From a virus: a stretch of DNA of 38,618 bases. The notes beneath the pieces are model-generated. The model did no database searches. It saw only the letters and a program-made list of their open reading frames with translations, and was not told where the DNA came from. Every line of letters starts with the position of its first letter. Position 1 is the stretch's first letter. The translations under genes were made by a program, and so were the position numbers. This document shows positions 1 to 38,618 of this stretch, one piece after another. The stretch covers positions 1-38,618 of IMG/VR virus record IMGVR_UViG_3300025137_000004, one strand, 5' to 3'.

Positions 1-99
1 CCGTTGCTAATAAACCAATTCCACCATCTGCTCCTCCACTTGAAACTTGCAATTTGTGAGCAGGACTTGTAGTTCCTATACCTACTCGTTGATTAGCAT
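1..99. repeat. Terminal identical repeat, left copy (contig overlap)
   Basis: These 99 bases are identical to the last 99 bases of the window. The repeat lies inside the tail-fibre gene, and that gene stays in frame when the two ends are joined. This is what an assembler leaves when it closes a circular or circularly permuted molecule. A real direct terminal repeat of a phage end is less likely because the repeat sits mid-gene. Confidence 0.95.
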
Positions 100-505
100 C
101 AATCGTAATAGAAGGAGAATTAGCAGTTTTAAATGTCATATTACTATTGTTGTTATCGTAAATAATGACACCTCGATAATTTCCAGCAGTAGCATCACCC
201 ATTGCTATCGTACAAGTTGAACTTGCACCTCCTAACATTGTCATTCCAACTGCACCACTATTTTCAAGCACTAGCTCATCGGCAGCTGCATTTGGAGATA
301 CACTCCCAGCACTTGCTGTATGTATATGAAATGTAGCGCTGTCAGGTACTATACCTATACCAGCTGTTGTTGTGCCTAAGTATAAAGCTGAACCAGTAGC
401 ATCTCCATCTTCAACTTGCAATGGAGTACTTCCAACTCCACTAGAAGCTATTTTTAATAATAACGGATAAGTACTTGCTATTGTATTTCCTGCTAATGTT
501 GCCAT
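1..505 (-). CDS. Tail fibre with S74 chaperone, N-terminal part (split by contig ends)
   Basis: This is the 5' part of a gene that continues at the right end of the window. ATG at 505 has an AGGAAA ribosome site a few bases upstream. Joining position 1 to position 38519 gives one uninterrupted 464-residue protein. The first 168 codons encode a glycine-, serine- and threonine-rich beta-structured shaft, including GNYRGVIIYDNNN and RVGIGTTSPAHKLQV. The latter is the motif that commonly precedes intramolecular-chaperone tips in phage fibres. The C-terminal S74 peptidase is at the other end of the contig. The protein probably forms a trimeric receptor-binding fibre or spike. It follows a 43-residue gene by about 20 bases and belongs to the long leftward late operon. 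Confidence 0.85.
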   Translation of the reverse strand, partial: MATLAGNTIASTYPLLLKIASSGVGSTPLQVEDGDATGSALYLGTTTAGIGIVPDSATFHIHTASAGSVSPNAAADELVLENSGAVGMTMLGGASSTCTIAMGDATAGNYRGVIIYDNNNSNMTFKTANSPSITIDANQRVGIGTTSPAHKLQVSSGGADGGIGLLAT

Positions 506-525
506 TATATTTTCCTATTCATAAT

Positions 526-657
526 TTAAATTATATCATCCCAATTACGCTGTTCATTTTCCCATACGTCATTAAGATTTGTTGAGTTCCACATATCTCT
601 TGCAAGACGAGCTACTTGAGTAACTATAGAATGTAGGCTAGTACTTAAAGCTAGCAC
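526..657 (-). CDS. Small 43-residue protein of the tail-fibre operon
   Basis: A 43-codon frame starts with GTG at 657. The G of that GTG is the last base of the upstream TAG stop (TAGTG overlap). An AAGGTGA ribosome site sits about eight bases upstream. The product begins VLALSTSLHSIVTQ, continues with MWNSTNLNDVW and ends NWDDII; it has no recognisable domain. The tight overlap, the ribosome site and the lack of any other use for this gap argue that it is real. An internal ATG (codon 22) would give a peptide of only 22 residues. The position between two tail proteins suggests a virion or fibre-assembly role, but this is inference. The fibre gene starts about 20 bases after its stop. Confidence 0.55.
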   Translation of the reverse strand: MLALSTSLHSIVTQVARLARDMWNSTNLNDVWENEQRNWDDII

Positions 658-1841
658 TACCAATCACCTTGATATGCTACTATAGTACCAGTTGCTAACC
701 TAAAACCAGTCCATCTTCCAAATATTGTCATACCTTGTGGAAATGTATTACTTGTATCAATAGCATCGCCATTACTACTAGCTGTTCCTATATAAGAAGA
801 ATCTTGAGGTGTTAGGGTTGTAAATGTTGTATCTTCTAAAAATTGAATTGCTATAACTTTTTTACTTGTTATATTATCAGTACCATCTTCAAATATTGCA
901 CCTAAATGACCTACTGTTTCAGTAACATTTAAAGCTCCAGTTTTATTAACTTGTAATGCTGCATAATCTCCATCTGCTCCACCTAAAGTTGCTAAAGAAT
1001 CATTTCTAACAGTTAATGCCATAATACCAGTATCACCTGAACTGTGAGCTGCGTCTTCAGCTTTAATAGCAGTTTCTATAGTTTCTACAGCTCCTTCTAT
1101 TTCTTCTGTATCGGTTTTAATTGTATCTAATACAGTATCTATCTCAGTATTTTTTGTAAGTATGCTATCTAATACAGCATCAAATGTATCTATCTTTGAG
1201 TTGGTTGATGTTATTAATGTTTCAATTCCATCTACATGACCTTTAATAGCATTTGTATCTTCATCTATAGTGCCTAATAATACTTCCATAGCTGCTAAAT
1301 CTGTAACTGCTGGGTCGTCAGATGCTAAAGTTACTCTTTGTACTCCAGCTGCAACAGCTCCAGCGCCACCAACAAAATCTGTTCCTGCTATATTAGCATT
1401 TACATTTAAGTAATTTCCGTCTACTGCATTATCTAACAATTCTACAGCCGTTTCGATTGCTTCTGTATCTATTTTAATAGTATCAAGAACTGTGTCTATA
1501 GCAGTTAATAAAGTTTCTACTCCGTCAACATGTCCTATAATTGTTGCTTGATTAGCAGCAGTAGCAGCACCAGCAGGCAACGCACTTGATAAAGTGTCAA
1601 CTTGGAGATGTCCATCGGCATCCACTAAAGGTACATAGCTTGTACCACCTGTTCCTGTTTTTACTGTGTGACTGAACATAAGCATTGAATCTTCTGCTTT
1701 GTCAGTATGCACTTCTATGTTTATATCAGAACCCTCTGTTTTAAGGGTTACATTATCAATATCAACTTTCAGCGCATCTTCATCAGTATTTAAAACTCTG
1801 TTTAGCGCTTCAGCAGCTGTATATTCTTGTATTCCAGCCAT
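657..1841 (-). CDS. Tail or fibre-associated structural protein with heptad-like repeats
   Basis: This 394-residue protein has two internal repeats of the type GHVDGVETLLTAIDTVLDTIK (residues about 100-130) and GHVDGIETLITS followed by EIDTVLDTIKTDTEEIE (about 205-250). These look like a long alpha-helical coiled-coil rod. Around residues 265-310 comes the segment DAAHSSGDTGIMALTVRNDS then GDYAALQVNKTGALNV, which is common in structural proteins of uncultured marine and other phages. The C-terminus looks like a compact beta domain. It sits between the giant virion protein and the S74 fibre, so a trimeric tail-fibre shaft or adaptor is the best guess. The ATG at 1841 has an AAAGGACAAGTT leader. 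No enzyme motif is visible. Confidence 0.7.
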   Translation of the reverse strand: MAGIQEYTAAEALNRVLNTDEDALKVDIDNVTLKTEGSDINIEVHTDKAEDSMLMFSHTVKTGTGGTSYVPLVDADGHLQVDTLSSALPAGAATAANQATIIGHVDGVETLLTAIDTVLDTIKIDTEAIETAVELLDNAVDGNYLNVNANIAGTDFVGGAGAVAAGVQRVTLASDDPAVTDLAAMEVLLGTIDEDTNAIKGHVDGIETLITSTNSKIDTFDAVLDSILTKNTEIDTVLDTIKTDTEEIEGAVETIETAIKAEDAAHSSGDTGIMALTVRNDSLATLGGADGDYAALQVNKTGALNVTETVGHLGAIFEDGTDNITSKKVIAIQFLEDTTFTTLTPQDSSYIGTASSNGDAIDTSNTFPQGMTIFGRWTGFRLATGTIVAYQGDW

Positions 1842-1861
1842 AACTTGTCCTTTATGAATTT

Positions 1862-1890
1862 ATATCAAAAACCTAATCAAATTAGTTTTA
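1862..1890 (-). terminator. Weak terminator-like hairpin before the 394-residue gene
   Basis: On the minus strand, AAAAC-TAAT, loop TTG, ATTAG, one bulged G and then TTTTTG form a short AT-rich hairpin followed by a T run. It lies between the giant virion gene and the fibre genes. The stem is short, so termination would be partial at best. Confidence 0.3.
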
Positions 1891-1910
1891 TGATTGTTTA
1901 ATTTATATAT

Positions 1911-1926
1911 GCTAGCAAAAGCTAGC
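1911..1926. repeat. Hairpin made of two GCTAGC palindromes
   Basis: Two copies of GCTAGC are separated by exactly four A (T on the minus strand). They can fold as a 6-bp stem with a tetraloop on either strand. The hairpin lies in the 97-base gap between the giant virion gene and the 394-residue tail gene. It is one of the few intergenic places where the genome-wide GCTAGC word occurs. Confidence 0.6.
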
Positions 1927-1938
1927 AAATCCTTTTTA

Positions 1939-4900
1939 TTACTTTTTAAATGGAAATGGTTCATTTAGTATTTTATTTTCATAAAAACTATCCATTAATA
2001 TTTTAAATTCTTGTTTTGTTTCTTCGTTTAAAAAACCTGTTGCTTTCCCAGTTCTTTTGTTTACAGGACTAATTTTTTCTAAATCACTTAAAATATTACT
2101 ATATCTTTCATTGTCTTGTGGATACATAGTTACAAATCGAGCTAAAAAATATGCTCTTTGTCTAGGTGTAAAATTTGCTGCAATTTCAACTAATCCTTTT
2201 GTAAGCGTAAGTGTGTTTTTAGATAATTTTTCTGTATAGTATTTTACTCTATTAGCATATTCTTCTTGACCATATTCTGCACGATATTCTTCTAATCTAT
2301 TAACAACAGCAGTATGTATTTGTTGTTGTTTTTCTGGATTGTCTTTATTATTAACTATTGCTAGCGCAGCTAAGTTGAGTTCATTATTCATTTCTGTTCG
2401 TATTGAGTTTCTTTCTTTATCAAGCTCAATAGCTTTTTCTTTTTCAGAATATGATTTATCTTCTGGAAATACAAATATCCTATCTCTTAAAGTTCTCATT
2501 ACAGGAGAATCTAATGCAGGAACACCTATATATTTAGCTGCATTTCTATCGTATTCATATAAATCTTCTTCTGTCATTAATTTTCTCATTTTATCATAAC
2601 CACCTAAACCAATATCGTAATAAGTATTACCTCTTGCAATAAATTTTTCGGTTGTATACTTTACTTTAGCTGGACTTGCATTAAAAAAATTAGCTATATC
2701 TTTATAAAGATTTTCCTCATTAAAATTAGTTTTTAATGATTCTTCTACATTTTTTTCACCACCTAAATATATATCTGTTTTATATGGAAATCTTTTACCT
2801 GTATAATGCGCTATAGCAACATTAATTGTAGGTGATAGTCTACCTATATCCAAAGGAGCTAAACTTTCTATTATTTTAAACATTTGTTCATAATGATAAT
2901 CAGGAAGTCTTTTTCCTTCTTGATAAGCAAATGCAGATTCCATAACCCCACTAATTAATTGTTGCCCACTATCTAATTGAATTTTTACAGCTAAAGGTTT
3001 TGATTCTCCTGTTTTTGGATTTTCAGTTCTTAATGGAATAGGTATTATAAGATTACTAAATTTTTGAGTATCAGAAATTCTATCATATATTTCTTTATTT
3101 TCTTTAGAAGAAGTTGCCCATTGATATGCTCCATATTTCATTGCAGCTATTTGAGCAGCTTTAACATACCAACGTTTGTCTTTCATTCCTCTTAACATAC
3201 CTCTTGTTGCCTGTATATTAGCATTAGCATAAGGAATAAATACTTCTGTAGCTCTTGAAATTTGTCCACCTTTTGAAAAATCCATATAGCTCCTTGCTCT
3301 CCATGTAGCTTCTTTAGGAGAAAGACCGTTTTTAATAAGTCTATCTCTAAAAGCTAATCGAGTACTTAATTCACTATATTCTCCAATTTTTCCTAAGTAT
3401 TTATCTAAAAATTGTAAACTATTTCCTATTTTACCACTAAACGCATCTGGTCTCAATGGTTTAGAAAGCAATGCAAAACCACCACCTTCATTTACAAAAT
3501 CAGTATATCTACCACTTTTTGTTCTTACATCACGACTTACTCTTACCATATCCCTTGCCATTTGGACATAAGCATAAGGTAAAAAATTACTATAAGCACC
3601 ATGCTCATTTAATGTAATAAAAGCCATATCTCTTGTCATATTTGTAACAGCAAAAACAGGATTATAACCAGTAGCTGTAGCTTTAATTATCTTTGAACCT
3701 GACATCCAGCCCATAGCGTTCATTAACCTAGGTCCAACAACAGGGTCACTTACAACCCAACCTGATGCAAATTCATCTTCTAAAGCTATATATTTTTTTC
3801 TGCCTTTTTCAAAAAATTCTATTCTAGTATATCCTTTTTTTAGCCTAGTATTTCCATCTTTTAAACGATAACCAATACCTTCATAACCACTTTTTTTAGT
3901 TTTTAATAAAGAATTAAGAGCTGTATCGGCATTATTTCTAGCTATTCTATTTTTTGAAGACGTAATAAAATCATATAATAATATTTTACTATTATTATAT
4001 AAAAATCCTTCATCTCCTGTTTTTAATCTTTTTATTCCATTATCATGAACTGTAATTCTTTTATTTCTAATAGTATAATCTTTTTCACCACGAATAAATT
4101 TTAAATATTTTTTAGGCATATATTCTCTACGTCTAAATTGAGCAGCGCTTACATCATCTATTAAACCACCTACTTCTAGCTCATCTACAGTTTCTTTAAA
4201 TACAGCAAAATAATCATCTGCTAATGAATTTATTTTTCCTCTAACATTATCAGGTAAGCTTGCTAGCATATCATCTACAACACCATCGTAAGTAGCTGTT
4301 CCTTTTCCACCAGAATATTCATAATTTTCCATTCTTTTTATTTCTTCATCTATTTTTCTTAGCTCTGGTTTACTAGTTTCTGTTTTTCTTTTATTTTTTA
4401 AATTAACTATTTCATCAATATGAAACTTTTTTAACCCTGATTCGTTTCTTAAAAGTATTAACGCATCAAGCGTTTTAGTTTCTTTTCTGCTTAATTGATT
4501 ATATATCGTAGAATTAAGTTGTTCTATTTTCATACCAGCTTGCGTATTATAGCCATTTATAAAATCTTTTTCTATTCGAATAGCTTTAAGCATAGCGCTT
4601 TCTTCGCCACCTGCTGTTTTAATTGCCTTATCTAGTATTAAATTAACTTCGGCACCAACATCAACTGTAGCTTTTAAAAATTTTCCTTTAATTTTAGAAA
4701 AAGTACCTAAATTCATTCCATTTTCTACTTTATTAGCTTGATTTGTTTCTTCTAAAAACTTTTTTGTTTTTTCAAATCTTTTTGGCACAGGCTGACTTTC
4801 ATCAAATATAGAACCAGTTTGCCTACCCATAATTGTTTGTACAATAGAATTATCTAATAAAGCTAAAGCACTTTCTTTTGCTCCTTTACTCATTTCTTTA

Positions 4901-6651
4901 GTAAAATTAATAAATGTTTTTGCTTGAGAATTAGTAAGTCCATGACTATTTTTTAAAGCATTTCTTGTTGCTTCGTCTCCAAGAACTTTTAATTGTTGTT
5001 CAATAATTTTAGAAGCATTTTCCATGCTTTGTAATATTTGCTGTTTACGATTTGCTGTCATAGTATTTGCAACATACGGATTTTCTAACAAAGATTTTTG
5101 TTGCACTATATTGTCACCAAGACTTGCTACAGTATCTTTAGCATCTTTAATTTGTCTTTTTGAAGCAGGAGTTTTTAAAGTTGTTTTTTTACCTGAATCT
5201 CCAGTATAAAAAACTTTTCCATCTCCTATATCAAGAACTTCTTGTAGTACTTGTGGGTTTTTAATATTTTCAGCTAATTGTTTTGTAACATAATTAATAT
5301 TTATTTTATCTTTATTGCCTTTTGCAACTTCTAATGCAGTTTTAGAATACTGTGATAAATCTTTTGTTTTTTTAGCAACTGTTTTTGCAAAACCTGTTGC
5401 GTTTGCTCCACCTGCTTTTAAACCAACAGCTACTAATGGTGCATTTAAAGGGCTTTGAAACCATCTATCGTATGCATCATCTATAAGTTTTCTTTGGTCT
5501 TCTGGATAGTTATTAGCTACAGGTTTTAAAGATGATAGCATTAAATCTCCTGCTAGTTCTGGAATAGCAGCGTAACCAGTAAGTATACTTTCTGCTAGCT
5601 CTTTACCACCTTTTCCCATCATAACAAAATCAACTACTTGGTTTTTAAAATCGCCTATTCCAAATAAAACATCACCTACATTATTTAATACATTAACACC
5701 TAATTGCCTTATTGTTTTTTCGTTTGGTTTTTCACCACCAAATGTATCTTGAACCATTGTTTTAAAAGCATTTACTCCAGTAGGTGCTTTGTACTCAGAT
5801 AAACTATATTTACTATTAAAAAATTCAACTTCTTTATTTAACTCATTTGTTTCTTTTATATCGTCTACTGTATTTAAAGAAATTTTACTATCTTCAATAT
5901 TTTTTAAAAGCATAGAATCTTTTGGTTCTATTACTTTTTTATTTTCATTTATAGGAAATTTTTTATAAAAAGGTTGATTTGATTTTGTAGTTCGAGTAGG
6001 TGAAAAAATGTCAATAGAATCTAATAATTCACTATAAGCACTACCTGTTTGTCTTATCCTACTTGCTTCTTCATTAATTGCTGCTCCAATATCATTTTCC
6101 CTACTTTCTACAACAGCATTATAATCGTTTTTACCCATGTATTTAGATATTGTTTTAAAATACCTATCTTTAATAGCAATTTGTTTATCGGTAATTAATT
6201 GGTCTCTTTTTAAACCCATAGGGTATATACTAGAAAAACTTTCTAAATCACCACCAACATTATTGTAAATGTTTTTAATTACAAATTTACCTCCCTGTTT
6301 TCCTAACTCTTCAGATGGAAATATAGCTGTATACAATTTTCTTCCTTCTGGATTATCTGCTTGTGGTAATTTTGGACCTTTTGTAGCTCCAAATTTTTCT
6401 GCTAACTCTTGTGTCCATAAAGTTGCAACAGGATTATTTGTTCTTTTTGTTAAACCATCCTCACCATTATATTCTAATTCTGTTAAACCTTTAAATATAG
6501 AATCAATAGTAGTATCTTTATTTTGATTTTGTTTTCTTTTTAAAACAGATTTAAAAGCATATTGATTTTTATTCTTTACTAAAGAATCAACTTGTACTTT
6601 TTGTTTTCTTTTTAAAACAGATTTAAAAACATATTGTTGTGTTTGACTCAT
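1939..6651 (-). CDS. Giant internal virion (ejection) protein with lysozyme-like and LPD38-like regions
   Basis: This 1570-residue protein is the largest gene. Residues about 65-165 (KRTNNPV, EKFGATKG, LYTAIFPSEELGKQGG, then a Y and LG pattern) follow the NNPG...GAT...F.t.E.G layout of peptidoglycan-hydrolase-like domains carried by phage virion proteins. Residues about 1000-1250 contain MDFSKGGQISRATEVFIPYANANIQATRG. This matches the LPD38-type region of large polyvalent phage proteins (MDFSRRG...FFNA..QG). Long helical stretches lie between. The N-terminus repeats QYVFKSVLKRKQ and QYAFKSVLKRKQ with a 24-residue period. The start ATG overlaps the upstream stop (TAATG). The likely role is ejection with the DNA, local cell-wall opening and formation of a trans-envelope conduit, comparable to the internal core proteins of T7-like phages. 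That role is inferred. Confidence 0.75.
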   Translation of the reverse strand: MSQTQQYVFKSVLKRKQKVQVDSLVKNKNQYAFKSVLKRKQNQNKDTTIDSIFKGLTELEYNGEDGLTKRTNNPVATLWTQELAEKFGATKGPKLPQADNPEGRKLYTAIFPSEELGKQGGKFVIKNIYNNVGGDLESFSSIYPMGLKRDQLITDKQIAIKDRYFKTISKYMGKNDYNAVVESRENDIGAAINEEASRIRQTGSAYSELLDSIDIFSPTRTTKSNQPFYKKFPINENKKVIEPKDSMLLKNIEDSKISLNTVDDIKETNELNKEVEFFNSKYSLSEYKAPTGVNAFKTMVQDTFGGEKPNEKTIRQLGVNVLNNVGDVLFGIGDFKNQVVDFVMMGKGGKELAESILTGYAAIPELAGDLMLSSLKPVANNYPEDQRKLIDDAYDRWFQSPLNAPLVAVGLKAGGANATGFAKTVAKKTKDLSQYSKTALEVAKGNKDKININYVTKQLAENIKNPQVLQEVLDIGDGKVFYTGDSGKKTTLKTPASKRQIKDAKDTVASLGDNIVQQKSLLENPYVANTMTANRKQQILQSMENASKIIEQQLKVLGDEATRNALKNSHGLTNSQAKTFINFTKEMSKGAKESALALLDNSIVQTIMGRQTGSIFDESQPVPKRFEKTKKFLEETNQANKVENGMNLGTFSKIKGKFLKATVDVGAEVNLILDKAIKTAGGEESAMLKAIRIEKDFINGYNTQAGMKIEQLNSTIYNQLSRKETKTLDALILLRNESGLKKFHIDEIVNLKNKRKTETSKPELRKIDEEIKRMENYEYSGGKGTATYDGVVDDMLASLPDNVRGKINSLADDYFAVFKETVDELEVGGLIDDVSAAQFRRREYMPKKYLKFIRGEKDYTIRNKRITVHDNGIKRLKTGDEGFLYNNSKILLYDFITSSKNRIARNNADTALNSLLKTKKSGYEGIGYRLKDGNTRLKKGYTRIEFFEKGRKKYIALEDEFASGWVVSDPVVGPRLMNAMGWMSGSKIIKATATGYNPVFAVTNMTRDMAFITLNEHGAYSNFLPYAYVQMARDMVRVSRDVRTKSGRYTDFVNEGGGFALLSKPLRPDAFSGKIGNSLQFLDKYLGKIGEYSELSTRLAFRDRLIKNGLSPKEATWRARSYMDFSKGGQISRATEVFIPYANANIQATRGMLRGMKDKRWYVKAAQIAAMKYGAYQWATSSKENKEIYDRISDTQKFSNLIIPIPLRTENPKTGESKPLAVKIQLDSGQQLISGVMESAFAYQEGKRLPDYHYEQMFKIIESLAPLDIGRLSPTINVAIAHYTGKRFPYKTDIYLGGEKNVEESLKTNFNEENLYKDIANFFNASPAKVKYTTEKFIARGNTYYDIGLGGYDKMRKLMTEEDLYEYDRNAAKYIGVPALDSPVMRTLRDRIFVFPEDKSYSEKEKAIELDKERNSIRTEMNNELNLAALAIVNNKDNPEKQQQIHTAVVNRLEEYRAEYGQEEYANRVKYYTEKLSKNTLTLTKGLVEIAANFTPRQRAYFLARFVTMYPQDNERYSNILSDLEKISPVNKRTGKATGFLNEETKQEFKILMDSFYENKILNEPFPFKK
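6531..6636 (-). repeat. Direct repeat in the 5' end of the giant virion gene
   Basis: Two 34-base copies (6531-6564 and 6603-6636) differ at one position and are spaced 72 bases apart. They encode the duplicated basic motif Q-Y-[AV]-F-K-S-V-L-K-R-K-Q at residues 6-17 and 30-41. The near-identity at DNA level suggests a recent duplication. Confidence 0.85.
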
Positions 6652-7502
6652 TATGGTTTTGTACTATCTGAAATTGCATCATTAAAACGAATATTACTTA
6701 AATTCATATCACTTAAGGAAGATGGTAAAACTATAAAATTTGGTTGTGCTTTTTCTTTATAATTCATTTTTAAAGCATTTCTTATACCAGAACCATGAGA
6801 AGTATTTAAAAAGTCAAACATTAATTGTTGAACTGCAAGTTTTTGGTCAGCAGTTTCAACATTTGGTATACCTGTATTTTCATCCATATTTAAAGCTTCA
6901 TCAACTTTTTTAGTTGAAATCCCTGCTTTTTCAAACTCTCCTTGTTCAAGCATATAATCTATATCTTCAAATGTAAAATATGCATCTACTTTAGTTCTAT
7001 CGGGAGCGTCATTATTATCAAATACAAAATTAATATCACTTGCGCTTGTATAAGTCATTTCACCTTTAGGAAATTGATTCCGAATCAATGAAGGTGTATA
7101 TCCTTTTCCACCTTTTTCATCTTCAACAAACTTATCTTCTTGTTCTTTTATAGCTTTTTTGTCTTCTGCATCTTCTCTTTCTTTTTTAAAACTTGCACTT
7201 AAAGCTGTTGCAGAAGAAGCTCTACCTCTTTGTATTCCTGATTTCATCCTAGAATATTCTAAAGGTGTCATTCCATATTTAACTCTTTCTGCTTCTTCTT
7301 CTTGCAATATAGCTAACTTATTTTTATCTTGATATGATTTTAACACACCTGCTACTGTAGGTGATTCTTTTTGTTCCATTGTAACAATTCCAACAGATTC
7401 TCTTCTTTTTTTTAAGTTATCTACATAATTACTTATATCTTCAGCAGTATTTTGTGTGTATTCTGCAAAAATTTGTGTTGGTGTTTTTGGTCCATTTGCC
7501 AT
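6651..7502 (-). CDS. Probable internal virion protein, 283 residues
   Basis: This is a hydrophilic, charge-rich, largely helical protein that begins MANGPKTPTQIFAEY. It has a long coiled-coil-like segment (residues about 15-125, rich in K, E and Q) and a more compact acidic C-terminal half (YFTFEDIDYMLEQGEFEKAGI). I do not recognise a family. Its place between the 226-residue protein and the giant ejection protein fits a set of internal or ejected proteins such as P22 gp7/gp20/gp16 or T7 gp14/15/16, but that is by position only. Start and stop overlap the neighbours as TAATG, which implies translational coupling. Confidence 0.6.
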   Translation of the reverse strand: MANGPKTPTQIFAEYTQNTAEDISNYVDNLKKRRESVGIVTMEQKESPTVAGVLKSYQDKNKLAILQEEEAERVKYGMTPLEYSRMKSGIQRGRASSATALSASFKKEREDAEDKKAIKEQEDKFVEDEKGGKGYTPSLIRNQFPKGEMTYTSASDINFVFDNNDAPDRTKVDAYFTFEDIDYMLEQGEFEKAGISTKKVDEALNMDENTGIPNVETADQKLAVQQLMFDFLNTSHGSGIRNALKMNYKEKAQPNFIVLPSSLSDMNLSNIRFNDAISDSTKP

Positions 7503-8182
7503 TATGAATACCTCGATATATCAGCTTCTATTCCTAAAATTTGTTGTGTTACAGCAGCTTGTTCTTCAGCAGTTTGTGCTAGTATATTTGCAGTTTCTTT
7601 TTCTGCTTGCAAATCTAATCCACGAATATTTTTAGAAAATTCTTGACTTGTATCTGCTTGCCTTCTTTGTAATTCATCTAAAATACCACCAGACATTGCT
7701 AAATTTGTTTGACCTAAAGCTGTTTCTGATGTTCTTGTAATATTTTCACTTTTAGTTAAAAAATCTGTAAATGCATCTTCTTCACGCAACCCAGCTGATT
7801 CTAAAGCAAACTCTAATAATGTTTTTCCTCTTTCTATTATGCTTGGTATAGCTCCTCTTAAAATTCTTTGTTGGTCACCTAATACATTTCTTACATCTTT
7901 ATTTCTTTTACTTTGTCTAGATGCACCAAAAAGATTGCTACCTACATCATAAGCTAGCTTTGCACCTGAAATAATAGCTAATGGATTATATTCTTTTAAA
8001 CCTGTTTCTGGATTTATAGTACCAGAACCATGTTCTTTTACTAACTTTTCACCATCTAAACCATTATTATCTAAAATTTCTGCTTCTGTATTATTTACAT
8101 GAGCTAATTCACCATCAATATATCGAAGCTGTGTATCTCCACCTCTTCCTTTTTTTGCTAACATAGAATATAAATTATTCAT
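7502..8182 (-). CDS. Probable internal virion protein, 226 residues
   Basis: The N-terminal third is polar (KKGRGGDTQLRYIDGELAHV). A short hydrophobic or small-residue stretch follows around residue 70 (NPLAIISGAKLAYDVGSNLFG). The rest is a long Q-, E- and A-rich helical region, including QAEKETANILAQTAEEQAA. This layout, with a membrane-interacting patch and long helices, is typical of small ejection proteins of short-tailed phages. No family is firmly recognised. It ends by overlapping the next start and lies two bases after the 187-residue gene. Confidence 0.55.
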   Translation of the reverse strand: MNNLYSMLAKKGRGGDTQLRYIDGELAHVNNTEAEILDNNGLDGEKLVKEHGSGTINPETGLKEYNPLAIISGAKLAYDVGSNLFGASRQSKRNKDVRNVLGDQQRILRGAIPSIIERGKTLLEFALESAGLREEDAFTDFLTKSENITRTSETALGQTNLAMSGGILDELQRRQADTSQEFSKNIRGLDLQAEKETANILAQTAEEQAAVTQQILGIEADISRYS

Positions 8183-8183
8183 T

Positions 8184-8747
8184 TTAATTACCTTCCCTTA
8201 GTCTGCTCATTAAAATAGATAAAATACTTGGTCTTTCTGTTCCTGTATCTATACCCATTGTTTCTAATTGCCCAACATTTAAAGGTGCATTAGTAGTAAA
8301 TGCTTGTTCACGCTCTTTTAAAGTCATATCTCTACCTAATGCTTCTTCAGTAGCATCAAAAGTAGTTTTAATTTCATTTAAATTTAATTTTTCATTAACA
8401 TCTACAAAAGTATTATTATTAATATCATAATAAACATTTTCACCTTTTTCTTTAGCTACTTGCCCTATTTGCATAGACTTACCAGATTCTCCTGGTTGCG
8501 TTAAAAAATCAAAAAAACCACCCTCAAAACCACCTCTTTTTGCAGTTTTGTAATCTTCTCTTGTTTCAGCTACACTACCTGCTAAGTCAAATAAACCACC
8601 AACAGCATCAATAACAGATTGGTCTTTTTTTGTTTTTACATCAGCTTCTATCATTGCTCTTCTAACTATTGCTCTCGCTGAACCTTTTGCTGTAGCAATA
8701 TCGCCACTTAATTTGCCAAATTTTGCTGCTCTTGCTGTAATTGCCAT
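8184..8747 (-). CDS. Probable internal virion protein, 187 residues
   Basis: The N-terminus (MAITARAAKFGKLSGDIATAKGSARAIVRRAMIE) is basic and helical. Next comes an alanine- and glycine-containing segment (VIDAVGGLFDLAGSVAETR) and then a charged region. Glycine-flanked helices like this appear in virion proteins that cross or touch membranes during DNA ejection. No family is recognised. It is one base from the 64-residue gene and two bases from the 226-residue gene, inside the tail/ejection block. Confidence 0.5.
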   Translation of the reverse strand: MAITARAAKFGKLSGDIATAKGSARAIVRRAMIEADVKTKKDQSVIDAVGGLFDLAGSVAETREDYKTAKRGGFEGGFFDFLTQPGESGKSMQIGQVAKEKGENVYYDINNNTFVDVNEKLNLNEIKTTFDATEEALGRDMTLKEREQAFTTNAPLNVGQLETMGIDTGTERPSILSILMSRLREGN

Positions 8748-8748
8748 A

Positions 8749-8943
8749 TTATGTACCTATTGGTGTTAATGTTTGTTGGTAAATTTGATTACCTATTTTA
8801 ATATATTGTATAACATTTGCTCCAACTTTTCTAAAAACTGGAACAGAATCTTGCAGTTCGCTAGGACTTGGTGTACCAAAACTAACAAAAATACGTTCTT
8901 GCCTTTCGACTACTGATATTCGGTCTTGTCTATTTTTAGCCAT
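8749..8943 (-). CDS. Small 64-residue protein in the tail block
   Basis: The product starts MAKNRQDRISVVERQERIFV and ends in a beta-rich segment (NVIQYIKIGNQIYQQTLTPIGT). Its ATG overlaps the stop of the 716-residue tail protein as TAATG, so it is translationally coupled. Its length and placement suggest a small structural or assembly factor. No family is recognised. Confidence 0.6.
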   Translation of the reverse strand: MAKNRQDRISVVERQERIFVSFGTPSPSELQDSVPVFRKVGANVIQYIKIGNQIYQQTLTPIGT

Positions 8944-11093
8944 TATCTAGCACTTTTTTCCCTGTAAATTATTGATATATCGCTAATTATAAAAGTACTA
9001 TCTACTGCACCATTAAATTTTAATGAAATAGAGTGTGCATTTCTTATCGGACTACTAGGCACATATTCTACACCTTTAAAATCTGCATTAGTTGTTACAC
9101 CTGTAGAAGCAAAAGTACTACTTAACGTAGTACCACCATCTAAATCATATGTTAATGTTGGTAAATTACCAGAAGCTAATTGATAAGATACAATAATTTT
9201 TTTAATATGTTTTTTAGTTCCTGCATTTCCAAAATCTATATCTTTTGTTATTATAGTAGAAGCTGCATGGTCTTGTGATGCATTGTTCCAAGAACGTATT
9301 AAAGCGCTTGTTATATTTCCAGACGCTACTTTATCTAATACTGCTAATTTATTATCTTTATTTACAATAAAATTTGATTTTATATCTGTTGTAGCAGCAT
9401 CTCCTCTTACCCAACTACCTGTAGGCAAATGATATGCATACATATCATTGTCTGCCGATATACCTGCTCTAAATACAATTAATAATCTATTTTTTGGTGC
9501 ATAACCAATCGAAGATGTACCTAAATTTCCTACAAAAGCTTCCCAAGTTGAATCTTTTATTAACTTGCCATCTCGTTCTTCTAATAAATTTACAATCCTT
9601 CTACCATCATATAAATAACATCCACTTGCATTTACCCATGCAATTCCAAAATCTGTTTTAGCTACAGCATAAGGTCCAGCACAACCTTTTCCAATAAATG
9701 TATCTTCTAAAAATTCAAATTCTTTAGCAATATTTATAATATGCAATTTTTTATTTTTAAATTGCAAAAGCCTATCAGCATAAACTTCAAGTGCAGTAAT
9801 TTCATCACCATCTCCAACAGTAACATCTACAATATCTGTTTTAGAAAATGTAGAAAATTTATTAACTCTTGATTTTATAATTCTATCACCATGATTTTGT
9901 CCGTCATAAAATACATTACCAAGATATGCTTTTCTGTTTGCAACAACAGCAGTTTTATATCTGTACGTTGTTATAATATCAGATTCCGAAATACCATTTA
10001 ATATTTCATAGGTAACATTTGCTATTTCAGATGGATTAGCAAAAGGTCCTATACTAACATATGAATCAAATGTAGTGCTACTTATATCTGTATTATCTGC
10101 AAATAATTCGTAATTTGAACTGTAATAGTTAGAAGTTCCAATTTTGTATCCTTGTTCAAAATCAATATCAATTAATAATTGATGAGTATTTTCATATATT
10201 GTACCATAACTTTTCCAATATATTCTTATACCTTTATATTGATTAGCTATATCAGTTGTTACTGAACTATGGTTTGTTGGATGCAATAACCATATTTTAA
10301 AAGTAAGTTGACAATTAGCATCATTTGCAAAACTTGTTTTAGTATAAGTTTTTAATTTAGTTTCAGAGCCATCTCTTAAAACATATGAATAAAATAAATC
10401 AAAACCTTCACCTGCTGTATTAGTATTAGTTATATTCCATGTTCCAGTTCCTGAACCATCTAAACGTACAATAGCATGCTGAATACCACCTGATGCAACA
10501 CTAGGGTTTGCTTCGTATTTTAAACTAGCACCTTGACTTGGTGCAGTTAAAGTATTGCTATAATCAGTCCATGCACCAACACTTCTTGTAGAACCAGTAC
10601 CTTCAGTATAAGGATGATATGTAGCTTTTATATACTCTCTTATTTTATTAGTAGATGCATTGGTAAAAGTAGAGTCACTTACGTACAACCTTCCATCTAC
10701 ATTGTGAAAAACAACTTTTTGATTTGATGTAGTTGAACCTAATACTAAAACACCATCAAAAGTATCTGTATGGTCATCTTCTGTAATAACCTGCATACCA
10801 TTGCTAGCATTAGCGCTAGCATAAACTATTTGATGAAAAGGTCCATTTCCACCACTTTCATCAAAATCAGTTGAATATGCATATAAATTATAATTTCCTA
10901 TGGGTGTATAATCACGAACTTCTGTAGCTGCTACTAATGTATCTGAAAAATTTCCCATTGGTCTTATAGAACCAATTTCATCAACCATATAATTATTAAT
11001 ATCAACTAATTCATCTGAAGCAATATCTCTTGGTAGTGCGTTATTATTAAGACCACCATTAAATTTATTTATTACTAAACTTTTTTTAGGCAT
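8943..11093 (-). CDS. Tail tube/stabilisation-type protein (beta-propeller-like), 716 residues
   Basis: The N-terminus FNGGLNNNALPRDIASDEL then DINNYMVDEIGSIRPMG is the classic start of large beta-rich tail-tube, hub or stabilisation proteins of podoviruses and related phages. The middle contains VGDGDEITALEVYADRLLQF and FGIAWVNASGCYLYDGRRI, which read as repeating propeller blades. Such proteins close the portal channel and form the tail nozzle (the role of T7 gp12 or P22 gp10). The start overlaps the upstream stop as TAATG. No truncation is seen. Confidence 0.75.
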   Translation of the reverse strand: MPKKSLVINKFNGGLNNNALPRDIASDELVDINNYMVDEIGSIRPMGNFSDTLVAATEVRDYTPIGNYNLYAYSTDFDESGGNGPFHQIVYASANASNGMQVITEDDHTDTFDGVLVLGSTTSNQKVVFHNVDGRLYVSDSTFTNASTNKIREYIKATYHPYTEGTGSTRSVGAWTDYSNTLTAPSQGASLKYEANPSVASGGIQHAIVRLDGSGTGTWNITNTNTAGEGFDLFYSYVLRDGSETKLKTYTKTSFANDANCQLTFKIWLLHPTNHSSVTTDIANQYKGIRIYWKSYGTIYENTHQLLIDIDFEQGYKIGTSNYYSSNYELFADNTDISSTTFDSYVSIGPFANPSEIANVTYEILNGISESDIITTYRYKTAVVANRKAYLGNVFYDGQNHGDRIIKSRVNKFSTFSKTDIVDVTVGDGDEITALEVYADRLLQFKNKKLHIINIAKEFEFLEDTFIGKGCAGPYAVAKTDFGIAWVNASGCYLYDGRRIVNLLEERDGKLIKDSTWEAFVGNLGTSSIGYAPKNRLLIVFRAGISADNDMYAYHLPTGSWVRGDAATTDIKSNFIVNKDNKLAVLDKVASGNITSALIRSWNNASQDHAASTIITKDIDFGNAGTKKHIKKIIVSYQLASGNLPTLTYDLDGGTTLSSTFASTGVTTNADFKGVEYVPSSPIRNAHSISLKFNGAVDSTFIISDISIIYREKSAR

Positions 11094-11620
11094 TAGATAG
11101 CTACCATAAATTCTATTGAAGTTGTACCAGTTGATGATTTTGCATAAATAGAATTTACATTAATTCCACTTGCCTTAAAATATAAAGCGCTACCAACAGA
11201 TATCTTAAATAAATAATTAGAACCACCATCATTACTTAATAATATTGGGTTAGAACCTACATTTTTAAAATAACCAAATACTAAAGCAGTACTAGAAGAA
11301 TTTAATTGTTCTCCAGAAGTAGTTAAATCCTCACCTATTTCATCCCAATTTTTATTATCCATTAAATTCCATGTTTCATGTGTATCATCCCAATGCTTTG
11401 CTTCAACGCTAAACCATTTATCATTTACTTGATTTGCTGTAACATCTATAAAGCTATTGCATCCATATGATTTTTTAATATCAGAATCAATAACATTTTC
11501 AGTTGTAGAGCTATAACTTTTTGTAAACTCTTCAAACACAATACTGGTTGGTGTAATTGAGTTTAAGTTGTATGGAATAACTTGGGTATTATATTGTATT
11601 TTTCTTGCTACTGCGCTCAT
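11093..11620 (-). CDS. Tail-associated protein, paralogue of the next gene upstream, 175 residues
   Basis: This is a beta-rich protein with no catalytic motif. The C-terminal 65 residues (FGYFKNVGSNPILLS, GGSNYLFKISVGS, KSSTGTTSIEFMVAI) align with the C-terminus of the 132-residue upstream protein (YIMIKNKTNNDVFLAL, GSNYTTKISKND, KTTSGTSNVEYIVAQ). The two are therefore tandem paralogues with different N-termini. Its ATG overlaps the upstream gene by four bases (ATGA). The position between the adaptor and the tail-tube protein suggests small decoration or tail-ring subunits. This is inferred. Confidence 0.65.
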   Translation of the reverse strand: MSAVARKIQYNTQVIPYNLNSITPTSIVFEEFTKSYSSTTENVIDSDIKKSYGCNSFIDVTANQVNDKWFSVEAKHWDDTHETWNLMDNKNWDEIGEDLTTSGEQLNSSSTALVFGYFKNVGSNPILLSNDGGSNYLFKISVGSALYFKASGINVNSIYAKSSTGTTSIEFMVAI

Positions 11621-12015
11621 TGTGCTACTATATATTCTACGTTACTTGTACCAGAAGTTGTTTTTACTTTTATATTAGCTGAAGAAACTGAATTTACTTC
11701 AGAAGAAAAAACATCATTTTTAGAAATCTTTGTTGTGTAATTACTACCATCTAGTGCTAAAAACACATCGTTATTTGTTTTGTTTTTTATCATAATGTAT
11801 ATAACCGTAACACCACCTGAATTTAAAACAGCTCCTGTACTTGTAACTTCTTTATCTGAAGAATAAAAACTAGAATGTTGACTGTTGTTTATATCAACAC
11901 TATTTTTACCAGATAAACGTCTACCTATATCACTATCATTATAATGACGAGCTTGTGCATTAACATACTCTGTAGGATGCACCATAACTTTTGTAATTAT
12001 TTTTTTATCAGACAT
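11617..12015 (-). CDS. Tail-associated protein, 132 residues
   Basis: The N-terminal half is polar (MSDKKIITKVMVHPTEYVNAQ). The beta-rich C-terminal half is shared with the 175-residue protein that follows. Start and stop are coupled to both neighbours (TAATG and ATGA). The shared domain may be a small beta-sandwich used for attachment on the tail or head-tail ring. No known family is recognised. Confidence 0.65.
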   Translation of the reverse strand: MSDKKIITKVMVHPTEYVNAQARHYNDSDIGRRLSGKNSVDINNSQHSSFYSSDKEVTSTGAVLNSGGVTVIYIMIKNKTNNDVFLALDGSNYTTKISKNDVFSSEVNSVSSANIKVKTTSGTSNVEYIVAQ

Positions 12016-13391
12016 TAATTAGCAATTAAGACTTGTAATGCTTCTTTGTATTTTGTGTCAAATCTAGCATACTGGTCTTGATACCAACTATATTCTTTTG
12101 TGTACCTATCTACTTGAGCAGTATACTTTTGAATATCAGCACTATATTCGCCTATAGAAGCTTGAGCTTGCGATGAATATCTTTGAACATCAGCTTGAAA
12201 TTTATCAACTTCTTGTGCATAATCTTGAATAGATGCTTCAAGCGTTCTAGCTGCATTTGAAACATTTACATTTGTACTTTCTCTCATTTTGCTTACAGCA
12301 GCACTTGTACTTTGATTCATTTTCGAAACAGCGGCTTGTACGTCATTAGCAGCATTAGCAATAGATGCTCTAGTAGCATCACCAGCAGTTGCTATGCTTG
12401 CTTGCGTAGAATTTCTAGCATCCTCAATCGTTGCTTGCATTGCACTTCTTGCAGAAGCTACCTCTGCATTAAAAGCATCAATATAAGTATTTATTTTAGC
12501 TATTTGTGCGCTTGCTAGCTCAGTATCTTCTTCACCTTCTATAAAATGTGCTAAAGTTGCAAACCATTGGTCTACTTCTATTGAGTTTCCATCATAATCA
12601 TCTATAACATTTTCATTATCTAAATGGTCAATATCAGTTAACTCATCTGCTGTTCCACCAACAGTAGGTTTTGAATAATCAGAAGCTGATGAGCCTGTTG
12701 AGCCAGTACCAGATGCATTTGTTTGTGCTTCAGCAACAGCATCTTGTGCAGCAGATACTGCATCACCTACACTAGCATTTGAATAACTAATAGTAGGATT
12801 ACTTGGTGTACTTGGTACTGCAATATCACTCAAAACTAGTACAGGTTCTGAAGGCATAGAATCTTTAACTCTTGCCATTAAATACTGACATGCTTTAGCG
12901 CAAGAACCTAAAACAACTATATCTTCAATACTATCAGGAAAAGGGTCTACTGGACTATCTGTTATATTTGAAGCACTTGCAACTACAGTTGGAAATGTGA
13001 CACTTTCAACTTTAAAAGCATTTGGACTAGCTGCTGGAGTAGGAAATACATGAATAGAGCTATTTTTAATTATATATACTGGAGATTCAACACTAGCAGC
13101 AAACATGCTTGAAGAGTCCTGTACTTTTCTAAAGTATGATGCAGGAAGTTCTCTGCATTCTACATATTGTCCATCTGTTCCACGCTCTCTTATAACGCTT
13201 ACAATTCTATGGTTTGCAATATTTGTAGATGCATTTGTAATATCTCCAGATTCTTGTGTAAATGATTTAACTTTATTATCTGGTAATGCTCTTATAATTT
13301 CTGCTGCTGTATCTGTAAGTGCATCACCTAAAAAGGTGTCATCACCGACAGAGCCAACATAATCTTCTATTCTTACTTTAAATGTACTCAT
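12015..13391 (-). CDS. Head-tail connector protein with long C-terminal coiled coil, 458 residues
   Basis: The N-terminal 190 residues form a compact domain (DTFLGDALTDTAAEIIRALP, ASVESPVYIIKNSSIHVFPTP, DIVVLGSCAKACQYLMARVKD). This type occurs in the head-completion region of short-tailed marine phages. A serine/glycine-rich linker follows (residues about 195-235). The last 160 residues are an alanine- and serine-rich coiled coil with an approximately 11-residue pattern (QATIEDARNSTQASIATAGD). A connector or neck protein with a protruding helical rod is the likely role. Its ATG overlaps the upstream stop as TAATG. Confidence 0.6.
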   Translation of the reverse strand: MSTFKVRIEDYVGSVGDDTFLGDALTDTAAEIIRALPDNKVKSFTQESGDITNASTNIANHRIVSVIRERGTDGQYVECRELPASYFRKVQDSSSMFAASVESPVYIIKNSSIHVFPTPAASPNAFKVESVTFPTVVASASNITDSPVDPFPDSIEDIVVLGSCAKACQYLMARVKDSMPSEPVLVLSDIAVPSTPSNPTISYSNASVGDAVSAAQDAVAEAQTNASGTGSTGSSASDYSKPTVGGTADELTDIDHLDNENVIDDYDGNSIEVDQWFATLAHFIEGEEDTELASAQIAKINTYIDAFNAEVASARSAMQATIEDARNSTQASIATAGDATRASIANAANDVQAAVSKMNQSTSAAVSKMRESTNVNVSNAARTLEASIQDYAQEVDKFQADVQRYSSQAQASIGEYSADIQKYTAQVDRYTKEYSWYQDQYARFDTKYKEALQVLIAN

Positions 13392-14284
13392 TATAAAATA
13401 AAATCCTGTAATGGTGGTGGAATAATATCTGGTTTTGCTTCTCTCGCATTTCTTGTTTCAATAAATTCTTTTTCTATTTTTTCTCCTACACCATAGTGAC
13501 CACTACCAATTTGTAATTGACCATCTAACATTAAAAAATGTGCTAGCGAATAATGTATACACGCAGGTATAAGTTGTTCAGGTAAATCAACACCATCTGT
13601 TACTGCATTTTTAGGCATTGGGTTTGAATAATAATATACTTTTAATTCACTACCTGTATCTGGAGTTTTTGTTAGTGTAAGTTTTATACCTTTTAATGTC
13701 CATGTTCCACCACTAGAATAAGCTGTTGAATAAGCAAGACCTTTTACTGGTATAGAAAATGTATTTGCACTTACTACTGTAATTTTATGAACCACATCAT
13801 TAACTTCACTTTTTGCACCTGTTCCAGATAGTAGACCAACAACACCAGATATTTTTACTTTATCTCCTGTTTCAAGTCCATGGGAACTGCTTGTAACTAC
13901 GATTGGATTAGCACTAGTAGCTGCTGTAATAGTGCCTGTGCTAGCATCTTCTTCACTTATAAAATATCCAATATTTTGAATTGCAGCCTCATTAATTCCT
14001 TCAGCATATCTTTTTTCACTTACAAAAGGAATTATTTTGCTATCATTATTACCAATCATGCTAACTTTATAAATTCTCATGCTAGCATCTTCGTTACTAA
14101 GTGTATATGTATTTGTTATTGAAGTTGAAAAAGATTGTGAATTTCTTTTTCTTACAGTTCTTGCACCAACTTCTTGTACTTTATTATCAAAAAATTGTGA
14201 TAACAAAGGCTCTGTTACTGGAAAACCTAATGCTGATTTAACTAAACCAGCCTCAACCATTTCATATGCTTCTTGATATCTCAC
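13391..14284 (-). CDS. Head-tail adaptor-like protein with inserted beta domain, 297 residues
   Basis: The start is GTG at 14284, whose G is also the last base of the upstream TAG stop (TAGTG). The helical N-terminus (RYQEAYEMVEAGLVKSALGF) and C-terminus (LIPACIHYSLAHFLMLDGQ) fit gp4/gp6-type adaptor proteins that bind below the portal. Residues about 120-200 form an inserted beta domain with SSSHGLETGDKVKISGVVG and a following NTFSIP. This is a small module common in phage structural proteins (HGL.TGD.V.I.GV). It lies next to a small basic protein after the capsid gene, as expected for an adaptor. Confidence 0.65.
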   Translation of the reverse strand: MRYQEAYEMVEAGLVKSALGFPVTEPLLSQFFDNKVQEVGARTVRKRNSQSFSTSITNTYTLSNEDASMRIYKVSMIGNNDSKIIPFVSEKRYAEGINEAAIQNIGYFISEEDASTGTITAATSANPIVVTSSSHGLETGDKVKISGVVGLLSGTGAKSEVNDVVHKITVVSANTFSIPVKGLAYSTAYSSGGTWTLKGIKLTLTKTPDTGSELKVYYYSNPMPKNAVTDGVDLPEQLIPACIHYSLAHFLMLDGQLQIGSGHYGVGEKIEKEFIETRNAREAKPDIIPPPLQDFIL

Positions 14285-14622
14285 TATGCTTTCCTTCTTC
14301 TAATTCCTTTAACATGCTTTTGTGACATTGGTGGTCTTTTTGTACTTCCACCTTTTCCAGACCAAAAAACTTTATTTGCCCAAAATGCAGCTGAAGATTT
14401 TCCTTTAGCAATATTTTTACCATGTCGAGCTTTAAAACTTTTTCTAGCTTCTGGGCTATAATTATGCCCCATACCTTGTGCGCCAAAACGAATTATTTTA
14501 ACCTTACCATTTACCCTGACACCAACCACAGCTTTTTTAGTTTTGTGATTAGGTGTCTTTTTAGGGGTATTTAATTTAGTTAAACCTGCCCGTTTAAGTC
14601 TTGATTTTTCTGCTGGTGTCAT
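14284..14622 (-). CDS. Small basic protein (112 residues) after the capsid gene
   Basis: This is a very basic protein with MTPAEKSRLKRAGLTKLN at the N-terminus. A central KVKIIRFGAQGMGHNYSPEA segment is followed by RKSFKARHGKNIAKGKSSAAFW. The pattern SPEARKSFKARH...FWA..V.W is widespread in small phage proteins of marine origin. Its function is unknown, and nucleic-acid binding is plausible from the charge. It follows the strong hairpin after the capsid gene, so its level may differ from the capsid level. Confidence 0.65.
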   Translation of the reverse strand: MTPAEKSRLKRAGLTKLNTPKKTPNHKTKKAVVGVRVNGKVKIIRFGAQGMGHNYSPEARKSFKARHGKNIAKGKSSAAFWANKVFWSGKGGSTKRPPMSQKHVKGIRRRKA

Positions 14623-14630
14623 ATCTTATA

Positions 14631-14659
14631 ATTACGGGGGGCATAAAGCCCCCCATAAT
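14631..14659 (-). terminator. GC-rich hairpin downstream of the capsid gene
   Basis: On the minus strand, ATTATGGGGGGC pairs with GCCCCCCGTAAT across a five-base loop. This gives 12 bp with one wobble pair, by far the strongest hairpin in an AT-rich late operon. No T run follows, so it may attenuate transcription or protect or process the mRNA rather than stop it fully. The position matches the terminator after the capsid gene of T7-like phages. Confidence 0.75.
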
Positions 14660-14664
14660 CCTAT

Positions 14665-16107
14665 TTAAACAAGCTTCATGATTGCATGAGTTTGTTCCTG
14701 ACGAATCTCAGGACCTAGCTCAACTAACCATTCATCTGTTTGACCGTCACTACCATCTTGCACGATGTCTCTGCGAAGCTGGAAATCAGATTCAGCTAAG
14801 ACACGAGCGTCAAAGTTAGCAAAGTCAACTGCAACAGCATAGTCTTCATAAGCACCTCTTAACATTGGGTGAGGAACAAAATTTAATGTTCCAACAGGAC
14901 CCATGTAAGACATAACTCGTAAACCAGCTTTTTCTTCTTCGCCCATCATAGCATTCATATTGCTTGAAGTATCAGCACGAACCATTGCTGTCATTTTTAA
15001 TAGCCATTTGTTAGATGCAAAAACAGTTTTTTCCATTGAACCATCCATAGTATCTTGGAAAATATGTTCTATAACAGCATCAAACTGTGCTTGCGTACCA
15101 CTACTATTATTAAACTGCAATGAAGAATCAATATCTGCATTATTAGTTTGAACAACACCAGCGCTTCCACCAACACCTAAACCTGCAAAGGTTCTTTGTG
15201 GATTGGCAGAGCTTGAATCTAGACTTTTAGCACCATTAAAAAGCATAGCGTATTCAACGTTAGCTTTTATTTGTGCTAGCTTTCTAGCTTGCAATCTTGC
15301 TAGTTCTGGACCACCATACTGCTCAGAAACTCTAGCAGTACGAGTGATTGTATAAGGTTCACGGAAGATTTGAGTACAATTACTCAATCTACGAACCTTT
15401 TTACGAGTTTCAGAACCAACAGCTGCACCTTCAGCGTAAGTACCATTGCCACCAGCAACTTTAAATTCATTATCATCAAGGAAAGCTGTTTCAGCTTGAA
15501 ATAAACCTTGTGATGCGTAATTTGCTGTTGTGCCATATTGACCAGCAGTAGCAACGTAAGTTAATGTAAGAATACCAGATGCGTCAGTAGTAATCATATC
15601 AGCGCCATCTGCTACTTGCTCTACCTGATAAACAGTAGAGTCACCAGATTTAATGTGCAATCCAATAAACTGTACATCTCTATCAGTAGGTGTAGTTTTA
15701 TTAACACCTTTACCAATAGCTACACATAAAAAATGTGTAATTGGTGAATGTATAGCAGATGAACCACCAGCCCTAGATGCAGCATAAATTGCTCCAACTT
15801 CAAACATTTCCATTTGAGCTTGTCTGCGAAATGTTACAACTGAGTTATCGCCATTAATTCCAGCAGTTGCTGTGTCAGAAACATCTGAACTAGTTATAGG
15901 AGTTTTAACACTCCTCTTTATAAAGTACTCGTCTTCCATCCATTCGTAAATCGGCACGGGTGTTTGAACAGCCCCAGCACGACCTGAAATAGATAGCAAA
16001 GGTGTTACGGATTCATTGTAATAATAAATCTTTGGACCTAATTCGAGTACTTGTCTTTGTGTTCCGTCAGAAAACTGCGTTGCAGTTCCTGCTCCATAAG
16101 TAGACAT
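14665..16107 (-). CDS. Major capsid protein
   Basis: This 480-residue protein comes right after the scaffold gene and before the adaptor genes. The N-terminal arm (NESVTPLLSISGRAG, then PIYEWMEDEYF), the central E-loop-like region and the P-domain stretch (RTARVSEQYGGPELARLQARKLAQIKANVEYAMLFNG) fit HK97-fold coat proteins of marine phages. The C-terminal part (DFANFDARVLAESDFQLRRD, then GPEIRQEQTHAIMKLV) matches the usual A-domain end. Codons include more G and C than most neighbours, as expected for a highly expressed gene. No protease gene is seen, so the capsid probably matures without a dedicated cleavage enzyme. Confidence 0.85.
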   Translation of the reverse strand: MSTYGAGTATQFSDGTQRQVLELGPKIYYYNESVTPLLSISGRAGAVQTPVPIYEWMEDEYFIKRSVKTPITSSDVSDTATAGINGDNSVVTFRRQAQMEMFEVGAIYAASRAGGSSAIHSPITHFLCVAIGKGVNKTTPTDRDVQFIGLHIKSGDSTVYQVEQVADGADMITTDASGILTLTYVATAGQYGTTANYASQGLFQAETAFLDDNEFKVAGGNGTYAEGAAVGSETRKKVRRLSNCTQIFREPYTITRTARVSEQYGGPELARLQARKLAQIKANVEYAMLFNGAKSLDSSSANPQRTFAGLGVGGSAGVVQTNNADIDSSLQFNNSSGTQAQFDAVIEHIFQDTMDGSMEKTVFASNKWLLKMTAMVRADTSSNMNAMMGEEEKAGLRVMSYMGPVGTLNFVPHPMLRGAYEDYAVAVDFANFDARVLAESDFQLRRDIVQDGSDGQTDEWLVELGPEIRQEQTHAIMKLV

Positions 16108-16131
16108 GTGTCATACTCCTTTATTTTAGGG

Positions 16132-17037
16132 TTATTTGCTAAATTGCATAATCCCCTTCATAAAGCCATCTAATTCTTTGTCCTCAGGTTTTTTAGCAGG
16201 AGTAGATTTGCCTTCAACAGCAGCACCACTTTGTACTTTTTCCATTTCAAGAACCGAGGTTGAATTTTCTTTTTTCTTTTCTGAAGGTGAATTTGCGTTT
16301 TCTTTTTTTTCATTTAGAACCTTCCACACCTTAACCATATTAGAAGTTGTTACATTGTCAGGACTTTTCATAAAACCATAAAATGATTGTATTTCTTCTT
16401 CTGACATACCAAGTGATTTAAGTTCGTTAATTTCAGCTTGTCTAGCTTTTTTAACGTTATCTTCAGCACGAACTCCTTCGAAATGATTCATAGCTTTTTT
16501 AGCACCTTGGTCAATTAACCATTGGTCATACTCTTGTCTCCAGACTTGGGAAGAAGAGCCTTCAGCTGCTTCTTCTAATATATCATATTCTTCTGGTTTC
16601 TGAGGTGGACCACTAGCTTCTTGCTTTTCTGCTTCCTGTTGTAATTTTTCAACTACATTAGGATTCTTTTTTAGCCAGTCATCTATTATTTCTAGTTTTT
16701 CATACTTTGTACTTTTATCACGAAGTTCGACTTCTGCTTTATCTTTTGCGCTTTGAATATTCTTATACGCATCAGCAAGTTTCTTTTTACCTTCTTCACT
16801 ATCTTCAAACTTGTTATCAATAAGCCAATTTTTAACTTCTTCTACAGCTTCTTCTTCTTTTTGAGTTATTTCTTCTGTTTTATTTTCTGAAAGCTCAACA
16901 GATTCTTCTGTGTTTGATTCTATTTCATTTTCCACTTTTACTTCTTCAGAGCTTTCTGGGGGTACATTAAAATCATTTAACATATCCATTAAGTTATCTT
17001 TATTAGTATCTTGTGTACTTGTCGTATTTTCAGCCAT
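16132..17037 (-). CDS. Scaffold protein
   Basis: This 301-residue protein is highly acidic and helical. It has long E- and K-rich coiled coils (ENEIESNTEESVELSENK; KWL-type and KKLADAYKNIQSAKDKAEVELR segments) and a basic C-terminus (PAKKPEDKELDGFMKGIMQF). This layout and its place between portal and capsid are typical of internal scaffolds, which bind coat protein by a short basic C-terminal helix and leave during packaging. No protease motif is present. Confidence 0.8.
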   Translation of the reverse strand: MAENTTSTQDTNKDNLMDMLNDFNVPPESSEEVKVENEIESNTEESVELSENKTEEITQKEEEAVEEVKNWLIDNKFEDSEEGKKKLADAYKNIQSAKDKAEVELRDKSTKYEKLEIIDDWLKKNPNVVEKLQQEAEKQEASGPPQKPEEYDILEEAAEGSSSQVWRQEYDQWLIDQGAKKAMNHFEGVRAEDNVKKARQAEINELKSLGMSEEEIQSFYGFMKSPDNVTTSNMVKVWKVLNEKKENANSPSEKKKENSTSVLEMEKVQSGAAVEGKSTPAKKPEDKELDGFMKGIMQFSK

Positions 17038-17060
17038 TCGATGCTCCTTTTATTATTTGG

Positions 17061-19091
17061 TTATCCTAATCCCATTTGTTCTTCAAACGGATTAGGAGCC
17101 GTATCTTCTGAGTTAACCGTGCTTCTAATGTCAGCTAAATCAATAGCTGTTTGGTCTGTCATTTCCTTTTGCTTTCTTTCCTCGTTTTTTGCTGTCGCCC
17201 TCAAGTTACTTACTGCTTGTTGTACAGGTTTCGTAGCTTCAGAAACTTCTGCTCTCATCTTAGAATGGAACAGCTCTCTATCTCTTGTTTGCAAGTCACC
17301 AGAAAGTGCTTGTATTTGTTGAGATAGTTGTTGATTCTGCGCTCTTAATTGTTCTATTTCACTCATTCTAGCCATTAATGATACTTTGTCTACATCTCCC
17401 TGTAAACCCATAATAACTTGTGTTTTATCGTATATGCCTGCTTGCAATAATTGTATATCCCTAGACAAGTCAGCAGTTGGACTCTTAGAACGAGTACTAC
17501 CAATTACTACACGAATATCTACTTCAGCAGTTGTTACATCGTACATTCTTTCAATAGCTAATGTATAATCGTTTATAACTGGTACATTAATTTTTAATTC
17601 TTTTTCTATTCCTACTGGATTCATAACTCGTAGGACTCTTTCTTTATCATACACATAAGGTACATATTTTGATACAATTTTGCCTACATGTGTTAACATA
17701 TCATACACAGGGAGTATTTTCCAATTTTGCTTTCTTGAAGAAGCTTCATCCATAATTCTTGCTTCACCAAATGTACCTACTGCACCAGAAGGATTTCCTT
17801 GTTGGAATTTATAAGCACCAAACACAGTTTCTATATCGGTTTCATAACGTTGCTTTTCTATGTAAAGTTGAGAACTTATTGCAGGTGGAGATAGTTCTTT
17901 TATTTTACCTTCACGAAGTGCAGATGGATTTGCTCTAATTATTGCATTAGGTACAAACCATTTTTCTAATTCTTCTGGGTCAATAGCACCATCTTCATAA
18001 ATTAACTTAAAGCTAGCCGTGCTAGTAGCGTGAGATATAAGCAATGCCTCCGTTCTATTTAACATTCTTTGTGGGGTCTTTGCATGCCTTACGTCACCAG
18101 CTGGATATGGATTTCCATTATGCTCATTACAAGCAGGTACTATAGGGTAATCTTCCAATGGTAAAACTATGTCATATATAAGTGCATCTCCAATAACAAA
18201 AGTTTCTCTTACCTTTGTTATATAAATCTTTTCTTCTTCTACTTGATTTTCAGTAATATATGCTTTATAACGTTCAGAATTTTTAAATTCATCAAATTCT
18301 TTTTTATTAAAACTTTTCTGTCTACTTGTTAACTTATCTGTTAAGAGTATTTGTTCTTCGTTAACCTTTGACCATCTAATGTATCTTCTTACTCTTGGTT
18401 GCCCATCATCATTAACATCTGTTCTGCGAATAATATCATCTCGATTATATTTAGCAGTAGCGTATTCATCATCTCTATAATCTTCGTTTGCATCTTCAAT
18501 TTCTTGAGCATGCTCTGGAAACATAACTTTCATTGCATTTTTTGTACTAACATCTGAAAGCATAATAGATGCTGCGTCTCTAAAGAAAGGGTCAGTTGAG
18601 TTAGGGTCAACGTATATATTTTCTGGTGCAACTCTTTTTACTTTAATTCCACCTCTACCTTGTTCTGCTTGCCAGTCAGGATATACATACATATAACCCA
18701 TACCTTTAACAGTATAATCTTTTACAATACTTCTAAAATGTCTATCACCATCAGAATCATACCATATTTTATCTAACAATTTATCGTAAATAAAGGCTAC
18801 TTCTGAGTCAGTTTTTCCTATTGGTCTTACATCCCATTCAGGACTTGAACCTGCAACATTTGACAATACTTGTTCTACAGCAGGTCTAATCTTGTTATTT
18901 GCTTCAGGAGGTTGACCAACTCCTATTAAATAATCTTTTTGAGATTGAGTAAGTTGTATACCTAAATAAAACTCTTCATCCTCTGCCATTTGAAACTTAT
19001 GTTCTTGAGCAGAAGATTGATACAGTATATACTCGTTATTGATGTCAGACGCAGAAATTTCGTCAAGTTTGATATTTTTTAAACTTATCAT
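17061..19091 (-). CDS. Portal protein, P22-type
   Basis: This 676-residue protein belongs to the large portal family of P22-like podoviruses. Visible hallmarks are the N-terminal LGIQLTQSQKDYLI then NKIRPAVEQVLSNVAGSSP, the WEVRPIGKTDSEVAFIYDKLL-like region around residue 90-110, and GEARIMDEASSRKQNWKILP around residue 440-460. The C-terminus is a coiled-coil barrel-like region (EIEQLRAQNQQLSQQI). The portal forms the dodecameric ring for DNA entry and exit. It follows the terminase gene by 30 bases, the normal order. Confidence 0.85.
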   Translation of the reverse strand: MISLKNIKLDEISASDINNEYILYQSSAQEHKFQMAEDEEFYLGIQLTQSQKDYLIGVGQPPEANNKIRPAVEQVLSNVAGSSPEWDVRPIGKTDSEVAFIYDKLLDKIWYDSDGDRHFRSIVKDYTVKGMGYMYVYPDWQAEQGRGGIKVKRVAPENIYVDPNSTDPFFRDAASIMLSDVSTKNAMKVMFPEHAQEIEDANEDYRDDEYATAKYNRDDIIRRTDVNDDGQPRVRRYIRWSKVNEEQILLTDKLTSRQKSFNKKEFDEFKNSERYKAYITENQVEEEKIYITKVRETFVIGDALIYDIVLPLEDYPIVPACNEHNGNPYPAGDVRHAKTPQRMLNRTEALLISHATSTASFKLIYEDGAIDPEELEKWFVPNAIIRANPSALREGKIKELSPPAISSQLYIEKQRYETDIETVFGAYKFQQGNPSGAVGTFGEARIMDEASSRKQNWKILPVYDMLTHVGKIVSKYVPYVYDKERVLRVMNPVGIEKELKINVPVINDYTLAIERMYDVTTAEVDIRVVIGSTRSKSPTADLSRDIQLLQAGIYDKTQVIMGLQGDVDKVSLMARMSEIEQLRAQNQQLSQQIQALSGDLQTRDRELFHSKMRAEVSEATKPVQQAVSNLRATAKNEERKQKEMTDQTAIDLADIRSTVNSEDTAPNPFEEQMGLG

Positions 19092-19121
19092 ACTACCACA
19101 TATTAATTAATAATTAGAATA

Positions 19122-20756
19122 TTATGCAAATATAGTTTTTCCAGTTTGCCAATCAATTCCACGAAACGTAGAACGACTTTTATATTGAACTCCATCTTCG
19201 TCATAACCATGTCTAGGTGCATAAATATCATCAATAGCCCATCGTAAAGCATCTAATGTGTCTTTTTTAAAGCTACCATGCTCTTTAAAGTTAAGCAACT
19301 CTTGCTCTAATTCCCAATGGGTATCTTTTATTTGCATTGCATTGCTAGCAAAATAGGGTTGAAGTTGTTTTATTCTGTAATATTTGCTTTTAATTGCTTG
19401 TTTAGGGTTTATATTGTAAAATTTTCCTGTTCTTTTAGATTCACGCATCATGTAATCAGATAACATGACGTGACCAGTCTCTTCAATATTAATTAACTTT
19501 GGTTTATAATGTTCCATCATTTCAAATAGTTTATCAGCTAAATCCATTGGCGCCATTTGACCTCTATGGTAATCAATTACATAAACGTTATTTTCAGCAT
19601 CTACAGCAATTACCATTATAACAGAAAAGTCAGCTTTTACATTTTCACTTGAAGCAGGGTCAACACCCATAAATACATTTACTGGTATATCCCATATTTC
19701 ATCTTCAACTTGTTGGACAATAACAGAAAAATTATTATCATTTTTAAAATGACCATCCCAATAATTAATGTTTTCTTTTTTAAATACACGAAAACTATCA
19801 TCCATTGGTATATTTTGATACTCTTGATAAAAATAAGCTACATCACCTTCGGACACAAGTCTATCTCTTTCAGCTATAAGCCAATCATAGGGTCTATATG
19901 ATTCCCATAAAACCTTAGGTTTACCTTTTTTATCTAAAACTTCTTTACCACTTGCAGAAAAGTGTCCAGGTTCATTTTCTTGTAGTATTGCTTGATAGAA
20001 TAAACTATCCCAACCCTTAATCTTGCGCTTACCATTTCTATCGTAGGCAAGTGGACCAGCTATACGATTTAGGTACGACTCTTCATCTACTATTGTTCCA
20101 ATAAATATTAATTTAGAATCACCTGAACCTGCAATAACAGCACCATTTAACCACGAACGAAATTGGTCACGCAATGTTTGAGTCGCTGTATTGCGTTCAC
20201 CTTCACCATCGTCTATAACAGTTAAGGTTGGTCGATATGCTCCATACTTTAATCCACGCACTTTTTGCCCTGTACCACGAATAAGTACTTTACAAAAACT
20301 ATTTGGTACGCCATTTTCATCAAAGTCTGCAATAAATTCTTTTTCTTCCTTGCCCCAATTACGACCTTTCCTGTCGCCAAAGAAATAACGCAACTTTTCG
20401 TTAAACTCTACTTCATTGCCAATAGTTTCTAAATAAAACTTAGATTGTTTTTCTGATTCTGAGATAAGCAAGATAAATTTTTCTTCACCAAATAAAATAC
20501 GATGCAAGGGATAAATTAAATTTATTAAAGTAGACTTAGCATGACCACGAGGTGCAACTACAGCAAGCTTAGAGCCTACATCTAAGTTTAGCAGCTTGGA
20601 TACAATGTCTTTATGAAAATCTGGAGACTTAGTACGAATATGGTAATGCATAGGTTGTTCAGGGTCACCAAGAATAAATTTAGCAAAAAAGAATATATCT
20701 AAATACATTCTTCGCATTAACTCTTCCCGTTCTTGATTCGTGTAGGAAAGTTCCAT
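19122..20756 (-). CDS. Terminase large subunit (packaging ATPase and nuclease)
   Basis: This 544-residue protein has a Walker A motif APRGHAKST at residues 68-76 and a Walker B LTVIDDGEGE at 178-187. The coupling motif FIGTIVDEESY follows at about 218-228. The RNase H-like nuclease domain starts at GVDPASSENVKADFSVI (first catalytic Asp at 366), continues with INIEETG near 435 and ends with DTLDALRWAIDDIY. All three acidic positions are therefore present. It drives ATP-dependent packaging and cuts the concatemer. Its ATG overlaps the stop of a 45-residue gene as TAATG. Together with the P22-type portal, headful packaging is plausible, which would fit a circularly permuted genome. Confidence 0.9.
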   Translation of the reverse strand: MELSYTNQEREELMRRMYLDIFFFAKFILGDPEQPMHYHIRTKSPDFHKDIVSKLLNLDVGSKLAVVAPRGHAKSTLINLIYPLHRILFGEEKFILLISESEKQSKFYLETIGNEVEFNEKLRYFFGDRKGRNWGKEEKEFIADFDENGVPNSFCKVLIRGTGQKVRGLKYGAYRPTLTVIDDGEGERNTATQTLRDQFRSWLNGAVIAGSGDSKLIFIGTIVDEESYLNRIAGPLAYDRNGKRKIKGWDSLFYQAILQENEPGHFSASGKEVLDKKGKPKVLWESYRPYDWLIAERDRLVSEGDVAYFYQEYQNIPMDDSFRVFKKENINYWDGHFKNDNNFSVIVQQVEDEIWDIPVNVFMGVDPASSENVKADFSVIMVIAVDAENNVYVIDYHRGQMAPMDLADKLFEMMEHYKPKLINIEETGHVMLSDYMMRESKRTGKFYNINPKQAIKSKYYRIKQLQPYFASNAMQIKDTHWELEQELLNFKEHGSFKKDTLDALRWAIDDIYAPRHGYDEDGVQYKSRSTFRGIDWQTGKTIFA

Positions 20757-20893
20757 TATTTACGTTTTTTTAATTTATTTAATCGTGTGTATAGTTTTTG
20801 TTTTTTCTTTTTTTTTAATTCGTTTAACGTAGTCTTCATCCTAGATGAACCATCTGTAAAACGTAATTGATTAGTTGATAATTGTTTAGGCAT
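20756..20893 (-). CDS. Small lysine-rich 45-residue protein upstream of the large terminase
   Basis: A 45-codon frame runs from ATG at 20893, which lies inside the last codons of the 68-residue gene, to a TAA that overlaps the terminase ATG (TAATG). The product starts MPKQLSTNQLRFTDGSSRMK and ends in a lysine-rich helix (LKKKKKQKLYTRLNKLKKRK). The double overlap argues for a coupled, translated gene. The charge suggests DNA or RNA binding. A role in packaging is possible from the context. Confidence 0.65.
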   Translation of the reverse strand: MPKQLSTNQLRFTDGSSRMKTTLNELKKKKKQKLYTRLNKLKKRK

Positions 20894-21092
20894 CAGCTTT
20901 TCCCATTATATAGTTTTCATAAACATCTACTTTTTCTGACAACACATCTACCTCTTTTATCATATCTAGTATTAATGCCGATACTTTTGGTTCAACAAAC
21001 ATTTCTGCTCCATCCAATACTATTACTCCAGAGTAAGATGTATCAATCTCTATCGTGCTTGTTTCTTTCGGTACTTTCCGCTTGAATAACAC
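20886..21092 (-). CDS. Small 68-residue protein between terminase subunits
   Basis: The start is GTG at 21092, with an AAGGAATC ribosome site about eight bases upstream, inside the 3' end of the terminase small-subunit gene (50-base overlap). The product is beta-rich at first (TIEIDTSYSGVIVLDGAEMFV) and ends with a helix (LILDMIKEVDVLSEKVDVYENYI). No family is recognised. A later in-frame ATG would give 38 residues, but the upstream ribosome site favours GTG. Confidence 0.55.
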   Translation of the reverse strand: MLFKRKVPKETSTIEIDTSYSGVIVLDGAEMFVEPKVSALILDMIKEVDVLSEKVDVYENYIMGKADA

Positions 21093-21873
21093 CTTCGATT
21101 CCTTTTTCTTTTACAACATGCATTAGTCTACCAATATCTTTATCGGAAAGTTTTTGTCTAGCTTCAGCTAGTAGTTTCTTATCTCCATCTGATATCATAA
21201 TAATATTTTGTGTCTTTTCTTCTTTTTCTCTTTTTGTATGCCCAAGCAAATCAGATATTCTATTGAGTGCATTTAATTTTGCATTTGGTGGTGCATCGTT
21301 AACAAACTCACGATATTGACTAGCTACCCAATCATCATCCATACCATGTTCAACTAGCTTTTCACGCATATTCATGCTAATCCTATCAATGATATGTTTT
21401 TTTCGTAAAATTCTAACACCTCTTCTAAGCGCTTGTTTGGGATTGTTGTCGCTGAAAGCGTGTGTGTAAGCATCAACGATTGAGGCTGTATCGAACTTGT
21501 TGTTCTTGTCCACTTGACCGTATTCGGAGATATAGTCTGCGAACTGTTTTTGGAGTACAGTTGCTGGGACATTTCGAACATACTGCTTATAGACGAGGTC
21601 ATCTCCTGTCCAGCACTTTTGTTCTTTGGCATAGATTTTTTTATAATATGTTGGGGTTTCTCCAAAACCTGTACGAATAAAAGTAATCGGTTTGCGTTTC
21701 CCTTTAAGCTTGTTGACACGCTTTCCAGTAACTCTAACCACCATATTATCATGAGTGCGTATCCAATCGCCAATCTCTGCGTTACGCCAGTTTTTGATTG
21801 CTTTAATTCCAACAGAGTTTGCTTCATTGATTTCATATATTTCAAACTCCTTACCTTTGCAGGTTGCTTTCAA
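21043..21873 (-). CDS. Probable terminase small subunit
   Basis: This 276-residue protein sits directly before the large terminase block. The C-terminal half has DGDKKLLAEARQKL and an upstream NAKLNALNRISDLLGHTKREKEE. The latter matches the end of many small terminase subunits (K..AL..I..LLG). The middle (FDTASIVDAYTHAFSDNNPKQALRRGVRILRK) fits the helix-turn-helix part. The N-terminal 90 residues form a different basic domain (WRNAEIGDWIRTHDNMVVRVTGKR). The start is TTG at 21873, one base after the stop of the first late gene, with no clear ribosome site. It may depend on coupling, and the exact start is uncertain. It recognises DNA for packaging initiation. Confidence 0.65.
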   Translation of the reverse strand: MKATCKGKEFEIYEINEANSVGIKAIKNWRNAEIGDWIRTHDNMVVRVTGKRVNKLKGKRKPITFIRTGFGETPTYYKKIYAKEQKCWTGDDLVYKQYVRNVPATVLQKQFADYISEYGQVDKNNKFDTASIVDAYTHAFSDNNPKQALRRGVRILRKKHIIDRISMNMREKLVEHGMDDDWVASQYREFVNDAPPNAKLNALNRISDLLGHTKREKEEKTQNIIMISDGDKKLLAEARQKLSDKDIGRLMHVVKEKGIEGVIQAESTERNKHDRD

Positions 21874-21874
21874 T

Positions 21875-22075
21875 TTAAAAAGGTACTTTGTCTTCTTTTT
21901 CTTCTACCTTGTAGCTAACATAGTCTAAACCAGACTTAGCTGTTTTCTTCCAACCTGCTACGCTATATTCTACGCCTTTTATTTTTAACGTACCAGTATA
22001 ATCTGGCTGCGTTTCTTTACTCTTACCTTGGTTAGCAAAGATGCTACCAGTCATATCCTTTTGTTCGTAAGCCAT
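21875..22075 (-). CDS. Small conserved phage protein (DUF736-like), first gene of the late arm
   Basis: The 66-residue product begins MAYEQKDMTGSIFANQGKSK and continues ETQPDYTGTLKIKGVEYSVAGWKK. This matches a widespread small phage family (SGSLFKN..K....PDY.G...I.G.EYW.SAW.K) often annotated as DUF736-like. The function is not known; single-strand DNA binding has been suggested for similar proteins but is unproven. An AGGAAAC ribosome site precedes the ATG. It is the first gene leftward of the control region, so it is transcribed before the packaging genes. Confidence 0.7.
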   Translation of the reverse strand: MAYEQKDMTGSIFANQGKSKETQPDYTGTLKIKGVEYSVAGWKKTAKSGLDYVSYKVEEKEDKVPF

Positions 22076-22106
22076 AATGTTTCCTTTCTTATGTGTTTAG
22101 GTGATT

Positions 22107-22189
22107 AAACCTAAGGTTTATAAACTATATAAGTAAACCTTTTTTTTATTATTATAAACCTATACTATCTCTTATAAACCTAAGATTTA
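22107..22189. promoter_or_regulatory. Iterated TAAACCT operator half-sites over a candidate late promoter
   Basis: TAAACCT occurs at 22107, 22135, 22155 and 22175, a spacing of 28, 20 and 20 bases. The first is part of the perfect palindrome TAAACCTAAGGTTTA (22107-22121). The last is part of the same palindrome with one mismatch (22175-22189). On the minus strand TATAAT is read at 22156-22151, overlapped by the third half-site. The fourth half-site covers the place where a -35 box would be. A regulator bound here would control the late arm. A further TAAGGTTTATA copy lies before the early operon at 23166-23176. Confidence 0.6.
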
Positions 22190-22206
22190 CTACAGGCAGA
22201 GCTATA

Positions 22207-22223
22207 AAAAGCTATTAGCTTTT
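22207..22223. repeat. Perfect palindrome AAAAGCTA-T-TAGCTTTT
   Basis: This is a 17-base perfect inverted repeat with eight-base arms and a single central base. It resembles the format of a dimeric repressor operator. It is immediately followed by CCCTAATAGGG (22233-22243), a second odd-centred palindrome. Confidence 0.6.
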
Positions 22224-22296
22224 GTATGGCTACCCTAATAGGGACCCTAATGCACACCCTATCTCTTTTGTAAAAATAGTGCAAAATTTTTATGGT

Positions 22297-22321
22297 GGGT
22301 ACTATATATATAACGGTACCC
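22297..22321. repeat. GGGTAC...GTACCC inverted repeat
   Basis: Six-base perfect arms are separated by 13 bases of mostly alternating TA. The AT core between GC arms could be an operator or an easily melted site. No gene overlaps it. Confidence 0.45.
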
Positions 22322-22417
22322 CTCGGATACCGATTTCCTTCCTCAATAATACGTTGACCTGACTTTTTTCTCGTCAATAAAACAGCTTAAATCGCTCGCA
22401 TTTGCAAACAATTATAT

Positions 22418-22440
22418 TTTAGCTAGCTCTAGCCTATAAT
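22418..22440 (+). promoter_or_regulatory. Candidate early promoter (TATAAT) with GCTAGC in the spacer
   Basis: TATAAT at 22435-22440 lies 64 bases before the first early ATG. The -35 position (about 22412-22417) reads TTATAT, a weak match. The spacer holds AGCTAGCTCTAGCC, including one copy of the genome-wide GCTAGC palindrome. An activator may compensate for the weak -35 box. Confidence 0.5.
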
Positions 22441-22459
22441 TCACCATTAATATATATCA

Positions 22460-22473
22460 GCCGAACAATCGGC
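22460..22473 (+). promoter_or_regulatory. 5' leader hairpin of the first early gene
   Basis: GCCGA-ACAA-TCGGC forms a five-bp hairpin in the predicted leader, followed by eight A and then AACAGGAGACAC and the ATG. It may protect the 5' end of the mRNA or set ribosome access. Confidence 0.45.
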
Positions 22474-22504
22474 AAAAAAAACAATAAACAACAGGAGACA
22501 CAAT

Positions 22505-22783
22505 ATGTCTATAGTAAACAATAACATAACAATAGAAGACAACAACACCACCATATCAATTAAAAATGCTAGCACCGAATCGCTTGCAATAGTTGAAGAC
22601 TTTGAGGCTGACTTTGGCTTTAGTCTTGATGAATTACCGAATCTTGACCTTGGCTTGGCTGAGTACTGTAACCAATTACCGAAGGACGAAGAGGCAATGC
22701 TAGCTTTATATCTTACTGAACTATGTGATGAGCAACCCCACTGGGATTGTGAAACGGATGCATACGACCGACAAGAAGCCTAG
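22505..22783 (+). CDS. Highly acidic first early protein (DNA-mimic-like), 92 residues
   Basis: This is the first rightward gene, with an ACAGGAGACACAAT ribosome site and its own strong terminator 20 bases after the stop. By hand count it has about 22 Asp/Glu and only three Lys/Arg. The acidic residues run through the whole protein (VEDFEADFGFSLDELPNLDL, then PKDEEAM and HWDCETDAYDRQEA). No family is recognised. A short, strongly negative, first-expressed, separately terminated gene is the profile of DNA-mimic or host-takeover proteins such as T7 Ocr. That role is inference from charge and position only. Two GCTAGC words lie inside the gene. Confidence 0.75.
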   Translation: MSIVNNNITIEDNNTTISIKNASTESLAIVEDFEADFGFSLDELPNLDLGLAEYCNQLPKDEEAMLALYLTELCDEQPHWDCETDAYDRQEA

Positions 22784-22803
22784 ATAGTCTAACTATCCTT
22801 AAG

Positions 22804-22839
22804 AAAAACCCTACGATTAAGTTCGTGGGGTTTTTTTTT
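22804..22839 (+). terminator. Rho-independent terminator after the first early gene
   Basis: AAAAACCCTACGA pairs with TCGTGGGGTTTTT (13 bp, one wobble) around a six-base loop, followed by further T residues. It is a textbook intrinsic terminator and isolates the 92-residue acidic gene as a separate unit. Confidence 0.9.
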
Positions 22840-23049
22840 GCTCAAAATGTACGTTTATAGCCTTTTTTTATCTTAAGTAGGGTCGATATACACTCCGAGC
22901 TAGAAAACCCCATAAAACCCCCAAAGCAAGCGTTAAAACAATACACAAGCAACCAAGCCTAACCCCATAACCCCAAAAACTATAATAAAACCTCAAAACG
23001 TACCTAAAAAAGCCGAACTAGAACGCATAAGATAAAAGCCTTGTCTTTA

Positions 23050-23096
23050 GTTTTGGCTATGGTTTTGGCTATGGTTTTGGTATCGGTTTTGGTTCG
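23050..23096. repeat. Tandem GTTTTGG 12-mers (candidate iterons)
   Basis: Four adjacent units are seen: GTTTTGGCTATG twice, GTTTTGGTATCG and GTTTTGGTTCG. The first three are 12 bases and the last is 11. They have no coding role and lie downstream of a C/A-rich stretch. Tandem 11-12-base repeats in a non-coding region resemble iterons bound by a replication initiator. The DUF1376-type protein at 31621-32511 is a possible partner. Confidence 0.6.
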
Positions 23097-23165
23097 AACC
23101 TATTTTATTTCTTTTATTACCTTTTAATTGTTTTATTTGTAGGATATATCATTATACCACATTTT

Positions 23166-23204
23166 TAAGGTTTATATTAAGTAGGAACGTAGTGACTACT
23201 TAAT
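23166..23204 (+). promoter_or_regulatory. Regulatory motif and inverted repeat before the early operon
   Basis: TAAGGTTTATA (23166-23176) repeats the operator word seen at 22111-22121. It runs into a perfect nine-base inverted repeat, ATTAAGTAG (23176-23184) and CTACTTAAT (23196-23204), with an 11-base loop. The next gene starts 25 bases later. It could act as an operator or as an mRNA leader hairpin. Confidence 0.55.
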
Positions 23205-23228
23205 TAAACCATATAAAAATGAGGAAAT

Positions 23229-23507
23229 ATGATAACCTACGAAAACAAAACGATAAAAGATGAACTTGGAGAGCCGACCACCTTTACCTCGGTGAAGTTG
23301 ACAGGTGAAGAGGCTTTCGCTTTATCCCCTTACAATAAATTTAAAAGCAAGAAGAAGGCTAACAGTTTCGTCTCTAGCGTCAATAGAAGAATGAAGCAGA
23401 GAGGAAAGCTTTACTATATAGGTTCAGCTATGATTGAAAAAGCTAGCAGAGAAAACGAAGCTAATTTAAGCGACAAGCTAAAAGATAAATTTAACGGAGG
23501 TATTTAA
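23229..23507 (+). CDS. Early protein of unknown function, 92 residues
   Basis: This is a basic protein with ITYENKTIKDELGEP and a helical, lysine-rich region (FKSKKKANSFVSSVNRRMKQRGKLY). The ATG has a GAGGAAAT ribosome site. No family is recognised; the charge suggests nucleic-acid binding. It opens the early operon after the regulatory inverted repeat and abuts the next gene without a gap. Confidence 0.65.
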   Translation: MITYENKTIKDELGEPTTFTSVKLTGEEAFALSPYNKFKSKKKANSFVSSVNRRMKQRGKLYYIGSAMIEKASRENEANLSDKLKDKFNGGI

Positions 23508-23639
23508 ATGAGAAAAAACACTCAGCATACAATCAGCATAATGATTGACATGGTATTATTTGTAACCCTTTTTATGCTAGCAAGTAGTTTGATAGGTTTA
23601 TCAATATACTTATTCAGCAGATTAATTAATTTATTTTAA
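23508..23639 (+). CDS. Small single-span membrane protein, 43 residues
   Basis: The ATG follows directly after the upstream TAA and has an ACGGAGGTATTTAA ribosome site. After a short polar start (MRKNTQHTIS) the rest is nearly all hydrophobic, with IDMVLFVTLFMLASSLIGLS and IYLFSRLINLF, so one or two membrane helices are expected. Early expression makes host-membrane modification more likely than lysis. The function is unknown. Confidence 0.6.
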   Translation: MRKNTQHTISIMIDMVLFVTLFMLASSLIGLSIYLFSRLINLF

Positions 23640-23651
23640 GGAGACAGTCTT

Positions 23652-23840
23652 ATGACTTTAATAAAAAATAAATATAAGTGCTCTATTTGTAAAGATGTAA
23701 TACCACGAACTATTATCGGTGAATTTACATGGGATGATGGTCATAACGCTGAACCTGTTAAAAAGGGCAGGTGCTGTAATCATTGCAACGACACAGTAGT
23801 TATACCAACAAGAATAAAATTATTAGTTAAATCACAATGA
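23652..23840 (+). CDS. Zinc-ribbon protein, 62 residues
   Basis: Two cysteine pairs are present, C-S-I-C near the N-terminus and the RCCNHCN cluster. Between them lies the WDDGHNAEPVKKGRCC block followed by VVIPTRIK. This pattern (C..C...W..GHNAEPV..GRCC..CN..VVI..R) is a very common small phage zinc-finger family of unknown function. An AAGGAGAC ribosome site precedes the ATG. Its stop overlaps the next start as ATGA. Confidence 0.8.
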   Translation: MTLIKNKYKCSICKDVIPRTIIGEFTWDDGHNAEPVKKGRCCNHCNDTVVIPTRIKLLVKSQ

Positions 23841-23965
23841 GTAGCAGTTTAAAGAATTATTTTAATAATAAAAAATCTAAATTAAAAAAGAAAAGCCACA
23901 GAGTAAATTTCCCTAAAAAGGGAAGGGATTGGCAAAAAGAAAAAGAAAATAAGGAGAATAAATAA
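23837..23965 (+). CDS. Small basic protein, 42 residues
   Basis: A frame overlaps both neighbours: ATGA with the zinc-ribbon gene and TAATG with the next gene. The product is lysine- and asparagine-rich (MSSSLKNYFNNKKSKLKKKS, then RVNFPKKGRDWQK). The double coupling argues that it is translated. Function unknown. Confidence 0.6.
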   Translation: MSSSLKNYFNNKKSKLKKKSHRVNFPKKGRDWQKEKENKENK

Positions 23966-24246
23966 TGAAGGCATTTGTAGAGCATATGAGAAATAATAAT
24001 GGAAATGTTGTTAAGAATCAATTTATAAATCATTTAAATAATAAAAAAGTATTTCAAAGTTACGATACAATAATTGCTACTGTTGATGATGATGGAACTG
24101 TAACGTTAGACAGTAAATCTTGGAACTATTCAAGAACAACAAGTAAATATAGAAATATATTCTTAAATGAAACCACAAAAAGCACCGAAGATAAAATTAA
24201 GGATGGAACGTTCAAGCTAGCAAATTTAAATACAACACTATGGTAG
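23965..24246 (+). CDS. Early protein, 93 residues, unknown function
   Basis: The ATG overlaps the upstream TAA and follows an AAGGAGAATAA ribosome site. The protein begins MKAFVEHMRNNNGNVVKNQF. It contains a beta pair (YDTIIATVDDDGTVTLDSKSW) followed by a serine/threonine-rich part (NYSRTTSKYRNIFL). This resembles small phage proteins that carry a DG-turn beta hairpin, but no family is firmly recognised. Confidence 0.65.
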   Translation: MKAFVEHMRNNNGNVVKNQFINHLNNKKVFQSYDTIIATVDDDGTVTLDSKSWNYSRTTSKYRNIFLNETTKSTEDKIKDGTFKLANLNTTLW

Positions 24247-24258
24247 GATTATGTTTAG

Positions 24259-24282
24259 CATACTTGAATAAATGAAAGTATG
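24259..24282 (+). promoter_or_regulatory. Inverted repeat before the AAA ATPase gene
   Basis: CATACTT and AAGTATG form a perfect seven-base inverted repeat with a ten-base loop, 46 bases before the ATPase start. It lies in the only sizeable gap of this part of the operon and could be an mRNA hairpin or operator. Confidence 0.4.
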
Positions 24283-24328
24283 ATAAATATAACCACAATT
24301 CAAAAACCAATAACCAAGGAGAAATTAT

Positions 24329-25543
24329 ATGAATCCCCATACTTATACACAAGATGAAGTATACGATTTTACGACTAGGGAGCTAAAGCTCAAGTGTATT
24401 GAGAAATGTAAAGTTAAAGGTATTAAATCCTCATGGGTGCAAAGCTGTTCCAATGGAGACAGAATGAATTATTTAATTAGTGGTGTAACCCCTGATGAAT
24501 CGAAAACAACACCTCCTGCAAGTCCTCCTGCTGCGCACCCTGCTAGCACAAGCCCGAACAAGACACCAAGTGCTATTCAAAATGGTAGCATTGAAGACAT
24601 GATTGTAAAGCACCTTGAAAACAAGTTGGAAAACAAAGTGCAGACTAGCATGAAAATTATGCAAGACCAAGTAGCGACTGAACTTGAGCAGGCACAAGAT
24701 AGCTTGCGACCTCAGAGCATAGAAATCAAGGGCAAACCTACGATAAATTTAGAAGACGATGAAATTAGGCACCCTGCATTTGAGGATGTGTTCGAAGCGT
24801 TATTCTACAAGCAGAATGTATGCTTGGTCGGTCATGCAGGAACAGGTAAAAGCACACTCGTAAAACAGGTCTGGGATGTTCTTGCCGATACAGAAGACTT
24901 ACAAGCTAGCACAACTTTCCAGTATATTGGATGTTCAGCAGGGTTAAGTGAAGCACAGTTACTCGGTAAGATGGATGCGCATGGTAAATATCATACAGGA
25001 CTTGTTGTGGATAAGTTTGAAAATGGTGGACTAAATTTATGGGATGAAGCTGATGCTATGGATGGTAATGCAGGACTGATTAGAAATGCTATGTTAGATG
25101 GACAAGGATATATAGCTGTACCGAATAGAACAGAGAATCCAATCGCATGGAAACATGACAAGTATTACGATGCTAGCTGTATGAATACCTTTGGTGACGG
25201 ACAAGACTTTACATATAGTGGCAGAGGACAACAGGATTCAGCTACTTTAGACAGGCTAGGAGATACCACCATATTCGTTGATTATGACAAAGGCTTGGAG
25301 CTAGCTCTTATCGGTGAAGAGGATAAAAAGTGGGCAGATATGTTATGGGAGCTTAGAGAAAATGCACAAAAAGAACATCTCCATGAACGGATTATAAGCA
25401 CACGAAGGTTCGCAGATGCTCAAATATGGGCAAAAGCAGGCAAGTCAAGAAGGTGGTACTTAGACAGGATAACAGTAGCTTGGACTGATGAAGAAAAAGA
25501 CAAAGTAGCCCTTAATTCACTTAAACAATCATACGGAGGTTAA
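24329..25543 (+). CDS. MoxR/CobS-like AAA+ ATPase with SAP-like N-terminus
   Basis: The 404-residue protein has an N-terminal SAP-like segment (residues 15-50, TRELKLKCIEKCKVKGIK), a proline/serine linker (54-82) and a coiled coil (85-125). The AAA+ domain carries Walker A GHAGTGKST at 168-176, Walker B LNLWDEAD at 235-242, sensor-1 Asn 286, an arginine finger LDRLG (Arg 309) and a sensor-2-like STRR at 357-360. All key residues are present, so it is probably active. Family members (MoxR, CobS, RavA) work as hexamers with a VWA partner that delivers substrates. The next gene encodes such a partner. An AAGGAGAAAT ribosome site precedes the ATG. The target is unknown; phage relatives of CobS are seen in marine phages. 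Confidence 0.85.
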   Translation: MNPHTYTQDEVYDFTTRELKLKCIEKCKVKGIKSSWVQSCSNGDRMNYLISGVTPDESKTTPPASPPAAHPASTSPNKTPSAIQNGSIEDMIVKHLENKLENKVQTSMKIMQDQVATELEQAQDSLRPQSIEIKGKPTINLEDDEIRHPAFEDVFEALFYKQNVCLVGHAGTGKSTLVKQVWDVLADTEDLQASTTFQYIGCSAGLSEAQLLGKMDAHGKYHTGLVVDKFENGGLNLWDEADAMDGNAGLIRNAMLDGQGYIAVPNRTENPIAWKHDKYYDASCMNTFGDGQDFTYSGRGQQDSATLDRLGDTTIFVDYDKGLELALIGEEDKKWADMLWELRENAQKEHLHERIISTRRFADAQIWAKAGKSRRWYLDRITVAWTDEEKDKVALNSLKQSYGG

Positions 25544-25544
25544 T

Positions 25545-26399
25545 GTGGACAGAAAGTACGAAACATTACAATTTGAATCACTCAAACACATGCAATCTGA
25601 AATAAAGCGTAATGGATGGGAGCATAGCAAAACTGAGCAAAGATTCAATCATGAATGGACATATGGAAGTCATTTTGATAATTATGATACTCATATGCTA
25701 GCACTTAACCAAGGGCGTACTTCACCAAGTCTTATACGACACTATAAGAAAATTAGAAATATGCTAGAACGTAAATTAAAAGTATCAAAATATGCAGGTA
25801 AAGGCTTGTCATGTAAACGTAAACGTAGATATACAGATGATGGGGATGAAATAGATATTGACAGATTTCTAGCAAATTCTGACACACCTTGGGTAATAAC
25901 TAAGCGTAAAAGCAAGTCGAGAAACATAAAAATAGCAATTAATTTTGGATTATCTTGTGGCAATAATGAGCAGAGCTTTGCTAAGATTGTAAGTGCAGGA
26001 GCGTTCTTAAGTGATTTGCTTACTAAAATGGGTTACTCTGTAGAGGTATGGGGAGTCGATGCAAGTGGTTACAGAGGAAGCTTGGACTTAGATGAAGTAT
26101 GTACAGCGATAAAAATAAAAGATAGTGGGCAGAAATTAGATATACAGCGTGTACTTAGCATAGGATTGACAGGATTATTTAGAAATTTAGTATTTGGAAT
26201 TCTTGAAAAAAGATGGAAATCAGATTCTTCGCTTGGAACGCAAGTACAGATGTGTAATGAAATACGGAAAGAGCTTGGTTTTAACTATGTTATAGAACAA
26301 GAAATTGTAACCGATGAAAAGAAAACTTTAGATTACTTCGAAAAAGCAATATCAGACCTAGTAGAGAAAAGGGATGGTAAAACATGGGATTGGTTATAA
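25545..26399 (+). CDS. VWA-like (CobT/ViaA-type) partner of the AAA ATPase
   Basis: This 284-residue protein starts at GTG (25545), one base after the ATPase stop, with GGAGG five bases upstream. The N-terminal half is helical and basic. GDEIDIDRFL (100-109) matches the GDELD.D.. segment before the VWA domain of CobT-type proteins. The VWA core is RNIKIAINFGLSCGNN (126-141), then FAKIVSAGAFLSDLLTKMGYSVEVWGVD. The metal-site motif DxSxS is degenerate here (N-F-G-L-S, residues 133-137), so metal binding is doubtful. The pair resembles RavA-ViaA or MoxR-VWA systems used for complex remodelling. The degenerate site, as in some CobT relatives, would fit a substrate adaptor. Confidence 0.75.
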   Translation: MDRKYETLQFESLKHMQSEIKRNGWEHSKTEQRFNHEWTYGSHFDNYDTHMLALNQGRTSPSLIRHYKKIRNMLERKLKVSKYAGKGLSCKRKRRYTDDGDEIDIDRFLANSDTPWVITKRKSKSRNIKIAINFGLSCGNNEQSFAKIVSAGAFLSDLLTKMGYSVEVWGVDASGYRGSLDLDEVCTAIKIKDSGQKLDIQRVLSIGLTGLFRNLVFGILEKRWKSDSSLGTQVQMCNEIRKELGFNYVIEQEIVTDEKKTLDYFEKAISDLVEKRDGKTWDWL

Positions 26400-26441
26400 T
26401 ATAATTACATTTTGATATGAAATGAAAAATGAATTATATTA
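26397..26441 (+). promoter_or_regulatory. AT-rich inverted repeat after the VWA gene
   Basis: TAATATAATT and AATTATATTA form a perfect ten-base inverted repeat with a 25-base loop. It starts in the VWA stop codon region. It is AT-only, so it is weak as a terminator; an operator or partial mRNA hairpin is possible. Confidence 0.4.
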
Positions 26442-26475
26442 AAACACAATACCCAAAAGTAGATTAGGAGCTACC

Positions 26476-26901
26476 ATGACAGATAAAAAAAGAGAAACGA
26501 TGCTAGAAATGGCTTACGATTATGCAAATGATATGACTTGTTTTAGTAATATAGTAGGTGCAATAATTGAAACATCAACTGAAGAAAAAAAGCATAAAAT
26601 TAAATTGTTGTCGATATTTTGGCATATATTTTCAGATAATGCTACAATGGGAAAAAGAGCGAAAGAAGGAGAAATACAAGCACAAATAGGTTTTCAGAAA
26701 CTTACAGATAACATGGCTAGGCAAATAGGCATTATTGAGGATTCTGAAAGCATTATTTTTAAAATAGTAAAAGAAAAAGATAATGCGATAACTACTTCAG
26801 CTCAAATAATTCCTAAATTTGATGATGATTCAAACATTCCTACAAAAAACGAGATTGAAATGATGATAAAAACACATAAAAATAAAGGAGCAGAAGCGTA
26901 A
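26476..26901 (+). CDS. Early helical protein, 141 residues, unknown function
   Basis: This is a mostly helical protein with MTDKKRETMLEMAYDYANDM, a central HKIKLLSIFWHIFSDNAT and an acidic/basic C-terminus. An AGGAGCTACC ribosome site precedes it. It directly follows the AAA-VWA pair and could belong to the same function. There is no recognisable domain. Its stop overlaps the next start as TAATG. Confidence 0.6.
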   Translation: MTDKKRETMLEMAYDYANDMTCFSNIVGAIIETSTEEKKHKIKLLSIFWHIFSDNATMGKRAKEGEIQAQIGFQKLTDNMARQIGIIEDSESIIFKIVKEKDNAITTSAQIIPKFDDDSNIPTKNEIEMMIKTHKNKGAEA

Positions 26902-27053
26902 TGACTGAAAATGTAATTAATAAAATTACTGAAATATTTGATTCACAATCAAAGTTATTAAAACAACTAACAGAGCAAGCTGTTACTAATACTAAAGATA
27001 TTAAAAAAATAAAGGAGAGACTAAATGAACTTGACAGCAACAAAAGAAAATGA
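26901..27053 (+). CDS. Small coiled-coil protein, 50 residues
   Basis: The frame starts in the TAATG overlap with the 141-residue gene, after an AAAGGAGCAGAAGCG leader. The product MTENVINKITEIFDSQSKLL, continuing with LKQLTEQAVTNTKDIKKIKE, has a heptad pattern. It ends 29 bases inside the next gene. The coupling and the heptads support it; function unknown. Confidence 0.55.
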   Translation: MTENVINKITEIFDSQSKLLKQLTEQAVTNTKDIKKIKERLNELDSNKRK

Positions 27054-27414
27054 ACCTTTTATTATAAAAGGAGTAACAGCGCAAGAAATGGAGAATGAAG
27101 GTTACTTTATAAATGTAACAAATTATGCGCAGCAATTTGGTATTCAACCAATAGTAAGAATAACCCAAGGAGTTGATAGTTTGCTAGCAAAACTTAGCGA
27201 TGACCATAACCATTGGGACAGTTACCATGATGCACTTGATTCACTAATATCTCTATTTAGAGAAAAAGTAATCGAGTTAAGTGATAACAAACTTAAATAC
27301 TTTGAATCATGTGGAGATATGATTACGCTTAAATTTCACGAACATAAGATATGGATAGCAAAAGATTATACAAGTGGAGATGCTGTACATATATTTTTAC
27401 CAAACGAGTATTAA
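27025..27414 (+). CDS. Early protein, 129 residues, unknown function
   Basis: An AAAGGAGAGACTAA ribosome site precedes the ATG. It begins MNLTATKENEPFIIKGVTAQ. It has a histidine- and aspartate-rich middle (LSDDHNHWDSYHDALDSL) and a beta-rich C-terminus (KFHEHKIWIAKDYTSGDAVH). The HNHWDSYH cluster could bind metal, but no family is recognised. The overlap with the previous gene suggests coupling. Confidence 0.6.
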   Translation: MNLTATKENEPFIIKGVTAQEMENEGYFINVTNYAQQFGIQPIVRITQGVDSLLAKLSDDHNHWDSYHDALDSLISLFREKVIELSDNKLKYFESCGDMITLKFHEHKIWIAKDYTSGDAVHIFLPNEY

Positions 27415-27431
27415 ACTAAAGGGAAAAAACA

Positions 27432-27656
27432 ATGAAAGTATCACAGGTTATAAGAATTTTAACTGATAATTATGAATTGGATGATAATATTATTATAGAT
27501 TGGTTTGGGCATGAAATGTACGATGAAGAAACAGACGAAAATTTATGGAATAAAGTTGTTACATCCGTTGAAATGAATAGCAAAGTAGAGTACGCTTCCG
27601 AACAAATGCATGATATTATAAATGAAGTAATATTAGAAGAAAAAGGAGAAATCTAA
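27432..27656 (+). CDS. Small acidic protein, 74 residues
   Basis: The product begins MKVSQVIRILTDNYELDDNI and contains VEMNSKVEYASEQMHDIINE. It is acidic and helical. An AAAGGGAAAAAAC leader precedes the ATG, and the stop overlaps the next start as TAATG. The pattern resembles small phage proteins of the type LI..L.....DD.I...WW, but I cannot name a family. Confidence 0.6.
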   Translation: MKVSQVIRILTDNYELDDNIIIDWFGHEMYDEETDENLWNKVVTSVEMNSKVEYASEQMHDIINEVILEEKGEI

Positions 27657-28222
27657 TGACTAATACAATAAAACCCCTTACACAAATACAAAAAAAGTAT
27701 CTTAAAGAACGTGTTGATGATATAGTTAATTCTTTTAACAGGCAGATGGAAAGAGCATGTAGAGATATAACACCGACTGACATAGAGGGTAATAAAACGC
27801 TTTTTAAAGCTTTAACAACAGGCGACCTTGATTGGATGCATGATACAAATATTGCTAGCATGGTAAAAACAAAGGTCAATCAAGGAGATTTTAGCACATA
27901 CTACTCTAATGGAGTAGGTACTTTAGAGCTACAGTTGATAGACTTGATTGTAGGTGTAGATGACTTTGTTAAAAAAAGAAAAGACATAGGAAAAGCGCAA
28001 GAAAAAGCAAAACATGAACTAATGAATCAATATCGTTTAAAAGCAGAAACCTTAACAGATAAAGCTATTTTAGAAGGAACAGACATATCCAAGCAAGTAG
28101 ACTTCTTGAGAATAGAGTGCAATACAGCTGTTGTGCAGTATGTTCAAGAATGGAAACACGTTGATACTTGGGATAAAAAAGACGAAGTTACAATGTCTAA
28201 AGCAAGCGAAATGGTAGCTTAG
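27656..28222 (+). CDS. Early helical protein, 188 residues, unknown function
   Basis: This is a long helical protein (LTQIQKKYLKERVDDIVNSF; FNRQMERACRDITP) with a central loop (FSTYYSNGVGTLELQLIDLI) and a charged C-terminal helical region. It is the last gene of the first early operon and is followed by a hairpin and a new promoter. No family is recognised. Confidence 0.65.
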   Translation: MTNTIKPLTQIQKKYLKERVDDIVNSFNRQMERACRDITPTDIEGNKTLFKALTTGDLDWMHDTNIASMVKTKVNQGDFSTYYSNGVGTLELQLIDLIVGVDDFVKKRKDIGKAQEKAKHELMNQYRLKAETLTDKAILEGTDISKQVDFLRIECNTAVVQYVQEWKHVDTWDKKDEVTMSKASEMVA

Positions 28223-28236
28223 TATTTAAAGAGGAT

Positions 28237-28265
28237 GAGGGTGCTAGCAAAAAACTAACACCCTC
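28237..28265 (+). terminator. Hairpin at the end of the first early operon
   Basis: GAGGGTG pairs with CACCCTC. After one mismatch, TAG pairs with CTA around a seven-base loop. The ascending arm contains GCTAGC. No U run follows, so it is a pause or mRNA-end hairpin rather than a classical intrinsic terminator. It lies 15 bases after the stop of the 188-residue gene. Confidence 0.5.
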
Positions 28266-28299
28266 TAGTTCGACATTGAGAAAGGAGAGGATGTGAACT

Positions 28300-28329
28300 T
28301 TGACAGATATTAGAATTTATATCCATAAT
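28300..28329 (+). promoter_or_regulatory. Sigma-70-like promoter of the second early operon
   Basis: A perfect TTGACA (28300-28305) is followed after 18 bases by CATAAT (28324-28329). This is the best promoter match in the window and lies between two gene blocks in a 194-base gap. The next gene starts at 28417, so the leader is about 80 bases. Confidence 0.7.
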
Positions 28330-28336
28330 TAACAAG

Positions 28337-28379
28337 TATGCAAAGTATTAATTACAAAAAAACAAATATTTCTTGCATA
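28337..28379 (+). promoter_or_regulatory. Inverted repeat TATGCAA/TTGCATA in the second operon leader
   Basis: Two perfect seven-base arms (28337-28343 and 28373-28379) flank an AT-rich 29-base stretch just downstream of the promoter. A second TATAAT (28378-28383) overlaps the right arm. The arrangement suggests an operator or a second start site. Confidence 0.45.
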
Positions 28380-28416
28380 TAATACAATACTTTAATAAAT
28401 TAAAAGGTAATACGTT

Positions 28417-28674
28417 ATGAAACGCAATACTAAACTATGTGAATTAGAAAACTTTCAAGAGTTTTTTATTCCAAGCATAAACACAAAAGGAATTCTTATT
28501 TCTAACGGACTTGGCAGTTCTAAAGTTATTTATAAAAATGTAAAGCTCACAGATAAAATGGGCGAACGTACATCTGTTAGAGATGTAACTCAACACATAT
28601 CACCTGAAACTGAGGTAATAACAAATGGAAACATTAACAGTAAACTTCAAAAAAGATTCAGTCGGAAAAATTAA
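28417..28674 (+). CDS. Early protein, 85 residues, unknown function
   Basis: This is the first gene after the promoter at 28300. The product begins MKRNTKLCELENFQEFFIPS. It has a beta-rich middle (KGILISNGLGSSKVIYKNVK) and a basic end. An AAAAGGTAATACGTT leader precedes it. It overlaps the next gene by 50 bases. No family is recognised. Confidence 0.55.
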   Translation: MKRNTKLCELENFQEFFIPSINTKGILISNGLGSSKVIYKNVKLTDKMGERTSVRDVTQHISPETEVITNGNINSKLQKRFSRKN

Positions 28675-28852
28675 TAAAATAAAGATAATATCATATCTTG
28701 AAAGAAAAGGAATTCCTTTTAAGTTTAAATCTGAAAAAGAAAAACCTATTCCAAAAAAAATATGTGATAAATGTGGCAGTTTGCTTTACGAAAACCCTGA
28801 TTGTGATGAATGTATTCGCAATGTTGTAGGGGAAGTTTATTACGGAGAATAA
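28625..28852 (+). CDS. Zinc-ribbon protein, 75 residues
   Basis: The C-terminal half holds CDKCGSLLYENPDCDEC, two Cys-x-x-Cys pairs that form a small zinc ribbon. The N-terminal half is basic (NFKKDSVGKINKIKIISYLE). It is translated from an ATG inside the previous gene with a GAGG ribosome site about ten bases upstream. Nucleic-acid or protein binding is likely. It is the last gene before the structured RNA at 28861. Confidence 0.65.
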   Translation: METLTVNFKKDSVGKINKIKIISYLERKGIPFKFKSEKEKPIPKKICDKCGSLLYENPDCDECIRNVVGEVYYGE

Positions 28853-28860
28853 TTAACATT

Positions 28861-28938
28861 AGGCGCAAGTTATTTTAGTTTATTGGTTACTAAAATCGCA
28901 AGGTTTTTATTGTTTCCTTGTTGTCTCTCCTTGCGCCT
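28861..28938 (+). ncRNA. Candidate structured RNA closed by a nine-base stem, with an alternative fold
   Basis: AGGCGCAAG (28861-28869) pairs perfectly with CTTGCGCCT (28930-28938). Inside are two hairpins: ATTTTAG/CTAAAAT (28872-28878 with 28890-28896) and CAAGG/CCTTG (28899-28903 with 28916-28920). This gives a three-way junction. The 3' arm can instead pair as CCTTGCG (28929-28935) with CGCAAGG (28897-28903), and TTTATTTTT follows. That alternative stem would resemble a terminator, so a switch or attenuator is possible. It lies in a gene-free 117-base gap before the ribbon-helix-helix gene. It matches no RNA family I know. Confidence 0.55.
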
Positions 28939-28969
28939 TTATTTTTAAACAGTAAAAAAAGGAGAAAAG

Positions 28970-29188
28970 ATGAGTAAAAAAGAAGATAAATGGGCGAAGA
29001 ATAATAAATTAGTTGCTGTATATATAAATGAAAGTATGCATTATCGTTTAGATATGTTAGCAAGAAAAGAATCGAGGTCATTAAGTTCGCAAGTAAAACA
29101 CATGATGCTTTATTATTTTGAAAATGAAACAGAATGGAGTTCCAAAGGAAGTCTTACTATTAATAATGGTAATATTACTTTAGATTAA
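28970..29188 (+). CDS. Ribbon-helix-helix (Arc/CopG-like) DNA-binding protein, 72 residues
   Basis: Residues about 12-45 (KLVAVYINESMHYRLDMLAR, then KESRSLSSQVKHMMLYYF) fit a beta strand, helix, turn and helix as in Arc, MetJ or CopG-type regulators. Such proteins bind as dimers to repeated short half-sites. The TAAACCT half-sites in the control region are a natural candidate target, but this pairing is inference. The gene is preceded by the structured RNA and an AAAGGAGAAAAG ribosome site, so its own synthesis may be regulated at the RNA level. Confidence 0.75.
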   Translation: MSKKEDKWAKNNKLVAVYINESMHYRLDMLARKESRSLSSQVKHMMLYYFENETEWSSKGSLTINNGNITLD

Positions 29189-29214
29189 ACAGATAAAAAG
29201 AGAAAGGAGTTGTT

Positions 29215-29892
29215 ATGCCTGTAGATATACATGGAAAACAATATGCAACTGTTAACGAAAGAATAACAGAACTTCACAATGATTACAAGGGAAGTTGTTC
29301 TATTATAACAGAAATTGCAGAATCAGATAGTGGAACAGTAAGAGTAAAAGCAACGTTAACGCTTGTTGAAATGAGCGAAGGATTGGTTAGTCACAGCAAT
29401 ACCTACACAGGACATGCTGAAGAGATTATCGGTTCTAGCTTAATAAACAAAACTAGCGCACTTGAAAACGCAGAAACGAGTGCAGTTGGTAGAGCGCTTG
29501 CATTTGCAGGTTTTTCAACAGATGCTAGCATAGCTTCGGCAGATGAAGTTGCTAACGCTATAATAAATCAAAACAGTACCCCTTCCACGACACAAAAAGC
29601 ACAAGATGAACAGGTTGATAATACTGATTACGATAATCTTGATTGGAAAGTTGAAAGAGAAAACGCTCTAACCTTTGGTAAGAATAAAGGTACAGCTTGG
29701 AAAGACATAGAGGATGGTTACTTAGCTTGGCTAGCAGGCAAAAAAGATAGTAAAAACGCTCGCTTTGCTGACTTAGAGCAAAACTACAGGATTGTAATGC
29801 AACCTACAAGCAAGCAAGAAGATAAAAAACCTGAACCAAAAAAGATAGAAAATGTTTTAGAAGAGCATATTCAGGATTTATTCGATGAATAA
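29215..29892 (+). CDS. Single-strand-annealing-like recombination protein with C-terminal GK-type domain
   Basis: Residues 1-120 have the signature VKATLTLVE, YTGHAEEIIG, INKTSALENAETSAVGRALA and FAGF...SIASADEV. It is common in phage proteins placed beside recombination genes and resembles the core of ERF/Rad52-like annealing proteins. Residues about 150-190 (LTFGKNKGTAWKDIEDGYLAWL) match the FGK.KG...YL.WL module found in DNA-processing proteins. This would be a DNA-binding annealing protein with an accessory domain. The family assignment is by pattern only. It overlaps the next gene by eight bases. Confidence 0.6.
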   Translation: MPVDIHGKQYATVNERITELHNDYKGSCSIITEIAESDSGTVRVKATLTLVEMSEGLVSHSNTYTGHAEEIIGSSLINKTSALENAETSAVGRALAFAGFSTDASIASADEVANAIINQNSTPSTTQKAQDEQVDNTDYDNLDWKVERENALTFGKNKGTAWKDIEDGYLAWLAGKKDSKNARFADLEQNYRIVMQPTSKQEDKKPEPKKIENVLEEHIQDLFDE

Positions 29893-30238
29893 AAAAAGCA
29901 AAGAAATTGTTTCACATGCTGTTTACTCTACAACAGGAAATGTTATTGGTGTTGTTATTGATGATACATTTCACAAGAGAGTAAACTCAAGTAAGCATTT
30001 CTTAAGAAAACCACCTGCGATTGCATTTGATGAAAGGAGTATTTTAGATGCTGAAAAACTTGGAGCTAACAAGCTAATGGTACACGACAAAGATACAAAA
30101 CGTAGATACATGGCTAGTTACGAAGAGTTTAAATCTAATGCATTTAAAGTTGATAGAGGTTTTGGAAAGCAAGAGGCTCTAGCTATTGCTTATTGGCGAG
30201 TGCTTGACCCAAAACAAATGACAATGTTTAAATCGTAA
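29885..30238 (+). CDS. Early protein, 117 residues, unknown function
   Basis: The product begins MNKKSKEIVSHAVYSTTGNV. It contains RVNSSKHFLRKPPAIAFDER and ends WRVLDPKQMTMFKS. It resembles small phage proteins that accompany annealing proteins, but I cannot name it. The start overlaps the recombination gene, so the two are coupled and may act together. Confidence 0.6.
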   Translation: MNKKSKEIVSHAVYSTTGNVIGVVIDDTFHKRVNSSKHFLRKPPAIAFDERSILDAEKLGANKLMVHDKDTKRRYMASYEEFKSNAFKVDRGFGKQEALAIAYWRVLDPKQMTMFKS

Positions 30239-30242
30239 AACA

Positions 30243-30353
30243 ATTAGGGGTGATTGCTTTTAATTAACTAATTGGTTAGAGTTTTTGAGGAGTCGAGGCT
30301 ATAATTGATTGGTAATTTGAAAAGTGAAAAGTGTTGGCGCACTCACCCCTAAT
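30243..30353 (+). ncRNA. Candidate structured RNA closed by an eleven-base stem
   Basis: ATTAGGGGTGA (30243-30253) pairs perfectly with TCACCCCTAAT (30343-30353), enclosing about 90 bases with no gene. Smaller possible hairpins inside are CTAA-TTGG-TTAG and GTG-TTGGCG-CAC. An acceptor-like GGGGTGA/TCACCCC end and a TTGGTTAG stretch recall a tRNA, but the length, the lack of a T-arm and the absence of an anticodon arm rule that out. The design (long closing stem, inner hairpins, then a ribosome site) repeats that of 28861-28938. The RNA could be a regulator, a processed sRNA or an mRNA leader of the 69-residue gene. Confidence 0.55.
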
Positions 30354-30372
30354 AATTTAAAAAGGAATAACA

Positions 30373-30582
30373 ATGGCAGATATTAATTTTAAAGATAAAA
30401 CAGTAAAAGAACTTGTAAAGAAATTTATAGTTCGTAGTATTACTTCTAGTAAAAAACATGGAAATACAATAGACCAAGTAAAAAAACCCAATATTAAATG
30501 GGTAGAAGAAGCTTTAGAAGAAGCAATGGATTTGTGTGTTTATTTGCAAAGATTGCATGACAAATTAAAAAAGGAGAGTTAA
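30373..30582 (+). CDS. Early helical protein, 69 residues
   Basis: The product begins MADINFKDKTVKELVKKFIV and contains NIKWVEEALEEAMDLCVYLQRL. The EEALEEAMDL..YLQRL helix is common in phage nucleotide-metabolism-like small proteins (MazG-like helices), but it is too short for an enzyme. The AAAAGGAATAACA ribosome site follows the structured RNA by a few bases. Confidence 0.6.
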   Translation: MADINFKDKTVKELVKKFIVRSITSSKKHGNTIDQVKKPNIKWVEEALEEAMDLCVYLQRLHDKLKKES

Positions 30583-30584
30583 TA

Positions 30585-30740
30585 ATGAAAAGAAAAACGT
30601 ACATGAGAAACAGAAAGTTTACAAGTCACAATGCACTTTCACAAAAAGAGATGTTTATAAATGATATGAAGAAAAAACTAAAAAAACTTATGGAAGGAGT
30701 AACAGATAATGGGAAGACAACAAAAGCAAAAAGGCAATAG
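30585..30740 (+). CDS. Small basic protein, 51 residues
   Basis: The frame begins two bases after the previous stop with an AAGGAGAGTT ribosome site and ends 32 bases inside the nuclease gene. The product (MKRKTYMRNRKFTSHNALSQ, ending KTTKAKRQ) is rich in Arg, Lys and Met. It is probably real because of its ribosome site and coupling. Function unknown. Confidence 0.55.
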   Translation: MKRKTYMRNRKFTSHNALSQKEMFINDMKKKLKKLMEGVTDNGKTTKAKRQ

Positions 30741-31044
30741 AATTGAACGCAAGATTGTAGGTATGCTAGCAGAGCGCAGCGTAGAATCAAAAAGAACCTG
30801 GGGTTCTTCTGGTGCTAGCATGGGATTAGATGACGAAGTAGATATTGTTATATCAAAAATAAACGAAGTTAAGCTAGATAACGATATATATTTGCAGGTA
30901 AAAGGAAGAAGAAAACTAGCAAACTATATTAAGCCTAAAGAAAACGTTATACAAGCTCAAGTACTTGTTCAAGATAGAGAGCAACCTTTGGTTGTTATTA
31001 ACTTTGAAGATTATGTAGAATACATTAAATTAAAAAACGCATGA
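30709..31044 (+). CDS. PDDEXK-type nuclease, Holliday-junction-resolvase-like
   Basis: The 111-residue protein has the layout G..IERKIVGMLAER, RTWGSSGAS, the Asp pair in DDEVDIVI and the YLQVKGRRK motif. These match the E...D...QVK core of small archaeal-type Holliday-junction resolvases and VRR-like nucleases. It would resolve branched DNA during replication or before packaging, in partnership with the annealing protein upstream. A GGAG ribosome site is seen in the overlap with the previous gene. Its stop overlaps the next start as ATGA. Confidence 0.7.
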   Translation: MGRQQKQKGNRIERKIVGMLAERSVESKRTWGSSGASMGLDDEVDIVISKINEVKLDNDIYLQVKGRRKLANYIKPKENVIQAQVLVQDREQPLVVINFEDYVEYIKLKNA

Positions 31045-31232
31045 CTAAAAAACAATTAGAGGAAAAACTAGAAGAACAAACAAGTTCAAACATTCAAATG
31101 AACGAAGCTTTAATGTACATAGTAAGTATAGTTAAAGCTTGGCAGAATAAAAAAATTGGCAATTTAAGAGCCATAACAACAATAAGTAAAGTATTCATTA
31201 AAAAGGAGAAAGAAAATGAAAGTAAATCTTGA
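31041..31232 (+). CDS. Small coiled-coil protein, 63 residues
   Basis: The start overlaps the nuclease stop as ATGA. The product begins MTKKQLEEKLEEQTSSNIQM and has a helical, heptad-like pattern, followed by IVSIVKAWQNKKIGNL. Coupled expression suggests a partner of the nuclease or of the following proteins, but no family is seen. Confidence 0.55.
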   Translation: MTKKQLEEKLEEQTSSNIQMNEALMYIVSIVKAWQNKKIGNLRAITTISKVFIKKEKENESKS

Positions 31233-31428
31233 TGACACAATAATGCAATCAAAAACAATGACACAAGTTTGCAAATTACTAGAAGAGATGTGCATAGAAT
31301 TAAAAAGATTATCTCGTAAAAATGCAGAGCCAAATGAAAATACAAAGGATTTAATATCTTTAGGTCGTTATGTAAACAATGTTAATAAAAAACGACTTAA
31401 TGTAATTAAAAAATACAAAAAAGCATGA
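31216..31428 (+). CDS. Small helical protein, 70 residues
   Basis: An AAAAGGAGAAAGAAA ribosome site lies inside the previous gene. The product begins MKVNLDDTIMQSKTMTQVCK and is basic at the C-terminus (NKKRLNVIKKYKKA). Its stop overlaps the next ATG as ATGA. No family is recognised. Confidence 0.55.
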   Translation: MKVNLDDTIMQSKTMTQVCKLLEEMCIELKRLSRKNAEPNENTKDLISLGRYVNNVNKKRLNVIKKYKKA

Positions 31429-31646
31429 CACACAATGGCAAGACACTACTTTGTGGAGACAAAATTACATTCGCATCAGGAATGGATAATCAAGGTGAGA
31501 AAGAATATTCTTACGGAGAAATTGTCTCTTTTAGTGGTAAGAAAGGAGAATTGTTTGTACATATAAATAGGTATGGTAAAAACAAACAATATGTAATAGT
31601 AAAACATGAGGATGTAATCAATGTTATTGAAGAAAAAGGAAAATAA
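31425..31646 (+). CDS. Small beta-rich protein, 73 residues
   Basis: The product begins MTHNGKTLLCGDKITFASGM and contains SYGEIVSFSGKKGELFVHIN, a pattern like a small SH3-like beta barrel. It overlaps both neighbours. Function unknown; DNA or RNA contact is possible. Confidence 0.55.
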   Translation: MTHNGKTLLCGDKITFASGMDNQGEKEYSYGEIVSFSGKKGELFVHINRYGKNKQYVIVKHEDVINVIEEKGK

Positions 31647-32511
31647 AAGTCCTGCGTTTCAATTTTACGCAAGAGATTTTTTAGCTGATATTAATGTTCA
31701 ATTAATGACAATGGAAGAGCGAGGTATTTATATAACTTTGCTAGCATACGCTTGGATTGAGAAAGGAATACCAAGTGATACAAGTAAACTAAAAAGACTA
31801 TGTGGAAACCCTGACGACTTTGACAGCGCAATTCAGAATGTATTAAATTGCTTTCAAGAGCATGATGGTAAATATTATAATCCAAGGATGGAATCTGTTC
31901 GTTCTGAACAGTTAGATAGAAAACAAAAGATGAGTGACGCAGGCAAAAAAGGTGCTGAAAAAAGATGGAATAATGGGGTAGCCATACAAAAGCCATTAGC
32001 TAAATATAACCCTGCTACTGCTACTGCTACTGCTACTGCAAAAATACCTTATACAGACATACAAGGTTTGTATAATAAAAAATTAGGTAAAGTATTACCT
32101 AGTATAAATACACTAACTAATAAGAGAAAGTCTTTAATATGCTCTATATGGAAAGATAATCCTAATATAGAGTTCTTTGATACATTGTATGGTAAAGTCT
32201 CTAAAATACCTTTTTTAACAGGTGATAATGACAGAGGATGGAAAGCAGACTTTGATTTTGTACATAAGATGGATAAAGTTGTTAAAATAATGGAAGGTGG
32301 ATATGTAGGTATAGGTACGAAAAAAGAAGGTAATGTATTTAAAAGACCTGAAGATATAGTTTATGTATGTCCTAAACATCCTAAACATGAAAAACGCAAA
32401 GGAGATAGAAACCTATTTGCTTTCTGTGGTATTAAAGATTGCAGAGAAAGAATGGTGAATAGAGACGCTGAGAATTTTGAAAAGCTAGTTGAAGAAGCGC
32501 TAGCTGGTTAG
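31621..32511 (+). CDS. DUF1376-type replication initiator-like protein, 296 residues
   Basis: The N-terminal 95 residues (SPAFQFYARDFLADINVQLM, then ERGIYITLLAYAWIEKGIP) match the DUF1376/YdaU-type domain, a winged-helix-like module of phage replication proteins. A linker carries the repeat PATATATATAK. The C-terminal part has a cysteine/histidine cluster (YVCPKHPKHEKRKGDRN, then FCGIKDC) that could bind zinc. Proteins of this kind start replication and recruit host helicase. It is the last gene of the early arm. The tandem 12-mers at 23050-23096 are the best candidate target. There is no phage DNA polymerase, so host replication enzymes would be used. Confidence 0.75.
   Translation: MLLKKKENKSPAFQFYARDFLADINVQLMTMEERGIYITLLAYAWIEKGIPSDTSKLKRLCGNPDDFDSAIQNVLNCFQEHDGKYYNPRMESVRSEQLDRKQKMSDAGKKGAEKRWNNGVAIQKPLAKYNPATATATATAKIPYTDIQGLYNKKLGKVLPSINTLTNKRKSLICSIWKDNPNIEFFDTLYGKVSKIPFLTGDNDRGWKADFDFVHKMDKVVKIMEGGYVGIGTKKEGNVFKRPEDIVYVCPKHPKHEKRKGDRNLFAFCGIKDCRERMVNRDAENFEKLVEEALAG
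32014..32040 (+). repeat. GCTACT hexanucleotide repeat
   Basis: Four perfect tandem copies of GCTACT plus GCA encode the Ala-Thr linker of the replication protein. Each copy adds two residues without a frame change, so copy-number change would only lengthen or shorten the linker. Confidence 0.9.
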
Positions 32512-32518
32512 CAGCGCT
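32496..32518. terminator. Hairpin at the convergence of the two genome arms
   Basis: AGCGCT (32496-32501) pairs with AGCGCT (32513-32518), with a bulge and a further two-base GC/GC step and a six-base loop. It overlaps the stop of the replication gene and lies just before the stop of the opposing gene. No U run follows. A bidirectional pause or termination point is the likely role. Confidence 0.5.
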
Positions 32519-32523
32519 GGCAG

Positions 32524-33021
32524 CTATGTTGCTAGCATATCTGGAGCTACAACCTCTATAAACTTATCAATAGTTCCCTTACCACCTGCATTATAATGTT
32601 TCAACCAATATTCAGCTTGGCTTTCTACATCGTCTGATTTAGGCAAAGGCGAAGGCACGCGCCTATATACAAGTCTAGCCATACATATAGCAAAAGCTAG
32701 ATTAATAGTCAAAAGTCTTTCGCAGTCTTGAACTGTAGGAATCTCATTTTTATATTTATCATCTAACTCACATGCCTCAATAACGTCATACCATAATCCT
32801 TTACGATATTTAAGATAGTTATTAAAAATATCAAAAGCTGTATTTGGTTCTACTTGAAAAAATGAACGAGCTATTTTGCTAGGATATTGCATCAAAGCCC
32901 TATACTTTGATTCTACAAGCCCCGTGTTGAATACCATTGTGCTAGCTTGCTCATTATAAAGTCCTACCCTATTAAGAGTATCTTCAATAATTTCTTTCAT
33001 ATCTCTATATAAGTATTTCAT
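32524..33021 (-). CDS. Lysozyme-like phage protein (possible endolysin or transglycosylase), 165 residues
   Basis: Reading from ATG at 33021, the protein is MKYLYRDMKEIIEDTLNRVG, then TGLVESKYRALMQYPSKIAR, then SFFQVEPNTAFDIFNNYL. This matches a phage family with the pattern LG......E.L...G..ES......Q....A...FQ.EP.T..DI..NYL, often called transglycosylase-like. The E-S and F-Q-V-E-P elements resemble the catalytic Glu and the Q motif of SLT-type lysozymes. The activity is not certain. A longer frame to 33144 exists, but that extension overlaps a separate small basic gene, so 33021 is preferred. It is the last gene of the late arm, near the candidate holins, which fits a lysis role. Confidence 0.55.
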   Translation of the reverse strand: MKYLYRDMKEIIEDTLNRVGLYNEQASTMVFNTGLVESKYRALMQYPSKIARSFFQVEPNTAFDIFNNYLKYRKGLWYDVIEACELDDKYKNEIPTVQDCERLLTINLAFAICMARLVYRRVPSPLPKSDDVESQAEYWLKHYNAGGKGTIDKFIEVVAPDMLAT

Positions 33022-33127
33022 TTTTATCTTTCTTTTTTTTATTTTTAAGTTGTCTTTTATAGACTTTGATAGCGTTGCGCTTTTTCCGTCTTTCTTGCTT
33101 TCTAGCTTTAGCGTTTCTGTTAGGCAT
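33005..33127 (-). CDS. Small basic protein, 40 residues (MPNR family-like)
   Basis: The product starts MPNRNAKARKQERRKKRNAI and ends in a lysine-rich tail. Proteins of the form MPNR.AK.RK..KR are frequent as tiny genes in marine phages. It overlaps the lysozyme-like gene by 17 bases and lies in a different frame from its 5' extension. Function unknown; RNA or DNA binding is plausible from the charge. Confidence 0.65.
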   Translation of the reverse strand: MPNRNAKARKQERRKKRNAIKVYKRQLKNKKKKDKNEILI

Positions 33128-33150
33128 TTAAATAATTTACACATACATAA

Positions 33151-34512
33151 TTAAGATTCATATACTTTACCTCTATAGATTGAGCGACCTTCATAGATTC
33201 CAACAGTATCTATTTGAAAATTTTCATCTGTGTATTCAACAATTCCCACCCCTTGTTGCCAATTATACCTAGTTCCTCCACCAGGAACTACTCCATCTAT
33301 CCTACAAAGAGTTCCACAAGATATTGCTTGATATATTTTTGGCTTTCCATGTGTCCATACTGTTTTATGCGCCATCTCTAATCTATGTACATGACCTTGA
33401 ATTATACTAATTCTTGGAGAGTTTAATAGTTTCATAACACTTTGTCCACTTTGTGCGCCTACCTTTATACCATGTATGCAAACTAAATTATTATTTATAT
33501 AAAACTCACCATGAGGATAATTGCCAACATATTGTACATCTAATTTATCTAGTCCCAATAAATAAGGTACGGATATTATTGGTGCAGACTTTGGTTCATT
33601 AGCAGGCTTTATACCATACGCTTGAATTGTGTTTTGCACAATACTATCAATCATTCTTTTTTCGTGATTGCCTTCTATGTATACCATTTCCTTGCAATAT
33701 GGTCTTAACTCTGTAATCCATGAAGCTACATAATCTAAGCTAGGTTGTGTCGTAAAATAAAACTCAGGAGAACGTACAAAATGTGTAGACCAATCAGGCA
33801 AGTCTAGCATATCACCTAGCATTATTATTCTATCAGGGTTTATATCTTTTATTATTTGAGTAGCAATAGAAATTGCTCTTAAATCATGTAGAGGTGTTAA
33901 CTTCCCTGTTTCAAGGTCTCGCTTAAATCCACATTGAGAGTCTGGTAATATTACATCTACTTTTAATTTTCTTTTTGGTGTTTTAACATTGAATCTTAAT
34001 GGAGATGTATTTGCGCCTTGTACTGATGGAAACTCACATATAACAGGAGTTTTTCGCATTAAAGTAGCTCTAGCTTGATAATTAGTATGTGTATTCCATA
34101 CTATCCTTCCATCTATTTCTTCTTTAGCAGAAACATCCCATTGATTGACTTTAAATGATTCTACTTTCCAGTCACTTTTATTAATATCAAATTTTGCTAG
34201 CAAATCATCCAGCGTTGGAGGTTTTTTTTCTTTAAAGTTACCTTCTATTGTAGCGTAATTATTTTCTTTAGTTAGTGAAGATGATGAAGAGTTTTTACTA
34301 GAGAAGTTTGTATAGTTTTTATTAAAGTCTTTTATGGTCTTATTGGCTTTAACGTTACCATTACGGACTTGCCTTCTTACCATGCTGTATGTCCGTTTAT
34401 GACCAAATTCTTTAGTTAAAACTTCAGCAGTTTCTTTATATGTAAAGCCTTGTTCAATTAAGTCTTTAGCTTTTTGCTGTTCTTCCCTAGTCCACGGTCT
34501 AGGTTTTCTCAT
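33151..34512 (-). CDS. Metallophosphoesterase with N-terminal helix-turn-helix, 453 residues
   Basis: Residues 1-55 (RPWTREEQQKAKDLIEQGFT, then YKETAEVLTKEFGHKRTYS) form a Myb/Sigma70-region-4-like helix-turn-helix. A serine/asparagine-rich linker (65-85) follows. The calcineurin-like phosphoesterase domain has D-S-Q at 191-193, GDMLD at 233-237, GNHE at 281-284, IHG (His 347) and GHVH at 373-376. The usual D-x-H first motif is D-S-Q here; the other metal ligands are present. The enzyme may hydrolyse phosphodiesters in nucleic acids or nucleotides, guided by the DNA-binding part. Its place in the late arm between holin-like and lysozyme-like genes is unusual. Similar fusions occur in other phages, function unproven. 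Confidence 0.8.
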   Translation of the reverse strand: MRKPRPWTREEQQKAKDLIEQGFTYKETAEVLTKEFGHKRTYSMVRRQVRNGNVKANKTIKDFNKNYTNFSSKNSSSSSLTKENNYATIEGNFKEKKPPTLDDLLAKFDINKSDWKVESFKVNQWDVSAKEEIDGRIVWNTHTNYQARATLMRKTPVICEFPSVQGANTSPLRFNVKTPKRKLKVDVILPDSQCGFKRDLETGKLTPLHDLRAISIATQIIKDINPDRIIMLGDMLDLPDWSTHFVRSPEFYFTTQPSLDYVASWITELRPYCKEMVYIEGNHEKRMIDSIVQNTIQAYGIKPANEPKSAPIISVPYLLGLDKLDVQYVGNYPHGEFYINNNLVCIHGIKVGAQSGQSVMKLLNSPRISIIQGHVHRLEMAHKTVWTHGKPKIYQAISCGTLCRIDGVVPGGGTRYNWQQGVGIVEYTDENFQIDTVGIYEGRSIYRGKVYES

Positions 34513-34521
34513 ATTTTTAAT

Positions 34522-34755
34522 CTAATCGTTTATTTTTTTCTTAAACTCTGCAAACCAAACATCATCGAGTTTATTCTTGCTAGATTTAACAAGTTTTTCA
34601 ACAATCTGTAAAGCAATCTTTTTTAAAACTTTCTCACTTACCATTGTTTTTACACCTGTGATTACAAAACCTCTAACAAAAGGAATATATAAACCACCAC
34701 CTATAACAGCAACAGTTCCTAATACAGCTGTCCAATTACTTTGAATCCAATCCAT
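34522..34755 (-). CDS. Small membrane protein, holin-like, 77 residues
   Basis: One hydrophobic segment (WTAVLGTVAVIGGGLYIPFV, residues 8-27) is followed by a second, weaker one and a positively charged C-terminal helix (KVLKKIALQIVEKLVKSSKN). A GGAGAAATA ribosome site lies inside the upstream gene. The format and the position next to another membrane protein and a lysozyme-like gene suggest a holin. Phage holins vary too much to be sure. Confidence 0.55.
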   Translation of the reverse strand: MDWIQSNWTAVLGTVAVIGGGLYIPFVRGFVITGVKTMVSEKVLKKIALQIVEKLVKSSKNKLDDVWFAEFKKKIND

Positions 34756-34927
34756 TATTTCTCCATTCTTTATACTTTAACAATAGTGTTAATATACCAA
34801 TTAACACACCAATAATCATACCAAAAAATTGTATTAAAGGGGACAGCACTTCTATCATTGGCAATATACAGCCTCCAAAGCTTGTTGCGATACCTAGTAT
34901 CGGATGTTTTTGTAAATAAGATTCCAT
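34736..34927 (-). CDS. Small two-span membrane protein, holin-like, 63 residues
   Basis: The product is MESYLQKHPILGIATSFGGC, then ILPMIEVLSPLIQFFGMIIG, then VLIGILTLLLKYKEWRNNGL. It has two hydrophobic helices with a short polar end, a typical class II holin layout. The ATG at 34927 is two bases after the upstream stop. A TTG three codons earlier is possible. It overlaps the next gene by 20 bases. The pair may be holin and antiholin, by position only. Confidence 0.55.
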   Translation of the reverse strand: MESYLQKHPILGIATSFGGCILPMIEVLSPLIQFFGMIIGVLIGILTLLLKYKEWRNNGLDSK

Positions 34928-34928
34928 T

Positions 34929-35177
34929 TTATGCAAATATTCTATGTGATTTTGTTTTGCTAGCTATTTTTTTGGGCTGATTAGAGTGCTGCTTACCTTT
35001 TTTCTTATCTTTTCTTTTGGCAGCAGTAGTGCTAGCATATTCAGCAGCAGTTAAATCTTTTATAGCTTGTTCTGGTAAATATCTTTCACCAGTTTTGCTA
35101 GATTTTTTACCTGATTTAGTACGCCATTTTTGTTTTGTCCACGCCTTAAGACTTCGTTGGGATTTTTTTAAAGCCAT
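34929..35177 (-). CDS. Small basic conserved phage protein, 82 residues
   Basis: The N-terminal pattern SLKAWTKQKWRTKSGKKSS then TGERYLPEQAIKDLTAAEYA is a widespread family in marine phages and large viruses (S.K.W..QKW.TKSGK...GERYLP..A...L...EYA). Its function is unknown. It is strongly basic throughout and ends KKIASKTKSHRIFA. It belongs to a block of small basic genes. Its start overlaps the stop of the 60-residue gene. Confidence 0.7.
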   Translation of the reverse strand: MALKKSQRSLKAWTKQKWRTKSGKKSSKTGERYLPEQAIKDLTAAEYASTTAAKRKDKKKGKQHSNQPKKIASKTKSHRIFA

Positions 35178-35359
35178 TAACGAAACCCACCACCTCTGGC
35201 TTTATATTTTTTTGCTAGCATTTGAGCTTTTCTAGCTGACCATTGACCAGCAGCGCCACCTTTTGTCCCAGCTTTTATAGCTTCAAAAATTCTTTTGCGC
35301 ATAGTAGGTTTTGTATAATTACCTGCTTCGTTTACTCTTGATTTGTTTTTTTTTTGCAT
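35177..35359 (-). CDS. Small basic conserved phage protein, 60 residues
   Basis: The C-terminal GTKGGAAGQWSARKAQMLAK then KYKARGGGF matches a family seen in marine phages and giant viruses (KGG..GQWSARKAQ.LA..Y...GGG). Its function is unknown. Together with the neighbouring WTKQKW-type protein it is often found in the same gene neighbourhoods. No clear ribosome site is seen, and coupling to an upstream lysine-rich peptide is possible. Confidence 0.7.
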   Translation of the reverse strand: MQKKNKSRVNEAGNYTKPTMRKRIFEAIKAGTKGGAAGQWSARKAQMLAKKYKARGGGFR

Positions 35360-35371
35360 AAGTTTTTTAGT

Positions 35372-35452
35372 TTATTTATAAACTACTTTTTTTTTCTTTT
35401 TATTTTTAGAAGCAGGTTTTGGTTTATTGTTTGTAGATTTTTTCTTTTTCAT
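35372..35452 (-). CDS. Tiny lysine-rich peptide, 26 residues
   Basis: A 26-codon frame (MKKKKSTNNKPKPASKNKKK, ending VVYK) fills the gap between two small basic genes. No good ribosome site is visible and the base composition is A-rich, so chance is possible. The fit in a row of basic genes supports it weakly. Confidence 0.35.
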   Translation of the reverse strand: MKKKKSTNNKPKPASKNKKKKKVVYK

Positions 35453-35455
35453 TTT

Positions 35456-35737
35456 TTACTTTTTTTTGAACCTTGGGTTTGGACCTCCGTAAGCCCTTGT
35501 TGTGTTTTTTGCTACTTTTCTTCTTTTACTTTTTCTTCTTCTTAATGTATCATCTTTTTTAATAGCTTTAGCTACAGCTTTAGATTTACCTCGTTGAGGA
35601 TTAAATCTTGGGTCAGATGCACCTTTTTTGCGAGTTACTTTTCCCATACCATAACCATAATCAGGGTCTTTGCTTGCTTGCTTTAAAGAAGTAAAATCTC
35701 TTTCTTTCTTTAAGAGTTTATCAGTTTTATCTTGCAT
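35456..35737 (-). CDS. Small basic protein, 93 residues
   Basis: The N-terminus MQDKTDKLLKKERDFTSLKQ resembles that of the next gene upstream (TDKILQSERNLTH), which suggests an old duplication of that part. Two PRF motifs occur (SDPRFNP and NPRFKKK). The middle is R- and K-rich (RRRKSKRRKVAKN). Function unknown; nucleic-acid binding is likely from the charge. Confidence 0.6.
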   Translation of the reverse strand: MQDKTDKLLKKERDFTSLKQASKDPDYGYGMGKVTRKKGASDPRFNPQRGKSKAVAKAIKKDDTLRRRKSKRRKVAKNTTRAYGGPNPRFKKK

Positions 35738-35745
35738 TATTTAAC

Positions 35746-36039
35746 CTATTTATTTTTTTTTCTTTTTTTTCTATCTTTTGCATAACCAGAAATAGCTCCC
35801 ATAATAGCGCCTCCAACTACACCAGATTGATATTGTTTTCCTCTTCTTACAGTTTTTCCTTTTCCTCCTGTTACTCCTATTGCAGAAGCAGTACCAGCTC
35901 CAACTAAAGCACCTTTTAGCATTGACTTAGCTGTTCCTTTTGCTCTTGACAACGTTTTTTGTCTATGAGTCAGATTTCTTTCTGATTGCAAAATTTTATC
36001 AGTCGGGTCTTTTTTTGTTTGTTTCTTTTTTGTTTGCAT
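35746..36039 (-). CDS. Basic protein with glycine-zipper segments, 97 residues
   Basis: After a polar N-terminus (PTDKILQSERNLTHRQKTLS), two small-residue helices occur (MLKGALVGAGTASAIGVTGG and GVVGGAIMGAISGYAKDRKK). They form glycine-zipper-like hairpins that can insert into membranes. The C-terminus is strongly basic. Membrane or virion functions, including lysis, are possible. Its ATG overlaps the stop of the next upstream gene as TAATG. Confidence 0.55.
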   Translation of the reverse strand: MQTKKKQTKKDPTDKILQSERNLTHRQKTLSRAKGTAKSMLKGALVGAGTASAIGVTGGKGKTVRRGKQYQSGVVGGAIMGAISGYAKDRKKRKKNK

Positions 36040-36302
36040 TATTTAGCCTTACTTTTTCTTTTTTGTTTAGAGCCACGACCATTTCCTATTTTAGCTTCTA
36101 TATAGTTTAATTGGTCAGTAACTTCATCATTTAATTGTTGAAATTTGTCTACCATTACGTTTTTAGCATCAATTAATTTAATAATTATTTGATGTAAATC
36201 ATCAATTTTTTTGTTTAACTCGTTAGTCATCCATTTGAATGTCATCCAAAGAATACCAGCAGCTAATCCAGCAAAACCGATTTCTGTCCAATTTTCAATC
36301 AT
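36039..36302 (-). CDS. Single-span membrane protein with coiled coil, holin- or spanin-like, 87 residues
   Basis: One transmembrane helix (IGFAGLAAGILWMTFKWMT, residues about 8-26) is followed by a long coiled coil (LNKKIDDLHQIIIKLIDAKN) and a basic tail (RGSKQKRKSKAK). This is the layout of BhlA/UviB-type holin-like proteins and of inner-membrane spanins. The ATG overlaps the glycine-zipper gene on one side and lies one base from the next. A lysis role is plausible but not shown. Confidence 0.55.
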   Translation of the reverse strand: MIENWTEIGFAGLAAGILWMTFKWMTNELNKKIDDLHQIIIKLIDAKNVMVDKFQQLNDEVTDQLNYIEAKIGNGRGSKQKRKSKAK

Positions 36303-36485
36303 TTATTTTTTCCAAGATTTTTTAGCAGTTTGTTGTGCTTTTTTATTTAAATCTCGATAGTGAAAAAGACGAACGCTAGATTTTGTATGGGTTTTACCAG
36401 AATGTAAATGATTATTAGCCATTTTGTGCATAACACCTTTATGTTCCTTGCCATCTTTTTTGTAATGTTTTAATCCTATTGCCAT
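36303..36485 (-). CDS. Small conserved phage protein (KHY-KDG family), 60 residues
   Basis: The sequence AIGLKHYKKDGKEHKGVMHK, then HLHSGKTHTKSSVRLFHY, then KKAQQTAKKSWKK matches a very common tiny family in marine phages (KHY.KDG..H.G..HKM.NG.LH.GKTHT..S..L.H...L...A.K.A). It is histidine- and lysine-rich; its function is unknown. It is followed directly by the single-span membrane protein. Confidence 0.75.
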   Translation of the reverse strand: MAIGLKHYKKDGKEHKGVMHKMANNHLHSGKTHTKSSVRLFHYRDLNKKAQQTAKKSWKK

Positions 36486-36529
36486 AATGCTACCAACTTT
36501 TCTTTTTAAGCCAAATCATTAAAAACATA

Positions 36530-36781
36530 TTAAACCTTATTACTTTCTTCTTTTGTTTCAGTATTTGTTTCTGCATCTTTAAAAGATGCTGCTAATGCAT
36601 CATGAAAAGCTTGTCTACCAAACTGTAATTGTTGCAAATTAAATTTAGAGGTTGTTAGTTTTCTATCTAAATCTTGCACATGTGCTAGCATAACTTGCTG
36701 TTCTTGATTTAAATCATCAAAATAATAATCCTTATTATCTACTGTTACTACTGGTTTTTTTTCATTTACTTTTTTAACCAT
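36530..36781 (-). CDS. Small helical phage protein, 83 residues
   Basis: The pattern DNKDYYFDDLNQEQQVMLAH, then VQDLDRKLTTSKFNLQQLQF, then GRQAFHDALAASFKD matches a common marine-phage family (V.I.G..Y....L.....L..V..LD..I......L..L...R.AF..AL). It forms a helical bundle of unknown role. It is sometimes found near structural genes. The start has a GGAGTTAATA leader. Confidence 0.7.
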   Translation of the reverse strand: MVKKVNEKKPVVTVDNKDYYFDDLNQEQQVMLAHVQDLDRKLTTSKFNLQQLQFGRQAFHDALAASFKDAETNTETKEESNKV

Positions 36782-36791
36782 TATTAACTCC

Positions 36792-37019
36792 TTATTTTTT
36801 TTGTTTAGTTTTCATTGATACAGTTGGATTTTTAATTTCTACTGTTTCCATTATTCTGTGTTTTATACACCAATAACTTTTTCCGTTATAAATATCATCT
36901 ATTAAGTAAACATGAGAAACATCTTTATTGTCTAGTATTCTATTTCCCATAACATTAGGGGCGCAAGAAAAAATAAACACCCAAGCTATTAACACAAATG
37001 CTATTCTAATTACTACCAT
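36792..37019 (-). CDS. Small signal-anchored or lipoprotein-like protein, 75 residues
   Basis: The N-terminus MVVIRIAFVLIAWVFIFSCA is a hydrophobic signal ending in IFSC, a possible but imperfect lipobox. A polar C-terminal part follows (LDNKDVSHVYLIDDIYNGKS). The ATG at 37019 has AGGA six bases upstream. An earlier ATG at 37037 lies further into the previous gene. Together with the next protein (also ending its signal in IFSC) it could be a spanin-like pair or two small envelope proteins. Confidence 0.5.
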   Translation of the reverse strand: MVVIRIAFVLIAWVFIFSCAPNVMGNRILDNKDVSHVYLIDDIYNGKSYWCIKHRIMETVEIKNPTVSMKTKQKK

Positions 37020-37263
37020 TGTTAATCCTATAAGCATCTATATACAAATCATTATATATGCCCAAGCTATCTGCTTTCCAGATAGCCTTTCTCATTAAGC
37101 TGTCTAGCTCAAACATTTCTTGTGATAATTCTTCTCGTGTCTTGCCTATGTAATAATCTTGACAGCTAAATATGCTAAACATAAATGCTACCATAAATCC
37201 TACTATAACAAGTGCGTGTAAAGCTTTACTAGCATCTGCCCATTCGTTTAACTTCTTATGCAT
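37006..37263 (-). CDS. Small membrane or lipoprotein-like protein, 85 residues
   Basis: After a polar start (MHKKLNEWADASKALHALVI) comes a hydrophobic helix (VIVGFMVAFMFSIFSCQDYY, residues about 19-35). It ends in IFSC, like the following protein. The C-terminal half is helical and charged (TREELSQEMFELDSLMRKAI). The gene is coupled to the next one by a short overlap. Two overlapping small membrane genes of this kind are found in spanin loci, but this is inference. Confidence 0.5.
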   Translation of the reverse strand: MHKKLNEWADASKALHALVIVGFMVAFMFSIFSCQDYYIGKTREELSQEMFELDSLMRKAIWKADSLGIYNDLYIDAYRINNGSN

Positions 37264-37602
37264 TTACCAAGGCTTTCCTTTTCCTTGAGTTGGATTTTCT
37301 TTAACGTCTATTTCGTTTGCAATTCCATCTTCTATTCCCTTAACCCCATCATCTCCAAGTTTTGTTTTTACCCATCCAACAACCGTGTCTTCATCTAGCT
37401 TATCGTATTTTACAAAACTTGATAAATCAGATGTATCTAGTCCAACTTGACCATAGTTCCTAGCAGAATATGTAACTTTTTTTCCATCTTTTGTTACTTC
37501 TTTTGAATCATTAGCATCCCAATGAACAGACGTAACTACGTTTGATTTACTATCTTTTGAAATATCGTAGTTTAATGTATTTATTGACCATTTAATTGCC
37601 AT
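37264..37602 (-). CDS. Conserved small phage protein (DUF7936-like pattern), 112 residues
   Basis: The sequence MAIKWSINTLNYDI, then VVTSVHWDANDSKEVTKDGK, then NYGQVGLDT...FVKYDKLDEDTVVGWVKTKLGDDGVKGIEDGIANEIDVKENPTQGKGKPW matches a family frequent near tail genes of marine phages (W.V..L........V..VHW.......G....S.YG.V.L.......F..YD.LTE..VLGWVK..LG.......E......I....NPT...G.PW). Its function is unknown. It follows the tail fibre gene with a GGAGTT ribosome site, so it may help fibre assembly. Confidence 0.7.
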   Translation of the reverse strand: MAIKWSINTLNYDISKDSKSNVVTSVHWDANDSKEVTKDGKKVTYSARNYGQVGLDTSDLSSFVKYDKLDEDTVVGWVKTKLGDDGVKGIEDGIANEIDVKENPTQGKGKPW

Positions 37603-37629
37603 TTTTTAACTCCTGTTGTATTTAATTCT

Positions 37630-38618
37630 TTACGCATTTTCTAAGGCTTCTACTTTTGCTGATAGTTCTTGTATAGCTTTTACAAGTGTAGGAATTATAG
37701 CACCATCGTTCATCATTTGATATTTTGGTTTTCCTTCTTCATCAACTCCATCTTTTTCGTATTGCACAGCTTTTGCAATAACCCCTTGAAGTTCGTGGGC
37801 TATGAATCCCTCTCTTTCAATAGTAGGAGATTTTTTAAAATTATATTTTCTTGGTTTTAAAGCATTAACTCTTGCTAAAGCATCTACATCTAAATCTTCA
37901 ATATTTTCTTTTAATCTATAGTCTGAACTATAAACATAAGTTTGGTCTGTTCTTAATTCAGCAACAGTTGAACCATCATCCTGAATTATTATAACTTCAC
38001 CACTTCCGCCTGTTCTATTAAAACAACCTGCTATACCATCAGCGTTTTTAACGGTAAATTTATTACTTGGGTCATTGTCTCCCACTCCCACAAATCCTGA
38101 AGATGCAATACGCATTTTTTCACTAAGAGAGCTACCATTATGTGTATAAAACAATAAATTTGAAGATGTTTCACCTGAAGCTCTGTCTGCTTGTATAATT
38201 GCAACATTGTTTGAATGGTCATAAAAATAAATACCACCAGTACCTACGCTATTTGCATTACTATGCCCTTGTAATTGCAAAACAGCAAAATTATTATTAC
38301 TTCCATGATTTACTGAAGATATGCAAAGCTGTCCTCTTTCATTGCCAAAATCATTAGCTAATGAAGTACCTTTAATTATAAGCTCACCATCAGATAGAAT
38401 ACGCATTCTTTCAGCAGTATTTGTTGTAAATGTCATAGCGTTTGCACCGTGGTCGTAAACTATTTTTCCAATATCAGTAGCGCCAGCATCACCAAATGAT
38501 ATAATATTATTATAACCTCCCGTTGCTAATAAACCAATTCCACCATCTGCTCCTCCACTTGAAACTTGCAATTTGTGAGCAGGACTTGTAGTTCCTATAC
38601 CTACTCGTTGATTAGCAT
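37630..38618 (-). CDS. Tail fibre with S74 chaperone, C-terminal part (split by contig ends)
   Basis: This is the second part of the 464-residue fibre that begins at 505. Only 37630-38519 is unique; the last 99 bases repeat the left end. The beta-rich shaft continues to about residue 360. It is followed by an S74 intramolecular chaperone: YSSDYRLKENI (catalytic-type Ser-Asp at about 367-368, with Arg and Lys), ARVNALKPRKYNFK, EREGFIAHELQGVI and the C-terminal helix AIIPTLVKAIQELSAKVEAL. The chaperone trimerises, cuts itself off at the serine and leaves a mature fibre. A TTG at 38571 could start an internal product but has no support. Confidence 0.85.
   Translation of the reverse strand, partial: ANQRVGIGTTSPAHKLQVSSGGADGGIGLLATGGYNNIISFGDAGATDIGKIVYDHGANAMTFTTNTAERMRILSDGELIIKGTSLANDFGNERGQLCISSVNHGSNNNFAVLQLQGHSNANSVGTGGIYFYDHSNNVAIIQADRASGETSSNLLFYTHNGSSLSEKMRIASSGFVGVGDNDPSNKFTVKNADGIAGCFNRTGGSGEVIIIQDDGSTVAELRTDQTYVYSSDYRLKENIEDLDVDALARVNALKPRKYNFKKSPTIEREGFIAHELQGVIAKAVQYEKDGVDEEGKPKYQMMNDGAIIPTLVKAIQELSAKVEALENA
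38520..38618. repeat. Terminal identical repeat, right copy (contig overlap)
   Basis: Identical to bases 1-99. See the left copy. Removing one copy gives the 38,519-bp circular unit. Confidence 0.95.

Follow-up and report, generated by a model that had tools for sequence, protein, structure and literature searches.

The early RNase III sites of phage T7 lie in gaps between genes. RNase III acts on the messages of phages lambda, T7 and T3; its sites in E. coli show no striking sequence pattern, duplex structure was left open as the main cue, and a 22-nt duplex was taken as the minimum target (PMC5371410). The autoregulatory translational operators of T4 genes 32 and 43 have a conserved bound sequence that overlaps or adjoins the ribosome-binding site (PMC3014915). 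The locus studied here, the gap at positions 28853-28969 of a viral genome, shares with the RNase III sites an imperfect duplex in a phage message and a recognition that would depend more on shape than on sequence. It differs from them in that the stem of the genome studied is short (9 bp) and is branched in this lineage. With the T4 operators it has in common an RNA structure upstream of a start codon in early replication/recombination genes, but its arms have no sequence in common, and about 19-33 nt separate the end of the structure from the start codon. Attenuators and riboswitches are also structured RNAs upstream of a gene; in contrast to them, the locus has neither a conserved core nor an Rfam match, and no alternative stem that is stable or conserved. 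The element in this gap (element 1) is real, conserved and of a familiar kind; the specific regulation originally predicted for it, a switch of two mutually exclusive stems in front of a ribbon-helix-helix (RHH) gene, is not supported.

The window is the whole stretch of viral DNA that was analysed (38,618 nt; IMG/VR record IMGVR_UViG_3300025137_000004). Its first 99 bases are the same as its last 99, which suggests that the record is circular or terminally redundant. The plus strand carries the early genes, whose domain matches include an AAA ATPase, a PDDEXK/RusA-like nuclease and a replication initiation protein, among others; the structural genes are on the minus strand. From 24329 onward, the majority of the plus-strand early genes overlap or abut. 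Element 1 had been placed in a 117-base gap of a genome said to leave hardly any other space unused; the gap was confirmed, and the economy of the genome only in part, since gaps of about 76-445 nt also occur at 22784, 24247, 26400, 28223 and 30239. No nucleotide match to the region was found among the phage records of the collection, the 188-aa protein had no match among close cultured phages, and the identity of the terminase with those of cultured phages was below 60%. No relative of the gene upstream of the gap was found among the bacterial genomes of the collection, so these give no prophage or host link. A search for tRNA and tmRNA genes gave none.

The features of the gap and its neighbours are as follows (labels such as L001 denote other viral records).

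28625-28852, plus strand: upstream gene, 75 aa, zinc-ribbon-like CxxC...CxxC (open reading frame), kept in all six related records
28861-28869, plus strand: 5' arm of the closing stem, AGGCGCAAG (fold); replaced in L003 and L122 by arms that match their partners but are unrelated to this one
28872-28896, plus strand: hairpin 1, 8 bp, AT-rich, arms 28872-28879 and 28889-28896 (fold); only in the window and L001
28898-28921, plus strand: hairpin 2, the apical hairpin of the common form, arms 28898-28903 and 28916-28921, loop UUUUUAUUGUUU (fold)
28926-28932, plus strand: TCTCCTT, complement of the Shine-Dalgarno sequence of the next gene, a possible but weakly supported sequestering strand (ensemble pairing about 0.5)
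28930-28938, plus strand: 3' arm of the closing stem, CTTGCGCCT (fold); G-C to G-U change in L002
28939-28946, plus strand: T-rich tail TTATTTTT (sequence); common only to the window, L001 and L002
28959-28965, plus strand: Shine-Dalgarno sequence AAGGAGA of the next gene (sequence)
28970-29188, plus strand: probable RHH gene, 72 aa (weak RHH matches in Pfam, PHROGs and PDB sequences)

The upstream gene gave only weak matches in Pfam, all below the cut-off, and in the window 8 nt separate its stop codon from the closing stem. The product of 28970-29188 is a probable RHH protein, whose structural model consists of two helices at low confidence (pLDDT 57); the gene is present in the window, L001, L002 and L122 and absent in L003 and L004. 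The gene at 29215-29892, which we take to be ERF-like, matched only PHROGs without function, and in L003 and L004 it is the next gene after the structured gap.

A nine-base perfect stem closing two hairpins had been predicted at 28861-28938, and it was found there: the perfect 9-bp closing stem encloses hairpins 1 and 2, and the minimum free energy of this stretch was -23.4 kcal/mol compared with -11.05 +/- 2.46 for shuffled sequences (z -5.0; none of 200 shuffles was as good). Since the boundaries of the stretch were picked to fit the structure, this z value is inflated, and the fold of the whole 117-nt gap was more weakly distinguished from shuffled controls (z -1.8; 49 of 1000 shuffles as good). 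The 90-nt segment beginning at 28861 ranked fourth of 1285 in a genome scan with one strand each. A closing helix of at least 9 pairs occurred in about 5-12% of AT-rich shuffled gaps, and its count is uninformative. The evidence for a structure from the window genome alone is therefore moderate, and the relatives decide. When the window and its gaps were compared with Rfam 15, no family reached the gathering score, and below it there were only chance-level matches. The pattern AGGCGCAAG-N40-70-CTTGCGCCT matched 26 viral stretches; all except L093, which is the L001 contig, lie in GC-richer contigs and have unrelated interiors, so there is no sign of a dispersed or mobile element.

Searches with the ERF-like, RHH, 188-aa, 75-aa, 117-aa and nuclease proteins yielded six related records (L001, L002, L003, L004, L119 and L122). 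The gap of L001 is identical to that of the window and that of L002 is 77% identical; L003, L004 and L119 form one clade and L122 a separate lineage. All six have a gap of about 106-117 nt directly after the 75-aa zinc-ribbon-like gene, and in all six it folds with a closing stem that begins about 0-8 nt past the upstream stop codon. The whole-gap z values were -3.1, -3.5 and -3.4 for L002, L003 and L122, with 6, 3 and 4 shuffles per 1000 as good. The stem is AGGCGCAAG/CTTGCGCCT in the window (9 bp) and the same with one G-U in L002, TTTATGGCAAGC(GTTATT)/(AATAAT)GTTTGCCATAAA in L003 (18 bp) and TTTGTAGCGTATTAATA/TGTTAGTGCGCTACAGA in L122 (17 bp), with 17-19 bp over L003, L004 and L122; the clades of the window, L003 and L122 have stems of unrelated sequence. 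Because alignment with MAFFT was unreliable across clades, folds of each lineage and an arm-swap test were used. In this test, the own arms of the three clades gave 9, 12 and 17 pairs, and swapped arms gave runs of 5-6.

Within the window clade, one pair of the apical hairpin is altered on both sides between the window and L002 (C-G to U-A), two further changes in this hairpin are one-sided, and the closing stem has one G-C to G-U change. These two sequences alone do not beat the shuffle control of the tool, so the weight lies on the comparison between clades, and the comparative case covers only four lineages. In global alignment, the gaps of different clades retain little similarity (z about 3), and they look like diverged homologues under structural constraint. 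Covariation among relatives had been proposed as a check, and the stems of the structure are indeed kept by compensating changes between lineages. Since the stem is rebuilt from different letters in related viruses, it may be concluded that the gap carries a conserved RNA structure whose shape is under selection. In its common form, a closing stem of 9-19 bp leads through an internal loop to one apical hairpin; the 5' side of the loop is usually the heavier one, as in L002 and L122 but not L003. The three-way junction predicted originally is present in the window and L001; hairpin 1 is deleted in L002, so the junction is a local elaboration. Nor did the tie to the RHH gene hold: L003 and L004 keep the structure, lack that gene and have the ERF-like gene next. 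No counterpart of element 1 was seen at the 24 other ERF-like loci examined, where the upstream gaps are mostly very short and the few long ones may hide unlisted genes.

The plus-strand RNA was much more stable than the minus-strand RNA in L003, L004 and L122, since 5-6 G-U pairs occur in its fold; in the window and L002 both strands of element 1 were nearly equal in stability. For a second structured gap (element 2, see below), the plus-strand RNA was likewise much more stable in all five sequences compared, through its G-U pairs. The G-U usage and the strand energies place the structure on the sense RNA and point to selection on this RNA rather than on DNA.

Several runs of overlapping or abutting early genes are bordered by structured gaps (26400, 28223, 28853 and 30239). 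Element 1 is read as intercistronic mRNA punctuation, that is, RNA processing, 3'-end protection or translational insulation; we give this explanation about an even chance. What the comparison establishes is a conserved structure, on the sense strand, at a module border. As in intercistronic stem-loops, there is a paired structure between co-directional genes that compensating changes have kept, and its assignment to the sense strand is based on L003, L004 and L122, the window and L002 being nearly symmetric. The position does not depend on the identity of the next gene (RHH or ERF-like), and the gap has no listed plus-strand promoter-like site. On this reading, the gap carries a selected stem-loop of an early polycistronic mRNA, presumably with both modules transcribed as one message. 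Lying right behind the stop codon of the zinc-ribbon-like gene and taking up most of the distance to the next ribosome-binding site, the stem-loop would mark the boundary between two gene modules, most likely in a post-transcriptional role. The duplex could be cut or bound by a host endonuclease of the RNase III kind and/or could block exonucleases and scanning ribosomes, and the two modules would thereby be given separate mRNA lifetimes and translation rates.

The exact mechanism is a matter of conjecture, and any choice among processing, stabilisation and insulation would be provisional; 3'-end protection and insulation of the start are equally compatible with the data. An RNase III site calls for a duplex of about two helical turns; L003, L004 and L122 have 17-19 bp and an apical hairpin, and the window has 9 bp and short hairpins. 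Since its duplex is below the 22-nt minimum, the window is a less likely target of RNase III cleavage than the 18-bp stem of L003 or the 17-bp stem of L122, which would fit an RNase III-type substrate better. Comparative support exists for few RNA elements of uncultured viruses. In element 1, one gene border retains its structure even though the sequence of the stem is fully replaced between clades and the next gene differs too. If intercistronic mRNA punctuation is the true explanation, gap structure could predict the expression modules of viruses known only from metagenomes.

The alternative that survives best, although it is doubtful, is a partial intrinsic terminator in the window, L001 and L002, in which the closing stem and the U-rich tail would stop some polymerases after the zinc-ribbon-like gene and tune down the RHH-ERF module. 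Like an intrinsic terminator, element 1 has in the window and L002 a GC-rich stem base followed directly by TTATTTTT, and another early gap holds a terminator in L003. However, its arms are about 60 nt apart, so the closing stem is not listed by a simple terminator pattern (loop 3-8); a short-loop stem with a conserved U-run was not found in element 1, which the terminator scan does not list. The U-run is absent in L003, L004 and L122 although the stem is kept, and the stretch from the stem to the next gene has no listed plus-strand promoter-like site at which transcription could restart.

It is unlikely that element 1 is a translational switch, in which TCTCCTT (28926-28932), freed by opening of the inner closing stem, would pair with the Shine-Dalgarno sequence at 28959-28965 and shut the next gene, and closure of the stem would open it. 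The complementarity of TCTCCTT and AAGGAGA is perfect over 7 nt, the pairing probability is about 0.5 in a 250-nt context, and in L003 and L004 a CTCCTTT is complementary to their own Shine-Dalgarno sequence. Nevertheless, this strand does not occupy homologous positions in the fold, a pyrimidine run will match any Shine-Dalgarno sequence, and, compared with shuffled elements, the complementarity gave p values of 0.12 (window), 0.11 (L002), 0.026 (L003), 0.07 (L004) and 0.71 (L122). Owing to these weak values across lineages, the switch was kept only as a rival.

A processed small RNA acting in trans is very unlikely: an intergenic fold that is compact and about 80 nt long would suit it, but there is no promoter-like site directly upstream and no conserved sequence for a target, and the U-tail occurs in one clade only. 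Highly improbable is an inverted repeat acting at the DNA level, as an operator of the RHH protein or a cruciform. Perfect inverted 9-mers do stand ahead of the gene of a probable RHH DNA-binding protein, but the G-U rich helices of the relatives favour sense RNA, the structure persists in L003 and L004 without the RHH gene, and the arms have no common sequence between clades; an RHH operator was rejected as unlikely on the G-U usage and the absence of the RHH gene in L003.

The attenuator or riboswitch with two mutually exclusive stems is almost certainly wrong: both pairings can be written in the window, where CGCAAGG (28897-28903) is able to pair with CCTTGCG (28929-28935) of the 3' arm and the T-rich sequence claimed to follow this arm is present, but the best fold with the competing stem (-12.9 kcal/mol) is 10.6 kcal/mol weaker than the main fold (-23.5 kcal/mol), the pairing is broken in L002 (TATAAGG at the site of CGCAAGG) and absent in L003 and L122, the T-rich sequence is limited to the window, L001 and L002, and Rfam gave no match. 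Of the original prediction, what stands is a structured RNA under selection.

Element 2 lies in the gap after the 117-aa gene and was located as follows.

30243-30353 of the window (gap 30239-30372), plus strand: element 2 (fold)
4046-4157 of L001, 4041-4152 of L002, 4108-4208 of L003, 2763-2863 of L004 and about 2850-2917 of L122: element 2 in relatives

Its whole-gap z values were -4.3 to -6.5 in four sequences. In the closing stem, TTAGGG/CCCTAA is kept outside and paired changes occur inside, where the variants of the inner stem are GGUGA/UCACC, GGCGA/UCGCC and GGUAAGAG/CUCUUACC. The long arm bears a GAGGAGU loop common to all but L122; the short arm has UUGGCG or GUGGCG, and its stem changes from GUG/CAC to GAG/CUC between the window and L002. 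Element 2 had no Rfam match. A covariance model built from three sequences matched only the window and L002 among 81 loci; it missed L003 and L004, which carry the structure, because the sequences were too few. Element 2 is stronger and better conserved than element 1 and is the more interesting lead. It looks like an undescribed phage RNA motif, and its conserved loops and the lack of an Rfam match make it a concrete candidate for a new one. It is distinctly unlikely that elements 1 and 2 belong to one undescribed RNA control system of this uncultured-virus lineage, in which structured inter-module RNAs, one with conserved loops (GAGGAGU and UGGC), would set the expression of the recombination/replication modules via a dedicated protein, mutual pairing or pairing with the anti-Shine-Dalgarno sequence of the ribosome.

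Other gaps and hairpins were also noted. At 28223-28416 (plus strand), a hairpin GAGGGTGCTAGC..CTAACACCCTC (GAGGGTG...CACCCTC) is followed by a promoter-like TTGACA-18-CATAAT (28300-28329), and this gap probably holds a terminator and then an early promoter; in L003 and L004, the corresponding position ahead of the 85-aa homologue has a terminator-like hairpin GGGGGTGCTAGCGAAAGCACCCCC with a T-run. A weaker hairpin at 26381-26452 (plus strand; gap 26400-26475) includes the stop codon of the DUF7192 gene, and similar ones occur at the same place in two related records (L117, 2371-2425; L143, 1802-1866). In the 445-nt gap at 22784-23228 (plus strand), a hairpin resembling an intrinsic terminator (AAAAACCC..GGGTTTTTTTT, about 22804-22840) occurs together with repeats of GGTTTTGG(CTAT) and C-rich repeats of ACCCC. 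Another strong hairpin precedes the gene at 23229, and the gap could be a replication origin or control region. On the minus strand, the 480-aa gene (14665-16107) and the 112-aa gene (14284-14622) have a strong hairpin GGGGGGC...GCCCCCC between them, at 14610-14670. Viruses of this kind may commonly have structured gaps; in two viral contigs reached via the nuclease gene, L133 (5358-5502) and L132 (1265-1424), long closing stems and strong folds were found, with z values of -5.0 and -3.2, respectively.
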